Source: Ignavibacteria bacterium (GTDB lineage: Bacteria > Bacteroidota > Ignavibacteria > Tepidaquicellales > Tepidaquicellaceae). Taken from it: 64,000 nucleotides of DNA. The stretch spans positions 1 through 64,000 of the forward strand of contig JAQTLX010000016.1 of assembly GCA_028714695.1 (NCBI GenBank), written 5' to 3'. Under the pieces are notes generated by a model. The model was not told where the DNA came from, did not search any database, and saw nothing but the letters and a program-made list of their open reading frames with translations. Both the position numbers and the translations under genes were made by a program. Shown here piece by piece: positions 1 to 64,000 of this stretch (the stretch's first letter is position 1; each line of letters starts with the position of its first letter).

Positions 1-1036
1 TCGGAATTGTTCCGCTTACATTAACCCAGGCTTGACCTTTGTTTGTTGTTCTTAATACTTTACCGCCTGCACCGCATACCCATGCAACGTTATCGTTGAC
101 TGCAGATACCGAATACAGTACGCTTGTAATACCGGATGTCTGTTCTGTCCATGTTCCCGATGGAATCTGTGTCGTTGAACCGAGATCCATTACGAATACT
201 CTGTCCGGTGTACCCTGTACCAAACCGACCAAAGTTCTGTGTCCCGGGATTAACGATGTTGTTACTTCGCTGCCGCCCGCTGACAAAGGTGCGCCTGTTG
301 TTAAAGGTACCGTGAAATTAATAGGTGAACCTATTTGCGCAAGTGTTGTAGCATTGAATTTTAAAACTGCAGAACCTGTAGTTGAAGAAGGGGTCTGGTC
401 TGTAGTTACCCATAAGAATGGTCCCGCGGGATCATCATCATAAGCAACACTGTAGCAGCCGGATGCGGGCATTGTGATTGAAGTTCCCGCAATAAGTGTT
501 CCGTTTGTATCTACGCATACTAATGGTCCTGAAAAACTATTAGTTCCGCACCAGAAACCTTTTCTTACCGGATCCCATGCTAATGCTCTGATTTGTGTCT
601 GTGATGTAGTAATGGTTTTTTCCATCACACCTGTTGAGGGGTTAATACCATAAATCACTCCCGATAACGGGGAACCCCAGATTTTACCGTTAGCAAATGC
701 GAGATCTCTGAAGAATCCCGTTCCCGCTCCGGAGGCAGCAAACGAGTCGAGTCTTGTCCACGATGAACTTACTTTGGTAAACATATTGGCGCTGAATCTG
801 CCGAGTACAAAGTTAGTTCCTGTCCAGCAAACACCGTAATTAACGGCCGAACCGATTAAAGAATCTACATTGCGATTATCTAATAAATCATAGATTGCCA
901 CCGGATAATCGTTACTGGCTTTTACAACTGAATTGAATTTCACCACAGGCATTGCATCGCTTGTCTGTGCCGATGCAGTGTATGTGAATGTTAAAGCAAT
1001 TAAAAGAACAAGTGCTGAAAGAAGTAATTTTTTCAT
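1..1036 (-). CDS. Secreted Ycf48/BNR-like propeller protein (3' end outside window)
   Basis: The frame is open on the minus strand from an ATG at 1036 to the window edge (345 codons), so the C-terminus is missing. The N-terminus is a signal peptide (MKKLLLSALVLLIALTFTYT, then ASAQ), so the product is exported. The body is rich in Ser, Thr and Gly, with repeated blade-like stretches (VWVCGAGGKVLRTTNKG near the cut end) resembling Ycf48/BNR propeller repeats. By analogy with the secreted protein at 37536-39419 it may end in a T9SS sorting tail, but that part cannot be seen. Function unknown; probably a cell-surface or secreted protein. The plus-strand frame inside it is an antisense shadow. Confidence 0.8.
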   Translation of the reverse strand, partial: MKKLLLSALVLLIALTFTYTASAQTSDAMPVVKFNSVVKASNDYPVAIYDLLDNRNVDSLIGSAVNYGVCWTGTNFVLGRFSANMFTKVSSSWTRLDSFAASGAGTGFFRDLAFANGKIWGSPLSGVIYGINPSTGVMEKTITTSQTQIRALAWDPVRKGFWCGTNSFSGPLVCVDTNGTLIAGTSITMPASGCYSVAYDDDPAGPFLWVTTDQTPSSTTGSAVLKFNATTLAQIGSPINFTVPLTTGAPLSAGGSEVTTSLIPGHRTLVGLVQGTPDRVFVMDLGSTTQIPSGTWTEQTSGITSVLYSVSAVNDNVAWVCGAGGKVLRTTNKGQAWVNVSGTIP

Positions 1037-1225
1037 AATGCTTTAAATTTAGGTTAGAAAAAATAATACGAGTTTAAAGAAAAATAAAATTTTTCAAATA
1101 ATATATTATGTCTTGATTTCACTAAGTTTGAAAGTAATTTGAAACTGAATTTCAACTCTTTAATTCTCATAAGCAATTATATAATAAATAATCGATTTAT
1201 GCTATGAAAAAATTTCATTGGCAAC

Positions 1226-1262
1226 AAAAAAAGGAATTTACCTGACGGTAAATTCCTTTTTT
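1226..1262 (-). terminator. Intrinsic terminator after the PorV-like gene
   Basis: The 12-base perfect arms AAGGAATTTACC (1231-1242) and GGTAAATTCCTT (1247-1258) enclose loop TGAC, flanked by an A-run on one side and a T-run on the other. It lies just beyond the stop of the minus-strand gene at 1288 and upstream of the minus-strand gene starting at 1036, so it separates two co-oriented units. The flanking runs would let it work in both directions. Confidence 0.8.
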
Positions 1263-1287
1263 CAGAATGAAATAAAATAAAAAATAA

Positions 1288-2316
1288 TTATTTTCTTTTA
1301 AATTTGTCTTCTTCAAGTGTGAATATTAAAGATATCCTGTGTGTGTTTCCCAGTTTTTCGGGGTCGTCCTTGAATCCCCCGGTAAATGAATAATCGATAT
1401 TGATTTTCGGAAGTTTGATTCCGGCGCCGAGAGTGATGTCCCCGATTTCGTTATAGCCCCCTCTGATGCTTACAAGGTGGTCGAAAGTATATTCCATGCC
1501 GCCGTGAAAATCAAATGATACCGGACCGACATTGAAGTTAGATGCTGTTCTTCTGTTTTCAAATCTTACATCGAAATCGACTGCCGGAATTATTGTGCCC
1601 TTTAAGAATGGTACGTCAAGCACATAAGCAGTTCCTAATTTCGCCGTTGGAGATATGTTCTCTTTCTTGCCAGTGCTCCAGGCAACGTAAGTCGTTGTTA
1701 TGTCCTGAATGTTAGCGCCGAGCATTAATTTCTCAATAGGATTGTAAAATACGCCTACGTCAAAACCCATTCCCCATGCATTGCCCGCATCCCCGAGAGT
1801 TCTTCTTATAACTTTGAAATTTGCTCCGTATGAAAACTTTTCATTTTGCTTTTTCGAGTAAGTGAGAAAGAATGCGTAATCGTTCGCATTGAAATATGTT
1901 ACAAGATTCGGGTCGATTCTGATTGTACCGTCCGGGTAAAGCACTCCAGCGTTTCTTGTATCGGGAATATCGTCTATGCCGTTTACTATAACGCTTAATC
2001 CGAGCGACTGGTTCTTGCCGATTGGTATTGCAACCGCGCCGTAATTGTAATTCAGTAAATTGCCGAATCTGGCGTCATGCATCAAAGAGAGTTGCGGGTA
2101 ATCAATTTTTGAGAGCGAAGCAGGGTTCCAGTATCCGGCAGTGATATCATCTACAAGCGCTACAAATGCGCTTCCCATACCAAGGGGCCTTCCGCCTACT
2201 CCTATAGACAGAAATTCGCCTGCATACTTGCTGCCGTTACCCTGAGCAAAACTTATGCTGCTTAATACTGACAGAAATACAAAAATTGCGAGAGAAATTT
2301 TGATTTTCTTCATCAT
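1288..2316 (-). CDS. PorV/PorQ-family outer-membrane protein
   Basis: 342 residues with a clear signal peptide (about residues 1-24, cut after SFAQ). The N-terminal block after it (GVGGRPLGMGSAFVALVDD, then YWNPASLS) is the hallmark of the PorV/PorQ/UPF0164 family of FadL-like beta-barrels. The rest is alternating beta-strand sequence ending in a short polar tail. PorV of the type IX secretion system shuttles cargo to the attachment complex; many paralogues of unknown role exist in Ignavibacteria-like genomes, and this is one of at least two here (see 45952-46983). It is monocistronic with a terminator downstream. Whether it serves T9SS or another function cannot be told from sequence. Confidence 0.8.
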   Translation of the reverse strand: MMKKIKISLAIFVFLSVLSSISFAQGNGSKYAGEFLSIGVGGRPLGMGSAFVALVDDITAGYWNPASLSKIDYPQLSLMHDARFGNLLNYNYGAVAIPIGKNQSLGLSVIVNGIDDIPDTRNAGVLYPDGTIRIDPNLVTYFNANDYAFFLTYSKKQNEKFSYGANFKVIRRTLGDAGNAWGMGFDVGVFYNPIEKLMLGANIQDITTTYVAWSTGKKENISPTAKLGTAYVLDVPFLKGTIIPAVDFDVRFENRRTASNFNVGPVSFDFHGGMEYTFDHLVSIRGGYNEIGDITLGAGIKLPKINIDYSFTGGFKDDPEKLGNTHRISLIFTLEEDKFKRK

Positions 2317-2328
2317 AAAAATTTTAAT

Positions 2329-2344
2329 TTGTACGACAGTACAA
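2329..2344. promoter_or_regulatory. Short inverted repeat upstream of the PorV-like gene
   Basis: TTGTAC-GACA-GTACAA, perfect 6-base arms, sits 13-28 bases upstream of the start codon at 2316. It could be an operator or a 5'-leader hairpin. Only the symmetry is observed; the role is inferred. Confidence 0.3.
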
Positions 2345-2545
2345 TTTTTTAAATACCTATCTCTCCTTTGATTTATTCAATAATCATAAAATAATGCAAT
2401 TAAATCAATACTAAAATGCAATTTCAGTTATGGAGTGGAGTTTCTTTAACACTTAATGCATAATTCAGCATGTGTTTAAATGAAAAATTATTTCAATTTA
2501 CATGATGCTTTATTTTGTATAATTTGAATAAAATTAAATATTGAT

Positions 2546-4624
2546 ATGAGAAAAGTACTTTTGATTATTGCCGCTTTATTCATTTTAACTGAATTTGTAA
2601 ACTCGCAGGATAAATTTACATCCATTATTAATAATCAGTCTCCGAAATTGACTTCTCCGCTTATGACTCCCGAAGTTCTGTGGTCTTTCGGAAGAATAAC
2701 AGAGTTTTCCGTTTCTCCTGACGGAAATTCAGTCGTATATGCTGTCAGATATTTCAATATACAATTGAATAAAGGACAAACGGATTTTTATATTATGAAT
2801 TCGGACGGCTCGAATAAAAAACGGCTCACGGAATCATCGGAAGGAAAATTCGGCATTAAATGGAGACCCGACGGAAAGAAACTGGGCTTCGTTTCAGTCA
2901 GAAGCGGTACCGCACAATTATGGGAGATGAATCCCGACGGTACTGAGATGAAACAGATTTCGGATATTCCCGAAGGCATAAACGATTTCAGGTATTCTCC
3001 CGATATGTCAAAAATATTTTATCTTGCTGAAGTGAAAATTGATAAGAATGTGCAGGACATCTATCCTGACCTGACAAAAGCAAACGGTAGAATAATCAAC
3101 GACCTTATGTACAGGCACTGGGATGAATGGGAAGACGGAAGTTACGGACATATATTCGTTACGAATTACGGCACATCGGTGAAAAAAGGAATTGATATAA
3201 ACGAAGGCGAAGCATGGGATACACCTATGAAGCCTTTCGGAGGAACCGAACAGATAAACTGGAGTCCCGATTCGAAAAAAATAGTTTACTCAACAAAAAA
3301 AATGACGGGGAAACAATATGCCCTGTCGACAAACTCGGATATATATGTCTATGATATCGCAGGTAAACAAACTGTGAACATTTCCGAAGGTATGCAGGGG
3401 TATGACTTTGCACCTGTATTTTCACCCGACAGCAAGATGATTGCATGGACAAGCATGGAACGCGACGGCTACGAATCGGATAAGACAAGATTGTTTACTG
3501 TAAACCTAGATACAAAAGAAAAAACTTATTGTACAAAAAATCTTGACCAGAGCGCGGATGCACTTGAATGGACGAAAGACGGAAAGTCGATTTATTTCAT
3601 AAGCGGAATACGAGCAACGGAAGAAATATTCAGATACGATATAGCCGACGGAAAAATCACTCGCGTTACCGACGGCATTCATAACTATCTTGAAGTGAAG
3701 GAAGCGGGCAGCAATCTTATTGCCACGCGCCAGTCAATGTCGAAACCTACTGAAATCTATTCTGTGAATCCGCAGAGCGGCGAAGCGAAAGAAATCAGTT
3801 TCGTTAATAAGGATTTGCTTGCACAACTGAAGATTGCCGATGTTAAAAAGAGAATGATTAAGACGACCGATAATAAGGATATGCTTGCATGGGTAATTTA
3901 TCCGCCCGATTTTGACCCGAACAAAAAATATCCCGCACTGCTTTTCTGCGAAGGCGGACCACAGAGCACTGTTGACCAGTTCTGGAGTTACAGATGGAAT
4001 ATGCAGATAATGGCGGCGAACGGATACATTGTAATCGCTCCGAACAGACGCGGAGTTCCTTCATTCGGAATGGAATGGCTCGAACAAATAAGCGGCGATT
4101 ACGGCGGTCAGAATATGCAGGACTATTTAAGCGCTATAGACGACCTTGCAGCGGAACCATACGTAAACAAAGATAAACTCGGAGCAGTAGGCGCGAGTTA
4201 CGGCGGTTTCTCGGTTTACTGGCTGGCAGGAAATCATAACAAGAGATTCAAAGCATTTATCGCTCACGACGGAATGTTCAATCTCGAAAGCCAGTATCTT
4301 GAAACAGAAGAAATGTGGTTCGTGAACTGGGACCTCGGTGGTCCGTTCTGGGATAAGGAAAACAAAACAGCGCAAAAAAGTTATGCAACATCGCCGCATA
4401 AATTTGTACAGAACTGGGATACACCCATATTAATAGTGCACGGAGAAAAAGATTACAGGATTGCCTATACTCAGGCTATGCAGGCTTTCAATGCGGCTAT
4501 ATTGCTAGGGGTTCCCGCGCAGATGCTCCTGTTCCCTGATGAAAACCACTGGGTACTGTCGCCTCAGGACGGAATTCTCTGGCAGCGTACATATTTTAAC
4601 TGGCTCGATAAGTGGCTGAAATAA
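2546..4624 (+). CDS. S9-family prolyl oligopeptidase-like serine peptidase
   Basis: 692 residues with an N-terminal signal peptide (to about residue 20), so probably periplasmic. Residues about 45-400 form a WD40/PD40-type beta-propeller with SPDG/RPDGKK repeats. The C-terminal alpha/beta-hydrolase domain carries the S9 nucleophile elbow GASYGG (Ser551), Asp636 in HGEKDYR and His668 in DENHW, a complete triad in the expected order. Members cleave short peptides or remove acyl- or dipeptides from N-termini. It is closest in layout to acylaminoacyl peptidase/DPP-like S9C enzymes. It probably serves peptide scavenging; it stands alone, divergent from the PorV-like gene. Confidence 0.88.
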   Translation: MRKVLLIIAALFILTEFVNSQDKFTSIINNQSPKLTSPLMTPEVLWSFGRITEFSVSPDGNSVVYAVRYFNIQLNKGQTDFYIMNSDGSNKKRLTESSEGKFGIKWRPDGKKLGFVSVRSGTAQLWEMNPDGTEMKQISDIPEGINDFRYSPDMSKIFYLAEVKIDKNVQDIYPDLTKANGRIINDLMYRHWDEWEDGSYGHIFVTNYGTSVKKGIDINEGEAWDTPMKPFGGTEQINWSPDSKKIVYSTKKMTGKQYALSTNSDIYVYDIAGKQTVNISEGMQGYDFAPVFSPDSKMIAWTSMERDGYESDKTRLFTVNLDTKEKTYCTKNLDQSADALEWTKDGKSIYFISGIRATEEIFRYDIADGKITRVTDGIHNYLEVKEAGSNLIATRQSMSKPTEIYSVNPQSGEAKEISFVNKDLLAQLKIADVKKRMIKTTDNKDMLAWVIYPPDFDPNKKYPALLFCEGGPQSTVDQFWSYRWNMQIMAANGYIVIAPNRRGVPSFGMEWLEQISGDYGGQNMQDYLSAIDDLAAEPYVNKDKLGAVGASYGGFSVYWLAGNHNKRFKAFIAHDGMFNLESQYLETEEMWFVNWDLGGPFWDKENKTAQKSYATSPHKFVQNWDTPILIVHGEKDYRIAYTQAMQAFNAAILLGVPAQMLLFPDENHWVLSPQDGILWQRTYFNWLDKWLK

Positions 4625-4693
4625 TATTATAGTTTTAAAGTTCGAAGTACGGAGTAAAGGGGTCATTGATATAATTAATATTAATTATTGAAA

Positions 4694-5425
4694 ATGAAAA
4701 ACAAAGATTACTTCGAACATGCGGATAAAAAATTTTCCGTAAAAGATATGCCCAAGGATGAAAGACCGAGGGAAAAACTACTCAAACTCGGTACGGAGAA
4801 AATGGAGAGTTATGAACTGCTCGCTATTTTGCTAAGGACAGGAACAAAAGATGAACCCGTTCTTGATCTCTCAAAAAAACTGATGATGAAGTTCGGTACT
4901 GTTGAAAGTTTTTTTGAGTCTTCCGTGCAGGACCTTATGTCTGTAAAAGGAATCGGTCTTGCAAAAGCGGCGGAACTTATTTCGTGTATAACTCTCGGAA
5001 GACGTTATAAAGACGAACTGATAAGGAATGAAAATCTGAGACTTTCGCGTGAATCTATTACGGAACCCTCAACAGCGGTGAGTTTTATCAGGGCAGAAAT
5101 CAGGGACTATTCAAAGGAACAATTTTTCGTTCTTAATCTCGATGTGCGCAACAGGCTGATTGATATCGAAATGATTTCAAAAGGTACGCTTACCTCGAGC
5201 CTCGTCCATCCCAGAGAAACATTTGAAAGCGCGATAAGAAAACATGCGGCATCAATAATGGTTGCACATAATCATCCTTCGGGTGATACGAACCCTTCGG
5301 ATGACGATATTAAAATATCGAAACGGCTTACCGAATCGGGAAGAATACTCGGTATAGACCTGATAGACCATCTTGTTATTACAAAAGATTCGTATTGCAG
5401 TCTAAAAAACAAAGGACTAATTTAA
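4694..5425 (+). CDS. radC: RadC-family JAB/MPN protein
   Basis: RadC-type protein of about 243 residues. An N-terminal helix-hairpin-helix-like UPF0758 region (SVKGIGLAKAAEL) precedes a JAB/MPN metalloprotease-like domain with the complete JAMM set: His194 and His196 in AHNHPSGD, then Ser204-x-x-Asp207 (numbered from the TTG at 4688). RadC was named for DNA repair, but its biochemical role is unsettled. A TTG lies two codons upstream; I prefer the ATG at 4694 because neither has a clear Shine-Dalgarno. It precedes the dnaJ-like gene by about 115 bases and may be co-transcribed with it. Confidence 0.88.
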   Translation: MKNKDYFEHADKKFSVKDMPKDERPREKLLKLGTEKMESYELLAILLRTGTKDEPVLDLSKKLMMKFGTVESFFESSVQDLMSVKGIGLAKAAELISCITLGRRYKDELIRNENLRLSRESITEPSTAVSFIRAEIRDYSKEQFFVLNLDVRNRLIDIEMISKGTLTSSLVHPRETFESAIRKHAASIMVAHNHPSGDTNPSDDDIKISKRLTESGRILGIDLIDHLVITKDSYCSLKNKGLI

Positions 5426-5485
5426 ACAATTAGTAATTAATAATTGGTAATTAATAACAAAACGAATTACAAACAAGAAAAAGAT

Positions 5486-5524
5486 AAACCGTTTTAATTG
5501 AAAATCATCCGCGGATGACGGTTT
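5486..5524. promoter_or_regulatory. Nested palindrome upstream of the DnaJ-like gene
   Basis: A perfect 14-base palindrome TCATCCGCGGATGA (5505-5518) is bracketed by AAACCGT (5486-5492) and ACGGTTT (5518-5524), ending 15 bases before the dnaJ-like start. It is GC-rich in an AT-rich spacer. It does not match the heat-shock CIRCE element. It could be an operator or a hairpin in the leader. Confidence 0.35.
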
Positions 5525-5539
5525 TGAAATAATAAAAAT

Positions 5540-6490
5540 ATGGAATATAAAGATTATTATAAAATTCTCGGAGTAAATAAGACCGCCACTCAGAATGAAA
5601 TAAAAAAGGCGTATCGCAAACTTGCGATGAAACATCACCCCGATAAAAACAAGGGTGATAAAACTTCCGAAGGAAAATTTCAAGAAATCAACGAAGCAAA
5701 CGAAGTGCTCAGCGACCCTGCGAAAAGAAAAAAATACGATGAACTCGGTTCGAACTGGCAGCAATATCAGCAGTCAGGCGGAAACGATGAAGGCTTCGAC
5801 TGGTCAAAGTACGCGAACAGAGGAGGACAGCAGAGTTATACATATCAGGGCGATATAAACGATATTTTCGGAGATACCGGATACTCCGATTTCTTCGATA
5901 ATTTATTCGGCGGAAGTTTCGGCGGCGGTTCATTTGCAGCAAAGAAAAAAGGACGCGGCGGCAGAAGAACAGCGGCAATGAAAGGTCAGGATTACGAAGC
6001 CATTCTTGAAATAACTCTTGAAGATGCATATAAAGGCGGCGCGAAATTATTTCAGTACGACAATCAGTCAATTAAACTCAATATAAAACCCGGAATAAAA
6101 GACGGTCAGGTTTTAAAACTAACAGGTAAAGGCGGCGCAGGCGCGGCGGGAGGACCGGCGGGGGACTTGCTTCTGAATATAAAGATAATTCCCCATAGTG
6201 TATTCAGACGTGAAAACGATAACCTTTATGCCGATTTAAATATAGATTTGTACACTGCCGTTCTGGGAGGCAAAGCAGAATTCAGTACGCTCAAAGGCAA
6301 AATAAAAATCAACGTGCAGAAAGAAACAACAGCCGATAAAATACTTAAACTCAATAAAATGGGAATGCCCGTTTACGGGACTAAAGATTCATTCGGCGAT
6401 TTGTATCTTAAAATTAAAATCAATATTCCGAAACATCTTTCGGACAAAGAAATAAAACTCTTCAAAGAACTTCAGGCTTTAAGAAAATGA
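5540..6490 (+). CDS. DnaJ-class co-chaperone (CbpA-like, no zinc finger)
   Basis: 316 residues. The J-domain (1-70) carries the His33-Pro34-Asp35 motif that stimulates DnaK ATPase. A Gly/Phe/Ser-rich linker (about 75-145) follows, then the two C-terminal substrate-binding beta domains (150-316). The four CxxCxGxG zinc repeats of class I DnaJ are absent, so this is a class II, CbpA-like co-chaperone rather than dnaJ proper. It is cytoplasmic and probably assists DnaK with misfolded clients. dnaK and grpE are not nearby. A palindrome lies just upstream of the start. Confidence 0.88.
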
Positions 6491-6512
6491 CTATATAACT
6501 TTAACCAATCTC

Positions 6513-6540
6513 TGATTCCCAAGTTCCGGCTTGGGAATCA
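6513..6540. repeat. Perfect intergenic palindrome (possible terminator or REP-like element)
   Basis: TGATTCCCAAG, loop TTCCGG, CTTGGGAATCA: 11 perfect pairs. It follows the dnaJ-like stop by 22 bases but lacks a following T-run, so it may be a weak terminator or one copy of a dispersed palindromic repeat. Confidence 0.5.
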
Positions 6541-6585
6541 TGCATCAAATTATATTTTCACCTTTAAACTGTATTTATTTTTGTG

Positions 6586-6633
6586 CCTGTCAGATCTTAC
6601 GATCTGACGATACGGTCAGGAGGAAACCTCTGA
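6586..6633. repeat. Composite of two adjacent palindromes
   Basis: GTCAGATC-TTAC-GATCTGAC (6589-6608, perfect 8-base arms) is followed by TCAGGAGG-AAA-CCTCTGA (6616-6633, arms matching with one bulged G). Together with 6513-6540 this makes three hairpins in 120 bases between convergent genes, which looks like repeat-element accretion rather than a single terminator. Confidence 0.45.
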
Positions 6634-6673
6634 TAGTCACAGAAAGGGTATATTTTTCTATCGCTTATTTGCT

Positions 6674-7408
6674 TTATTTGTAGGGGACATAACTTATTGT
6701 GAGAAAATCCTCACCATTCTTTTTTATAACGGTGAGATTTCCTTCTTGTGCTGACTTTATATGTTCTAATTTATTCAAAAAGTCTACTTTTTTCTTACTA
6801 TTACTTTTTAAAACAGTATTAATATATTTCTCCGTCGCTTTTATCAGTATTTCATTTGTAAAAATTGTAAATTCGTGTACAAGTTTTTTTAGATTAAAAC
6901 TATAAAATTTATTATCGCTATCTAATGTTTCAATAATATCATTAACCAAATTTGCTCTTGTATATTGGTATGGTTTCTTCTTGTTATTCTCAAAAAAATC
7001 TAAAGTATGAGCACCGACAATATGTCTTAGTTTCATAATTTCCAAAGTATCAAATTGATTTTTAATTTCTTTTTTCCCATGAAATTTTATGATTTCTATA
7101 AAAGAAATTACTGCTGATCTCTGTAGGTTTATTGCATTTGTAATTCCGTATAATCTTAAATATTGTTCCCCAACATCGCTAAATTTTGTAGGACCTCTTA
7201 AACCATATTTTAAGTAATTCTCTTTAGCTAATTCTGTATCACCTAATACGTCCATTAAACTGCATAGCATATTCCAATCTTCAGGTTTTGAAAATTTGAG
7301 TTTTTTAATTATCTCATTTCTGAAAGGTATTTTTTCAATAGGACTAGCTATCGAGTTAGTCAAATCTCTAATAATATCCTCACAAGCTTGAATTATAGTT
7401 GTTTCCAT
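6674..7408 (-). CDS. Unrecognised protein, possible HEPN-type domain
   Basis: 244 residues, soluble, helical and Lys/Asn/Ile-rich; base use is more AT-rich than its neighbours. I do not recognise the family. One motif stands out: R128-H129-I-V-G-A-H134, which fits the HEPN signature R-(N/D/H)-x4-H found in RNases of toxin-antitoxin and defence systems and in some fold-only members. It starts 5 bases after the metallophosphoesterase stop on the same strand, so the two are probably co-transcribed. No partner nucleotidyltransferase (MNT) gene is adjacent. It could equally be an uncharacterised helical protein in which the motif is chance. Confidence 0.6.
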   Translation of the reverse strand: METTIIQACEDIIRDLTNSIASPIEKIPFRNEIIKKLKFSKPEDWNMLCSLMDVLGDTELAKENYLKYGLRGPTKFSDVGEQYLRLYGITNAINLQRSAVISFIEIIKFHGKKEIKNQFDTLEIMKLRHIVGAHTLDFFENNKKKPYQYTRANLVNDIIETLDSDNKFYSFNLKKLVHEFTIFTNEILIKATEKYINTVLKSNSKKKVDFLNKLEHIKSAQEGNLTVIKKNGEDFLTISYVPYK

Positions 7409-7413
7409 AATAC

Positions 7414-8565
7414 CTACTTCCCCCTCATTACAAACTTAACGATTTCAGGTTTGTTGCCGACCCTGATAGGCGGACCCCATGTACCAAGACCTGTAGATAC
7501 GAATATCCATGTGCCGTATTTATTCACGAGTCCGCGGCTGACCTCATACATTAAATTTGTTATGATGCTGTTCGGCCAGAACTGTCCGTGATGAGTATGC
7601 CCCGACACCGACAAGTCGATTTTCTTCCCTTCAAGTTCCGGTAGATTCGTCGGCTGATGGTTCAATACTATTACAGGTTTGTCAGTATCTATACCCTGCA
7701 TTAATTCATCCAGAGATTTTCTTTCTTTGCCTGTGAATCTTGTTTTGTCCTTGTCTTCTCTGCCTATGAGATAAAATCTGTTGTCTATAAGAACGGATGT
7801 ATCGCGAAGAACTTTTATTCCGTGGTCAGTTAGATATTTGACCGCCGGTTCAACTCCGCCAATGTATTCGTGATTGCCTGTAATAGCATACACTCCGTAT
7901 TTCGATTTCAAATTCAGAAGATGCTCGCCGAGATTCTGTTCAAGTACGGGTTTTACGTCTTCATCTATAACGTCGCCCGCGAGTATTATAATATCGGGAT
8001 TGAGTGAATTAATTTTTTCAACCTGTTCGTCGAACCATTTTCCGCACGAAAGCGCGCCAAGATGTATGTCGCTTACTACAACCGCGCTAATCGGCTCTGT
8101 AAAATTTTTATCAAACTTAAGTTCGTATTCATTAATCACGGAATGCTGTGCGTTGATAAAACCGTATGTCATAACGCCTGTCAATCCTGCCAATATTACA
8201 GCAAGCAATACAAGTTTAAACTTTTCATAATTCAGGAAGACAAATGAAGGATATATCGTCACGAAATGATTCACTGTTCTTATAATGTCTATTACTACGC
8301 AAGTGAAAAACAAATAAACAAATATGGCAAGCCAGAAGGAGCCGATTATCAGGAAGAACTTGCTTACAGGCGAAGGATGGTAACCTTCCAGAAATCTCGC
8401 AATAATATATGAAAGCGAGAAAAACACAAATAAAATTGTATAGGGCAGTTTTAAAGCCTGTATGCTGCCGAGCGCCTGTCTGCCGTGTGAATAAATATAG
8501 TAACTCGCGGCGCTGTAAATCGTAAGTGCTATAGAAATAAATATAATAAATGCTGATGATTTCAT
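7414..8565 (-). CDS. Membrane-anchored metallophosphoesterase (YkuE-like)
   Basis: 383 residues. The first about 150 contain four predicted hydrophobic segments; the rest is a calcineurin-like phosphoesterase domain. All five metal-ligand motifs are visible in order: SDIHLG, AGDVID, TGNHE, VLNHQP and SGHTHHGQFWP. This layout matches the YkuE family, dimetal phosphodiesterases/phosphatases acting at the outer face of the membrane, sometimes on UDP-sugars or lipids. The substrate here is unknown. It is the first gene of an apparent two-gene unit with the protein at 6674-7408. Confidence 0.85.
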   Translation of the reverse strand: MKSSAFIIFISIALTIYSAASYYIYSHGRQALGSIQALKLPYTILFVFFSLSYIIARFLEGYHPSPVSKFFLIIGSFWLAIFVYLFFTCVVIDIIRTVNHFVTIYPSFVFLNYEKFKLVLLAVILAGLTGVMTYGFINAQHSVINEYELKFDKNFTEPISAVVVSDIHLGALSCGKWFDEQVEKINSLNPDIIILAGDVIDEDVKPVLEQNLGEHLLNLKSKYGVYAITGNHEYIGGVEPAVKYLTDHGIKVLRDTSVLIDNRFYLIGREDKDKTRFTGKERKSLDELMQGIDTDKPVIVLNHQPTNLPELEGKKIDLSVSGHTHHGQFWPNSIITNLMYEVSRGLVNKYGTWIFVSTGLGTWGPPIRVGNKPEIVKFVMRGK

Positions 8566-8800
8566 TTTAGAAGTTTTATCATGTTGTTCTAAACTAATAA
8601 GAGAACAAAATACTTCTTTATAAGATTAAAAAATATTTATTTCATTATAATATGCAAACGGGATAAATCCGATAGTAGAACATTTGCATAAAACAGGGAG
8701 GAAGAGAATTTTGATGATTTTATATAATATGATGAATAGGAAATATTCTTCAATATATGAATTGATATAAATACGTATAATATTTATATTAATGAATCCA

Positions 8801-8883
8801 GCGGAAGTGGTGGAACTGGTAGACACACCATCTTGAGGGGGTGGCGCCGCGTAGGTGTGCGGGTTCAAGTCCCGCCTTCCGCA
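8801..8883 (+). tRNA. tRNA-Leu(GAG)
   Basis: Acceptor stem GCGGAAG (8801-8807) pairs perfectly with CTTCCGC (8876-8882); discriminator A8883; CCA is not encoded. Anticodon stem CCATC/GGTGG holds loop TTGAGGG with anticodon GAG (8835-8837), reading CUC and CUU. The 14-base variable arm (8845-8858) is class II, as expected for leucine, and the T-arm GCGGG-TTCAAGT-CCCGC is intact. A TATAAT box lies at 8776-8781. The minus-strand frame across it is spurious. Confidence 0.96.
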
Positions 8884-8887
8884 CAAG

Positions 8888-8912
8888 CGCTGAATTTATT
8901 CAGCGTTTTTTT
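8888..8912 (+). terminator. Intrinsic terminator of tRNA-Leu
   Basis: CGCTGAA (8888-8894), loop TTTA, TTCAGCG (8899-8905), then seven T. It follows the tRNA by four bases. Confidence 0.88.
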
Positions 8913-9024
8913 GTTTACGAATAAGGGTGAATTGTGCCTTTTGGGGTATATTTAAATTCACTTGATTATTTTCGTAAATAATGATAAATTTATTGCTTTA
9001 AATATTTTTAAAATACTCAAATTA

Positions 9025-9465
9025 ATGGTCAAGGCGAATAGAAATTACGAAATTTACATTATTGTCGACGGAAATTTTGATGATCCGACTATCGAAGGCA
9101 TCTCTGCAAAATACGAGAACTTCATGAAAAAGAACGGTGCTGAAATTCTAAACATTGACAAAATCGGAAGAAGAAGATTGGCATATCCGATAAAAAAGAA
9201 AGTCAACGGTTATTATACATGTTTTGAAATTCTTGCTCCAACAGACGTTGTCGGTAAACTTGAAAAGAATTTCAGAATCGATGAAAATATTCTGAGACAC
9301 CTTGCAATTCAATTGTCACCTGCGGATTTGAAGGAAAAACAGGATTATTTAAAAAAGAAGGCTTTAATTCTTGCAAAACTCGAAGCAGAAAGAGTTACAG
9401 AAGAAAACAATGCAGCAGCATCGAAGGCGGAAGCAGCAGATGCAGCCGTTAAAGCGGAACAATAA
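9025..9465 (+). CDS. rpsF: Ribosomal protein bS6
   Basis: About 146 residues. The KANRNYEIYIIVDGNF start and the later RRRLAYPIKKKVNGYY segment are diagnostic of S6, a 30S platform protein that normally binds together with S18. The frame extends upstream to 8962, but those 21 codons have no family counterpart, so I take the ATG at 9025. The C-terminus (about 115-146) is an added Ala/Glu/Lys-rich tail. It leads an S6-SSB-L9 operon; the usual rpsR (S18) is not in it. Confidence 0.93.
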   Translation: MVKANRNYEIYIIVDGNFDDPTIEGISAKYENFMKKNGAEILNIDKIGRRRLAYPIKKKVNGYYTCFEILAPTDVVGKLEKNFRIDENILRHLAIQLSPADLKEKQDYLKKKALILAKLEAERVTEENNAAASKAEAADAAVKAEQ

Positions 9466-9511
9466 GAACAGATTTTTTATTTTTAAATAAACATTTATCT
9501 GGAGGTAAGTT

Positions 9512-9961
9512 ATGGCTGAATTTAAGATGCCCGAATTAAACAGTGTAATCATTGCAGGAAACCTTACAAAGGACCCGATTTTTAGACAAACTACAAACGG
9601 TACGCCTGTTGTAAATTTTTCTATTGCAAGCAACAGAAGATTCAGGGACAAGAATGAAGACTGGAAGGAAGATGTATGCTACGTGGGAATAGTTGCGTGG
9701 AACAGGCTTGCGGAAAGTTGCCGGGATAAGCTTAAAAAAGGAAACGCTGTGTTAGTTGATGGAGAATTGCAGAGCAGAACTTTTAAAACTGAAGACGGTT
9801 CTAACAGAACTATTGTTGAAATCAAAGCGAGAAGAATCCAGTTCCTTAACAAGAGACAGGGAAACGGTGAGCACGAAAAAGATGAACCTTCGACTTTCAC
9901 AGACGAAAGTTTCGATTCTTTGCTTTCACCCGAAGACTCGGATTTAATCAAGGATAATTAA
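9512..9961 (+). CDS. ssb: Single-stranded DNA-binding protein
   Basis: 149 residues with one OB-fold (about 8-115): the N-terminal LNSVIIAGNLTKDP and the aromatic VCYVGIVAWNRLAE are typical of bacterial SSB. It protects ssDNA in replication and repair. A strong Shine-Dalgarno GGAGGT (9501-9506) sets the start. The acidic tail ends SPEDSDLIKDN and lacks the usual DDDIPF tip that recruits partner proteins, so it may be a paralogue or a diverged main SSB. It occupies the position beside rpsF that is common for ssb. Confidence 0.92.
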   Translation: MAEFKMPELNSVIIAGNLTKDPIFRQTTNGTPVVNFSIASNRRFRDKNEDWKEDVCYVGIVAWNRLAESCRDKLKKGNAVLVDGELQSRTFKTEDGSNRTIVEIKARRIQFLNKRQGNGEHEKDEPSTFTDESFDSLLSPEDSDLIKDN

Positions 9962-10017
9962 TTATTTTTAAAATATAAATATTCACAGAGCGGATTTATC
10001 CGCATGTATTATCAATT

Positions 10018-10551
10018 ATGAAAGTATTATTAAAAAAGGATCATGAATCACTTGGAGCAGCCGGTGACGTTAAAGAGGTTAAAGACGGCTTTGCAAGAAA
10101 TTATCTAATTCCGCAGGGTATTGTAACACCTGCTACAACTTCGAATTTAAAATCTTACGAAGAAGTAAAAAGACAGAAAAGCAGAAAAACTGAAAGAGAA
10201 ACAAAAGATGCTAAGGTTATTGCATCAAGACTCGAGGCTTCTCCTCTTACAATCGTTGTTAAGACGGCCGAAGAAGGAAAAATATACGGTTCAGTTACAC
10301 CTCAGATGATTTATGATATGCTCGTTGCTAAAGGATATCAGGTGATTGACAGAAAAAAAATTACAATTCCTGATCATATAAAGAGTGTTGGTGAATATGA
10401 AGTCGAAGTAAAACTTTATACAAATGTAGTCGCTAAATTAAAGGTAATAGTCGAAGGTGAAAAGACCGAAGAGACTGCCGAAACAGTTGCGGAAGCAACT
10501 GAATCAACTGAAGCAACTGCAGAAACAACCGAAGAAACGAAATCAGAGTAA
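10018..10551 (+). CDS. rplI: Ribosomal protein bL9
   Basis: 177 residues. The N-terminal domain has the signature MKVLLKKDHESLGAAGDV followed by the conserved FARNYLIPQG; then come the long connecting helix and the C-terminal domain (about 75-150). The last 28 residues are a Glu/Thr/Ala-rich tail beyond the usual end at about 150. L9 sits at the base of the L1 stalk of the 50S subunit and helps keep frame. It is the last gene of the S6-SSB-L9 unit, followed by a terminator. Confidence 0.95.
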   Translation: MKVLLKKDHESLGAAGDVKEVKDGFARNYLIPQGIVTPATTSNLKSYEEVKRQKSRKTERETKDAKVIASRLEASPLTIVVKTAEEGKIYGSVTPQMIYDMLVAKGYQVIDRKKITIPDHIKSVGEYEVEVKLYTNVVAKLKVIVEGEKTEETAETVAEATESTEATAETTEETKSE

Positions 10552-10571
10552 GCCGGTTATAGTTTTTAAAT

Positions 10572-10605
10572 AAAATCCATTCCGTTTTAACGGAATGGAT
10601 TTTTT
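10572..10605 (+). terminator. Intrinsic terminator after rplI
   Basis: AAAATCCATTCCGTT and AACGGAATGGATTTT form a long stem around a TT centre (10572-10603), followed by further T. It ends the rpsF-ssb-rplI operon. Confidence 0.87.
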
Positions 10606-10691
10606 AATTTTGGTTATTCCTTGAATAAGCAAATCATTAATAGTATTTTTGAATTATTCACGATATAATTAATTTAAAAGGATTAAAACTT

Positions 10692-12560
10692 TTGAACGAC
10701 GAAAAAACTCCTGTTCAGCCCGATCATTCCAAACCCGAAATAGTATCAGTCGAAGAGGTTACTGTAAGGTTTGCGGGTGATTCCGGCGATGGTATGCAAT
10801 TATCAGGAGCGCAGTTCTCAGATACTGTCGCTTCTTATGGAAATGATTTAGGCACATTGCCCGATTATCCGGCAGATATAAGAGCACCAGCCGGAAGTCT
10901 TTACGGCGTCAGCGGATATACAATCCACTTCTCAAGCCGCGATATTTTTACCCCGGGAGACCAGATAGACGTATTAGTAGCAATGAATCCTGCGGCTCTA
11001 AAAGTCAATCTAAAGGATATACAGAAAAACGGTACTATAATTGTGAATTCGGATTCTTTTGATAGGAAAAATCTTGAACTGGCAAATTTTAAAGAAAATC
11101 CGTTAACGGATGGTTCATTATCAGCCTACAATGTTTATCAGTTACCCATAACAAAAGTTACACTCGAAACATTAAAAGAAATGAATCTTCCATTGAAGAC
11201 CGCGCAGAAGTGCAAAAACTTTTTCGCGCTCGGACTTATATACTGGCTTTATAATAAGTCTCCTGAGAACACTCTGAAATGGATAGAAGAAAAATTTAAA
11301 AAGAAACCGGAACTTATCGAAGCAAACGTAAAAGTTCTGAAAGCCGGCTATTATTTTGGCGAAACGGCTGAATTATTTAATAAAAGATATGAAGTTAAAC
11401 CCGCTCAACTTCCAAAAGGCACATACAGAAACCTTAACGGAAATGAAGCGGTTGCACTCGGACTCGTTGCAGGAGCAAAAAGAGCAGGCCTTGATCTTTT
11501 TCTGGGCAGTTATCCCATCACTCCGGCAACTGAAATACTGCAATACCTTTCCGGCATGCGTCAATACGGCGTGAAAACGTTTCAGGCGGAAGACGAAATA
11601 GCAGGAATAACATCGGCTATCGGAGCCTCATTTGCAGGATGTCTTGGTGCTACATCAACAAGCGGTCCTGGTATGGCTCTTAAGACTGAGGCAATCGGTC
11701 TTGCCGTTATTACTGAATTGCCGCTGGTGGTTATTAATGTTCAAAGAGGCGGTCCTTCAACAGGATTACCGACAAAGACGGAACAGGCTGACCTGTTTCA
11801 GGCTTTATATGCAAGAAACGGCGAATGTCCCGCCCCTGTACTGGCTGCAGCATCTCCGGCCGACTGTTTCAATATGACGGTCGAAGCGGTTAGAATAGCC
11901 GTTAAGTACATGACTCCCGTGATACTCTTAACTGACGGATATATCGGCAATGGTTCGGAACCCTGGAAAATTCAAAAGGTAGAAGACCTTCCTGAGATGA
12001 AAGCAAACTTCAGGACCGACCCTAAAGATTATTATCCGTATATGAGAGATGAAAATCAGGTAAGACCTTGGGTGAAACCCGGAACTCCCGGACTTGAAAA
12101 CAGAATAGGCGGTCTCGAAAAACAGAATATTTACGGAAACATTAGTTATGAACAGGAAAATCATCACCTGATGGTCACATTAAGAGAAAAGAAAGTGAAA
12201 AATATTGAGAACGATATTCCTGAATTAGAGGTTTTCGGAGATAAGGACGCTGACCTTCTTGTTCTTGGCTGGGGCAGTACATTCGGAGCAATAGCATCAG
12301 CAGTTGAAAATCAAATTGCAAAAGGAAATAAAGTATGCTACGCGCCTATGAGATATCTAAATCCTATGCCGAAGAATATGGAAGAGGTATTAAAGAAATA
12401 TAAAAAGATATTGATACCTGAAGTTAATCTGGGTCAACTTGCAAAACTGATTAGGATGAATTATTTAATAAAACCGATACAATATAATAAAGTAAAAGGC
12501 ATGCCGTTTAAAGGAATTGAGATAGAAGCGAAAATTGAAGAAATTTTAAAAGGAAATTAA
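10692..12560 (+). CDS. korA: 2-oxoacid:ferredoxin oxidoreductase, fused gamma-alpha subunit
   Basis: 622 residues. Residues about 18-200 are the gamma domain (VRFAGDSGDGMQLSGAQFSD), and about 210-600 the pyrimidine-binding alpha domain (GSYPITPATEILQYLS, SGPGMALKTEAIGLA). This gamma-alpha fusion is typical of KorA of 2-oxoglutarate:ferredoxin oxidoreductase. With KorB it converts a 2-oxoacid, CoA and oxidised ferredoxin into acyl-CoA, CO2 and reduced ferredoxin, reversibly in the reductive TCA cycle. Start is TTG, preceded by AAAAGGAT; no upstream ATG fits. It is 10 bases from korB. Substrate is inferred from layout; a pyruvate or branched-chain enzyme is possible. Confidence 0.88.
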   Translation: MNDEKTPVQPDHSKPEIVSVEEVTVRFAGDSGDGMQLSGAQFSDTVASYGNDLGTLPDYPADIRAPAGSLYGVSGYTIHFSSRDIFTPGDQIDVLVAMNPAALKVNLKDIQKNGTIIVNSDSFDRKNLELANFKENPLTDGSLSAYNVYQLPITKVTLETLKEMNLPLKTAQKCKNFFALGLIYWLYNKSPENTLKWIEEKFKKKPELIEANVKVLKAGYYFGETAELFNKRYEVKPAQLPKGTYRNLNGNEAVALGLVAGAKRAGLDLFLGSYPITPATEILQYLSGMRQYGVKTFQAEDEIAGITSAIGASFAGCLGATSTSGPGMALKTEAIGLAVITELPLVVINVQRGGPSTGLPTKTEQADLFQALYARNGECPAPVLAAASPADCFNMTVEAVRIAVKYMTPVILLTDGYIGNGSEPWKIQKVEDLPEMKANFRTDPKDYYPYMRDENQVRPWVKPGTPGLENRIGGLEKQNIYGNISYEQENHHLMVTLREKKVKNIENDIPELEVFGDKDADLLVLGWGSTFGAIASAVENQIAKGNKVCYAPMRYLNPMPKNMEEVLKKYKKILIPEVNLGQLAKLIRMNYLIKPIQYNKVKGMPFKGIEIEAKIEEILKGN

Positions 12561-12570
12561 TCTGACAAAA

Positions 12571-13593
12571 ATGAGCGAAAAAGTAGAAACAAAATATACA
12601 GCAAAAGATTTTTCATCCGGTATCGACGTTCGCTGGTGCCCCGGCTGCGGTGACTATTCTATTCTGGCACAGGTTCAGAGGTCATTTCCCGCAATGATCA
12701 ATATCGAAAAAGAAAAAATCGTTTTTATTTCCGGTATCGGATGCTCGAGCCGCTTTCCTTATTACATGAACACCTATGGCTTTCATACTATTCACGGAAG
12801 AGCAGCAGCAATTGCATCCGGAGTAAAAACTGCCAATCCTGATTTATCAGTCTGGATGGCAACGGGAGACGGCGACTGTCTTTCAATAGGCGGTAACCAT
12901 TTCATACATTTGCTGAGAAGGAATATTAATATCAACGTTCTTCTTTTCAACAACAGGATTTACGGTTTGACGAAAGGACAGAACTCGCCGACTTCGGAGC
13001 ACGGAAAGGTTACTAAATCGACTCCGCACGGCAACATTGAATATCCTTTGAATCCCGTTGCTATGGCGATTGGCGTAGAAGGTACATTCATAGCAAGGGC
13101 TATGGATGTGGATTCAAAACATCTTCAGTCGTTGATTCAGAGAGCAGAGAAGCACAAAGGAACATCTTTCATAGAAGTACTTCAGAACTGCGTTATTTTT
13201 AACGACGGCGCCTTCGATTATTATACGCTGAAAGAAAACAGGGAAGACCGCGTTCTCTACATTGAACACGGAAAACCGCTTGTATTCGGCAAACAGAAAG
13301 ACAAAGCAATCAAACTTGACGGATTCACTCCCAAAGTAATCGACTTGAATGACGGCAAGAACAGTATAAACGATGCACTTATTTACAACGAGAAATCAAA
13401 AGAACTTGCATATATAATGAGCCAGTTCACGGATAATCCTGCATTGCCTATGCCTGTAGGAGTTTTCCTTGATCTCGACTACTCGACATTTGAAGACGAT
13501 ATGACCAAACAGATAGAAGATACTAAGAAAAAATTCGGAGAAGGTGATGTGGATGCATTGTTAAGAGGAAACTCATACTGGGAAATAGATTAA
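12571..13593 (+). CDS. korB: 2-oxoacid:ferredoxin oxidoreductase, beta subunit
   Basis: 340 residues. It has the N-terminal WCPGCGDYSI motif (Fe-S/TPP region), GIGCSSRFPYY, and the thiamine-diphosphate loop GDGDCLSIGGNHF followed by NVLLFNNRIYGLTKGQ. It is the TPP-binding catalytic subunit partnered with the gamma-alpha subunit just upstream. KorB-type subunits are short and carry no extra 2x[4Fe-4S] ferredoxin domain, as here; no separate delta or ferredoxin gene is adjacent. A terminator follows. Confidence 0.9.
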   Translation: MSEKVETKYTAKDFSSGIDVRWCPGCGDYSILAQVQRSFPAMINIEKEKIVFISGIGCSSRFPYYMNTYGFHTIHGRAAAIASGVKTANPDLSVWMATGDGDCLSIGGNHFIHLLRRNININVLLFNNRIYGLTKGQNSPTSEHGKVTKSTPHGNIEYPLNPVAMAIGVEGTFIARAMDVDSKHLQSLIQRAEKHKGTSFIEVLQNCVIFNDGAFDYYTLKENREDRVLYIEHGKPLVFGKQKDKAIKLDGFTPKVIDLNDGKNSINDALIYNEKSKELAYIMSQFTDNPALPMPVGVFLDLDYSTFEDDMTKQIEDTKKKFGEGDVDALLRGNSYWEID

Positions 13594-13614
13594 ATAAAAC
13601 TTTTTACATAAATG

Positions 13615-13642
13615 AAAAAGGGCTGATTTATCAGCCCTTTTT
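13615..13642. terminator. Bidirectional terminator between korB and the convergent gene
   Basis: AAAAAGGGCTGA (13615-13626), loop TTTA, TCAGCCCTTTTT (13631-13642): 12 perfect pairs with A- and T-runs at the ends. It lies between convergent genes and should stop transcription from both sides. Confidence 0.88.
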
Positions 13643-13673
13643 GTTTATACGGTTTGTGCCGCAATTATAATCA

Positions 13674-16600
13674 TTAGTAATCCAGTCCGAGTGAAAACAT
13701 GTATCTCGGTCCGGAGAATCTTTGCAGATTGTAAGGCCATGCAACATCCATTCTTACGGGGAAACCGAACAGGACTAATCTCATACCGAAGCCCGGCGCC
13801 ATTAATAAATCATTCGTTTGTATATTCCCGTTATCCGCTTTATTTATGAGTTGTAATTTTTTCGTATTATTCCATGCGGAACCTGCATCAAGAAATATAT
13901 TTCCCATAATATTCTGGAATCCCAAAGGCAGCGCGCCAAGAATCAAATATCTGAATATCGGGAAACGAAGTTCTAAGTTTAGCAGTCCGTATTTCGATCC
14001 CGTCTGCGCATTATAATCAAATCCTCTTAAAGGAGTTACGAGCGAAGCAAATGCAAAATTGTCTATACTTTCGCCGAACGGAACAACGCTGTTCTGGAAC
14101 GACCAGTTAATCCAGTTATCGATACCGCCGAGATAAAATCTCTGTGGGTTTGTTCCAAAACTCGCACCGCTTGTCAACCTGACTGCAAATGAATATCCAT
14201 CCGCAATTTTTAAGTATTTCCTGTAATCGCCTATAACGGAATAAAATTCCGAACTTTCACTGCCAAATTTAGGAGAAGCCATTAATGTCAGGTTATATCT
14301 CGTCCCTTTTTCAGGATATAAATAGCCGAACATCGTATTGTCGTGCACGTAACTTACAGACGGAACGGCGAGGTATTTTTTCTGAATAGGCTCGGTTCCG
14401 TCGTCAAGATTTTCACGGGAAATATTCATTAATCCTATACCCGCGTCAAATCTGTTGAATCTGTTTATCGGGTATGACATATTAATATTACCGCCGATGG
14501 TTCTGTATCTGTAAAGTTGATTGCCGTAGCCGCCCCTGTCATATAGAACAAATCGGGCAGTATGGTACATCTCAAATCCGTAATCTATTCTTTTCGGTAA
14601 ATAATAGTATGCTATGGCATAATCGCTGTTTTTCAGATCGATTACCATGGACGTAAGCAATGTTATCCTGTGATTTCCCAGCATATCGCTTAGAGAAATC
14701 TGTGCAACGCCCTGAACTCCGTAATAACTTGAATACATTGCATTACCATAAACCAGATCAGGTGTGAATTTAATTTTATATTTGTTCTCTTTATAAGAAC
14801 CGTCTTCATTCGTATTATTCTCGACTTTGAAGTTTGTATTGTTAGCATAAATTGAATCCCTGTTTTCAGGATCGGGTCTTTTGATATCGCTTATATCTTT
14901 CAATTTAATTCTAATATCACTTCCGTAAATTTTCAGAGTATCAGAATTTTTCCTGTTTGTTTTTACCGTGTCGGTATTAAGCGCCAGATTAAGCGAATCT
15001 TTAGAGAGCGAATCCAATTTAGTCATGGAGGAATCGAACTGAAATTTTTTCAGTGAATCCGACTTAACAAGGTTCAGATTGTTATCTTTCGTAGTTTTTT
15101 TAACGAACAGGGTCGGCGGAAGAGTATCAATATTTAATTTTTTATCAAAAGGATTTTCCATAGAAAAAATATCATAGCCGCCGTTATACAATGAAACGAA
15201 GAGAAGTCTTTTTCCGTCTTTGGAAAGCGATATCTGTTCGATTGAATTAAGGGAGTTCGTTATCGGTTTTTCGGAATAGTTTCCGGAAGAGTCAAATTGT
15301 CCGTAATAAATATTAGAGATTCCGTTTCTATCCGAGACGTACAATATTTTTTTCCCGTCCTCGCTGAAAGTAACGTGATCGTTTTTTGTATCTACGGTAT
15401 TTGATATTCTGACAATATTTTTGTCTTCGATATTAATTCTGTACACATCCCTGTTGTTCACATTATGCGACGATATTTTAAAATTCGGAGGTATGCTTTC
15501 CTTTGATGTATAATCGCCTCTGTCAGATGAGAAATAAATGTATTTACCGTCGGGCGACCAACTGGGTGAATAATCCGAAAATATATCGTTAGTAAGATTG
15601 GTGAGTTTATTTGTTTTTATATTATATAAAAACAGGTCGGACTGGTGCGAATTAGTACCAATAAAAGCAATCAAGTCTTTTAAAGGCGACCATTTGACGT
15701 ATGAAATTGAGTTTAATTCAATCGGAAGTCTTTTCTCGTCGCCGTTATTTACGTCAATTATGAATATTGCATCTTTATCGCCTGCTTTTACGCTTATTGC
15801 GAGGTCTTTACCATCCGGTGACCAAGAAAGACCGGGAGTAAGTACCTGAAGTTCTTCGAAATTATTAGTAGTATTTCCTTCGATTATTTTGTCTAGAACT
15901 TTGCCGGTGTTAATATCGGCAAGATACACACCGAAGTAATCATTTCTATTTGATATGAATGCAAATTTATCACCTTTTGGAGATATAACCGGCGAAACAT
16001 TATAGGCGCCGCCGTCACGTACATGGTCAGTCAGCATTTTTGCAAAATCCTTGATGTCTTCTCTGGTTGCAATTTCCGGCCAGTGTTCTTTCTTCATCTC
16101 TTTTATCCAGTTTTCGGATAATTTTTCAAGAGACATTTTATAGGTTTCCTTAAAAGCCATGTCTATATCATTCATTCCTCTTATGTTATTCATCAGGTCG
16201 CCGAGTTTATATTCACCGTATTGTTCATTTAGAAATGCAAAAAAACTTTGCCCTCCTCTGTAAGCAAGATAACCGTCATTATAATCGATAGGCGGCAGGT
16301 TATTATTTAGAATCGCGTCCCGAATAAAGTTATCTGTTGCTTTATCCAGTCCATTTAGACTTTGCACTTCAGCCATGCCCTCATTAAACCATAAAGGTAT
16401 ATTCAGAGAAATATTTTTCGAGATTATATTCTGAATAGAGCCGCCGTAAAACATATCGTTGAGAAAACCGTGAGTCAGTTCGTGATGAATAACATGTCTG
16501 AACTGTTCGTAATTGCCTTCAAAAGGCACGAGCACTCTGTTTTTAAATAGTTCGGTAACACCGCCAACTCCTTCCGGTAAAAATTCGTCAATGACATTGT

Positions 16601-16907
16601 TCTGCTGGAAATCGTTATGCGAATTGAATACGATAATCGGGATTCTGTTATTCAGATTATAATCCAGACTCTTAGACAATGCAACTAAAGAACTTTCCGC
16701 AACAACAGCAGTATATTCGGCAAGTTCGTATCCGTCCTGGCTGTAATAGATATCGAAATGTTTTGATTGTATGAATTTCCAGTCGAAGATTTTATACTGG
16801 ACTTTATTCTTCCCGAATTGGGGGTAAGCACTGCTGCAAACGAGTAATAATACCGAAATGACTGAAAAAAGGAAAGTTACCCTGATTTTTATATTTATAT
16901 TTTTCAT
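13674..16907 (-). CDS. Large exported protein: gluzincin-like peptidase, PD40 propeller and C-terminal barrel
   Basis: 1077 residues with a signal peptide (about 1-29). Residues 40-270 are a peptidase-MA-like gluzincin domain: His142-Glu143-x-x-His146 in HHELTHGF, with Glu176 of NEGMAE as probable third zinc ligand. About 290-590 are PD40/TolB-type propeller blades (SPKGDKFAFISNRND, SWSPDGKYIYFSSDRGD). A Ser/Asp/Lys-rich linker (600-720) leads to a C-terminal stretch of about 350 residues of amphipathic strands resembling the surface-antigen/BamA barrel (RGFDYNAQTG, LNLELRFPIFR, GSAWNN, MFSLGLDY end). It is probably anchored in the outer membrane with the peptidase and propeller in the periplasm or outside. 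The substrate is unknown. Confidence 0.82.
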   Translation of the reverse strand: MKNINIKIRVTFLFSVISVLLLVCSSAYPQFGKNKVQYKIFDWKFIQSKHFDIYYSQDGYELAEYTAVVAESSLVALSKSLDYNLNNRIPIIVFNSHNDFQQNNVIDEFLPEGVGGVTELFKNRVLVPFEGNYEQFRHVIHHELTHGFLNDMFYGGSIQNIISKNISLNIPLWFNEGMAEVQSLNGLDKATDNFIRDAILNNNLPPIDYNDGYLAYRGGQSFFAFLNEQYGEYKLGDLMNNIRGMNDIDMAFKETYKMSLEKLSENWIKEMKKEHWPEIATREDIKDFAKMLTDHVRDGGAYNVSPVISPKGDKFAFISNRNDYFGVYLADINTGKVLDKIIEGNTTNNFEELQVLTPGLSWSPDGKDLAISVKAGDKDAIFIIDVNNGDEKRLPIELNSISYVKWSPLKDLIAFIGTNSHQSDLFLYNIKTNKLTNLTNDIFSDYSPSWSPDGKYIYFSSDRGDYTSKESIPPNFKISSHNVNNRDVYRINIEDKNIVRISNTVDTKNDHVTFSEDGKKILYVSDRNGISNIYYGQFDSSGNYSEKPITNSLNSIEQISLSKDGKRLLFVSLYNGGYDIFSMENPFDKKLNIDTLPPTLFVKKTTKDNNLNLVKSDSLKKFQFDSSMTKLDSLSKDSLNLALNTDTVKTNRKNSDTLKIYGSDIRIKLKDISDIKRPDPENRDSIYANNTNFKVENNTNEDGSYKENKYKIKFTPDLVYGNAMYSSYYGVQGVAQISLSDMLGNHRITLLTSMVIDLKNSDYAIAYYYLPKRIDYGFEMYHTARFVLYDRGGYGNQLYRYRTIGGNINMSYPINRFNRFDAGIGLMNISRENLDDGTEPIQKKYLAVPSVSYVHDNTMFGYLYPEKGTRYNLTLMASPKFGSESSEFYSVIGDYRKYLKIADGYSFAVRLTSGASFGTNPQRFYLGGIDNWINWSFQNSVVPFGESIDNFAFASLVTPLRGFDYNAQTGSKYGLLNLELRFPIFRYLILGALPLGFQNIMGNIFLDAGSAWNNTKKLQLINKADNGNIQTNDLLMAPGFGMRLVLFGFPVRMDVAWPYNLQRFSGPRYMFSLGLDY

Positions 16908-17081
16908 ATTTGAGTTAAAATTAAACCGTATAATTATACAATCATATATTCTTCCTTTTTAAATCCTTATATGTTTTTTAATACTGATTATCAGTCTAAT
17001 TTAATTTAATTTAAACATTTTGACAATTTATTGATACTCAAAATATTAAAACTGATAAAATTTTAAATAAATTTCCTATTA

Positions 17082-18344
17082 ATGGTAGAGTTTAAAGAGC
17101 ATATATTAAAGAATGGAATCAGGCTGGTTATGAGCAGGAGACCTTCGATACCGAGTGTAATTATTAATACAAGTTTTCACGTCGGTTCAAAGAATGAAGA
17201 ACCGGAGAAAACCGGATTAACGCATTTATTCGAACATTTGATGTTTACAGGTTCCAGAAATATATCGCAGGGTATGTTCGATGAAATACTGAATGCCAAC
17301 GGCGGAGAGAGCAACGCCTTTACAACGCAGGATTATACAAGTTATTATCTTTCCGTACCTTCGTCCAGGCTGGAACTGGGGATGTGGCTTGATTCCGACC
17401 GGTTCGAATCTTTTCCGGTAAATAAAGAAAGTCTTGAAATACAGAAGAAAGTAGTAATAGAAGAAAAAATGCAGGTCCATGATAATGCGCCGTTCGGTTC
17501 ACTAGAACAGGAAAGCAATAAAAGACTTTTCCCAAAAAGCGGATACGGGTGGCAGATTATAGGGGACGACAAACACATTCGAAAGTTCACGATAAATGAT
17601 GTTCAAAATTTTTTCGACAAATACTATTCTCCTTCAAATGCTTTTGTTACAATAGCGGGTGATATAGATTATAACGAAACATTAAATCTTGCCGAAAAGT
17701 ACTACGGGGGGATTGAGAATAAAAATATCGAAATTGACAGGAAGTTTGAGGAGGATGAAATTAATGAATCTACTGAAGAAACAATTAAGGATAATATAAC
17801 TTTGCCCGCAAGATTTGTTTTTTACAGAATCCCCGAGGCAGGAACCGAAGACTATTATACGTTAAAACTTATCAGTACGGCTTTGTCTTCCGGGGAAAGT
17901 TCAAGAATCTTTCAGCAGTTGGTATCAAAAAACAGATTATCGTCAGAGGCATATACATATGTCAACGGTATGGAAAATTCGAGTATTTTCTGTTTCAATT
18001 GTTTTTTAAACGACGGGAAAGTTATTAAAGACGTTTCTGGGATAATGGATGAAATTCTTGATGATGTTATTGAGAACGGACTAAAGGATGAAGAGATAAC
18101 GAAGTCAATAAACAAGGTTGAAACATCGTATTATTTCAGAATACAGACTTCTTTGAGACTCGCAGACAGTCTCACATATTATAAAATGTTTTTTGATGAT
18201 TGCAGCATGATAAATACCGAAACAGAAAAATTCAAAATTTTCGATAACAAGAGGATAAAAGAAGCAGCAGGAAAATATCTGAATAAAAACAAAAGGGTAA
18301 TACTTAATTATATACCGGGAAAAAACGGAGGCGCGAATGCTTGA
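17082..18344 (+). CDS. M16-family zinc peptidase, catalytic-type subunit
   Basis: 420 residues with no signal peptide. The inverted zinc motif His48-Leu-Phe-Glu51-His52 (GLTHLFEHLMFTG) and the distal Glu in VVIEEKMQ (127/128) are all present, so this member should be active. The fold is the M16 alpha/beta pair (about 1-220 and 221-420). Bacterial M16B enzymes work as heterodimers of an active and an inactive partner, and the next gene supplies the second. The downstream gene overlaps it by 8 bases, so the two are translationally coupled. Substrates of this family are peptides or processing intermediates; specificity here is unknown. Confidence 0.9.
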   Translation: MVEFKEHILKNGIRLVMSRRPSIPSVIINTSFHVGSKNEEPEKTGLTHLFEHLMFTGSRNISQGMFDEILNANGGESNAFTTQDYTSYYLSVPSSRLELGMWLDSDRFESFPVNKESLEIQKKVVIEEKMQVHDNAPFGSLEQESNKRLFPKSGYGWQIIGDDKHIRKFTINDVQNFFDKYYSPSNAFVTIAGDIDYNETLNLAEKYYGGIENKNIEIDRKFEEDEINESTEETIKDNITLPARFVFYRIPEAGTEDYYTLKLISTALSSGESSRIFQQLVSKNRLSSEAYTYVNGMENSSIFCFNCFLNDGKVIKDVSGIMDEILDDVIENGLKDEEITKSINKVETSYYFRIQTSLRLADSLTYYKMFFDDCSMINTETEKFKIFDNKRIKEAAGKYLNKNKRVILNYIPGKNGGANA

Positions 18345-19695
18345 CAGAAAAAAGATTCCGGTTTCAGGATTGATTAAGGATATAGAATTCCCTCCGTATA
18401 CCGAACACATTCTTGCAAATGGTTTGAAAGTCCTGATGGTAAAGGATGACAGATTTCCCGTAACGACTTGCAGGATGCTTATTAAAGCAGGTTCATATAA
18501 CGATTTTTTTGTTAAGACTGAAAAGTACGGGCTGGCAACGCTGAGTTCAGAGATGCTTAATAAAGGAACGGGAAGCAAATCGCAGGTTGAGATAGCCAAT
18601 ATACTGGATTACAACGGGGCTTTGTTTTCTTCCGGCGCCGGATATGACGCATCTTATTTATCTCTAAGTTGTCTTAAGAAAAATTTCGAGCCGATGTTCG
18701 GACTTTTTTCCGAACTATTTTTAGATTCGACATTTCCCGAGGACGAACTGGAACAAAAAAAGGACCAGTTGATAAGTTCGCTTATTTCCTTAAGTGACGA
18801 GGGTTCGTTTCTGGCAGAAAGAGCATTTAAAACAAAAATATATACTGACAGCCCGTATGAAAAAGATCCTGACGGGTATCCGGAATCGCTGAAGAACATA
18901 ATTTCTCAAGATCTTGTGCAATTCAGGAGTGATTTCTATAAATTAAATGAGATAACTCTTGCATTCGTAGGTGATATTGATGAGGGGCGGCTGCTCTTTC
19001 TTACCGAAAAGTATTTCGGAAAAGAGAAAGGTCTTAACAGGAAATTAAAATATGATTTTTCCTGTAACGAAAATAAATCCACAAGGATTTTTGTAGTAGA
19101 CAAAAAGGATTCAGTGCAGACGAGTTTATATATAGGCCACAGCGGAATTAAACGGAATAATATTGATTTCATTCCTGTTGTTTTATTAAATACGCTGTTT
19201 GGCGGTATGTTTACGTCAAGAATAAATAAAAATCTACGAGAGAAAAATGGTTTAACTTACGGTGCGCGTTCTTCGTACAACTGTAAGAAACACTCGGGTG
19301 ATTTCTCGGTAGAAGCCGAGGTAAACGATGACAAGGCCGGATTTGCGATATCGGAAATAATTAAAGAAATGAATGAAATCAGAAATAATCCAATAACGGA
19401 TTACGAATTGGAAAATGCCAGAAATTACATTACAGGCAATTTCCCGCTGCAACTTGAAACATCGAACAGTGTCGCCGGGAAATTATTGAGTCTGGATCTT
19501 TATGATATCGACAATAATTTTTACAATCATTATTTATCTTCCGTGAATTCGTTAACAGCGGATGATTTGATGGAAACCGCAAAGAAATATATAAGACCGG
19601 ATGAATTAACAATCGTTGCGGTTGGAAAACTGAAAAGACTAAAAACCCAGTTAAAAGATTTTGGAAATTTAGAAATAATAGAAAAAGTACAATGA
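18337..19695 (+). CDS. M16-family peptidase homologue, non-catalytic partner
   Basis: 452 residues with M16 fold features (FPEDELEQKKDQLISSL, the later GGMFTSRINKNLREKNGLTYGARS with the conserved R/Y pair). At the place of the zinc motif it reads KYGLATLSSEML, so HxxEH is lost and the protein should not bind zinc. The RxxxGLxYG-like segment that shapes the substrate site is kept, as in known inactive M16B partners. It overlaps the active gene upstream by 8 bases, with a GGAGG at 18327-18331 for its ATG, and its own stop overlaps the MoxR start. Best read as the second half of a heterodimer. Confidence 0.88.
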   Translation: MLDRKKIPVSGLIKDIEFPPYTEHILANGLKVLMVKDDRFPVTTCRMLIKAGSYNDFFVKTEKYGLATLSSEMLNKGTGSKSQVEIANILDYNGALFSSGAGYDASYLSLSCLKKNFEPMFGLFSELFLDSTFPEDELEQKKDQLISSLISLSDEGSFLAERAFKTKIYTDSPYEKDPDGYPESLKNIISQDLVQFRSDFYKLNEITLAFVGDIDEGRLLFLTEKYFGKEKGLNRKLKYDFSCNENKSTRIFVVDKKDSVQTSLYIGHSGIKRNNIDFIPVVLLNTLFGGMFTSRINKNLREKNGLTYGARSSYNCKKHSGDFSVEAEVNDDKAGFAISEIIKEMNEIRNNPITDYELENARNYITGNFPLQLETSNSVAGKLLSLDLYDIDNNFYNHYLSSVNSLTADDLMETAKKYIRPDELTIVAVGKLKRLKTQLKDFGNLEIIEKVQ

Positions 19696-20681
19696 GCGAA
19701 AAAACATTAATTACATCTGACGTTGAAGGGATAGAAAAATTAAGCATAAAGTATAAGGAACTAAACGACGAAGTCGGTAAAATTATTGTAGGGCAGAAAA
19801 AAGTTTTAAGAGATATAATAATTACGATACTATCGAGGGGGCATTGCCTCTTGATAGGTGTTCCCGGGCTTGCGAAAACTTTGATAGTAAAAACATTTTC
19901 CGAAGCGCTTGATTTAAAGTTCAACAGAATTCAGTTCACACCCGACTTAATGCCTTCGGATATTGTCGGAACGGAAATTCTTGACAACGAAAGCAGCGGC
20001 GTAAAAAAATTCAAATTTATAAAGGGACCGGTTTTTGCGAATATGATACTCGCGGATGAGATAAACAGAACTCCTCCAAAAACACAATCGGCATTACTTG
20101 AAGCGATGCAGGAGCACAGGGTAACGGCGGCAGGGAACACATATATACTTGAGGAGCCTTTCTTTGTTCTTGCCACACAGAATCCTATTGAGCAGGAAGG
20201 GACGTATCCCTTGCCTGAAGCGCAACTGGACAGATTCATGTTCAACATTAATCTCGGGTATCCTACGGGTGAGGAAGAAATTGAGATAGTAAAACGTACA
20301 ACGGGGATAGCACAGGATACAGTTAAGCCTGTGTTTTCGCAAAAAGAAATCATTGAGTTTCAGGGGCTAATAAGAAAAGTCCCTGCATCGGATGAAGTTC
20401 TAACTTATGCAGTCAGCATAGTTAAAAAGACGAGGCCTGAAACTGCTGATTCTCCTAAATTTATTAAAGACTATATAAGGTGGGGAGCAGGACCGAGGGC
20501 ATCGCAATATCTGATATTATCCGCGAAGGCGCTTGCGGCAATAGAGGGGAGATACACTCCATCCAGGGATGATATAAAAAATGTTGCAGATGCTGTTTTG
20601 CGGCACAGGTTATTATTAAATTTCAATGCAGAGGCAGACGGAGTGAAAATCGACGAAATAATAAATCGAATTTTCGAATAA
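19692..20681 (+). CDS. MoxR-family AAA+ ATPase
   Basis: 329 residues. Walker A is GVPGLAKT (56-63), Walker B is ILADEINR, and EAMQEHRVT and ATQNPIEQEGTYPLPEAQLDRF are the MoxR sensor/insert signatures. MoxR ATPases are chaperone-like and usually sit beside DUF58 and von Willebrand (BatA/BatB) genes for metal-centre or envelope-protein maturation. Here it instead overlaps the M16 partner by 4 bases (ATGA) and is followed by a long spacer and the ribosomal cluster, with no DUF58/vWA gene in the window. Its clients may therefore be unusual, or the partners are elsewhere. Confidence 0.9.
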   Translation: MSEKTLITSDVEGIEKLSIKYKELNDEVGKIIVGQKKVLRDIIITILSRGHCLLIGVPGLAKTLIVKTFSEALDLKFNRIQFTPDLMPSDIVGTEILDNESSGVKKFKFIKGPVFANMILADEINRTPPKTQSALLEAMQEHRVTAAGNTYILEEPFFVLATQNPIEQEGTYPLPEAQLDRFMFNINLGYPTGEEEIEIVKRTTGIAQDTVKPVFSQKEIIEFQGLIRKVPASDEVLTYAVSIVKKTRPETADSPKFIKDYIRWGAGPRASQYLILSAKALAAIEGRYTPSRDDIKNVADAVLRHRLLLNFNAEADGVKIDEIINRIFE

Positions 20682-20766
20682 TTCCGAAATATTTTTTTTT
20701 CGCATAATGTTATTTTTTTTAGTTTTTTCTTTATTTTTTCAGAAGTAAGGCAATTATTTTCCGTAT

Positions 20767-20879
20767 AAAGTTCGTTTTTTCTCTACAATAAGGCTTTTTT
20801 GAAAATTTCATTGAATTTGCAATGAAAAATTTTTCAAAAACTTTTTATCGTCGGCATAAAAATAGAACTTTCAAAAGCC
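20767..20879 (+). other. Potential structured region before the ribosomal superoperon
   Basis: The spacer 20682-21050 contains no gene. Two near-perfect arms, 20795-20813 and 20820-20840, enclose loop AATTTG. Two further pairs cross it: AAAGTTC (20767-20773) with GAACTTT (20865-20871), and GGCTTTT (20792-20798) with AAAAGCC (20873-20879), which competes with the main hairpin. It could be a 3' hairpin of the moxR transcript or part of a longer autoregulatory leader. Only base complementarity is observed. Confidence 0.35.
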
Positions 20880-20967
20880 GAATATATTAGTTAAATTCAC
20901 TGTTCGTAAAAATTATGGCGATACATTCTCTTCTTTAGAAAACTAAAGAAATATAGCATTTCTTGTA

Positions 20968-20996
20968 TTGACTTATTTTTAAAAAATTGTTAATTT
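20968..20996 (+). promoter_or_regulatory. Candidate sigma70-like promoter for rplB operon
   Basis: TTGACT (20968-20973), 17-base spacer, TAATTT (20991-20996), giving a leader of about 45-50 bases before rplB. A second TATAAT box at 21005-21010 lacks a well-spaced -35. Confidence 0.5.
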
Positions 20997-21050
20997 GATG
21001 TTTGTATAATTTTTACACATTCAAAAATCGATAAATAGTTGTTTTTATAA

Positions 21051-21872
21051 ATGGCATTAAGAAAGTTAAAACCAGTAACTCCGGCAACAAGATACTACTC
21101 GATATCTTCATTTGAAGAGATCACGAAGTCTACACCGGAGAAGTCATTACTCGCACCATTGAAAAAATCCGGCGGCAGAAACAATCACGGCAGGGTTACA
21201 TCAAGGTTCAGAGGCGGCGGACATAAGAGAAGATACAGAATTATTGATTTCAAGAGAAATAGTTCTGAAGAGGCAAAGGTTATTGCAATCGAGTATGATC
21301 CGAACAGGACAGCGCGTATTGCACTGATTGAATATCCGGACGGAAAGAAGTCATACATCGTTGCTCCTGACGGAGTAAAGGTAGGTGAAATTCTTCAGTC
21401 ATCGAATGAAGCGGAAATAAAGAACGGTAACACGATGCAGATATCCGCTATCCCGGTAGGTACTTTTATTCATAACATCGAATTGAAGCCTGAAAAGGGA
21501 GCGCAATTAGTAAGAAGCGCCGGCACTTCTGCGCAGATAGTTGCGAAGGATGACAAGCACTGTCAGATTAAGCTGCCGTCAGGTGAAGTCAGGATGATAA
21601 GAAGCGAATGTAAGGCAACCATCGGAGTCGTAAGCAATACCGACCATGAAAATATCAGTATCGGTAAGGCAGGAAGATCGAGATGGATGGGCAGAAGGCC
21701 GCATGTAAGAGGTGTAGCAATGAATCCTATTGACCACCCAATGGGCGGCGGTGAAGGCAAAACATCGGGTGGCGGACATCCGGTAAGTCCTTGGGGATTG
21801 CCTGCAAAGGGATACAAGACCAGAAAAAAGAAAAATCTTTCCGACAAATATATTGTTAAAAAAAGGAAATAA
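21051..21872 (+). CDS. rplB: Ribosomal protein uL2
   Basis: 273 residues, full length. It has the OB/SH3-like central domains ([28 protein letters not shown]) and the C-terminal [13 protein letters not shown] loop near the peptidyl-transferase centre, with the functionally important His229 kept. Met replaces the second His of the common DHPHGGGEG form; this variant also occurs in Bacteroidota. It is the first gene of the cluster: rpsJ, rplC, rplD and rplW, usually upstream, are not in this window. Confidence 0.97.
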
Positions 21873-21875
21873 AAA

Positions 21876-22166
21876 ATGTCTAGATCGTTAAAGAAAGGTC
21901 CATATTTAGATTTTAAATTGCTCGATAAAGTCGAAAAGTTAAATGATAAGAAACAGAAGAAGGTTGTAAAGACCTGGTCGAGAGCATGCACGATTACTCC
22001 GGATTTCATAGGGCATACCTTTGCAGTCCATAACGGAAATAAATTCATACCTGTGTTTGTTACGGAGAATATGGTCGGACACAAATTGGGAGAGTTTTCG
22101 CACACCAGAACTTTCAGGGCTCACTCAGGACAAAGAAAAGAAGAGAAATCAGGAGGAGCGAAGTAA
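21876..22166 (+). CDS. rpsS: Ribosomal protein uS19
   Basis: 96 residues beginning [15 protein letters not shown], with the conserved [20 protein letters not shown] and [13 protein letters not shown] that place it in the 30S head near the A-site finger. It starts 4 bases after rplB, indicating co-translation. Ordinary in length and motif content. Confidence 0.97.
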
Positions 22167-22168
22167 TT

Positions 22169-22522
22169 ATGGAAGCTAAAGCAATTAAAAGATATATACC
22201 ATCCTCACCGAGAAAAATGAGACTATTAGTCGATTTAATCAGAAGTAAATCAATAGAAGAAGGTATAAATATTTTGAAGTTTTCTAAGAAACATCCCGCA
22301 AAAGTTGTTGAAAAAACATTAGTTTCTGCATATTCTAATTTGGTAAAGAAATTAGATACAGGCAGATTGAACAAGAATGAAGTATTTGTAAAGGAAGCAT
22401 TTGTTGACGGCGGACCGGTTTTAAAGAGAATGCTGCCTGCACCACAGGGCAGAGCATACAGGATCAGAAAGCGCTCGGCGCATCTGACGATAATTGTGGA
22501 AAACATTGAAACAAAAAATTAA
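22169..22522 (+). CDS. rplV: Ribosomal protein uL22
   Basis: 117 residues. The KAIKRYIPSSPRKMRLLVDLIR start, the central KKHPAKVVEKTLVSAYSN and the exit-tunnel hairpin tip (GGPVLKRMLPAPQGRAYRIRKRS) are all present. It lines the polypeptide exit tunnel, where macrolide-resistance changes map. Two bases separate it from rpsS. Confidence 0.97.
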   Translation: MEAKAIKRYIPSSPRKMRLLVDLIRSKSIEEGINILKFSKKHPAKVVEKTLVSAYSNLVKKLDTGRLNKNEVFVKEAFVDGGPVLKRMLPAPQGRAYRIRKRSAHLTIIVENIETKN

Positions 22523-22546
22523 TAAATTAAATTTTTAGGAGATTCT

Positions 22547-23176
22547 TTGGGACAAAAGACAAATCCGATTGGTTTTAGATTAGGGGTCATCAATACATGG
22601 GACTCCAATTGGTATGATGAAAAGAGCTTTGCTCAGAAATTGAAAGAAGATTCCCTAATCAGGGGATATCTGAGAAAAAGACTGGAAAAAGCCAGTGTAG
22701 CGAAGGTTATGATAGAGAGAACGCTGAAGAAGATTACGCTAACGATTAGCACGTCCAGACCCGGGTTTGTTATTGGCAAGAGCGGTAAAGAAATCACGCA
22801 ACTGGAGAATGAAATAAAGCAGATTACAAATAAAGAAGTCAAGATAAACGTTGAAGAAATAAAGAAACCTGAATTAAGCGCGCATCTGGTAGCAGAAGCA
22901 ATCTCATCACAGATATCAAGCAGGGTTTCGTTCAGAAGAGCGATGAAATCGGCAATAACATCCACAATGCGTATGGGAGCGGAAGGCATCAAGGTTATGT
23001 GCAGCGGCAGACTTGGCGGAGCGGAAATAGCAAGAGCAGAACAATACAAAGAGGGAAGAATTCCTTTACAGACGCTCAGAGCGGATATAGATTATGCATC
23101 AGTTACGGCTCATACAATTTACGGAGCAATTGGTGTCAAAGTTTGGATTTGCAGAGGCGAAAAACTTTCAAAATAA
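22547..23176 (+). CDS. rpsC: Ribosomal protein uS3
   Basis: 209 residues starting at TTG: the invariant [12 protein letters not shown] directly follows the codon and AGGAGA lies 4 bases upstream, so the non-ATG start is well supported. The KH domain ([16 protein letters not shown]) and the C-terminal domain with [12 protein letters not shown] follow. It lines the mRNA entry channel of the 30S subunit. Confidence 0.97.
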
Positions 23177-23198
23177 AGAAAATCGGAGTATATAAGTT

Positions 23199-23609
23199 AT
23201 GTTAATGCCCAAGAGGGTTAAGTTCAGAAAGACCCAGAAAGGAAACCGAAGAGGGAAAGCAGGAAGAGGAAACCTCGTAGCTTTCGGTTCTTATGGAATG
23301 AAGGCGATGGAAGCCGCCTGGATAACAGACAGGCAGATAGAGGCAGCCAGAATAGCCTTAACCAGGTTCATGAAAAGGGACGGAAAAGTATGGATCAGGA
23401 TATTTCCGGATAAACCTGTAACAAAGAAGCCTGCTGAAACGAGAATGGGTAAGGGAAAAGGCGCGCCGGAATATTGGGTAGCGGTCATTCAGCCGGGAAA
23501 AATAATGTTCGAGGTTGATGGAGTAACGGATAAAGTTGCAGAGGAAGCATTCAGATTGGCTTCTCACAAGTTGCCCATTAAAACAAAGTTTGTAAAAAGA
23601 ATTGTATAA
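23199..23609 (+). CDS. rplP: Ribosomal protein uL16
   Basis: 136 residues beginning [19 protein letters not shown], with the conserved [15 protein letters not shown] loop. L16 organises the A-site tRNA pocket and the L7/L12 stalk region of the 50S subunit. The start fits the family exactly. Confidence 0.97.
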
Positions 23610-23630
23610 TAAAATAACATTTTAGATATT

Positions 23631-23843
23631 ATGAAGTTTTATCAAATAAAAGATATGACGAATGAGGATTTAAAGGTTTCTTTAAAGGAATCCTCTGAAG
23701 CATTGGAGAATTACAGATTTCAGCATGCATCGGGTCAGTTGGAGAATTACAAAGCGATGATGAACGCGAAGAAGGACATAGCGAGAATACTTGGTGTACT
23801 GCATCAAAGGGAATCAGCAGAAAAAAAGAATTTAAAGAAATAA
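23631..23843 (+). CDS. rpmC: Ribosomal protein uL29
   Basis: 70 residues, two helices. It has the family pattern IKDMTNEDL...ALENYRFQHASGQLEN...KKDIARILGVLHQRE. It sits at the tunnel exit with L23. Its place between rplP and rpsQ is canonical. Confidence 0.95.
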   Translation: MKFYQIKDMTNEDLKVSLKESSEALENYRFQHASGQLENYKAMMNAKKDIARILGVLHQRESAEKKNLKK

Positions 23844-23858
23844 CAATATATAATCTGA

Positions 23859-24149
23859 ATGAGCGAAGAAAAAAAAGCCGGACAAGAATCTAAAAAAAGA
23901 ACAACATCAAGGAAATCCAAGATTGGTGTGGTTGTCAGCAATAAGATGGATAAGTCAATAGTAGTTTCAATTGAGAAAAGGATGCAGCATCCTTTATACA
24001 AAAAGTTTTTCAAGAAAACTACTAAATTCATGGCACATGACGAAAAGAACGAATGCGGAATAGGAGACACAGTAAAGATAATGGAAACCAGGCCGCTTAG
24101 CAACATGAAACGCTGGAGACTTGTTGAAGTTGTACAAAAAGCGAAATAA
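23859..24149 (+). CDS. rpsQ: Ribosomal protein uS17
   Basis: 96 residues. The OB-fold core begins at about residue 20 ([21 protein letters not shown]) and includes the conserved [22 protein letters not shown]. The N-terminal 10-15 residues are a charged extension compared with the family. It binds 16S rRNA in the 30S body. Confidence 0.96.
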
Positions 24150-24184
24150 TAAAAATAATAAACAAGTAAAGATAATTTTAAATT

Positions 24185-24553
24185 ATGATACAGGAAGAAA
24201 CAAATCTTACGGTTGCGGATAATTCAGGTGCAAAATCGGTCAGGTGCATCAGAGTACTTGGCGGTTCTGACAGAAGATATGCAAGTTTGGGAGATATAAT
24301 AGTAGTATCCGTCAAATCGGCAATTCCGGGCGGAACTGTAAAGAAGGGCGAAGTTTCAAGGGCTGTAATAGTAAGGACAGTAAAAGAAGTTAAGAGAAAA
24401 GACGGAAGTTGTATTAAATTTGATGAGAATGCTGCAGTGCTGATTAACGCTAACAACGAACCAAGAGGGACACGTATTTTCGGACCCGTTGCCAGGGAAT
24501 TAAGAGAGAAACAATTCATGAAGATTATATCATTGGCACCGGAAGTAATTTAA
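24185..24553 (+). CDS. rplN: Ribosomal protein uL14
   Basis: 122 residues, the typical length. It begins [22 protein letters not shown] and carries [15 protein letters not shown] and [16 protein letters not shown]. It forms part of the B8 intersubunit bridge. Confidence 0.97.
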
Positions 24554-24579
24554 AGGTATTTGAAAAAAGCGATAGAAAA

Positions 24580-24918
24580 ATGATAAAAACAAGACTCAAA
24601 AAAAACGATTTAGTAAAAGTAATCAGCGGTAATTCCAAAGGAACTACCGGAAAAGTTCTTTTCGTTGACAGGAATAAGGGCAGGGTAATAGTAGAAGGCG
24701 TTAACATCGTGCACAAGCATTCGAAACCTACGCAGAAAAATCCTCAGGGCGGTATCGTAAAAAGAGAAGCTTCGGTCAACATAACAAATGTTCAACTTAT
24801 ATGTCCTAAGACAAACAAGCCGACGAGAATCGGAATGGAATTGGTCTCGGATTCCGCGACGGGAAAATCGAAGAGAATGAGAAAAAGTAAAAAATCAGGT
24901 GAAATAATAATCAGTTAA
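24580..24918 (+). CDS. rplX: Ribosomal protein uL24
   Basis: 112 residues. The KOW motif (NDLVKVISGNSKGTTGKVLFVD) and the HSKPTQKNPQGGIVKREASV segment identify it. It starts early 50S assembly at the 5' end of 23S rRNA. Confidence 0.97.
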   Translation: MIKTRLKKNDLVKVISGNSKGTTGKVLFVDRNKGRVIVEGVNIVHKHSKPTQKNPQGGIVKREASVNITNVQLICPKTNKPTRIGMELVSDSATGKSKRMRKSKKSGEIIIS

Positions 24919-24922
24919 AAAA

Positions 24923-25573
24923 ATGGCAAAAAGTAAGCAAGATAGAAAAAAAGAAGTCGAAAAAGTCGACCAGCAGGGAAAAGGTAAAAAGGGTAAAGAC
25001 GGTAAAGATGCTGACTTTAAGGAAGAGAAAGTGCCTGTAAGATTACTGGAAACTTACAGAAAAAAAATTGTACCTGAATTAATCAAGAAGTTCGGTTATA
25101 AGAACAACATGCAGGCACCCAAACTTCAGAAGATAATACTTAACTGCGGTGCGGGAGCGGCAGTAGCCGATCCGAAAGTAATAGATTCGACTGTAAAGGA
25201 TCTCGAAGCTATAACCGGACAGCGTCCGACAGTAATTAAAGCAAAGAAATCTGTTTCTAACTTCAAGTTAAGACAGGGTATGAACATCGGGGTCAGAGTG
25301 ACTTTAAGAAATGACAGAATGTATGAATTCCTTGACAGGCTGATTAACATTTCAATACCAAGAATACGTGATTTCAGAGGATTACCCGATAAGAGTTTTG
25401 ACGGAAGAGGAAACTTTTCAATGGGTGTGAAGGAGCAGATAATTTTTCCGGAGATAAATGTCGACAATGTTGCAAGGATTATGGGAATGGACGTTACATT
25501 TGTGACTTCGGCAAAGACTGACGAAGAGGCATACGAACTTTTAAAATCTTTCGGTTTACCGTTTACAAAATAA
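24923..25573 (+). CDS. rplE: Ribosomal protein uL5 with N-terminal extension
   Basis: 216 residues against the usual about 180. The extra 38 N-terminal residues are Lys/Asp/Gly-rich and low-complexity. The core from [20 protein letters not shown] onward is standard, with [20 protein letters not shown] and [21 protein letters not shown]5 holds 5S rRNA in the central protuberance. I see no downstream ATG at the family start, so the extension is probably translated. Confidence 0.95.
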
Positions 25574-25581
25574 TAAATAAG

Positions 25582-25851
25582 ATGGCAAAAAAATCACACA
25601 TAGCAAGACAAGAGAGAAGAAAAAAACTTGTAGAAAAGTACGCTGAAAAAAGAAAAGAGTTGAAAAAGAACGGCGACTACGCAGCACTCGCCAAACTGCC
25701 GAGAGACAGCAGTGCAACAAGACTGCATAACAGATGCAGTATGACGGGAAGGTCAAGAGCCTATTACAGGAAATTTGGAGTTTCACGTCTTGTTTTCAGA
25801 GAATTAGCTCTGGCAGGGAAAATTCCCGGAGTAGTTAAATCAAGCTGGTAA
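25582..25851 (+). CDS. rpsN: Ribosomal protein uS14 (zinc-free form)
   Basis: 89 residues, C-minus type: the zinc cysteines of the short form are absent. It has [19 protein letters not shown] and the [14 protein letters not shown] box, ending in GVVKSSW, typical of long S14. It acts in the 30S head. Confidence 0.96.
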
Positions 25852-25875
25852 AAATTAAACAGGAGATTTTGTAGA

Positions 25876-26274
25876 ATGTCAATGACAGATCCAATAGCGG
25901 ATTTTTTAACAAGAGTTAGAAACGCGATAAGCGCAGGTAAAAAAACGGTTGATATACCTGCATCAAAGATGAAAGCCGGAATTGCGGAAATAATGCTTAA
26001 GACAAGTTTTATTAGCGATTACAGCGTGATAGAAACCGAAGGGAACAAGAAATATATTTCAATTAAATTGAAATATAATGACGGAGTAAGCGTAATTGAA
26101 GGCTTGAAGAAAATAAGTAAGCCAGGTATCAGAACTTATGCAAATGCTGAAAAACTTCCGAGAGTAAGAAACGGACTCGGTATTGCCGTAATATCAACAT
26201 CAAAAGGATTAATGACGGATAAACAAGCAAGAAGCCAGAACATAGGCGGTGAAGTTGTCTGTGAAATCTGGTAG
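25876..26274 (+). CDS. rpsH: Ribosomal protein uS8
   Basis: 132 residues. It begins MTDPIADFLTRVRNA and ends with the family signature VRNGLGIAVISTSKGLMTDK...GGEVVCEIW. A Shine-Dalgarno AGGAG at 25860-25864 precedes it. S8 is a central-domain assembly protein and, in E. coli, the spc operon repressor. Confidence 0.97.
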   Translation: MSMTDPIADFLTRVRNAISAGKKTVDIPASKMKAGIAEIMLKTSFISDYSVIETEGNKKYISIKLKYNDGVSVIEGLKKISKPGIRTYANAEKLPRVRNGLGIAVISTSKGLMTDKQARSQNIGGEVVCEIW

Positions 26275-26300
26275 TATAAACAAAAAAGAAAATTTAGAAA

Positions 26301-26840
26301 ATGAGCAGAATAGGTAAAAAGCCAATAGAAATTCCAAACGGTGTAAAGTTAAACGTTAACAATAACGAATTAAGCGTAACCGGACCAAAGGGAACATTAG
26401 CGATGAGTCTGACAGGTGATATCAAGATCAGCGTTAATGGTAATGAAGTTGTTTTTTCGAGGGACAACGATCTGAAGAAGAATAAAGCATTACACGGGTT
26501 ATACAGGGCATTATTAATGAATATGATAATAGGTGTTACAGACGGATATTCAAAGAAACTTGAACTGGTGGGTATCGGATACAAAGCCGAATTGAGAGGT
26601 GATATTCTTATAATTCAACTCGGATATTCACATCCAATTATTTTCAAAGCTCCCGCAGAAGTAAAATTAGAAGTTCCGGTGCCTACAAACATAGTAATCA
26701 GCGGAATTGACAAACAATTAGTAGGTTTGATTGCGGCAAAGATCCGTTCTTTCAGACAACCGGAACCGTATAAAGGCAAGGGTATAAAATACGATAACGA
26801 AAAGGTAAGAAGAAAAGCGGGAAAAACAGCAGCAAAGTAA
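26301..26840 (+). CDS. rplF: Ribosomal protein uL6
   Basis: 179 residues with both L6 repeats. It begins MSRIGKKPIEIPNGVKL and ends with the signature PEPYKGKGIKYDNEKVRRKAGK. It binds near the sarcin-ricin loop of 23S rRNA. Confidence 0.97.
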   Translation: MSRIGKKPIEIPNGVKLNVNNNELSVTGPKGTLAMSLTGDIKISVNGNEVVFSRDNDLKKNKALHGLYRALLMNMIIGVTDGYSKKLELVGIGYKAELRGDILIIQLGYSHPIIFKAPAEVKLEVPVPTNIVISGIDKQLVGLIAAKIRSFRQPEPYKGKGIKYDNEKVRRKAGKTAAK

Positions 26841-26868
26841 TTTTTTAAAAGAATAATTAAAGAAAAAA

Positions 26869-27234
26869 GTGAACACGAAATATCTAAAAAGAAGACAGAA
26901 AATAAAATTTAAAATCCGGAAAAAAATCGCAGGTAGTCCAGAGAAACCGCGTTTAGTGGTGTTCAGAAGTTCCACACATATTTATGCGCAGTTAGTTGAC
27001 GATGTAAACGGAAAGACATTAGGTTCTGCTTCAACCACGGAAAAAGATATCAAATCGAAAATAGAAAATATTAAGGGAAAGAAAGAAAAATCCAAGGTAA
27101 TTGGAAAGACGATAGCGGAAAGAGCGATAGCAAATAACATAGTAAATGTAGTATTTGACAGAAACGGTTATTTATATCACGGACGTGTAAAGGCTGTAGC
27201 CGAGGGCGCAAGAGAAGGTGGTTTAAAATTTTAA
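26869..27234 (+). CDS. rplR: Ribosomal protein uL18
   Basis: 121 residues from a GTG codon. [38 protein letters not shown] and the C-terminal [26 protein letters not shown] are diagnostic. It binds 5S rRNA with L5. A tRNA gene follows before rpsE, an unusual break in the operon. Confidence 0.96.
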
Positions 27235-27272
27235 CTAAATTTCGTATATTCATTAGTTTTAATGGTTACTAT

Positions 27273-27343
27273 TCTCGGGTCGTCTAATGGCAGGACAGCG
27301 GCCTTTGGAGCCGTTAGTGGAGGTTCGAATCCTCCCCTGAGAA
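27273..27343 (+). tRNA. tRNA-Gln(TTG)
   Basis: Acceptor TCTCGGG (27273-27279) pairs with CCTGAGA (27336-27342) with one G-T pair; it begins with U1-A72 as bacterial tRNA-Gln does. The anticodon loop CTTTGGA on stem GCGGC/GCCGT gives anticodon TTG, reading CAA (and CAG by wobble). T-arm is GGAGG-TTCGAAT-CCTCC, discriminator A27343, no encoded CCA. It lies on the coding strand between rplR and rpsE with no clear terminator on either side, so it is probably processed from the operon transcript. Confidence 0.95.
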
Positions 27344-27420
27344 CGAAAATAGGTTTCACAGGATTTTAAACAGAAAGCAAGAAAAAAAATATTTAGCAGA
27401 AAAGAGTAAAATTAAGTTTA

Positions 27421-27930
27421 ATGGCGAAAAAATACATAAAGGCGAGTGAACTTGAGTTAAAAGAGAAGTTAGTCTACATCGGCAGAGTAGCGAAGGTCGT
27501 AAAGGGCGGCAGAAGATTCAGTTTCAGTGCAGTCAGCGTAGTAGGTGACGGCAAAGGTCATGTCGGACTTGGATTAGGTAAGGCTAATGAAGTAACAGAC
27601 GCAATCAGAAAAAGCGTTGAAGATGCCAGAAAAGGGATAATGGAAGTGCCGTTAAGAAAAGGTACGATTCCATTTGAAATTATCGGAAAGTACGGAGCTG
27701 CAAAAGTATTATTGAAACCTGCGAGTCCGGGAACCGGATTAATAGCCGGCGGAGGTGTCAGAGCAGTACTCGAAGCTGCAGGCATACAGGATGTCTTGAC
27801 AAAATTACTTGGTTCTTCGAATCCGCATAACGTAGTAAAGGCAACTGTGAGTGCTTTAAAGCATCTGAGGGATGCAAAAGCGACTGCGGAAAAAAGAGGT
27901 ATCACTTTATCTGAATTATTTTCAATGTAA
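27421..27930 (+). CDS. rpsE: Ribosomal protein uS5
   Basis: 169 residues. The N-terminal dsRBD-like region ([21 protein letters not shown]) and C-terminal domain ([22 protein letters not shown]) are intact. S5 supports translational accuracy at the decoding site. It follows the tRNA-Gln gene by about 77 bases. Confidence 0.97.
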
Positions 27931-27938
27931 AAAAACAA

Positions 27939-28121
27939 ATGGAAAAGAATTTAAAAATTACACAAGTTAAAAGCATAATCGATACAACAGTAAGGCAAAA
28001 AAGAACTATTGAAGCATTGGGTTTGGGAAGACCTAATTATTCAGTCGTTAAGCAAGACTCGCCTCAGATCAGAGGAATGATCGAGAAGGTAAAACATTTA
28101 GTGAAAGTAGAAGTATTATAG
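27939..28121 (+). CDS. rpmD: Ribosomal protein uL30
   Basis: 60 residues: KITQVKSIIDTTVRQKRTIEALGLGRPNY is the L30 signature. Normal length. It is the last ribosomal gene before the inserted outer-membrane protein gene. Confidence 0.95.
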   Translation: MEKNLKITQVKSIIDTTVRQKRTIEALGLGRPNYSVVKQDSPQIRGMIEKVKHLVKVEVL

Positions 28122-28132
28122 GTAAAATTTTT

Positions 28133-28161
28133 TTGATAGTTATTCAGTGTTACGGTAAATA
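28133..28161 (+). promoter_or_regulatory. Candidate promoter for the inserted outer-membrane protein gene
   Basis: TTGATA (28133-28138), 17-base spacer, TAAATA (28156-28161). It lies 12 bases after the rpmD stop and about 28 bases before the preferred start codon, a well-placed sigma70-like promoter inside the ribosomal cluster. Confidence 0.5.
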
Positions 28162-28188
28162 AACAAAAACTAAATGAAAGGAAAAGAA

Positions 28189-29415
28189 ATGAAATTTGCA
28201 AAACTATTCTCCATTATGCTTTTGGGGATAATGCTTGTATCGGCTGTCTCTCATGCTCAGTCAATTCCCAGCGGAACAGCAAGGTATGAAGCATTAGGAT
28301 ACAATCCGTTTATAAAGGATGCATCAATTGATATTAACAGAAATCCTGCGTGGACGACTGTTTACAGAAATTATGCATTCGGCGATATCGGACGAAATGA
28401 AGTAAATCAAAATCAATTAACAGAACAATTTGGAGCAGTTAATTTCGGTGTCTCAAAAGATTTAGCATTAGGTTTAGTGTTAAATAAATTTGAAGACAGA
28501 TGGAATGAATTCACAATTGATACATTATACGGTGTACAAAGACCGGTAGTTCCTTTAAAAGTTACCTTAGGATGGCAAATGAGTCCGAATTTTGCTTTAG
28601 GTTTGGCTCCTTACTATTCCGGTTGGTCATCAGAAACACAACCGAATGCGACTGATTTATACAAATGGAGTAGTTCAGTATTCGGCGGTACAGTCGGCGT
28701 TTTAGGCAAAATGAAAAGCGGATGGATTGAAGGTGCAGTTGATGTAAAGACACATAAATATTCGTACGAACAAACAGTTGCAAATGTCACAAACACGTTC
28801 GAAAGTAACGGCGGATTAAGTCTCAATATTTTTACAAGAGCATTTTTTGTTGTAAATAAAGCAACGGGCATTAATTTAGTACCTTATTTAAGTTTTGGTA
28901 TGTACAATTGGAATCCGACAATTACGCCGACACCAACAGGATTTCCGGCTGATAAATTCAGTTATTTGGATTTCAACGGCGGACTCGGTATAAATATGCC
29001 GGTACTTGAACATGGATTATTGGCAGGAGGTTTATCTGTCGGTTATCATCAATACAAGGATAAACAGGATAATTCGACATTCCAACAAACATACTCCGAG
29101 TTTTACTTACCGAAATTTAATTTTGGTTTGGAATGGGGATTCACGGATTGGTTGACTGGAAGACTCGGATATTCAAGAGCAGTATCGTCATACAAGAACG
29201 AATACCAATTCACCGGTGTAACAACATATAATAAAGGTACAAATGTTACAGATCCGGACCAGACAATTACAACAGGTCTCGGATTCCATTTTGACAGATT
29301 CAGTCTTGACGGAACAGTCGGAGAAAGATTATACAAGAACGGCATTTATCTTGTCAGCGGTAAGACAAATGATTTATTTGGTATGTTATCTGCCTCATAT
29401 AACTTTGGGAAATAA
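28189..29415 (+). CDS. Outer-membrane beta-barrel protein embedded in the spc operon
   Basis: About 408 residues. A signal peptide (MKFAKLFSIMLLGIMLVSAV, cut after SHAQ) is followed by aromatic-alternating strands (WGFTDWLTGRLGYSRAV, ending LSASYNFGK), as in outer-membrane barrels; it resembles PorV/FadL-like proteins only loosely (RYEALGYNPFIKDASIDINRNPAW). I do not recognise the family. An ATG at 28174 is in frame, but AAAGGA at 28177-28182 points to 28189. It sits between rpmD and rplO, with its own candidate promoter and a strong terminator, so it should be an independent unit within the ribosomal cluster. Function unknown. Confidence 0.82.
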   Translation: MKFAKLFSIMLLGIMLVSAVSHAQSIPSGTARYEALGYNPFIKDASIDINRNPAWTTVYRNYAFGDIGRNEVNQNQLTEQFGAVNFGVSKDLALGLVLNKFEDRWNEFTIDTLYGVQRPVVPLKVTLGWQMSPNFALGLAPYYSGWSSETQPNATDLYKWSSSVFGGTVGVLGKMKSGWIEGAVDVKTHKYSYEQTVANVTNTFESNGGLSLNIFTRAFFVVNKATGINLVPYLSFGMYNWNPTITPTPTGFPADKFSYLDFNGGLGINMPVLEHGLLAGGLSVGYHQYKDKQDNSTFQQTYSEFYLPKFNFGLEWGFTDWLTGRLGYSRAVSSYKNEYQFTGVTTYNKGTNVTDPDQTITTGLGFHFDRFSLDGTVGERLYKNGIYLVSGKTNDLFGMLSASYNFGK

Positions 29416-29450
29416 TATTGTCAAAGGAATAAATAATATATAGTTTAAAT

Positions 29451-29481
29451 GACCCCTTGGTAATCACAAGGGGTCTTATTA
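29451..29481 (+). terminator. Intrinsic terminator inside the ribosomal cluster
   Basis: GACCCCTTG (29451-29459), 7-base loop, CAAGGGGTC (29467-29475), then TTATTATT. It lies after the barrel gene and 27 bases before rplO, so rplO onward would need read-through or a separate promoter. Confidence 0.8.
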
Positions 29482-29501
29482 TTAGTTTAATATAAAAATC
29501 A

Positions 29502-29960
29502 ATGAATATACTCAGTAACTTAAAATACGCAGAAGGCTCGAGAAAAAAACCAAAAAGAGTCGGTAGAGGTCAGGGTTCCGGTTTTGGTGGAACATCAACA
29601 AGAGGTGAGAACGGAGCAAAATCACGTTCAGGCAATAAATACAGAGCATGGTTTGAAGGCGGTCAAATGCCGCTTCAAAGAAGAGTACCGAAATTCGGTT
29701 TCAAGAACATTAACAGAGTTGAGTATAATGTTTTGAATCTCGGCAATATTCAGAAACTTATTGATGAAGGTAAAATTTCTGAGACCAAGATCGACATAAA
29801 ATATTTTCTCAACTTTGGATTCGTAAAAGATTCCCGCAAGCCGTTAAAGATTCTCGGAAACGGAGAATTGAAATCAAAGCTCGAAATATCAGCAAATTCT
29901 TTTAGTAAATCCGCTAAAGAAAAAATCGAAAACCTCGGAGGAAAAGCCATTATCATATGA
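29502..29960 (+). CDS. rplO: Ribosomal protein uL15
   Basis: 152 residues. The Gly/Arg-rich N-terminus (RKKPKRVGRGQGSGFGGTST, then RGENGAKSRSG) and the RRVPKFGFKN box are typical. It is an assembly protein of the 50S subunit. Its end overlaps secY by 4 bases (ATGA), the usual coupling. Confidence 0.97.
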   Translation: MNILSNLKYAEGSRKKPKRVGRGQGSGFGGTSTRGENGAKSRSGNKYRAWFEGGQMPLQRRVPKFGFKNINRVEYNVLNLGNIQKLIDEGKISETKIDIKYFLNFGFVKDSRKPLKILGNGELKSKLEISANSFSKSAKEKIENLGGKAIII

Positions 29961-31294
29961 GCGGTTTCGTAGAAAATTTCAGGAACATTTTTAAAATTGA
30001 GGAACTTAGAACCAGAATCCTCTTTACGATTGCAATACTTATCGTTGTCAGAATAGGTGCGCACATTACCTTACCCGGTATTGATACATCTCTTTTGGCA
30101 GAAGCAAACAAGAACGCAAATTCAAACACATTGTTCGGATTGTATGATTTGTTTGTTGGTGGTGCATTCAGCAAGGCAGCCGTATTCTCACTCGGCATAA
30201 TGCCTTATATCAGTGCCTCTATTATTATTCAATTATTGGGTGCTGTTTTTCCTTATTTCCAGAAACTTCAGAAGGAAGGGGAAGAAGGAAGAAAAAAAAT
30301 AAATCAATTGACCAGATTGGGTACAATTCCCGTTGCTGCTTTGCAGGCATGGGGAATCAGTGTGCAGCTCGGTTCCAGAAGAGCAGGAGAAATGCATATT
30401 GTCAGTCCGGAAGTTTCTACAATAGTATTTACGATCTCAACAGTTGTTTTACTTACAGCAGGAACCATATTACTGATGTGGATGGGAGAGCAGATAACGG
30501 AAAGAGGCATTGGAAACGGTATCTCTTTAATTATTTTCATAGGAATTATAGACAGATTCCCGTACGCTCTATTCAATGAGTATGAAATTATTGCTTCAGG
30601 CGTAAGGAACATATTGGTTGAGGCAATTTATATTGTAGGGTTTGTATTTATTATTGCAGGAGTAATAGCCGTTACAATTGCTACGAGAAAAATCCCTGTC
30701 CAGTATGCCAAAAGGGTGGTGGGCAGAAAAGTTTTCGGAGGTGTAACGCAATATATTCCTCTTAAAGTGAATCAGGCGGGTGTTATGCCGCTTATATTTG
30801 CGCAGTCGATAATGTTTATCCCCAGCACAGTGCTTTCATTTTTCCCGAACAGCGATTTTATGCAGGGTGTAGCAAGTTATTTTGACTATCAAAGTTATTT
30901 TTATTCATTTGTATATGCTTTGCTTATAATATTTTTCACATATTTTTACACGGCAATTGCATTCAATCCAAAGGATGTTGCCGATAATATGAAGAAACAG
31001 GGCGGTTTTATTCCCGGTGTAAGACCCGGAAAACCGACTTCAGATTTCATTGACAATATTTTGACAAAGATAACACTGCCCGGATCAATATTTCTGGCAT
31101 TGATTGCAATAATTCCGTCGATGCTTATGAAACTTGGGGTAACCACAGGTCTGGCGCAATTTTTCGGAGGAACAAGTTTATTAATCGTTGTTGGTGTTGC
31201 GCTCGATACATTACAGCAAATCGAATCTCATTTACTGATGAGGCACTACGACGGCTTTATGAAAGGGACGAAGCTGAAATCCCGCAGATTCTGA
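29957..31294 (+). CDS. secY: Protein translocase subunit SecY
   Basis: 445 residues with about ten membrane segments. The first transmembrane helix (LRTRILFTIAILIVVRIGAH) is followed by the plug region and the conserved cytoplasmic loops (QLTRLGTIPVAALQAWG, ATRKIPVQYAKRVVG with VNQAGVMPLIFAQS). It is the pore of the Sec channel in the inner membrane, working with SecE, SecG and SecA. The usual adk gene is not between secY and map. Confidence 0.97.
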   Translation: MSGFVENFRNIFKIEELRTRILFTIAILIVVRIGAHITLPGIDTSLLAEANKNANSNTLFGLYDLFVGGAFSKAAVFSLGIMPYISASIIIQLLGAVFPYFQKLQKEGEEGRKKINQLTRLGTIPVAALQAWGISVQLGSRRAGEMHIVSPEVSTIVFTISTVVLLTAGTILLMWMGEQITERGIGNGISLIIFIGIIDRFPYALFNEYEIIASGVRNILVEAIYIVGFVFIIAGVIAVTIATRKIPVQYAKRVVGRKVFGGVTQYIPLKVNQAGVMPLIFAQSIMFIPSTVLSFFPNSDFMQGVASYFDYQSYFYSFVYALLIIFFTYFYTAIAFNPKDVADNMKKQGGFIPGVRPGKPTSDFIDNILTKITLPGSIFLALIAIIPSMLMKLGVTTGLAQFFGGTSLLIVVGVALDTLQQIESHLLMRHYDGFMKGTKLKSRRF

Positions 31295-31302
31295 TTCTGA
31301 TT

Positions 31303-32064
31303 ATGTCTCTTGTAAAAAGTGAAAAAGAAATTGTACTAATGAGGGAAAGCTGCAGTATTGTTGCAGGTTCTTTGAAATACATTAAAGATTTTATAAAAGA
31401 AGGTATTACAACCGGAGAAATAGACAGGCTCATTGAAGATTTTATTCTCGGGAACAATGCGTATCCTGCTTTTAAAGGGTACGGCAGTACAAGAAAGAAG
31501 AAAGGCTTCCCGGCGAGTGCATGTATATCGGTTAATGAAGAAGTAGTTCACGGAATACCTTCCGGCAGGAAACTTAAAGCAGGCGATATTGTTTCTGTAG
31601 ATGTGGGTGCTCTTAAAGAAGGATATTACGGAGATGCAGCACATACTTACAAAGTAGGCAGTGTGAGCAACAAAAAAGAAATGCTGCTTAAAGTTACTGA
31701 GGAATCCTTATATAAGGGGATTGAAAAAGCAGTCGCGGGGAATACGATAAATGATATAGCAATAGCAGTACAGACATTTGTTGAAGGGTCTGGATTCAGT
31801 GTTGTTCGTGATTTAGTAGGACACGGTATAGGAAAGAATTTGCATGAAGAGCCCGCAGTACCTAATTATTACAGTACAGCAAATAATTTCAGATTAAAAG
31901 CGGGAATGACGATTGCAATAGAGCCGATGGTGAATTACGGCACATATGACATTATAACATTAGATGACGGATGGACGGTGATTACGAGAGACGGCGAACC
32001 GTCCGCTCATTTTGAGCATACTGTATTAATAACAAACGGTAAACCTGAAATTTTAACTATATAA
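31303..32064 (+). CDS. map: Methionine aminopeptidase, type I
   Basis: 253 residues. The five metal ligands are visible: Asp in VSVDVGA and YYGDAAHT, His in GHGIGKNLHEEP, Glu in AIEPMVNYG and HFEHTVLI. It removes the initiator methionine from nascent proteins in the cytoplasm. It lacks the N-terminal SH3 extension of actinobacterial forms. It sits 8 bases after secY and 6 before infA, as in many spc operons. Confidence 0.96.
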   Translation: MSLVKSEKEIVLMRESCSIVAGSLKYIKDFIKEGITTGEIDRLIEDFILGNNAYPAFKGYGSTRKKKGFPASACISVNEEVVHGIPSGRKLKAGDIVSVDVGALKEGYYGDAAHTYKVGSVSNKKEMLLKVTEESLYKGIEKAVAGNTINDIAIAVQTFVEGSGFSVVRDLVGHGIGKNLHEEPAVPNYYSTANNFRLKAGMTIAIEPMVNYGTYDIITLDDGWTVITRDGEPSAHFEHTVLITNGKPEILTI

Positions 32065-32070
32065 AATTAT

Positions 32071-32289
32071 TTGGTAAAACAGGATTCAATAAAGGTTGAC
32101 GGAATAATAACAGAAATTCTTCCGAATACAACTTTTAAAGTGAAGTTGGAAAACGGGCATGAAATACTTGCTCATATATCAGGTAAGATGAGGATGAATT
32201 ATATCAGGATACTTCAGGGAGATAAAGTAAGTGTTGAACTTTCACCTTACGATTTAACAAAAGGAAGAATCACATACAGGTATAAATAA
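32071..32289 (+). CDS. infA: Translation initiation factor IF-1
   Basis: 72 residues from a TTG codon: [20 protein letters not shown], then the OB-fold [19 protein letters not shown] and the end [16 protein letters not shown], all diagnostic of IF-1. It occupies the A-site during initiation. Confidence 0.97.
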
Positions 32290-32305
32290 AAATAATTATT
32301 ATTAT

Positions 32306-32419
32306 ATGAAAGTAAGAAGTTCTGTAAAAAAGATGTGTGATAAATGCAAGATAATTAAGCGCAAAGGCGTAGTAAGAGTAATATGCATTAATCCAAAACA
32401 TAAACAACGTCAAGGATAA
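32306..32419 (+). CDS. rpmJ: Ribosomal protein bL36
   Basis: 37 residues, easily missed for size. [20 protein letters not shown] is followed by [17 protein letters not shown]. The zinc set Cys11-x2-Cys14-x12-Cys27-x4-His32 is complete, so this is the zinc-binding (C-plus) form. Its place between infA and rpsM is canonical. Confidence 0.95.
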
Positions 32420-32449
32420 TTTTTTAAATTAATAACACAGGAGTAAAAA

Positions 32450-32830
32450 TTGGCAAGAATAGCAGGTGTTGACCTTCCGAGAAACAAAAGAGTGGTAATC
32501 GGATTAACATCAATTTTCGGAATTGGTCTTTCAACTTCGAAAATGATATTGACCAAACTCGGAATCAACGAGGATACAAAGGTATCCCAGCTTACAGACG
32601 ATGAAGTGAACAAAATAAGGAATGAGATAAGCAGCATTAAGATAGAAGGTGCTTTGAAATCCGAAGTTCAAATGAACATCAAAAGGTTGATGGATACCGG
32701 TACTTACAGAGGTAAAAGACACAGAAGGGGACTGCCTGTAAGAGGTCAGAGGACCAGAACGAATGCGCGCACAAGGAAAGGAAAGAGGAAAACTGTTGCA
32801 GGAAAGAAGAAGGCAGCAGCTAAGAAATAA
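32450..32830 (+). CDS. rpsM: Ribosomal protein uS13
   Basis: 126 residues from TTG, with CAGGAG (32437-32442) as ribosome site and the invariant [19 protein letters not shown] directly after. The C-terminal [20 protein letters not shown] and a Lys/Ala tail contact P-site tRNA. Confidence 0.97.
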
Positions 32831-32865
32831 TTAATAGTTGATTTTTAAATTTAAATACATATAAC

Positions 32866-33252
32866 TTGGCTAAGACTTTTAAAAAAGCAAAGAAGAAAAT
32901 TCAGGTTGACTCGAGCGGAGTTGCTCATATAAGAGCCACTTTCAATAACGTTATCGTAACCCTGACTGATGCTTACGGCAATACGGTATCATGGGCATCA
33001 TCGGGCAAGATGGGGTTTAAGGGATCCAAAAAGAATACACCTTTTGCGGCGCAAATGTGTGCAGAAGCAGCGGCAAAAGAAGCATTTGATCTGGGTCTGA
33101 AAAAAATCGAAGTTTTGATTAAAGGCGTTGGATCAGGCAGAGATGCAGCAGTTCGTGCTTTAAATACTGCCGGGTTGGAAATATTATCGATTAAAGATAT
33201 TACACCTCTGCCGCATAATGGCTGCAGACCGCCTAAAAGAAGAAGAGTCTAA
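32866..33252 (+). CDS. rpsK: Ribosomal protein uS11
   Basis: 128 residues from TTG ([17 protein letters not shown]). The [20 protein letters not shown] and C-terminal [16 protein letters not shown] are diagnostic. It forms part of the 30S platform at the mRNA exit. Confidence 0.97.
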
Positions 33253-33285
33253 AATATTTTAATATAATTAAAGAAAAAATTATCA

Positions 33286-33915
33286 ATGGCAAGATATACT
33301 GATGCAAGTTGTAAACTCTGCAGAAGAGAAAGAACGAAATTATTCTTGAAGGGTGTCAAGTGTTTTACTGACAAGTGCCCTATCGAATCGAGAAATTATC
33401 CTCCCGGACAGCATGGAATGAGCCGCAGGCCGAGAGTAAGTGATTATCTTATACAGTTAAGGGAAAAACAAAAAATTCGTAAGACATACGGTTTACTTGA
33501 AAAACAATTCAGAGGATATTTTGAAGAAGCAGCGCGAAGAAAAGGAATAACCGGCGATAACCTTGTAAAAATACTTGAAAGCAGATTTGACAATACTTTA
33601 TACAGACTTGGTCTGGCTCCGTCAAGAAAAGCTGCAAGGCAGTTGATACTTCACAGACATCTAACGGTCAACGGTAAAATTGTCAACATTCCTTCTTTTG
33701 TGCTCAGATCAGGCGACGTTATACAGGTGAGAGAGAACAGCAGAAAGCTTCCGGTATTTCACGAAGCAATGAAGAGAATGAAAGACAACATGCTGCCGGC
33801 CTGGTTGAATCTTGATAAGGCAAATATGTCAGGTACTTTCCTGAATGTTCCGGAAAGAACGGATGTACCGTTTATCGGCAATGAACAGCTTGTTGTTGAA
33901 TTGTATTCGAAATAA
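33286..33915 (+). CDS. rpsD: Ribosomal protein uS4 (zinc form)
   Basis: 209 residues. The N-terminus carries Cys9-x2-Cys12-x13-Cys26-x4-Cys31, a zinc site found in part of the S4 family. An S4 RNA-binding domain follows (SRFDNTLYRLGLAPSRKAAR, LHRHLTVNGKIVNIPSF). It is a primary 16S binder and, in E. coli, the alpha-operon regulator. Confidence 0.97.
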   Translation: MARYTDASCKLCRRERTKLFLKGVKCFTDKCPIESRNYPPGQHGMSRRPRVSDYLIQLREKQKIRKTYGLLEKQFRGYFEEAARRKGITGDNLVKILESRFDNTLYRLGLAPSRKAARQLILHRHLTVNGKIVNIPSFVLRSGDVIQVRENSRKLPVFHEAMKRMKDNMLPAWLNLDKANMSGTFLNVPERTDVPFIGNEQLVVELYSK

Positions 33916-33936
33916 AATTTAACATAAACATATATA

Positions 33937-34932
33937 ATGAAAATCAATCATTTACTATTACCAGAAAAGGTAATTAAAGAAGAATCTTCTTACTCTGATA
34001 CATTTGGCAGATTCATCGTTCAACCTCTTGAGAGGGGTTATGGTGTTACTATTGGCAATTCGTTAAGAAGGGTATTAATATCTTCTTTGCCCGGAACAGC
34101 GATAGTAGCATTCAGGGTTAATGATATTCAGCACGAATTTACTACGATAAAAGGTGTTGTTGAAGACGTTTCCGAGATTATACTTAATTTAAAAGAAGTA
34201 CGTTTTAAGGACCTGTCCGGAAAACCCGGTAAAATTGAATTTAAAATATCCGGCCCTGCTGAACTGAAAGCAAAACACATACAGGAAGCAACTGCGGATT
34301 ATGAAATTCTAAATCCCGAACTTCATATCGCCACTCTGAATAAAGAAGGCGTAATGGATATTGAACTTAGAATCGGCAACGGTGTTGGTTATGTTCCTTC
34401 TGAAGAAAATAAGAAATATGATCTGCCGCTTGGTTTTATTCCAGTTGATTCTTTATTTTCTCCAATATTGAACGTGAATTTTACGATTGAAAATCAACGT
34501 GTCGGTCAGAGAACAGATTATGAAAAACTTGTACTTGATATTACAACCAACGGTGCAATCGAACCGGAACTGGCAGTTATACAGGCATCAAAGATACTGA
34601 AAGAACACATTCAGTTATTTCTTAATCTTAGCCCTGATGCAGAATTTAAAGATACTGTCGAAGAGGTAAAAGATGAGCAGTTTGAAAACATCAAAAAGAT
34701 ATTGCTCACTCCTGTTGACGAACTTGATTTATCCGTACGTTCACAGAACTGTCTTCGTTCTGCAAACATAAAAAACATTGCGGAACTTGTAAACAAGCAG
34801 GAATCCGACATGCTGCATTACAGGAATTTCGGAAGAAAATCATTGGCTGAATTAGGCGAACTTATAGAAAGTTTCGGTCTGACATTCGGCATGGACGTCG
34901 AAAAATATATCGGGGAAGAAAAAAAGAAATAA
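33937..34932 (+). CDS. rpoA: RNA polymerase subunit alpha
   Basis: 331 residues. The N-terminal dimerisation domain (RFIVQPLERGYGVTIGNSLR, LPGTAIVAFRVN) and the C-terminal DNA/activator-binding domain (about 255-320; LSVRSQNCLRSANIKNIAEL, GRKSLAELGELI) are joined by a short acidic linker. Standard position between rpsD and rplQ. Confidence 0.97.
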   Translation: MKINHLLLPEKVIKEESSYSDTFGRFIVQPLERGYGVTIGNSLRRVLISSLPGTAIVAFRVNDIQHEFTTIKGVVEDVSEIILNLKEVRFKDLSGKPGKIEFKISGPAELKAKHIQEATADYEILNPELHIATLNKEGVMDIELRIGNGVGYVPSEENKKYDLPLGFIPVDSLFSPILNVNFTIENQRVGQRTDYEKLVLDITTNGAIEPELAVIQASKILKEHIQLFLNLSPDAEFKDTVEEVKDEQFENIKKILLTPVDELDLSVRSQNCLRSANIKNIAELVNKQESDMLHYRNFGRKSLAELGELIESFGLTFGMDVEKYIGEEKKK

Positions 34933-34971
34933 ACCGCTTTTTAAAATTAGATAAACAAACTTTCGTATAGA

Positions 34972-35592
34972 ATGGAACATAGAAAAAAAGGTAGAAAATT
35001 AAAAAGAACCGCTAGCCACAGAAGAGCATTGCTTTCTAATCTTTCAATGTCATTGATAATACATAAAAGAATAAGAACAACACTGGCAAAAGCAAAAGAA
35101 TTAAGATTGTACGTCGAACCTCTTTTGACGAAAGCCAAAAAAGCAGTTTTATTAAAAGATAAGAGTCCCGAGATGTACGTTCATTATGCAAGGGAAATTA
35201 GAAAGTTCCTTAAAGACAGGGAAGCGATTAATATATTACTTAAGGAAGTAGGACCTAAGATTCTCGAACGCAACGGAGGATATACAAGAGTATTGAAAAG
35301 CGGATTCAGAGTAGGGGACGGCGGTGACGAGGCTATTATCGAATTAGTGGATTTCAGCATGGTTGAAAAACCCAAAGCGGAAACTACAAAAGTTACAGGG
35401 TCAAAAACTGCAAAGAAATCTGTGCAAAAAGAGACCGAAGAAACGGCAAAGGAAGAAAAGAAACCCGCGAAAAAAACAACGGCAAAGAAGACAACTGCAA
35501 AGAAAACAGAAGTAAAAGAAAAGAAGACAGAAAAACCCGTAAAGAAAACCGTTGAAAAGAAGCCGGTTAAGAAAACAAAGAAAGAAGAATAA
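34972..35592 (+). CDS. rplQ: Ribosomal protein bL17 with long charged tail
   Basis: 206 residues against the usual about 120. Residues 1-125 are normal L17 (KLKRTASHRRALLSNLSMSL, TKAKELRLYVEPL-like, RNGGYTRVLKSGFRVGDGGD). The last about 80 are almost only Lys, Glu, Thr, Ala and Pro repeats (KKTTAKKTTAKKTE). The tail is in frame and may bind rRNA or be disordered. A terminator follows, closing the superoperon. Confidence 0.95.
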   Translation: MEHRKKGRKLKRTASHRRALLSNLSMSLIIHKRIRTTLAKAKELRLYVEPLLTKAKKAVLLKDKSPEMYVHYAREIRKFLKDREAINILLKEVGPKILERNGGYTRVLKSGFRVGDGGDEAIIELVDFSMVEKPKAETTKVTGSKTAKKSVQKETEETAKEEKKPAKKTTAKKTTAKKTEVKEKKTEKPVKKTVEKKPVKKTKKEE

Positions 35593-35613
35593 AAATTTTT
35601 TATAAGAATATAT

Positions 35614-35641
35614 AAGGCTATCTTATTAAGATAGCCTTTTT
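35614..35641 (+). terminator. Intrinsic terminator after rplQ
   Basis: AAGGCTATCTT (35614-35624), loop ATT, AAGATAGCCTT (35628-35638), then T to 35641. Eleven perfect pairs closing the ribosomal cluster. Confidence 0.88.
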
Positions 35642-35804
35642 CATATAACGCCGTCCTTTATAAAATTTTCAGATTATTTATTTTATCATTTCATAAATCT
35701 TACAAATTTACTAATTTTAACAAACTTAATCCTTAACTTCTGGATAATCATTTTTACAGATATCGTTTTTGCCATCGAGTTAGGATTTCTAATTTAATTA
35801 AACA

Positions 35805-36413
35805 ATGAAAATAATCTCTGCTGAATTTATTAGCAGCATCTACGATTTAAGAACATTACCGAAATCTGTATTGTCAGAGTTTGTATTCGTAGGTCGCTCG
35901 AACGTGGGAAAATCTTCGATGATAAATAAAGTTTGCAACAGGAAGAGCCTTGCGAAAATCGGTTCCGTTCCGGGCAAGACAAGGCAGTTGAACTATTTTC
36001 TGATTAATGAAGAGTTTTATCTTGTTGACCTTCCGGGTTACGGGTATGCCAAAGTGCCTGAGCAGATTAGAGCAGGATGGAGAAAACTTGTTGAAGAATA
36101 TATTAGCGAGAGACAAAATGTAAACATGGTTTTTGTGCTTATAGACGCAAGACATGAGCCTACATATCTTGATGAATTGATGGTAAGTTGGCTGGAGTAT
36201 TATGAAATTCCATACGCAATTGTACTGACAAAATCAGATAAGATTTCCAAGAACAAAATGGAAAAGCAGATTTACCGTGCATCGAAGATTGTAAACAACG
36301 AGGATTTATGCAAGGATTACATTCCGTTTTCAATCATTTCCGGTGAAGGAAGAAACGAGGTAATTGGTTTAATCAATAATGCTCTAAAATCGCCCAAGAA
36401 ACACGAAGAGTAA
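35805..36413 (+). CDS. engB: Ribosome-biogenesis GTPase EngB/YsxC
   Basis: 202 residues. P-loop GRSNVGKSS, switch region GKTRQLNYF, G3 DLPGYGYAK and G4 LTKSDK are all present, in the spacing of the small EngB/YihA family. It aids late 50S assembly and is usually essential. It is monocistronic or pairs loosely with the following dehydrogenase gene (34-base gap). Confidence 0.94.
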   Translation: MKIISAEFISSIYDLRTLPKSVLSEFVFVGRSNVGKSSMINKVCNRKSLAKIGSVPGKTRQLNYFLINEEFYLVDLPGYGYAKVPEQIRAGWRKLVEEYISERQNVNMVFVLIDARHEPTYLDELMVSWLEYYEIPYAIVLTKSDKISKNKMEKQIYRASKIVNNEDLCKDYIPFSIISGEGRNEVIGLINNALKSPKKHEE

Positions 36414-36446
36414 AAAACACCCCAAATCCGGATAATTCTTTTAAAT

Positions 36447-37382
36447 TTGAAATCAAAAGATAAAATATCCATTCTTGTAGCAGACGACCTGAAAATTAAA
36501 AATAATAATATTCTTTCAGAGTCTCAGTATGCTATTGAAATTAAAACGGGTATTTCAAATGAAGAAATACTTCTTCTTAGAGAAGATTACAAAGTCCTAA
36601 TTATAAAATCACAAAGGAAACTCAACAAATTATTCTTGTCTCGATGTTCATTCGATACAATTTGTACAGCATCGAAAGGGTTCGATCATATAGATACTGA
36701 TTATGCCAAAAAAAGAGGCATAAGAATTATCAATTCGGAAAACGGAAATTATATTGCCGCTGCGGAGCATACATTTGCTTTAATTCTTGATATTTTCAAG
36801 AATACTCATTTATCGGATAATCTTGTAAGAAGCGGAAAATTTGATTTCTGGAATTTTAAAAGACAAAATCTCTACGGAAAAAAAATTGGTATTATAGGCA
36901 CGGGTAAAGTCGGGACGAAGGTTGCAGAATTATCGAAAGCTTTTGGTATGGAGGTACTGGCGAACGAAACGGATACGATGGTAATGACAAAAAATAAATT
37001 TCTTGATTATTACAATTTGGACAAAGTTTTAAGGGACTCTGATATAATTACTTTACATATTCCATATAACAAAGCAAACGATAAATTTATTGACAGAAGA
37101 AAATTCTTGTTAATGAAGAAAAATGCTGTATTTATAAATACATCCCGTGGAGGCGTAATAGATGAAAAAGCGCTGATTACTGTCCTAAAAAGTAGAAAAA
37201 AATTTCGAGCAGGTCTTGATGTATTTGAAAAAGAACCTTATATTAATAAGGAATTAAAAAAATTAAACAATGTAATTCTTACGAATCACATTGCCGGTAA
37301 GACTCTGGAGAGCGCGGATAATATTATAAATGAAATATTAATTCAAGTCAAAAAAATAGATGAAAAAATATCGATTTATTAA
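36447..37382 (+). CDS. D-isomer-specific 2-hydroxyacid dehydrogenase
   Basis: 311 residues from a TTG codon. The Rossmann domain (about 100-280) has the NAD loop GIIGTGKVGTKVAELSKAFG. The catalytic Arg is in INTSRGGVIDE, Glu in FEKEP and His in TNHIAGKT. The family includes SerA, lactate and glycerate dehydrogenases and PdxB. The IAGKTLESADN ending and the length recall 4-phosphoerythronate dehydrogenase (PdxB), but it lacks a clear C-terminal dimer domain, so I leave the substrate open. A vitamin B6 role would fit pdxJ further downstream but this is inference. Confidence 0.8.
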   Translation: MKSKDKISILVADDLKIKNNNILSESQYAIEIKTGISNEEILLLREDYKVLIIKSQRKLNKLFLSRCSFDTICTASKGFDHIDTDYAKKRGIRIINSENGNYIAAAEHTFALILDIFKNTHLSDNLVRSGKFDFWNFKRQNLYGKKIGIIGTGKVGTKVAELSKAFGMEVLANETDTMVMTKNKFLDYYNLDKVLRDSDIITLHIPYNKANDKFIDRRKFLLMKKNAVFINTSRGGVIDEKALITVLKSRKKFRAGLDVFEKEPYINKELKKLNNVILTNHIAGKTLESADNIINEILIQVKKIDEKISIY

Positions 37383-37443
37383 AAGATATTGAATTCACTT
37401 GAAATCCTTAAAAAACATAAGATTTGGATTACAAAATTGTATA

Positions 37444-37472
37444 TTGACAAGATTTTCAAATAGTATTATATT
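37444..37472 (+). promoter_or_regulatory. Candidate strong promoter for the T9SS cargo gene
   Basis: TTGACA (37444-37449), 17-base spacer, TATATT (37467-37472), about 64 bases before the ATG. A TACATTTG box (37483-37490), which fits the Bacteroidota TAnnTTTG -7 pattern, overlaps the expected start site. Confidence 0.55.
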
Positions 37473-37535
37473 GAAAAAGTGTTACATTTGTGAAATAAAA
37501 TTTTCCTAACTTTTTAAAATATAAAGGAGAAAAAA

Positions 37536-39419
37536 ATGTTAAAAAAATTACTTCTCGCTACCTTATTGATCGTATTCGGCATTTCTGCCGTAAACGCTCA
37601 AGTTACAAAGGCTCAACTTGATAAATTCTCAAGAATTGAGTGTAAAGTGAAGATGGTGGGAGATGCTTTGACTGATTACCGTGTTGATGGAAATTCGAAT
37701 AACTACGGATTACCCTCAGTAAGAGATATCATAAAAAGCATTCACCATAAACGCTTGGTCCCAACTTGGCCGATGACGCCAACATTTGTACCGATAGGTA
37801 TTGCGACTGCTTATGATCTTTGTTCAAATGGAAGTCCTGTGCATATCTGGCAGGATCCTGCAACACCTGACAACATTCACATAGCGGTCATTTATGCCCC
37901 AGTAGGCGACGGGACTACTTTCCCGAACAGAAGGACCAAATATTTTTACAGTTCGGACAGAGGCACAACATGGTCTTATTTAGCCGATGTTCCAACAGGT
38001 ACAAAAAGCGGATTTCCAACAATATCAGGATTCGGCGACGGAACGGCTCTTATTGGAAATCATACAGTTCACGGCGGATTATCAAACCCGATTGCACAAG
38101 CATGGAAAGATGAATTTGCAGGAACTGGTTCATTTCTTCAACTGACACCTCCTCTGGTAAATGCACCATCATCTACTTATGAACCAGAATGGCCAAGATT
38201 AGTACCTACTGCGAATACAACATTGACAAATAAATTCATAATGATTGGTTCGCATCCAACAACATCAACTACTACACAATACGATTCAACATTTTTTATT
38301 CGCAATACCAGCCTGACTGCACCCGGTACATGGTCAGCATGGCAGTATTTCCCGGCAGATAATGCCGAAGCATACGCTATTGAAAGAGGCGCAGACGGAA
38401 GAATTGGTATTGCATATGTGAACAATGAATATACTCAACCGAGCACTTATGCCAGTATGTGGTTTATAGAATCAACAGATAACGGCGCAACTTTTTCAAC
38501 ACCTTTGAAGATATTTTCAGCCAATTTTTCAGGTGATTCATTAGGAGCATTCAGAGGCGTCAGCATAGTTTATAAAGGAAATTCACCAAAAGTTGTTTTT
38601 GAAACATTAAAACAAACAACTGAAGGAAATTACTATCCGGGCATGCCCGCAAATATTAGATTCTGGTCACCGACCTTACCAGGTTCAGATCCAAACAAAA
38701 GTATAGTAATTGCAGATACAACAATGATTGGGTGGCATCCGAATGCCGGTACTTATGATAATTTGAGTTCTATGGGTCGTCCGAATATCGGGGTTTCGGC
38801 AGATGGTCATGCATTATTCTGCACATTTATAGCTCCTTCGGATTCACTTGGTGGAACAACATCGACACCATTCTTTAATTTTTACTTGACAATTTCCGGC
38901 GATGGCGGCAATACATGGTTAGCACCACAAATAGTTAATCCTGCATCACCGATAAAGGACTGGAGATATGCCAGCGTATCAAAATGGAATGATAATACAG
39001 CAAGTACTTATTATGTAAATATTAACGTATTAGGCGGACTCGTACCGGGAAGTTATGTAAATGGAGCCGGTGAATCACCTGAACCTTATTATTTCGTTAG
39101 AGTCGCTATTCCGGCGAGTGTAATTTCCGTAAATCAAATTTCAACTGAAGTTCCGTCAAATTATTCACTTTCGCAGAATTATCCGAATCCGTTCAACCCG
39201 ACAACAAACATCAAGTTTGCAGTCAGCAAAGCCGGATTTGTATCTCTGAAAGTTTATAATTTAGCAGGCAAGGAAGTTTCAACGCTTGTAAATCAGAATT
39301 TATCAGTAGGCACGTTTGAATATAGTTTTAACGCAAGCAGTTTAGCGAGCGGAATATATTTCTATACTCTGAATGTTAACGGATTTTCCGAAACAAAGAA
39401 AATGATGTTAATCAAATAA
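37536..39419 (+). CDS. Secreted protein with T9SS C-terminal sorting domain
   Basis: 627 residues. A signal peptide (to about residue 21, NAQ) is followed by a body with sialidase/BNR-like repeats (SSDRGTTWSYL, STDNGATFSTP, SGDGGNTWLAP), suggesting a beta-propeller. Residues about 545-627 are a type A Por secretion tail: LSQNYPNPFNPTTNIKF, LKVYNLAGKEV, LASGIYFYTL and KKMMLIK. It should be exported by Sec, crossed over the outer membrane by T9SS and attached to or released from the surface. AAGGAGA (37522-37528) sets the start. No catalytic sialidase residues are recognisable. Confidence 0.88.
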   Translation: MLKKLLLATLLIVFGISAVNAQVTKAQLDKFSRIECKVKMVGDALTDYRVDGNSNNYGLPSVRDIIKSIHHKRLVPTWPMTPTFVPIGIATAYDLCSNGSPVHIWQDPATPDNIHIAVIYAPVGDGTTFPNRRTKYFYSSDRGTTWSYLADVPTGTKSGFPTISGFGDGTALIGNHTVHGGLSNPIAQAWKDEFAGTGSFLQLTPPLVNAPSSTYEPEWPRLVPTANTTLTNKFIMIGSHPTTSTTTQYDSTFFIRNTSLTAPGTWSAWQYFPADNAEAYAIERGADGRIGIAYVNNEYTQPSTYASMWFIESTDNGATFSTPLKIFSANFSGDSLGAFRGVSIVYKGNSPKVVFETLKQTTEGNYYPGMPANIRFWSPTLPGSDPNKSIVIADTTMIGWHPNAGTYDNLSSMGRPNIGVSADGHALFCTFIAPSDSLGGTTSTPFFNFYLTISGDGGNTWLAPQIVNPASPIKDWRYASVSKWNDNTASTYYVNINVLGGLVPGSYVNGAGESPEPYYFVRVAIPASVISVNQISTEVPSNYSLSQNYPNPFNPTTNIKFAVSKAGFVSLKVYNLAGKEVSTLVNQNLSVGTFEYSFNASSLASGIYFYTLNVNGFSETKKMMLIK

Positions 39420-39444
39420 TCTATCAATAATTAATGATAATCCA

Positions 39445-39489
39445 AGCAGCCCTCTGAGTACATAATGATACTTTGAGGGTTGCTATTTT
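39445..39489 (+). terminator. Probable terminator after the T9SS cargo gene
   Basis: AGCAGCCCTC (39445-39454) pairs with GAGGGTTGCT (39475-39484) with one G-T, extended inward by GTA/TAC, followed by ATTTT. It separates the cargo gene from the TonB-receptor operon. Confidence 0.6.
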
Positions 39490-39515
39490 AAAAACTAATC
39501 TTTTCGGAGGGAAAA

Positions 39516-42443
39516 ATGAGGGATTCCATGATAAAAAAATTTACAACTTTTATCATATTTATTACTCTCGTTCTCGGATCCAGCATCGCCTTTTCCCAGA
39601 CAACAGGTAGTATTGGCGGTGTCATCACTGATGCAAACGGAAACGCACCATTAGTAGGAGCGACAATAAAAGTTGTCGGTTCCAATATGGGTGCTGTAAC
39701 GGATGATAATGGTGAATATGTAATTATCAACATTGAAGTTGGTACATATACACTCGAAGCATCATATATCGGTTATGAAATAAAACGAGTAACCGGAGTA
39801 AAGGTATCGGTAGACCAAAGAACGAAAATTAACTTCCAGTTACCAGTAGCTGGAATATCGACTGAAACAATAGTCATCGAAGCAGAAAGAAAAGGTATTG
39901 ATGTAGAGCAGAGCGGAAGGCTTGTAACACAGGAGTCTATTGACAATGCCGGTCTTAGAGGTATTACAAACATTGCTTCGAAAACAGCCGGTGTTATTAC
40001 GGATGAAAGAGGTACCAACATTAATATTCGCGGCGGTAGAAGTTCTGAGAACTTGATTATTGTTGACGGTGTTGCTACAACCAATCCTTTGGACGGAACG
40101 TCTTCGGCTTATGTCCCAAACAGTTTAATGCAGGAAGTTTCTGTATTAACGGGCGGTTTCGGAGCTGAATATGGAAATGCGCTTTCAGGCGTTATCAACG
40201 TTTCAACAAGAAGAGGTACTGACAAATTCAGCAGTTCTGCGGAAGTAATATCCGATATTCCATCAGGGGACTGGATTAAGACAGTATCTCAGGGTTACAA
40301 TCTTTACAATTTCACATTGTCGGGTCCGCTTATTCCGGTATCAGGACTTGCAAACGTTATTAATTTTGCGGGTGCAGTTGAAAGAACATGGCAAAAATCT
40401 TATCAACTCAGTTGGATAACGGATAAACTTTATACTAAAGATTTCTTCAAAAACAGTTCTGACCCGAAAATGCAGAACTATAATGATAAGATAACACCTA
40501 ACAATGCACAGAGCAATTGGAACTACAGTGCAAGATTGAATATTAATCTTACAGAAACAAAGGCTAAGATTCCTATTAATTTCAGATTCGGTTTCTCGGA
40601 AACAGATAACACAAGAAGATTTTTCCAATCATCTTACATGTTAAACAATTCAGACAGAATGCCGAGAGCGGAACAGATGGATCAGCAGATATACGGCAGA
40701 CTGATTCACAATGTATCCAATAAATTCTTCTATGAATTGCAATTCAACAGATATAGAACAGTTACCGAGTTAGGTGATAATTACTGGTGGGATAATCTGT
40801 ATGCGTACGGCGATACAATCGCAAATCCCTTCCTTGCTCCGCTCAGCAATCAAGGCGGACAACAAGGTTCAACAATTTCAGCAGATCCGAATACTCAGAA
40901 TATGTTCGCAAAAGCAAATACAGTATACGGAGGATATTCAAAATCAGATGTCAGTTATTTAGGCGGTAAGGTTGATGCAACCTGGGTATTGAATACAAAA
41001 AATTCCGGTGACCATGAAATAAAATTCGGTGGCGAGTACAGATATCATACATTGAAACATGTAGAAGCAAATTATGCCTACGAACTCGCATTAACTGATT
41101 TGCCTGCCAAAGATGTTTGGTACGGAAGAAATAATTCCGGCAGAATATACGGCTATGACATTAAAGACAGGAACGGAAATTTAGTTGATCCTACAACGAC
41201 CGAACCTTATCATCCAATCGTAGCGGGTGCATATTTAAGAGATAAAATAGATTTCGGTGATTTCACTGTAAATGCAGGTGTCAGGATGGACTATCTTGAC
41301 GTAAATACTGACGTATTGATTGATATTGCTAATGTTTATAATACAACAACAGGTCAGTTACTTTCACCGGACTTATATAAGAAAAATGACAAACAAGTAT
41401 TATTCAGTCCGAGATTGGGATTCTCATTCCCGATAACAGATAAAATGGTATTTTCTGCAAACTTCGGTAAGTTCGTACAGATGCCGGAATTACAGAATCT
41501 TTATATTTCAAGGAATGCTTTTTATGCTGCCTTGAATAATTCAGTACAGAATGTTTATGAAAACTCAACCTTAAAGCCTGAAAAATTAACACAATATGAA
41601 ATAAGCGTTAAGCAAAGAGTAGGCGAAATGGTTGATTTGGGTGTTACGGTTTATTATAGGGAAACAAAAGACCAAATAGGTATTAAGAGAATAGCGGGTC
41701 AGTTTATTAATGGTAATCCGACATCAGGATATGCAACATATTACAATACGGACTTTAGTATATCACGCGGACTTGAATTCTATTTAAGTTTAAGGAGAAC
41801 CAACAGACTCGCAGTTGATATTGCATATACACTATTATATGCATCAGGTATTGGTTCAGATCCGAATTCCAAATTCTATCTTGGAAGCAATGCGGATCCT
41901 TCAAATCCGGACGGCGGATTCCCGAATTATGTGTTCCCGCTGGATTTTGACCAAAGACATACAGGTTCTATCAATCTAGACTATCGTTTCGGACTTAATG
42001 ATGTTCCGAAAGGTTTTCTTGGAGAAGTCTTGAAACAGATGGGACTGAATGTATTATTTTCATTCAATAGTGGAAGACCTTATACAGCAAGACAATTGCC
42101 GACTGCATATAATACGGATGACGGATTGGTGCTTTCGACAAAGAATGCTTTATATACAAACTGGCAATTGGATTTTGACGTAAAACTTGATAAAAATGTA
42201 CAAATTTGGAAAACCAACTGGAATTTCTATGTTTTCGTACAAAACTTATTTAATACAGAATTGATAAATACAGTTTTCGGAAGCACAGGTTTGCCGGGTG
42301 ATAACGGTTATTTAAATACGCCTACAGGTTCAAATACAAGCAGTGTATACAAATATTACGAACCAATCAGATTACAAGCGGCAAGTTACAGAAATTGGGG
42401 TATCCCAAGACAAGTTAGATTTGGTGTTAGAGTTTCGTTGTAA
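39516..42443 (+). CDS. TonB-dependent receptor with carboxypeptidase-like N-terminal domain
   Basis: 975 residues. After a signal peptide (to about residue 28) comes a CarboxypepD-regulatory-like beta-sandwich (GSIGGVITDANGNAPLVGAT, then DDNGEYVIINIEVGTYTLEAS), then a plug (NIRGGRSSENLIIVDGV, EYGNALSGVINVSTRRG) and a barrel to the C-terminus. It imports or handles a ligand across the outer membrane using TonB energy; the ligand is unknown. GGAGGG at 39506-39511 fits the ATG at 39516. It is followed by a large secreted protein and a PorV-like protein, in place of the SusD gene expected for a SusC pair. Confidence 0.9.
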   Translation: MRDSMIKKFTTFIIFITLVLGSSIAFSQTTGSIGGVITDANGNAPLVGATIKVVGSNMGAVTDDNGEYVIINIEVGTYTLEASYIGYEIKRVTGVKVSVDQRTKINFQLPVAGISTETIVIEAERKGIDVEQSGRLVTQESIDNAGLRGITNIASKTAGVITDERGTNINIRGGRSSENLIIVDGVATTNPLDGTSSAYVPNSLMQEVSVLTGGFGAEYGNALSGVINVSTRRGTDKFSSSAEVISDIPSGDWIKTVSQGYNLYNFTLSGPLIPVSGLANVINFAGAVERTWQKSYQLSWITDKLYTKDFFKNSSDPKMQNYNDKITPNNAQSNWNYSARLNINLTETKAKIPINFRFGFSETDNTRRFFQSSYMLNNSDRMPRAEQMDQQIYGRLIHNVSNKFFYELQFNRYRTVTELGDNYWWDNLYAYGDTIANPFLAPLSNQGGQQGSTISADPNTQNMFAKANTVYGGYSKSDVSYLGGKVDATWVLNTKNSGDHEIKFGGEYRYHTLKHVEANYAYELALTDLPAKDVWYGRNNSGRIYGYDIKDRNGNLVDPTTTEPYHPIVAGAYLRDKIDFGDFTVNAGVRMDYLDVNTDVLIDIANVYNTTTGQLLSPDLYKKNDKQVLFSPRLGFSFPITDKMVFSANFGKFVQMPELQNLYISRNAFYAALNNSVQNVYENSTLKPEKLTQYEISVKQRVGEMVDLGVTVYYRETKDQIGIKRIAGQFINGNPTSGYATYYNTDFSISRGLEFYLSLRRTNRLAVDIAYTLLYASGIGSDPNSKFYLGSNADPSNPDGGFPNYVFPLDFDQRHTGSINLDYRFGLNDVPKGFLGEVLKQMGLNVLFSFNSGRPYTARQLPTAYNTDDGLVLSTKNALYTNWQLDFDVKLDKNVQIWKTNWNFYVFVQNLFNTELINTVFGSTGLPGDNGYLNTPTGSNTSSVYKYYEPIRLQAASYRNWGIPRQVRFGVRVSL

Positions 42444-42475
42444 AAATTAAGTTTAAAAATTAATTTTTAAGGATT

Positions 42476-45400
42476 ATGAATAAAAAAATTGTATTAATAA
42501 TAACTTTCCTGGTATTACTGGTGTTTACGGATACCTTTGCAAAACCAAGGATAGAATTTCAAAATGGAAACCCGAGAGTCCAGTATTCTCCGAATATTAT
42601 TCAAACTCAAACAAGGTTTGATCCTAACAATATAAGTACCTGGATTCAAAATACAGGTATTTTTAACCAGGATATTCGGACTTCCAATACTCCGGGGTTT
42701 ATGTGGCCGAAAGGGTCAAATAAATTTGCCATATTTACTTCTGGTTTGACAATCGGTGCTCATATTGGCGGTCAGTTAAGGCTGGCATCCAACTCTTATA
42801 AAGGTGAATACGAACCCGGATATGTTTCACTTTCCGGAGGAGTATCAACACCTATGACAAACCCTGATTTTAAAGTATATAAAGTTACCAGTGATGATTC
42901 TACATCAGCCGATTATTCAAACTGGTACAAAATGATTCCATACGGTGCGCCGTATATAGATGTAAACAATAACGGTCAGTTTGATCAAGGTATCGATAGA
43001 CCGGGCATTAAGTCTGCAACAATGACGGTATTCCTTTGTATGACTGACGGTTTTCCTGAGACTCATAACCAAAGTGAAGGGTTTTCGGGTGGAACAGCGC
43101 CAATGTACTCGGAAATGCATTTAACAGCCTGGGGATATGGTGAAGACGGACTTAATGATATTCAATTTCTAAGTTTCGCCGTTATTAATAAAAATTCTCA
43201 AGACTGGGATGATACGCATTTCGGATTTGTTGTTGACCCTGACCTTGGAAATGGAAACGATGATTACATAGGATGTGATACTGCGAAAAATTTGGCATAT
43301 GTTTATAATTCGTCTAATATGGATGGTACAGGCGCTTCACCTTCATACGGACTAAATCCTCCGAGTGCAGGAATGGACTTTTTCCTCAGTCCAATGGAAT
43401 ATACAGGTAACCCGAGCGATGTTGTAGTTTATTATGATCCTCCGGGTTCAAAAAATAAAGTAACAAAAGTAGGATACAGACAATTAGGTATGACTTCGTT
43501 TGTTTATTTTACTAACAATAGCAGCGGTGATATCGTTTGCGAGCAGGATCCTTCCTTACCGCAGGAAGCATTCAATTTCCTTCATGGAATAAAAAAGGAC
43601 GGTTCCTACTGGTTTGATCCAACGATAAGTCCTCATCCAAGAACAAATAAATTATATCCCGGCGAGCCTGAAGGCGAAAAGGGATGGACAGAATTTGGAT
43701 TTAACGGTAATGCGACTTTAGCGAGAGTTAAAAACTGTACCGGTGGTGATACAGTTGCAACTTATGTTAGCCCCCCGGGAGACAGAAGATTTATTTTTAA
43801 CTCCGGCAAAGATGGTTACACAGTGCATTCCGGTGATACTCAAAGAGTAGTACTTGCACAATTAGTTGCCCGCGGTACAAATAATAAGAATGCTGTTACA
43901 AGGTTAAAACGGCTTGATATTACGGCACAAGCATTATTTGATTTCAATTTTCAGAAACCACCTGATATTCCATTACCGGCAACGAATTTCAGCGTTATTG
44001 ACAAAGGAACCGGTAAATGCAGCATCATGTTAAGTTGGGATGATAGAGCTGAAAGTTACTATACATGGGATTCATTAGGGCAGCCTAAGACAGATACAAG
44101 TTATTGGAAATTTGAGGGATATGAAGTTTATCAGATAAAAGATATTAACGGTGCTATTCCCGATTTCTATCAGCCTGAAACGATGAATGATAACATTAAA
44201 TTATTGAAGATATATGATATTGTTGACAGTATAGGATATATTATGGATACTATTACAAACGTTGCGGGTGGATTTACTGCAATTCCTGTCGTTCCGCCTT
44301 ATTTACAGCCGGTACCTGAAGGATTTCCGCAATCAGGTATAAACAGGAGTATATTACTTGATGCTACAGCGTTTCCTGACGTGCAGAACAACGAATCAAA
44401 ATTTGTTTACGGCAGAACGTATTACTTTGCAGTAGTAGCATATGCTTATAAAACACATGCACTCCTTGGAGCAAGGATGGTAAAAAGAAACTCAATCTCA
44501 ATAAATACAATAAAAGTGGTTAGACCGGAATCTCCTCTTCAGGGTACTGTTTACAGTTATAAAAATACTGATACAATTAGTACGAATAGGCGCGATTTAG
44601 GTGTAATGCCTATTGTGGTTAATCAAAATGCGTTGGTCGATGCAAAGTACAGGATATTATTCAAGAACGTAAATCCCCTTGGAAATCCTGATACAACTTA
44701 TTCTATTTTAAAATCGATTGACGGCGGTCAAACTTATGATACAGTTAAAAAATATTTGAAATTTACGAGTAATAATTCACAGGATTCGTCAAGAATCATT
44801 GACGGTATTCTAATAAATGTTAAGAAAATTAAATCTGTAGATGCGCTTGGACTGCCCAGAAATTGGGGCGTTATAAAAGACCCGATTTCAGGCGCTATGA
44901 ACTGGGATTCCATTCAATCTAGATACAGGGGATGGGATTATCTAAGGAATAATAATCCAGTAGATATCTTTACCGGAAGCAGTTACACTCCGTCGTTACC
45001 GTACCAATCAAAATCGATGAGTTTAACCTTCCCGGCAACAGGTACTTTCAATAACATAAAATCACAATTGAAACCTGAGCAGTTGAGAAAGGTAAAGATA
45101 ATATTCTCTGACCTTAATAACGGCCAGTATGCATACAGATATCGAAATACAGGATCGTATTTTACTTACAAAGATTCAGTAAAAGTACCGTTTAATGTTT
45201 GGATGGTAGACAGTATAACAAATGATTTAAGGCAATTGAACTGTGCAATTGTTGTAGATACAGCCGGATCCGGGAATTTCACACCTACTGCAGATAGTCT
45301 CGGCGGAAAATTGCTAGTTTACGTCTTTAATTCAACATATGATGGTGCTGCCACTGCTTCCTATAAAACAAAGAATCTGTATATTTCGACATCAATTGAT

Positions 45401-45892
45401 GTTATGTACATATGGGCACCAAAGTTAATAAACTCGAATCTAACATATGCAAGCGGAGATGTGCTTAATATTTATCCTTATACTGTAACGAGACCGTTCT
45501 TCAGCGGCACAACACCTTTGTGGTACGATTTTGAGACTAAGGCGTCTCAATACAGTGTTACTCAGGCGAAAACGGACATGAATCTGATAAGGGTTGTTCC
45601 TAATCCGTATTACGGATACAATGATCTTGAAACCTCGTCCACTTACAGATTTGTAACGTTCAGACATCTTCCGGCTAAGTGTACGATCAAATTATATTCT
45701 TTGGACGGCTCTCTAGTTCGGACGCTGAACAAGAATGATAATAACTCAACATTGAACTGGGACTTGAAGAATGTTGAATCTGTTCCGATTGCATCTGGTT
45801 TGTACATTGCCTTGATAGATGTACCAAACGTGGGACAAAAAATAATGAAGTTAGCGATATTTACGGCAGAAGAAAGGATTGATGTAAGGTAA
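42476..45892 (+). CDS. Very large exported protein with FlgD/T9SS-like C-terminal domain
   Basis: 1138 residues with a signal peptide (to about residue 22). I recognise no catalytic family. The body has Gly/Asn/Asp-rich, beta-type sequence with a fibronectin-like stretch (about 505-555). The end (VVPNPYYGYNDLE, IKLYSLDGSLVRTL, GLYIALIDVPNVGQKIMKLAIF) resembles the FlgD-like/T9SS tail but runs on to ERIDVR, so it may be a variant sorting tail. It lies 32 bases after the TonB receptor and 59 bases before the PorV-like start, as part of one unit. Confidence 0.8.
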   Translation: MNKKIVLIITFLVLLVFTDTFAKPRIEFQNGNPRVQYSPNIIQTQTRFDPNNISTWIQNTGIFNQDIRTSNTPGFMWPKGSNKFAIFTSGLTIGAHIGGQLRLASNSYKGEYEPGYVSLSGGVSTPMTNPDFKVYKVTSDDSTSADYSNWYKMIPYGAPYIDVNNNGQFDQGIDRPGIKSATMTVFLCMTDGFPETHNQSEGFSGGTAPMYSEMHLTAWGYGEDGLNDIQFLSFAVINKNSQDWDDTHFGFVVDPDLGNGNDDYIGCDTAKNLAYVYNSSNMDGTGASPSYGLNPPSAGMDFFLSPMEYTGNPSDVVVYYDPPGSKNKVTKVGYRQLGMTSFVYFTNNSSGDIVCEQDPSLPQEAFNFLHGIKKDGSYWFDPTISPHPRTNKLYPGEPEGEKGWTEFGFNGNATLARVKNCTGGDTVATYVSPPGDRRFIFNSGKDGYTVHSGDTQRVVLAQLVARGTNNKNAVTRLKRLDITAQALFDFNFQKPPDIPLPATNFSVIDKGTGKCSIMLSWDDRAESYYTWDSLGQPKTDTSYWKFEGYEVYQIKDINGAIPDFYQPETMNDNIKLLKIYDIVDSIGYIMDTITNVAGGFTAIPVVPPYLQPVPEGFPQSGINRSILLDATAFPDVQNNESKFVYGRTYYFAVVAYAYKTHALLGARMVKRNSISINTIKVVRPESPLQGTVYSYKNTDTISTNRRDLGVMPIVVNQNALVDAKYRILFKNVNPLGNPDTTYSILKSIDGGQTYDTVKKYLKFTSNNSQDSSRIIDGILINVKKIKSVDALGLPRNWGVIKDPISGAMNWDSIQSRYRGWDYLRNNNPVDIFTGSSYTPSLPYQSKSMSLTFPATGTFNNIKSQLKPEQLRKVKIIFSDLNNGQYAYRYRNTGSYFTYKDSVKVPFNVWMVDSITNDLRQLNCAIVVDTAGSGNFTPTADSLGGKLLVYVFNSTYDGAATASYKTKNLYISTSIDVMYIWAPKLINSNLTYASGDVLNIYPYTVTRPFFSGTTPLWYDFETKASQYSVTQAKTDMNLIRVVPNPYYGYNDLETSSTYRFVTFRHLPAKCTIKLYSLDGSLVRTLNKNDNNSTLNWDLKNVESVPIASGLYIALIDVPNVGQKIMKLAIFTAEERIDVR

Positions 45893-45951
45893 CGATGTTG
45901 AATCAAAGATTAATTTTAACAGGAAATTTTAAAAATTTAATCAAAAAAACT

Positions 45952-46983
45952 ATGGCAGTTAAATTTAAAAATATTACGATACTGTTGCTTCTGATGATAT
46001 TAATCAGCGGTACGGTATATTCAGGCCCACGTAAAAAACTTGGTTTGAGCGCTGCCCCGGAACTGTTAATACCAGTAGGTTCGGTTGGAACCGCACTTCA
46101 GGGTTCTAATCTTGCGAGTACTGAAGGTATTGATGCTATGTACTGGAATCCGGCAGGTCTTGCATCTCTCAATAGCGATCGTGGGGAATTCATGTTTTCG
46201 CACAATCAATACATTGCAGATATTAAAATTGAATATCTTGCAGGTGTTGTTAAGTTAGGTTCTTTTGGCAACCTCGGAGTCGGAATTAAAGCAATGACAT
46301 TCGGGGAAGAAATGGTGACAACAACAAATTATCCCGATGGAGACGGTTCGACATTTAAACCGTTGTACATGACTGCGAATTTAAGTCTTGCTCGCGCCAT
46401 GACAGACAAAATTCACTTTGGCATTAATCTTAAACTTATTAACGAAAAAATCGCTGAAGTAAGTTCAACAGGTTTTGCATTCGATTTCGGTCTTCAATAT
46501 ATCGGCGGAAAAACCGGTTTAAGATTCGGTATCGCTATCAAGAATCTTGGAACATCGATGAAATTCGACGGATCTGGACTGGACAGAACATATAATGATC
46601 CAAACGGACAGGTTGCAAGAAGAGTCAATCTCGCAGAGTTTGACCTTCCGACAAATCTTGAAATTGGCGCATCCTATAATTTCGGATTCGACAAAGGAAA
46701 ACATAATTTCATGGTTGCAGGTACATTCATGAATGGTTCTTTCACCAGTGATGAAGTCAGATTGGGTTTGGAATATAACTTCAATAAGATTATTTATCTC
46801 AGAGGTGCTTATGTGAACTATCTGGACGGTGTAACCAGTGAAAACCTTTGGGGACCGACATTCGGTATCGGATTAAGATATCCTTTAGGCACACTTAATC
46901 TCGGTATTGATTATGCATACAGATATGTAACAGAAAGTGCATTCACAGCAAATCAGTACTTTACATTACATGTTGGTTTCTAA
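45952..46983 (+). CDS. PorV/PorQ-family outer-membrane protein
   Basis: About 343 residues. The signal peptide is MAVKFKNITILLLLMILISG followed by TVYSG; I start there because the 19 codons upstream (ATG at 45895) would spoil the export signal. VGSVGTALQGSNLAS followed by MYWNPAGLASL is the PorV/PorQ family block, then FadL-like strands to the final TLHVGF. As last gene of the TonB receptor/secreted protein operon it probably works with those two at the outer membrane. A terminator follows. Confidence 0.85.
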   Translation: MAVKFKNITILLLLMILISGTVYSGPRKKLGLSAAPELLIPVGSVGTALQGSNLASTEGIDAMYWNPAGLASLNSDRGEFMFSHNQYIADIKIEYLAGVVKLGSFGNLGVGIKAMTFGEEMVTTTNYPDGDGSTFKPLYMTANLSLARAMTDKIHFGINLKLINEKIAEVSSTGFAFDFGLQYIGGKTGLRFGIAIKNLGTSMKFDGSGLDRTYNDPNGQVARRVNLAEFDLPTNLEIGASYNFGFDKGKHNFMVAGTFMNGSFTSDEVRLGLEYNFNKIIYLRGAYVNYLDGVTSENLWGPTFGIGLRYPLGTLNLGIDYAYRYVTESAFTANQYFTLHVGF

Positions 46984-47004
46984 TCTAAACTTTTTTTAAA
47001 AAAG

Positions 47005-47034
47005 AAGGTCGCCTTGTATTAGGCGGCCTTTTTT
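47005..47034 (+). terminator. Intrinsic terminator after the PorV-like gene
   Basis: AAGGTCGCCT (47005-47014), loop TGTATT, AGGCGGCCTT (47021-47030) with one G-T pair, then T-run. It closes the receptor operon; the next gene begins 22 bases later. Confidence 0.85.
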
Positions 47035-47056
47035 GATTTATATTAAAAAAAATATT

Positions 47057-48439
47057 ATGAAGAAGTTAATTTTAATAATTTTTCTGATATCGATTTATTT
47101 AGTCCCTGGTGTATTACATTCTCAAAAAATAATCATGCTCGACGCGGATTATTCGATATTCAGGTATAATGATTCAAAGTCTGTACTGGAAATATACTTC
47201 GCTTTTTATCATAATAAGTTCAAGTATAAATATGAAAATAATTATTTCAACGCAAAAGCAGTTCTGGGAGTTAAATTAACTGATGAAGACGGTAAAATTG
47301 ACATACTGAACAAAGAATTCATAATGGGTTTGAAGACAACTGATACTACTTCGTCAAAACTTAAAGACAAGGAAATTTCACAACTTACATTTTTTATAGA
47401 AGCAGGTAAGAATTACAGTCTCAGCCTGATTGGGAGTGATGATAAATCGCCCTTAAGAACAGATACAGCTTATTTCAAGTTTTTTGTTCCGCTATATAAT
47501 GTCACCGATCCAAAAATAAGCAATATTGAATTGTCCACCTCAGTCGAAAAATCGACTAATAAGGAAAGTAATTTTTATAAATTCGGACTTGAAGTGGTAC
47601 CTAATCCAAACGGACTTTACGGAAATAATCTGAAATCCTTGTACTATTATTTCGAAGTATACGGATTAAAAGGTCTTAAGGACATTCCCGTGAATTTGAA
47701 CATTTCAGTTTATGATATTAACGGGGGAAAAATTTCTACAAAAAGCAGCAGTATCAAGGACTTTAATGATTTTGCCAACATGAGCGGTTCTATTGACGTT
47801 GACAGTTTAAAGAGAGGTTCTTATTTACTGAAGGTTCAGTTGGCAGGTACAGATAATAATATTATTGCTGAATCCGAAAAGAAATTCTTTTTATTCAATA
47901 ATACGAAAACAAATTATATAGTTACGGACGAACAGGGCTATTTGAAAAGTGAATTCATTACTTTTACCGAACAACAATTAGACGATGAATTTGAAAAAGT
48001 ATTGTATCTTAGGTCCAATATTGAAAAAAATGAATATGAAAAACTGAAGACACTTGACGAGAAGAGGAAATTTATATACCAATTCTGGAAAAGACGCGAT
48101 AATATACCTGAGACGCCAAGATTAGAAGTAAGGGACGAATTCTATAAAAGGTTCAAAGAAGCTAACTTGAAGTTCAAACAAAGTTTCATGGAAGGTTGGA
48201 AAACAGACAGAGGGCGTATATATATAGTTTACGGACCGCCGAATGACGTTGAAAAACATTATATGGAGGCGAATACAAAAAATTACGAAATCTGGACATA
48301 CAATGATGTTGAGGGAGGTGCGATATGTGTATTTGCCGAAACAATGAGTACTGACCAGGGTGCTTATTTCCTTCTTCACTCCACGCTTAAAAACGAACTT
48401 AGCGATACGAACTATAAAGAAAAACTAAGACAGATGTAA
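47057..48439 (+). CDS. GWxTD-domain exported protein
   Basis: About 460 residues. The ATG at 47057 starts a signal peptide (MKKLILIIFLISIYLVPGVL, then HSQK); the in-frame upstream codons overlap the terminator and are discounted. Residues about 375-430 carry the GWxTD signature (FMEGWKTDRGRIYIVYGPPN, then EIWTYNDVEGG), a domain of unknown function common in Ignavibacteria and Acidobacteria. The N-terminal part has beta-sandwich sequence. Its stop overlaps the next gene by one base. Confidence 0.83.
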   Translation: MKKLILIIFLISIYLVPGVLHSQKIIMLDADYSIFRYNDSKSVLEIYFAFYHNKFKYKYENNYFNAKAVLGVKLTDEDGKIDILNKEFIMGLKTTDTTSSKLKDKEISQLTFFIEAGKNYSLSLIGSDDKSPLRTDTAYFKFFVPLYNVTDPKISNIELSTSVEKSTNKESNFYKFGLEVVPNPNGLYGNNLKSLYYYFEVYGLKGLKDIPVNLNISVYDINGGKISTKSSSIKDFNDFANMSGSIDVDSLKRGSYLLKVQLAGTDNNIIAESEKKFFLFNNTKTNYIVTDEQGYLKSEFITFTEQQLDDEFEKVLYLRSNIEKNEYEKLKTLDEKRKFIYQFWKRRDNIPETPRLEVRDEFYKRFKEANLKFKQSFMEGWKTDRGRIYIVYGPPNDVEKHYMEANTKNYEIWTYNDVEGGAICVFAETMSTDQGAYFLLHSTLKNELSDTNYKEKLRQM

Positions 48440-49365
48440 TGAAAAGAAATATTTTTGTATTAATAAATACATTCATATTCTCAGTTATTATCTGGTTTTA
48501 TGTTAATATGAATCTGACGTATACATATGCGTTGAATGTACCTCTTGATTTCAGATCATCAAAAAACCAGGGTGTCTCAAATGATATACCTGAGACGATT
48601 GAAATCACCGTTAGAGGAAAAGGCTGGGGAATAGTAAAACTTCTTGCTTCAAAAAATCTTGTGTACAGACTCGATTTAACAGGTTACAGGAAAGATTCAA
48701 AAGTTGATTTATCGCAGAATGCAGGTGATATACTGAATCTTCCCCCCGAGTTATCGATAATAAATATTAATCCCGGTTATCTGGATGTTTCATTTGATAA
48801 TATCATAACAAAACTGGTAAAGGTTAAGAATAACACTTCAGTTACAACCAGAGAGGGGTATACGTTAATAGGTTCGGCAAAACTATCTCCGGATTCTATA
48901 AGTGTAACAGGTGCCAGTTCTGTCGTTTCAAAAATTAAATATTTGAATACAGAATATCTCATTTTCAAAGATATTAATTCGAATATAACCAGACAGGTTA
49001 AAATTCTGGACACTCTGGGAAACACCGTAAAAATCGAACCGAAAAATATCACAGTGAATTACAAAATAGAACTATCGGCTGAAAAGACATTTGACGATAT
49101 TAGTGTAGAAATTTACGGTGTTCCTCAGGATAGAGAGGTACTTATAATTCCTCCGAAGATATCTATTTCTTTGAGAGGAGGAGTCGAAGTGCTTTCGAAA
49201 TTGAATCCCGGGGAGATTAAAGTAGGTGTTGATTTCAAGACAATCGAAAATGATGAACAGGGTTATATAACTCCTACTATTGAATTGACTGATGAATTGT
49301 CAGTTATAAAGAGCGAACCTCAGAAATTTCAGTATATAATAAAAAAGAAGGCGACTGAGAATTGA
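48439..49365 (+). CDS. YbbR-domain membrane protein (CdaR-like)
   Basis: 308 residues. One N-terminal membrane segment (about 5-25) is followed by repeated YbbR-type beta domains (LTYTYALNVPLDFRSSKN, VKNNTSVTTREGYTLIGSA). In Bacillus, CdaR with such domains regulates the diadenylate cyclase CdaA; a cdaA gene is not in this window, so the link to c-di-AMP is not shown. The ATG overlaps the previous stop and the gene overlaps the next by 4 bases. Confidence 0.8.
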   Translation: MKRNIFVLINTFIFSVIIWFYVNMNLTYTYALNVPLDFRSSKNQGVSNDIPETIEITVRGKGWGIVKLLASKNLVYRLDLTGYRKDSKVDLSQNAGDILNLPPELSIININPGYLDVSFDNIITKLVKVKNNTSVTTREGYTLIGSAKLSPDSISVTGASSVVSKIKYLNTEYLIFKDINSNITRQVKILDTLGNTVKIEPKNITVNYKIELSAEKTFDDISVEIYGVPQDREVLIIPPKISISLRGGVEVLSKLNPGEIKVGVDFKTIENDEQGYITPTIELTDELSVIKSEPQKFQYIIKKKATEN

Positions 49366-50096
49366 TAAATTACTTAAGAGAGGAAATACGGAAATTAAAA
49401 GTAGAAACAAGGAATCTTGATTTCCAGACTGTCTATATTTTCCTTTCGGTTGCAATTATTATATTCATATCACTTACTTTCGCAAGTCCGTCATTTTATT
49501 ATGACCATTTCGGGAGCAACCGTTTGGATTCCAGAATTTACTGGTTTCTTTCCGATGGTTTATTGATGTTTCTTATTCCGGTACTGTCTATCAAAATTGT
49601 TTTTAAGAAAAAACTTAGTGATTTCGGTATTTCTGCAGGAGATAAAAAATTCGGGATTATTACTTCAGTTTTGTTCTTTGCGGTTATGTTTGTTGTTGTC
49701 TGGATTGTTTCAGCATCTGAAGAATTTGCGCTTGCCTATCCGCAGGGAGGCAGTATCCTTAAAAATGATACAGGCATGTTTATCTTCTATGAATTTTGCA
49801 TTCTTATTTACATGCTGGGCTGGGAATTCCTCTGGAGGGGATATATGCTTTTTGGATTAGAGAAAAAATTGGGATATTATACTATATTTATTCAAATGAT
49901 TCCGTTCTTTATTTTGCACAAGGGAAAGCCTGATATCGAACTATTTGCATCAATATTTGCCGGAATAATTTTAGGCATACAGGCGCTTAGAAGCAGATCG
50001 TTTTTGTACAGTTGGATTTTACACTGGCTGGTTATGCTTTCCATAGACACTTTATCTGTGCTTAGATTCAAGTACAATTTTTATTCAATATTTTAA
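49362..50096 (+). CDS. CPBP-family intramembrane protease homologue
   Basis: 244 residues with about seven hydrophobic segments, from a TTG that overlaps the YbbR stop (TTGA). Motif 1 reads GWEFLWRGYM: only one Glu of the usual EExxxR is present, so catalysis is uncertain. Motif 2 is FFILHKGKP and motif 3 ILHWLVM, both with the expected His. CPBP proteins are glutamate-type intramembrane proteases or self-immunity factors. It may be a substrate-binding relative rather than an active enzyme. Confidence 0.72.
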   Translation: MINYLREEIRKLKVETRNLDFQTVYIFLSVAIIIFISLTFASPSFYYDHFGSNRLDSRIYWFLSDGLLMFLIPVLSIKIVFKKKLSDFGISAGDKKFGIITSVLFFAVMFVVVWIVSASEEFALAYPQGGSILKNDTGMFIFYEFCILIYMLGWEFLWRGYMLFGLEKKLGYYTIFIQMIPFFILHKGKPDIELFASIFAGIILGIQALRSRSFLYSWILHWLVMLSIDTLSVLRFKYNFYSIF

Positions 50097-50106
50097 TATA
50101 TATAAG

Positions 50107-50823
50107 ATGAAATTAGCAGTAAACATTGACCATATTGCAACTCTGCGTGAGGCAAGAGGCGAAATAGAACCCGATCCCGTTATTGCTGCGGGAATATGCG
50201 AATTTGCAGGAGCAGAGGGTATTGTGTGCCATCTGCGAGAAGACAGGAGACACATTAATGACCGTGATGTAAGAATATTAAGGGAAGTGGTTAAAACAAA
50301 ACTTGATCTTGAAATGGCGGCAACTGACGAAATGGTTAAAATTGCCTGCGAGGTACTTCCTGACCTAGTAACTCTTGTTCCTGAAAACAGAAAAGAGTTA
50401 ACTACGGAGGGCGGACTGAACATTGCCGTAATGAAAGACAGGCTCACTGACGTAATAGCAGCGCTTACGGATAAGGAAATATTTGTTAGTGTTTTCGTAG
50501 ATCCTGAACCGGAGAATGTAGATCTTGCACTGGAAATCGGAGCAAATATTATTGAAATTCACACGGGCAAATATGCAAATTGCGTAACCGAAGAATCACA
50601 AATTAAGGAATTGGGAAAAATAGGTGCGATTGCAAAAATGGCATCGGAACTGGATTTAATCGTAACAGCGGGGCATGGTTTAAACTATTACAATATTTTC
50701 CCGTTCCAAAATATTCCTGAAATCAGGGAAGTCAGCATCGGACATTCGATCATTTCAAGAGCCGTTTATACAGGGATGCAAAAAGCCGTAGAAGATATGG
50801 TCAAAATAATATCAAAATTCTGA
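50107..50823 (+). CDS. pdxJ: Pyridoxine 5'-phosphate synthase
   Basis: 238 residues. It begins MKLAVNIDHIATLREARG, with CHLREDRRHINDRDV, VTLVPENRKELTTEGG, VSVFVDPEPE and GHGLNYYN, all PdxJ signatures. It condenses 1-deoxyxylulose 5-phosphate with 3-amino-2-oxopropyl phosphate in the vitamin B6 pathway. It overlaps lptB by one base (TGATG). Confidence 0.97.
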   Translation: MKLAVNIDHIATLREARGEIEPDPVIAAGICEFAGAEGIVCHLREDRRHINDRDVRILREVVKTKLDLEMAATDEMVKIACEVLPDLVTLVPENRKELTTEGGLNIAVMKDRLTDVIAALTDKEIFVSVFVDPEPENVDLALEIGANIIEIHTGKYANCVTEESQIKELGKIGAIAKMASELDLIVTAGHGLNYYNIFPFQNIPEIREVSIGHSIISRAVYTGMQKAVEDMVKIISKF

Positions 50824-51575
50824 TGAGTGTATTACAAGCAAATAATCTGGTTAAGGAATATAAGAAACGTATTGTTGTGAATGATGTTTCGATTACCGTG
50901 AAACAGGGTGAAATAGTCGGTCTTCTTGGACCGAACGGAGCAGGGAAGACGACTACATTTTATATGATATGCGGAATGATAAAACCAAATTCCGGAGAAA
51001 TAGAACTTGACGGAGAAAATATATCGAAATATCCGATGTACAGGCGCGCTCAGGCAGGTATAGGCTATCTTCCGCAAGAGCCTTCAATATTCAGGAAAAT
51101 GACTGTGAGGGATAATTTGATTGCGATTTTACAGTTCATGCATCTTGATAAAGATGAGATTGAGGATAAGTGCGAAAAATTACTCAGTGATTTTAATATT
51201 AAAAGAATAGAGAATTCAAAAGGATATACTCTTTCCGGCGGTGAAAGAAGGCGTACGGAAATTGCGCGCGCGCTTGCTTCGGAGCCTAAGTTTATTTTGC
51301 TGGATGAACCATTTGCAGGAATTGACCCGATCGCATCGGAAGATATAATGAAAATTGTAGCACATCTTAAGGACAGGGGAATAGGTATTTTGATAACTGA
51401 CCACAACGTTCATGAAACCCTTTCGATAGTTGACAGGGCTTATATACTGATTGAAGGCAAAATATTCAGAGCAGGTACAGCAGAAGAACTAGCCACAGAC
51501 GAAAAAGTGAAAACACTTTATCTGGGTGAGAATTTCAGTCTGGACAGATATTTATTGACCAATAAAGAAAAATAA
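50823..51575 (+). CDS. lptB: LPS export ABC transporter ATPase LptB
   Basis: 250 residues. Walker A GPNGAGKTT (36-44), signature LSGGERRR, Walker B FILLDEPFAGIDP and the switch His in LITDHNVHETL are intact. The sequence pattern (VGLLGPNGAGKTTTFYMICG, GIGYLPQEPSIFRKMTV) matches LptB rather than other ABC ATPases. It powers LptFG in pulling lipopolysaccharide to the outer membrane, indicating a diderm host. It is last in the GWxTD-YbbR-CPBP-pdxJ-lptB run; only 13 bases separate it from the convergent FmdB gene. Confidence 0.93.
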   Translation: MSVLQANNLVKEYKKRIVVNDVSITVKQGEIVGLLGPNGAGKTTTFYMICGMIKPNSGEIELDGENISKYPMYRRAQAGIGYLPQEPSIFRKMTVRDNLIAILQFMHLDKDEIEDKCEKLLSDFNIKRIENSKGYTLSGGERRRTEIARALASEPKFILLDEPFAGIDPIASEDIMKIVAHLKDRGIGILITDHNVHETLSIVDRAYILIEGKIFRAGTAEELATDEKVKTLYLGENFSLDRYLLTNKEK

Positions 51576-51588
51576 TACCTTCTGTATT

Positions 51589-51864
51589 TTATTTTCCTTT
51601 CTTCTTTTTTTCCTTCGGTTTGCTTTCTATTATTTCTGCCGAACTTTCTATAAGTGATTCGGATTTATCTGTTTTTGATTTTTTTTTATAATCTGTTTGA
51701 TAAAATCCAGTACCTTTGAAAATCAATCCTGCAGGCATACTGACCATTTTCTTCAACGTATTGTGTCCGCATTTGGGGCATAAAGTTGCCGGTTTGTCTT
51801 TCATTGATTGGAAAATTTCCATCTCTTCGCCGCAGTTTTCGCATCTATAATCGTATGTTGGCAT
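51589..51864 (-). CDS. FmdB-family zinc-ribbon protein
   Basis: 91 residues. The N-terminal MPTYDYRCENCGEEMEIFQS and LCPKCGH form a CxxC...CxxC zinc ribbon of the FmdB/regulator family, followed by a Ser/Lys/Glu-rich tail. Role unknown; FmdB proteins are small regulatory or chaperone-like zinc ribbons. It starts 12 bases after the tubulin-like gene on the same strand, so the two are probably one unit. Confidence 0.86.
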   Translation of the reverse strand: MPTYDYRCENCGEEMEIFQSMKDKPATLCPKCGHNTLKKMVSMPAGLIFKGTGFYQTDYKKKSKTDKSESLIESSAEIIESKPKEKKKKGK

Positions 51865-51876
51865 ATAAGTTAATGT

Positions 51877-54800
51877 TTATAATAGATTTAATAATCTTTT
51901 TTTTGCTGTTTCATATTCATCTTGTGTAATCAGATTCTCATCAAGAGCACGTTTGAGTTTCTGAAGTTCTTCAAGATTGAATGACGTTTCTTTTTTATCC
52001 TTGACGATATTGGTTTGCTTAACTTCCGTTTCGCCTTCGAGCAGTTGTTTTACATTTAAAACACGTTTTTTCCCGTCACCGCAGAGGAACGAAAAATTGT
52101 CGAGGTGATTCTTCAGAGATTTAACTTTAGCAATATATTCGTCTTTTGAATCGGCGGATATCAGATTTTCGATTTCTCTGGCAAGTTCTCTGACAATTTT
52201 ATACTGATAAGTTTCGGTTTTTTTCTTCGCTTCGCCTGAGATTTCAATTTCATCAAGTTTATAAATATTTTCGTAATAATATTCGAATATAAGAAGCAAT
52301 TCCGCAAAAAGTTTTTTCTCAATAAAAATCTTTTTAAGGCTTTCGGCTTCTTTTAGAATTTTAATTCTCAGTGATTCCGAACTTTCTTCTTCAAAGAGTC
52401 TGTTGATTAATCTCGCTTCAATTCCCAATTGTTCGGTTCTTTTGACTGTGATACCTTCCTGCAATGTATATTTATAAACGGCTTTACGTTCGCCGGCAGC
52501 GGGATTGTATTCGGTGTCAATTTCAAACAGTCCGAATATAAGTCCGAGAATGAATGCTTTATAAGATTCATCATAACGTTTTCTTTCTTCGTTTGTAAGA
52601 GGAATGATATCGTTGTATATGAAATAATTCTTATTGTTATGAAGGTCTATATTCGAGTTCTTCGAGAAATTCTTGTAATAGTTCTTCATCTCTTCGGAAA
52701 TTGTGTAAGAATAGAACAACGGGAATCCTGCCCATTCAGTATAGAAAGTTATGGACGAGTTATCCGCCGAATCCTTGAATTCTATTGCGTTGCCAGCAAT
52801 CGAAGTTATCAGGTTTTTGAATTTACCGAAAGATGAAGTATTCGTGCGGATACCTATATAGAATTTTTTTGCGGAATCGTCAAGTTTGAATCTGCCCGGG
52901 ACTTCATTTATTCTAAGCCAGGGGAATGACTGATTAAGCATTCCTCGTATTTTAGATTCGCTGCGCAGGATTTCTTTCTCAAAAAGAATTTCTGTAATAT
53001 TATAATCTTCGCGAATTCCTTCAAACTGTTTCCTTGCGAATTTCAGCATATTTCCTTCGACTATTTTAGCGTCGCTGTCTTTCAGTATATTTACGATATC
53101 CGTTACATCCGAGGCATTAAGTTCTTTAAGCAATTCGAATGCAAGCACCTTAATTCTGTCCGTTGCACTTTGACCGCTGCCTATGTATCTGAGATAATAT
53201 TCATTCTTTACATCGTCCGGTTCGTAGATATGCAAATTGAAACTTGTGTCCTGTTTCTGTATGAAATATTCGTATTTGCGTTTGAAATTTTCTTTAAGAA
53301 TGCCGAGGTTACCTGTTAATTTATTTAAATCGCTTATTAATCCGGTAAATAAAATTTTACCGTCATCTGTTTTCGTGCCTCTTTCAATGAGGGCGAGTAT
53401 TCTCTGGCAGATTTCTTTTGCATAATATCTTGAGTGGAGTTTAATCAATGCGTTATAATATTCATCAAGCACCTTTACAAGTTTATCCAGAGTGCCTTCC
53501 ATTGCGGCTTTGCGCATGATATTAATTTTAGACCTTGATTCGTCTTCTCTAAGGTCCTGCATTCTGCTCTTCACTTCCGCTTCCAGTCTTGAAACAAGTA
53601 TCTGAAGGTCCTTTATTTCCTTTTCGAATGCTGGAATGTAGTCGAAGTTTCCGTTCGTGAGAATAAACTGCATTCTTCTTAAAAGACTCATTGCATAGAA
53701 AACGCCCCGCGTGGAATCGTTAATTAGAGAATTGATTTTTCTTTCAAGGTTTCCGGTAATATTTCTGTCTCTGTCTCCTATTAATTTATTTATCAGATTC
53801 GACCTGTTTGCATAAATCTGCGAATAATATAATCCTTTGCGTGTAATATCGTTGTCGTCTCTGAAGTTCGTATCGAATTTCTGTTTCTCGGATGTTATAA
53901 ACGAAGACCATTTGTCGCCTCGTCTGCCGCTAACAAGTTCATTCTTTAAATTATTAAGGAATGTTTTTATCTGTGATTGTATGGATGATTTTTCACCCAT
54001 ACTGTAAAGAGAATTGAGAAGTTGGTGTTTTGAATTCGATTCAATAATTCCGAGTTCGGGAAGCATTTCTTCGCGCAAATATTCATCTATGCTGCTTTGA
54101 GAGCCTTCTGCGAATGTCAGATAATAGTTTATGATGTCTTCGCATAACTTATATGCGCAAGACAAAATAATCCTGTCGACAGGAATGGATATAGTTGATT
54201 GACCGAGAGTAGAATATTTTCTTGAGAATGTATTCTCGGTTACTGTATTATCATCCGGATAAAGCCTCTGTTTATACTGAACAAGATTTACTCTAACGCC
54301 TCTTTTGTAATTCGCGAAATCGGAATTTGAGAAATCCTGAAAAATAGTATCAGCAATCATTTTATATATATCGCGGTTGCTTTGTTCCGACAACGAAAGA
54401 TTCTTGCAGTTTTCTCCGTCTATAAGATAAACGTCGTCATATACACCGGGCTGGAACTTATGAGGCTCGTTCTTTTTCCAGGATACAGTGAACGGGTTTT
54501 TAAGATTGTAATATTCAAGTTCAGTCAGTGCTGCATATCCGTTAGCAAATACGCGTTCTTTACCGTATCCCTGATAAATTTTCGGAAGTACAATATAACT
54601 CGATGAAACCGCCTGATTTCTAAAAAGATGCCTGATAAGGAAACCGAAATCAATGAACATGCCCGAACCTGTGCCGCCGCTGATTGACGTGATTACGTAC
54701 ACATTAATCTTTTCTGTATTTACGTTTTTAATGTTATGTTTGTCTTTTACGATATTAATCGAGCGGGAATCAGTGATAGTGGATTTCGCAGAACTTAATT

Positions 54801-55278
54801 TATAAACTATTTCGTCAAAATTATGGTAAAAGGCTAAGCGTGCAGCAGGTCTGATTTGACCGGCGCCTGTATTCATCGTGCCCAGTTTGCCTATTTCGCC
54901 TGTAACATTAAGCCATTCTTTTATATGCGGGATATCGTTTATTCTGTGAATGTAGTCAGATGGATTAACCGGATTAAATACTTTTTCGGACGGCTTAAAA
55001 TCAATTTCATTGATAAGATAATCCCTTTCGCGCGCAATGCCGCTTTCTTCAGCGGGCGCATTATCAGTATCGATATAGAGATACGAAGTGATAGGGAAAT
55101 CATCGAGTGAGCCGTATTTTTCAACGAATTGTCTTCTTATTCTGAGAAGGACCTCTTTACCCGTACCGCCGAGTCCGATAAGAATCGTAGGCATAAATTC
55201 CTGAGTTTTTAGTTCAAGGGAGCCTTTTTCTACCGTGACCGGCTCTTTTTGTTCCGGTAATTTGAATGGATCTGCCAT
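51877..55278 (-). CDS. Tubulin-superfamily protein with SHOCT-like C-terminus
   Basis: 1133 residues, no signal peptide. The N-terminal 300 residues carry Tubulin_2/FtsZ-like nucleotide motifs: ILIGLGGTGKEV (Gly35-Gly40), the Gly-rich NTGAGQIRPAARLAF (136-150) and the tubulin signature SISGGTGSGMFID (198-210). A long helical region (about 400-720) follows. The last 34 residues (EELQKLKRALDENLITQDEY, then ETAKKRLLNLL) match the SHOCT short C-terminal domain. These large tubulin-like proteins form GTP-dependent polymers in some bacteria, but their cellular role is largely undescribed. It pairs with the FmdB gene and faces a 760-base spacer and a defence island. No vWA or kinase partner is adjacent. 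Confidence 0.85.
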   Translation of the reverse strand: MADPFKLPEQKEPVTVEKGSLELKTQEFMPTILIGLGGTGKEVLLRIRRQFVEKYGSLDDFPITSYLYIDTDNAPAEESGIARERDYLINEIDFKPSEKVFNPVNPSDYIHRINDIPHIKEWLNVTGEIGKLGTMNTGAGQIRPAARLAFYHNFDEIVYKLSSAKSTITDSRSINIVKDKHNIKNVNTEKINVYVITSISGGTGSGMFIDFGFLIRHLFRNQAVSSSYIVLPKIYQGYGKERVFANGYAALTELEYYNLKNPFTVSWKKNEPHKFQPGVYDDVYLIDGENCKNLSLSEQSNRDIYKMIADTIFQDFSNSDFANYKRGVRVNLVQYKQRLYPDDNTVTENTFSRKYSTLGQSTISIPVDRIILSCAYKLCEDIINYYLTFAEGSQSSIDEYLREEMLPELGIIESNSKHQLLNSLYSMGEKSSIQSQIKTFLNNLKNELVSGRRGDKWSSFITSEKQKFDTNFRDDNDITRKGLYYSQIYANRSNLINKLIGDRDRNITGNLERKINSLINDSTRGVFYAMSLLRRMQFILTNGNFDYIPAFEKEIKDLQILVSRLEAEVKSRMQDLREDESRSKINIMRKAAMEGTLDKLVKVLDEYYNALIKLHSRYYAKEICQRILALIERGTKTDDGKILFTGLISDLNKLTGNLGILKENFKRKYEYFIQKQDTSFNLHIYEPDDVKNEYYLRYIGSGQSATDRIKVLAFELLKELNASDVTDIVNILKDSDAKIVEGNMLKFARKQFEGIREDYNITEILFEKEILRSESKIRGMLNQSFPWLRINEVPGRFKLDDSAKKFYIGIRTNTSSFGKFKNLITSIAGNAIEFKDSADNSSITFYTEWAGFPLFYSYTISEEMKNYYKNFSKNSNIDLHNNKNYFIYNDIIPLTNEERKRYDESYKAFILGLIFGLFEIDTEYNPAAGERKAVYKYTLQEGITVKRTEQLGIEARLINRLFEEESSESLRIKILKEAESLKKIFIEKKLFAELLLIFEYYYENIYKLDEIEISGEAKKKTETYQYKIVRELAREIENLISADSKDEYIAKVKSLKNHLDNFSFLCGDGKKRVLNVKQLLEGETEVKQTNIVKDKKETSFNLEELQKLKRALDENLITQDEYETAKKRLLNLL

Positions 55279-55451
55279 AATTTAATATACGTAAATTAAT
55301 GTAAAATAGTCATAACAGATTTTAATATATAGTGAAAACAGAGTAACAGTATTTGTAAAAAATAAAAAGTAGTTTAAATTATTATATTAAAATTTGCATT
55401 AATAAATCGACTATTTCGAAAAATCCCACATAAAAAAAAGTTTAGTAATTC

Positions 55452-55572
55452 ATGACACCATGGGGTCAAAAAAATGGTACATGTGGTACAAAAAGTGTCA
55501 TATTTTTTTTATTTGTATTGATAAAACAATGTTTTAAAAAATAAAAAATCAAAGATGGCTCAAAAAGTGTCA
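55452..55572. repeat. Short direct and inverted repeats in the 55.3-56.0 kb spacer
   Basis: The spacer 55279-56038 holds no supported gene. CAAAAAGTGTCA occurs twice, at 55489-55500 and 55561-55572, and its TGACAC complement occurs at 55453-55458. These look like binding sites shared by the divergent tubulin-like and hsdM units, or element debris. Confidence 0.4.
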
Positions 55573-55621
55573 AATCGGTTCGAAAAATCAACATAAGTCA
55601 TTGAAAATATGGAATTTCTTT

Positions 55622-55662
55622 AATGAGCCATAGGGCTCATTAAGGGCTCATTAAGGGTTCAT
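55622..55662. repeat. Hairpin plus three 11-base tandem units
   Basis: AATGAGCC-ATAG-GGCTCATT (55622-55641) is a perfect 8-base hairpin. GGGCTCATTAA then occurs at 55633-55643 and 55644-55654, with a decayed third copy GGGTTCAT at 55655-55662. It may be an operator array, or a recombination scar at the edge of the island. Confidence 0.5.
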
Positions 55663-56038
55663 CTCCGGTACTAAAATAAAGACAAATTCGAAAACCATAC
55701 GGGGCAAGCGTAAGCCGAAACACAAGAGCGCAAGAAAATCCATAATTTTCAAGAGCGAGTATAGCCATAATAATATATGGTAATGATAAAAATTTAGCAA
55801 GGCAAAAAAATATACCATTATAATTACGAACACAAATTCATGGATGAGATTATATTCATTTTTTGAATACAAATAAAAGAATCGAACATGAAAGGAAAGC
55901 ATAAATATGAAATTCTTATCAATACAATAAATGATTAATAATTATTATATTAAGTTTAGTGTATTTTGTATTATTAACAAATACATTTAGCCTCAAAAAC
56001 TTTAAAAATATCAATCAAAAAAAGGATTACTGATTAAT

Positions 56039-58624
56039 ATGTCGAATAAGAAACTGTCATTATCCCGATTAGAAACATTTCTTGAAGAAGCGTGTGAAAG
56101 TCTCCGCGGAAATATGGATGCGTCAGAATATAAAGAATATATTATAGCCATGTTATTCCTTAAGCGGGTAAATGACCAGTTTGAGAAACAAAGGAAAATA
56201 AGGGCGAAAAATCTCACAGAAAGAAGGGGTGTATCCGAGCCTGAACTGGAATATGAATTAGAAATACCAAATGCGCCTGAATACGATTTCTTTGTACCTA
56301 AAGAAGCAAGATGGGTAAACATAAAGGATTTGCAGGATGAAATAGGGGATTGCCTGACAAAAGCATTCGCGTCATTAGAAGACAATAATATAGAGATACT
56401 TGAAGGAGTTCTAAAATCTATAGATTTTAATAAAACGATAGGGAAGAACAGCAAGAAGATATCTGATGAAGACTTAAGGGAATTAATCAGGGAATTCAAC
56501 AGAATAGACCTTACTGATGACAATCTCGAGTTTCCGGATTTAATGGGAGCGGCTTATGAATTTCTCATTAAGTATTTCGCGGACAGCGCGGGTAAAAAGG
56601 GAGGAGAATTTTACACACCAAACGAAGTTGTCAGACTGCTCGTAAACATACTGGAGCCTGAAGTGAATTCCGAGATATACGATCCAACCGTAGGAAGCGG
56701 CGGCATGTTAATAGAGAGCAAGAACTACGTTGAGAGCAGATACGGTGATTCGAGGAATATCACACTTTACGGACAGGAAAAGAACGGAACGACATGGAGT
56801 TTATGCAAAATGAACATGATATTTCATAATATATATGACGCGAAGATTGAGAACGCTGATACGTTGATGTTTCCAAAACATGTTCATGAAGGTGAAATCA
56901 GGACTTTTGATATTGTAATTGCAAACCCGCCATTCTCACAGAATTACAGCACGGACGGAATGAAATATAAGGACAGATTCAATTTCTGGATGCCATACAA
57001 ATCGAAGGCGGATTTCATGTTCGTACAGCACATGACGGCAAGCATACACAACGAGGGAAGGCTGGCAGTGATAATGCCTCACGGAGTATTATTCCGCGGA
57101 GGGGAAGAAAAGAAATTCAGGCAATATTTAATTGATAAAGGTTATTTGGAGGCTATTGTAGGTCTCCCGCCGGCTTTATTTTACGGTACCGGAATACCTG
57201 CAAGCATAATTATTATAAACAAGAAGAATGCCGGCAAGAGGGATAAAGTGCTTTTCATAAATGCGGACAGAGAATATAAAGAAGGAAAGGTTCAGAATAA
57301 ACTCCGCCCAGAAGATATTGAAAAAATAAGTTATACATACAGGCACAAAAAAGTTATAGATAAATACAGCAGGCTCGTAAGCAAAGAAGAACTTGAAGCG
57401 GAAGAATACAATTTGAACATAAGAAGATACGTCGATAACGCTCCGCCGCCTGAACCACACGATGTTCATGCTCATTTAAAGGGCGGAGTGCCGATAAGTG
57501 AAGTTAATTCATTGAAAAATTATTTTGATTCATATCCGGGGCTGGATCGGAAAATATTCAAACCATTAAAAAGAGGTTACTTATCTTTTCTGAAAAGTAT
57601 ATCGCAAAAAGAAGACATTAAACAACTCATAGACGAAAGTCCAGAAATAAAAGTTACGCAAGAACAATACACTTCTCAATTATCCACATGGTGGAAAAAA
57701 GTTGTTAAGGATTTTGAAACACTTCCGGAGAATAATAATATATTCGCGCTTTACCGTAAGTTTTCGGAAAGTTTTTCAAAATCAATTTCGGAATTAAAGA
57801 CCGGACAAAAAACAGTACTTGATGACTATCAGAGCAGAGGCGCGCTTGCCTCATACTGGAGTATATTGAATTATGATTTAAAAAGCGTGGCGGCGAGCGG
57901 ATGGAACGCGGAACTTATACCTGATGACGAAATACTTGAAAGCCAGTACCCGGAAGTATTGAAAGAATTAAGAGAAAACGAATCGAGGAAAGAAGAAATC
58001 GAAGCGTTATTCAAAGAAGTAAACGAACTTGAAGACGGTGTCTGGACAGAAGAAGAATACGAAGTATGGCCAAAAGACGAATTAAAAGAGCACAAAGAAT
58101 CAATACGAGCATTGAAAGGAGAGAGGAAAGAAGCGGATAAAGAATATAAGAATATATTAAAACGCATTAATGCTGTTGAGAAAGCAGTAAAGAAAAATCC
58201 GGAACTCTCAAAAGAAATACCTGTATTAATGAGCGAATCTGAAAAATATGCATCGGAAATTACCAGATTAGACGGAATGATTTCCTCGGATGGATCGCGA
58301 ATAGCGAAGCACACAGAACTCGAAGAAGAACTGAAACGATGCAGGAAAGTAATAAAAGAGATTAAGGATAAAAAAGAAAACTTAGTAGAACAGGCGCGAT
58401 TGTTAATTCCGCCTGAAGAGGCAAAAGAACTCATACTTAAACGCTGGAACTCAGTTCTCCACGAGACAATCAACGGATATATTCAAACGCATCAACGCCA
58501 ATTATTGAAGGCTATTGAGAATATTTGGGACAAATATAACACGCCTCTGCATATAATCTTATCAGAAAGAGAAAAAGAAACCCAAACCTTAAATGAATTT
58601 TTGAAGGAATTGGGATATGAGTGA
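56039..58624 (+). CDS. hsdM: Type I restriction-modification DNA methyltransferase HsdM
   Basis: 861 residues. The HsdM N-terminal helical domain ([33 protein letters not shown]) precedes an N6-adenine methylase with DPTVGSGGM (215-223, SAM site) and NPPF (296-299, catalytic). After about residue 490 there is a long helical and coiled-coil extension, much beyond the usual about 500-residue HsdM; such long forms are known. It transfers methyl from SAM to adenine at a site chosen by HsdS. It overlaps hsdS by 8 bases and is the first gene of the island. Confidence 0.93.
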
Positions 58625-59141
58625 GTGGAAAGAATACGTTCTAGAAGATTTAGTTTATGTTGACAAAGAACAATTAAATAACACAACTGATGATGACTTT
58701 TCGTTTTATTACATTGATATTAGTTCTGTTTCAACAAACAAAATTCAGTTTCCCGATTCTCAAATCTCATTTAAAGAGTCACCATCTAGAGCAAGAAAAG
58801 TATTACATGACGGTGATATATTAATGGCAACAGTAAGACCAAACTTAAAAGCATTTGCTAGGTTTAATAAACCGGCAAATAGAAACTATATTGCATCAAC
58901 TGGTTTTGCAGTACTTAGCAAAAATGAGAAAGCTGATATAGATTTCATCTATCATTCTTTATTTTCAAATGTTGTTGAAAAGCAAATAGAGGCTCTAGTT
59001 GTAGGCTCAAATTATCCGGCTTTAAATATAAGTGATATTCGAAAATTAAAAATACATTCCCCCTCATTAACAACTCAAAGCAAAATAGCCCGTATTCTAT
59101 CAACTTGTGATTTAGTCATTGAAAAACTCAAATTGCGATAG
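58617..59141 (+). CDS. hsdS: HsdS specificity subunit, N-terminal half (frameshifted)
   Basis: 174 residues forming the first target-recognition domain ([42 protein letters not shown]). The frame ends at TAG (59139-59141) after EKLKLR. In the next frame the sequence from 59126 reads [20 protein letters not shown], the normal central helix, so one base is missing from the A5 run at 59122-59126 (an A6 would restore a single gene of about 425 codons to 59893). HsdS selects the DNA site for methylation and cleavage. In this state only a half-specificity subunit would be made. Confidence 0.85.
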
Positions 59142-59167
59142 ACAAATACGAATCAATAAAGCAAGGA

Positions 59168-59893
59168 ATGCTTCACGATTTGTTTACGCGCGGAGTTGAT
59201 ATAAAAACCGGAAAACTCCGACAAAAGTATGAAGATGCACCATATTTATATAAAGACAGCAAACTTGGTTGGATTCCGAAAGAGTGGGAAACAAGAAGCA
59301 TTATTGAAACAACTTATATTAAGGGACGAATCGGCTGGGAAGGACTTAGGGCGGATGAATTTATTGAGGAAGGACCTTATCTGATTACGGGGACTGATAT
59401 ATACAACGGCAAAATTAACTGGTCCAAATCATATCATATATCGGAAACCCGATTTAATCGTTCACCAAATATACACGTTATTGAAAATGATATTCTTATT
59501 ACAAAAGACGGAACAATCGGAAAAACAGCATTTGTTGAGAATTGTCCTAAAAAAGCTATCCTTAATAGCGGACTTTTCTTACTAAGATGTAAAGATGAAT
59601 CATATATCAATAAATATTTATTCTATATTCTAAATTCATTTTATTTCGATGATTTTATAAGAACATCGCTTGGGGGTTCAACAATCGTTCATTTATACCA
59701 AAGATCATTTGAAAAATTTCGATTTCCTGTACCACTTATATCGGAGCAAGAAATTATTATACAAAGAATTAATTCTATAAATAAAAGAATAGATGAGGAG
59801 AATTCTTATTTAATTAAGATTCAGCAATTAAAGTCAGGTCTGATGACGGATTTGTTGGGTGGAAAAACAAAAATAAACTCCAAATATCTGTAA
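59168..59893 (+). CDS. hsdS: HsdS specificity subunit, C-terminal half (frameshifted)
   Basis: 241 residues. It begins inside the central conserved region (MLHDLFTRGVDIKTGKLRQK) and contains the second target-recognition domain (LGWIPKEWE, EEGPYLITGTDIYNGKINW, ITKDGTIGKTAF, GGSTIVHLYQRSFEKF) and the C-terminal helix (LKSGLMTDLLGGK). The true open frame extends upstream to about 59126. With the first half it makes one HsdS broken by a one-base deletion. It could be translated separately from the ATG at 59168, as half-HsdS proteins sometimes dimerise. The next gene starts 20 bases later. Confidence 0.82.
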   Translation: MLHDLFTRGVDIKTGKLRQKYEDAPYLYKDSKLGWIPKEWETRSIIETTYIKGRIGWEGLRADEFIEEGPYLITGTDIYNGKINWSKSYHISETRFNRSPNIHVIENDILITKDGTIGKTAFVENCPKKAILNSGLFLLRCKDESYINKYLFYILNSFYFDDFIRTSLGGSTIVHLYQRSFEKFRFPVPLISEQEIIIQRINSINKRIDEENSYLIKIQQLKSGLMTDLLGGKTKINSKYL

Positions 59894-59913
59894 AAATAAT
59901 TATTTAATTCTAT

Positions 59914-61989
59914 ATGGCCGAACTCGAAACATTAAAATCCTTATTCAAAGATTCAATTTTTAGAATTCCTGATTATCAAAGAGGATTTGCTTGGAAAGTC
60001 GAACAATTAGAAGATTTTTGGTTTGATTTAATAAATTTAGAAAATGACAGAAGTCATTATACAGGTGTAATAACTCTTAAAAAAATAAAATCATCATCAC
60101 AGCCAAAAAATGCTAACGAGAGGTGGCTTATTGATAACGGATATAAAATGTATCACATAATCGATGGACAACAACGACTAACAACAAGTATAATTTTGAT
60201 CCAAGCAATAATTGAAATAGTAAAAGAATATTATAAAAACAAAGATAGCGATGAAATAATATTTTGCGATCAAAAGCTGACCGATATAATTAAGAATTTC
60301 CTTAGTGAAAAATCTTTAAAACATAATTTAATTACTTACAAATTCGGTTATATTGAAGATAATCCTTCATACGAGTATTTTCGGCATAACATATTAAATG
60401 AACCTTATTCTGGAACAATACAAGAGACCTTTTATACATTAAATTTACAAAACGCAAAAAATTATTTTAAAAAACAACTGAATTCATTAATAGGAAACAA
60501 ATCAATAGAAAGCATAGAAACTGAATACAAAAAATTAATTACACGGTTTTTATTCAATCCATATGAAATTCCTTCCGATTTTGACGAATTTCTTGCATTC
60601 GAAACAATGAATAACAGAGGGAAAAAATTATCAAATCTAGAATTACTAAAGAATAGGCTTATTTACTTGGTTACATTATATAATGATAAAGAATTATCGG
60701 TTGCCGGAAAAAAAGAATTACGGGATTCCATAAATGGCACATGGAAAGAAGTGTATATGCAGTTAGGAAAGAACAAAACACATCCCTTAAATGATGATGA
60801 ATTTTTAAGAGCGCATTGGATAATGTTCTTTATATATAGCAGGAAGAGAGGCGATGATTATGTAAAATATTTATTAAACAACAGGTTTTCTTTAAATTCA
60901 GTTTTAAAAAAGAAACCTGTAAAGGTAAATTTAGAAAAAATAGAAGAAGTCTCAGAAGAAGAAATAGAGAAAGACGAATTAGAGAGGGAAGAAAATAGCA
61001 ATCTTGTACTAAAGGCAGAATTATCTCCAAATGAATTGAAAAAGTACGTTGGATCTATGAAAGAATCTGCAAAACATTGGTATAACTCATGGTTTCCTCT
61101 GCAGAATACAGATATTGATCCCGAAATTGCATTATGGCTAGATAAATTGAATAGACTACCAATATTTTATTTTCGTCCTATGGTAATGAGTTTATTGCTT
61201 AATAAGAAATTATCGACAGAAGAAAAGGTTATAATACTTAAGAAAATCGAAAGATATCTTTTTATTACTTTCAGATTGAACAAAACACAAAGCACGAATG
61301 GAAGCAGCGAGTTTTATAATGCTGCAAGAAGACTATATAATAATGAACTTAATTATGAAAGTCTTATTGAATTATTAGATATTAATACAAACTATTTTTT
61401 CGATAAAAATGGATTTAAATTTAATGGATTTAAGCAATTAATAGCAGACCGTTTCAATGGTAAGCGCAAAGATGGATTTTATGGGTGGCCGGCAATCTAT
61501 TATTTCCTATACGAATATGAATTGTTTAAAATGAAAACAAGAGGAACTCCTAAAATTGATTGGAGATTATTTATAAAATCCGAAAAAGATAAATATTCAA
61601 TAGAGCATATTTATCCACAGGAATCCTCAAAAAAATACTGGCAAAAAAGATTTAATAAATTTACCGACGAAAAAAAGAATATATTAGCAAACAGCTTGGG
61701 GAATCTTATTCCATTATCTATGTCAATTAATTCAAGTTTACAAAATGATGGATTTGACGATAAGAAAAAAACAATAAGAAATGCTAAAAATGAAATTATT
61801 AGAAATGGCTACGAAAACGGCTCATATTCAGAGATTGAAATAAGCAGAGAAACAGAATGGACAGCAGATATTATTTTAAATAGAGGATTAATTCTCCTTA
61901 AATTTTTAGAAACCCGATGGGATGTAAATTTAGGGACAAAAAAAGATAAAATTGAATTACTTAATCTTCAGTTTCTAATTAAGAAATAA
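59914..61989 (+). CDS. DUF262/DUF1524 GmrSD-like nuclease
   Basis: 691 residues. The N-terminal DUF262 (ParB/GmrS-like) domain has RIPDYQRGFAW (17-27) and HIIDGQQRLTTS (Asp84-Arg88). The C-terminal DUF1524 HNH-type domain has SIEHIYPQ (His565) and the later LGNLIPLSMSINSSL. Relatives are modification-dependent type IV restriction enzymes of the GmrSD kind, acting on glucosylated or otherwise modified phage DNA. It lies between hsdS and the TA pair in the same strand, so it may act as an extra phage-defence layer to the type I system, or as a regulator of it. Confidence 0.87.
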   Translation: MAELETLKSLFKDSIFRIPDYQRGFAWKVEQLEDFWFDLINLENDRSHYTGVITLKKIKSSSQPKNANERWLIDNGYKMYHIIDGQQRLTTSIILIQAIIEIVKEYYKNKDSDEIIFCDQKLTDIIKNFLSEKSLKHNLITYKFGYIEDNPSYEYFRHNILNEPYSGTIQETFYTLNLQNAKNYFKKQLNSLIGNKSIESIETEYKKLITRFLFNPYEIPSDFDEFLAFETMNNRGKKLSNLELLKNRLIYLVTLYNDKELSVAGKKELRDSINGTWKEVYMQLGKNKTHPLNDDEFLRAHWIMFFIYSRKRGDDYVKYLLNNRFSLNSVLKKKPVKVNLEKIEEVSEEEIEKDELEREENSNLVLKAELSPNELKKYVGSMKESAKHWYNSWFPLQNTDIDPEIALWLDKLNRLPIFYFRPMVMSLLLNKKLSTEEKVIILKKIERYLFITFRLNKTQSTNGSSEFYNAARRLYNNELNYESLIELLDINTNYFFDKNGFKFNGFKQLIADRFNGKRKDGFYGWPAIYYFLYEYELFKMKTRGTPKIDWRLFIKSEKDKYSIEHIYPQESSKKYWQKRFNKFTDEKKNILANSLGNLIPLSMSINSSLQNDGFDDKKKTIRNAKNEIIRNGYENGSYSEIEISRETEWTADIILNRGLILLKFLETRWDVNLGTKKDKIELLNLQFLIKK

Positions 61990-62086
61990 ATTATTCCAAA
62001 GATATTAGTTGTTTGATTGAAGATGTCTTTTGTTAGAATGTCTGAAAGAAGTATTTCAGGCAGATTTCTAAAAACTCCTTACATAA

Positions 62087-62113
62087 GTCGCAAATATTTG
62101 CTATATTTGCGAC
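62087..62113. promoter_or_regulatory. Operator-like inverted repeat before the AbiE-type pair
   Basis: GTCGCAAATA (62087-62096), 7-base spacer, TATTTGCGAC (62104-62113): 10 perfect pairs, 21 bases before the antitoxin start. The right arm overlaps TATATTTG (62102-62109), which fits the Bacteroidota TAnnTTTG box. This matches autorepression by an AbiEi-like protein. Confidence 0.6.
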
Positions 62114-62133
62114 AAAGATAAGGCATAAAACCA

Positions 62134-62736
62134 ATGCAAAATACAGAAAAACAGATACTTAGAAAAATTAAAAAAGCCAAGAGGGGTGCGCTATTTTTTG
62201 TTGAGAGTTTCCAGAATATAGGAAATCTAAAAACTGTCAGTAAAACACTTGAAAGACTTACGAAAAAAGGCGAAATATCAAGAGTCGCGGCAGGAATCTA
62301 TAATAGACCTATTATTGATCCTATTATCGGCAAAGTCACACCGGGAATCGACGAAATTGCCAAAGCGATAGCAAAAAGAGACAGGGCAAGAATTGTTCCT
62401 ACCGGGGTATATGCATTAAATAAACTCGGACTTTCCACACAAGTGCCGATGAATGTAGTATTTTTCACGGATGGTTCGGCACGGAAAGTAAAAATAAATA
62501 AAAGAACAATCAATTTTAAGAAGACCACGCCCAAAAATGTATTAGCGGCGGGAGAAATAAGCCGACTCGCGATACAGGCGTTAAGGTCAATCGGAGAAAA
62601 AAACGTTACGGAAGAGCAAATAAAAAAGATTCAAACATTGCTTGAGAAGGAAAAGAAAACCAAACTCGAACATGATATCAGGCTTGCGCCGGTATGGATT
62701 AAAAAAATATTTAAACCTGTATTGGAAAATAAATGA
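62134..62736 (+). CDS. AbiEi-like antitoxin (DUF6088 type)
   Basis: 200 residues. The N-terminal winged-helix (about 1-70, LKTVSKTLERLTKKGEISRV, then AAGIYNRP) and the C-terminal body (about 80-200) match the AbiEi/DUF6088 antitoxins, which repress their own promoter. An inverted repeat lies just upstream. Its TGA overlaps the ATG of the toxin (62733-62736), the usual coupling of type IV toxin-antitoxin pairs. It should neutralise the nucleotidyltransferase toxin by an indirect mechanism. Confidence 0.85.
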   Translation: MQNTEKQILRKIKKAKRGALFFVESFQNIGNLKTVSKTLERLTKKGEISRVAAGIYNRPIIDPIIGKVTPGIDEIAKAIAKRDRARIVPTGVYALNKLGLSTQVPMNVVFFTDGSARKVKINKRTINFKKTTPKNVLAAGEISRLAIQALRSIGEKNVTEEQIKKIQTLLEKEKKTKLEHDIRLAPVWIKKIFKPVLENK

Positions 62737-63740
62737 ATAAGAAATCATTGGAAGAGTGGTTTAAATTGCCGGATGAAACAAGGCTAAGTATTTTCAAAGA
62801 TATCAGCGGAAAAACCGGTTTACCGGAATCCGCCATTGAAAAAGACTGGTGGGCAGTAAGAACACTTGAAATTATATTTGAAACAAAAGTTGCGGATAAA
62901 TTAGTCTTCAAAGGCGGAACATCTTTAAGCAAGGCATGGGGATTAATTAAAAGATTTTCGGAAGATATTGATTTGGCACTTGATAAGAACTTTTTAGGAT
63001 TTGAAGGCAATCTATCACGTACACAGGTTGATAGATTGAGGGAAAAATCATTCGCATATCTCACAGGAGAATTCTATGATATACTGAAAGACGCTTTCAA
63101 GGAATCAGGATTTATAGGTGTTGAACTATCATTGAAGGAATCTACATCAAGTGACCAGGACCCAATTCAAATTAATATTAAATACAAAAGTATAACTGAA
63201 AAATACGAATATATAAATCCGAGAGTGCAGATCGAAATTGGAAGCAGGTCATTAATAGAGCCATACACGAAAAAAGCGATATGTTCTTTTGTGGGAGAGT
63301 ATTATAAGGGCAGAGAATTTGCTGACGAAAACATTATGATTTCGACGGTTAATCCCGAAAGAACCTTTTTAGAAAAAATATTTCTTATACACGAAGAGTT
63401 TCAACAGGCACATGATAAAATAAAAACGGATAGACTCAGCAGGCATTTTTACGATATCGAAAAGTTAATTGATACGGAATATGCAGAAACCGCATTTAAA
63501 GACAAAGAACTATATAATCATATTGTCGAACACAGGAAAACGATAGCATTTATAAGGGGTATTGACTATTCGAATCATACTCCCGCTAAGATTAATATTG
63601 TGCCACCAAAACAATATTTATCTCAATTGGAGAAAGATTACAAAGAAATGAAGGAAAGTATGATATATGGAAATTCACCATCGTTCGAGGATTTAATAGA
63701 TAGAATAAAAAAGTTAAACAGTCGAATTAATAATTTATAG
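62733..63740 (+). CDS. AbiEii/AbiGii-family nucleotidyltransferase toxin
   Basis: 335 residues. The pol-beta nucleotidyltransferase signature is FKGGTSLSKAWG (59-70) with Asp78-x-Asp80 in FSEDIDLAL, as in AbiEii toxins. These modify tRNA 3' ends or other targets and cause abortive infection when freed from AbiEi. The remaining conserved elements (NPERTFLEKIFLIHEEF, DRLSRHFYDIEKL) are present, so it looks intact. It ends one base before the ATG of hsdR. Confidence 0.88.
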   Translation: MNKKSLEEWFKLPDETRLSIFKDISGKTGLPESAIEKDWWAVRTLEIIFETKVADKLVFKGGTSLSKAWGLIKRFSEDIDLALDKNFLGFEGNLSRTQVDRLREKSFAYLTGEFYDILKDAFKESGFIGVELSLKESTSSDQDPIQINIKYKSITEKYEYINPRVQIEIGSRSLIEPYTKKAICSFVGEYYKGREFADENIMISTVNPERTFLEKIFLIHEEFQQAHDKIKTDRLSRHFYDIEKLIDTEYAETAFKDKELYNHIVEHRKTIAFIRGIDYSNHTPAKINIVPPKQYLSQLEKDYKEMKESMIYGNSPSFEDLIDRIKKLNSRINNL

Positions 63741-63741
63741 T

Positions 63742-64000
63742 ATGCCTGAATACAAAAATGTAGAAAAGCCGTTTCTTGAAAAACTCCAATTATTAGGCTG
63801 GCAGGTAATTGACCAAGGAGTAGGAATTCCGCAAGACGCATCGAAAAGTCTTCGTAATAATTTCAAGGAAGTTGTATTGCCGGATATTTTTAAAGAAACG
63901 ATTCGTAAAATCAATTTAACTGAAGACGGAAAAGAATGGCTGACCGACATACAACTTGACAGACTGCTTTTCGAAATACAGAATTTTCGAGGCAAGACAC
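63742..64000 (+). CDS. hsdR: Type I restriction enzyme HsdR (5' part, cut by window edge)
   Basis: 86 codons are visible, reading YKNVEKPFLEKLQLLGWQVI and later LPDIFKETIRKINLTEDGKE, the typical start of HsdR (N-terminal nuclease domain). The frame is open to the window end. HsdR supplies ATP-driven translocation and cleavage. It begins one base after the AbiEii-like gene. Confidence 0.85.
   Translation, partial: MPEYKNVEKPFLEKLQLLGWQVIDQGVGIPQDASKSLRNNFKEVVLPDIFKETIRKINLTEDGKEWLTDIQLDRLLFEIQNFRGKT

Follow-up and report, generated by a model that had tools for sequence, protein, structure and literature searches.

The protein that we designate TUB, encoded in a 64,000-nucleotide stretch of an Ignavibacteria genome (the window), is a genuine member of the Tubulin_2 family, and while its kind is known, its setting is new. 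With about as much belief as doubt, we consider it to be a GTP-binding, probably polymerising tubulin-fold protein that works at the inner membrane together with a small protein of three transmembrane (TM) segments, within a fatty-acid-synthesis operon. The observations on which this explanation is built are a predicted tubulin fold, conserved nucleotide loops, the operon itself, and the joint presence and absence of the genes for TUB and the three-TM protein among related genomes. The FmdB zinc-ribbon gene next to TUB and the neighbouring defence island are judged to lie outside the TUB system.

The Tubulin_2 profile (PF13809) matched the N-terminus of TUB with 240.5 bits against a curated cut-off of 27, covering positions 1-355 of its 356. 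At the C-terminus, the SHOCT profile (PF09851) was matched over its full length, slightly below its cut-off, and the tail motif LKxLKxALDEGLISxEEYexAKkxFL was found in 16/16 aligned proteins of the host family, i.e., the family to which the genome of the window belongs. These 16 proteins are 61–89% identical to the TUB of the window, and the GLGGTGKE and GGTGSG motifs are invariant among them. The preliminary description had recognised a tubulin-superfamily protein with N-terminal glycine motifs, a long helical middle and a SHOCT tail, and these features are supported by the profile matches (for SHOCT, slightly below the cut-off), the alignment and the structural model described below. Purifying selection on TUB was indicated by a dN of 0.010 and a dS of 0.68 from the one pair, of close relatives, in which dS was not saturated. 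Besides an ordinary FtsZ gene, of which there is one, the genome contains a single Tubulin_2 gene. Promoter-like sites were not more frequent than in shuffled sequence. The features are collected in Table 1.

Table 1. Positions of TUB, its domains and loops, and the genes and insert discussed in the text. Positions are those of the window unless prefixed with C16.
Feature	Position	Strand	Remarks
FmdB zinc-ribbon gene	51589..51864	-	91 aa; 12 bases behind TUB; judged outside the system
TUB (Tubulin_2 / FtsZl1 family protein)	51877..55278	-	1133 aa, ATG start; Pfam PF13809, E 4e-71
SHOCT tail of TUB	51889..51972	-	residues 1103-1130; 26.4 bits vs cut-off 27
Mostly helical middle of TUB	51979..54129	-	residues 384-1100; long helices 548-674; from the model
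Tubulin_2 domain of TUB	54130..55185	-	residues 32-383; predicted tubulin fold about 28-319
NSDFANYKR, tentative T7-like loop	54301..54327	-	residues 318-326; by eye vs the genome's own FtsZ
GGTGSG, T4 signature loop	54661..54678	-	residues 201-206; invariant in 16 family proteins
GLGGTGKE, T1-type nucleotide loop	55153..55176	-	residues 35-42; invariant in 16 family proteins
Defence island (part)	55348..64000	.	13 kb insert upstream of TUB, continues to C16:68361; outside the system
SDR (enoyl-reductase-like), this genome	C16:70084-70881		outside the window
Small three-TM membrane protein, this genome	C16:70887-71390		outside the window

The structure of TUB was predicted with AlphaFold2 from 17 sequences. 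The full model was of modest confidence (mean pLDDT 60, pTM 0.41). Residues 367-750 were nearly all helix with pLDDT mostly between 70 and 90, and residues 223-360, the expected place of helix H7 and of the later loops, had pLDDT below 50. A separate model of residues 24-412 was poorer (pLDDT 47) because the relatives in the alignment were too similar. Foldseek alone gave nothing under E 0.001 for either model; its first rows for the full model were helical proteins placed on the helical middle with rmsd near 40, and were discarded as chance. When the Foldseek candidates were re-aligned to the model, the best 50 PDB chains consisted of CetZ, tubulin or FtsZ only, with VIA-align Z of 10–13, and the top match was CetZ 3zid (Z 13.1, rmsd 3.0 over 158 residues, model range 28-312). 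The model thus supports a tubulin fold for the GTPase domain, from residue 28 to about 319, as the preliminary description had anticipated from the motifs, and makes filament formation by TUB plausible.

Sequence comparison reached less far. A PDB search with the single TUB protein found nothing credible, and one with the N-terminal alignment found weak collinear stretches of CetZ 3zid only (E 1.6). With hhalign, TUB and the genome's own FtsZ could be aligned at single loops only, GGTGSG falling on GGGTGTG. By eye, NSDFANYKR is similar to NVDFADVR, the T7 loop in the same FtsZ, and lies in a part of the model where confidence is low, and hhalign did not confirm this placement; SDFAxxKRS also occurs in Azospirillum and Cylindrospermopsis proteins. 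Loops T6 to T7 of TUB are therefore insecurely placed, and NSDFANYKR is regarded as a tentative lead. In the by-eye alignment, Asn323 stands at the second Asp of the FtsZ T7 loop; if that alignment is right, one catalytic Asp is replaced by Asn, and hydrolysis by TUB may therefore be weak. TUB resembles FtsZ, CetZ and tubulin in the predicted fold of residues 28-319 and in the T1 and T4 loops, but differs in its long inserts, its helical extension and its uncertain T7 loop, and no C-terminal domain of the tubulin or FtsZ kind was recognised in it.

TUB was found in 23 of the 29 host-family genomes, this genome included, and in 0/15 genomes of the other family of the order. In the rest of the class, about 6 of ~360 genomes had a match, and so did 13 of 395 genomes sampled across the phylum. 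The named relatives come from metagenome-assembled genomes of Ignavibacteria, and the TUB tree agrees broadly with the housekeeping tree. The gene order common to the host-family relatives is efp-accB-accC-small membrane protein-SDR-TUB-fmdB, in which the SDR matches an enoyl-ACP-reductase-like Pfam family; this synteny is partly a matter of shared ancestry. The gap between the SDR gene and TUB is 16–138 bases in 14 of 18 relatives, and in the remaining four the spacing is 0.8–3.4 kb, with an MFS gene inside in two. In the present genome, an MFS gene and the defence island separate TUB from the genes for the SDR and the small membrane protein.

The small membrane protein, encoded two genes upstream of TUB in the family operon, has about 170 residues. 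From alignment and hydropathy, its N-terminus carries a hydrophobic segment, which a variable linker separates from three TM segments; a near-invariant basic loop, tFHKxxStRQs, joins the first two TM segments. Pfam gave no match for it, and its profile found no convincing relative at the Tubulin_2 loci of other families. In whole-genome searches of the 29 host-family genomes, TUB and the three-TM protein were both present in 22 and both absent in five, with a mismatch in two. Both mismatches concern genomes affected at contig ends: in one (G022) the contig breaks within TUB, and in the other (G001) the assembly probably does not include the TUB stretch, because fmdB was likewise not found and the contig terminates downstream of the MFS gene. 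Of the five genomes with neither gene, two are little informative, namely G006 (77% complete) and G017, from which the entire operon is missing. In the other three, G018, G026 and G028, TUB and the three-TM gene are both gone from the locus, while fmdB and the SDR gene that lies between the two are kept; the gaps from accC to the SDR gene are 34, 9 and 17 bases, respectively. A rooted tree of seven proteins, with other families as the outgroup, placed G019, which has both genes, between G018 and G026/G028 with support of 96–100; the order of the deepest host-family branches in this tree was weakly supported (64–79). Two joint losses are therefore the simplest history that these sequences suggest. 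Joint loss could stem from a single recombination event in which the operon segment was replaced; alternatively, G019 could have regained the genes after a loss. The lineages that lost TUB have small genomes. TUB and the three-TM protein are thus genetically coupled, and the three-TM protein is a better candidate partner of TUB than FmdB.

The same data bear on a different, rather unlikely explanation, in which TUB works by itself or with partners that are not linked to it and the three-TM protein is a passenger of the operon segment that was lost by recombination. Both genes lie in one operon segment, so that a single replacement from a donor without TUB could remove both, and canonical FtsZl1 partners, e.g., vWA proteins, could be encoded elsewhere in the genome. 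However, the SDR gene between them is kept every time, the joint loss is seen in two lineages, and wherever the locus is intact in a host-family genome, neither gene occurs without the other.

In the preliminary description, TUB and the zinc-ribbon gene were suggested as a possible GTP-dependent filament or membrane-remodelling system with its own small regulator. We consider a dedicated two-gene, GTP-dependent filament system with FmdB as the regulator of TUB improbable. The placement had been described correctly: the gene follows TUB on the same strand at exactly the distance given, and its product matches the FmdB profiles TIGR02605 (E 1.7e-20, 72.8 bits vs a cut-off of 31.3) and Zn_ribbon_8 (E 1.4e-16) and carries two CxxC pairs. 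The pairing also recurred, since fmdB stands directly behind TUB in 21 of 21 host-family loci, mostly with gaps of less than 40 bases. Genes with CxxC near the N-terminus of the product lie next downstream of several Tubulin_2 genes in other families as well (L142:5339-6916, L143:12619-13263, L145:5891-6883 and L146:7491-7709), the four proteins being otherwise dissimilar and the count being without a control. Against a regulatory pair, fmdB directly follows the SDR gene in three host-family genomes without TUB, G018, G026 and G028 (gaps of 26, 18 and 23 bases), and FmdB is encoded in 11/11 sampled genomes of other families, all of which are without TUB. FmdB is independent of TUB and is a bystander, an ordinary member of the TIGR02605 family with no difference seen; as a dedicated partner it was rejected, because it stays where TUB is gone.

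That TUB belongs to the adjoining anti-phage defence island, or takes part in a phage response as had been thought conceivable, is very improbable: the type I restriction-modification, GmrSD-like, DUF6088 and AbiEii genes do adjoin TUB, on the opposite strand, but the island is missing at this site in the nearest two congeners, G002 and G003, TUB sits in a housekeeping operon in the other relatives, and TUB had no PADLOC match, no relative in phage records and none on viral contigs. DNA similarity to G002 ends at window position 55348 and restarts at C16:68361, and the island is therefore a 13 kb insertion adjoining TUB. Inside this restriction-modification island, the GmrSD-like gene and then the DUF6088 and AbiEii genes occupy window positions 59914-63740 (+). 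The hsdS gene is split into two ORFs, at 58617-59141 and 59168-59893 of the window (+), whose products match adjacent parts of one specificity subunit; this may reflect a broken gene, a phase-variable gene or an assembly error.

The FtsZl1 family (Pfam Tubulin_2) was described in 2010 by Makarova and Koonin, who placed it, as a proposal, at the heart of a membrane-remodelling system that contains vWA proteins; many of its members, though not all, are in an operon with a vWA-domain protein (PMC2875224). No characterised Tubulin_2 protein was found in the literature searched. TUB is like the FtsZl1 proteins in its N-terminal FtsZ/tubulin-like GTPase domain, its long helical middle, its size class of about 1000–1200 residues and its presence beside an ordinary FtsZ. 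In contrast to them, genes for vWA, kinase, GTPase or OmpA proteins were absent from the recurrent neighbours of the 21 host-family TUB loci, and TUB has a SHOCT tail, an operon with accBC and the enoyl-reductase-like SDR, and the co-inherited three-TM protein. Like other SHOCT-tailed proteins, TUB ends in a short bihelical tail, but here the tail is fused to a Tubulin_2 protein, and SHOCT was absent from 8/8 other Tubulin_2 proteins scanned. Two of these, L145:7032-10658 and L157:7956-11600, carry GYF_2 at the C-terminus, in the place of SHOCT in the Ignavibacteria proteins, which hints at exchangeable adaptor tails. TM-protein neighbours occurred at 10/10 Tubulin_2 loci of other families, a count without a control. 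A vWA protein was confirmed at one of the other-family loci (L147) and recognised by eye at three more (L148, L227 and L228), and on a Thermus oshimai plasmid (L158:6727-12736) genes annotated as TROVE-domain, vWA-domain and tubulin-like stand in a row. At L227:2266-8208 and L228:1797-7648, the gene directly behind the Tubulin_2 gene encodes another long protein, with a weak Tubulin_2 match in L228 (38 bits) and no family match in L227; these pairs are possibly tandem diverged paralogues.

From the fold, the loops and the coupling, we infer that TUB binds and hydrolyses GTP, polymerises, contacts the three-TM protein directly and has a role at the membrane. The three-TM protein would dock TUB on the membrane, perhaps with the help of the SHOCT tail. 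For SHOCT-like domains, a function in holding proteins at the inner leaflet has been predicted (PMC11237479), and a role of SHOCT in oligomerisation was tested and unsupported (PMC3581485). GTP binding would favour head-to-tail assembly through the tubulin fold, and the long helical arm would connect this assembly with the envelope, whereby the membrane would be shaped or organised. Co-transcription with the fatty-acid-synthesis genes would couple the amount of TUB to membrane synthesis.

Within the tubulin superfamily, Tubulin_2 proteins belong to the most diverged members; a study in 2023 omitted them from FtsZ/tubulin trees as too diverged (PMC9871819). In place of the FmdB and defence leads, the three-TM protein now stands as a concrete candidate partner. 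A further reading, which we consider rather less likely than not, is that TUB joins with the three-TM protein in a two-component, membrane-anchored filament system of the tubulin type in one Ignavibacteria family, apart from the vWA-based FtsZl1 operons, which would be made together with the fatty-acid-synthesis enzymes and may shape or organise the inner membrane. A minimal Tubulin_2 protein with one co-inherited membrane protein would offer a small, testable system for the polymerisation and membrane action of these proteins.
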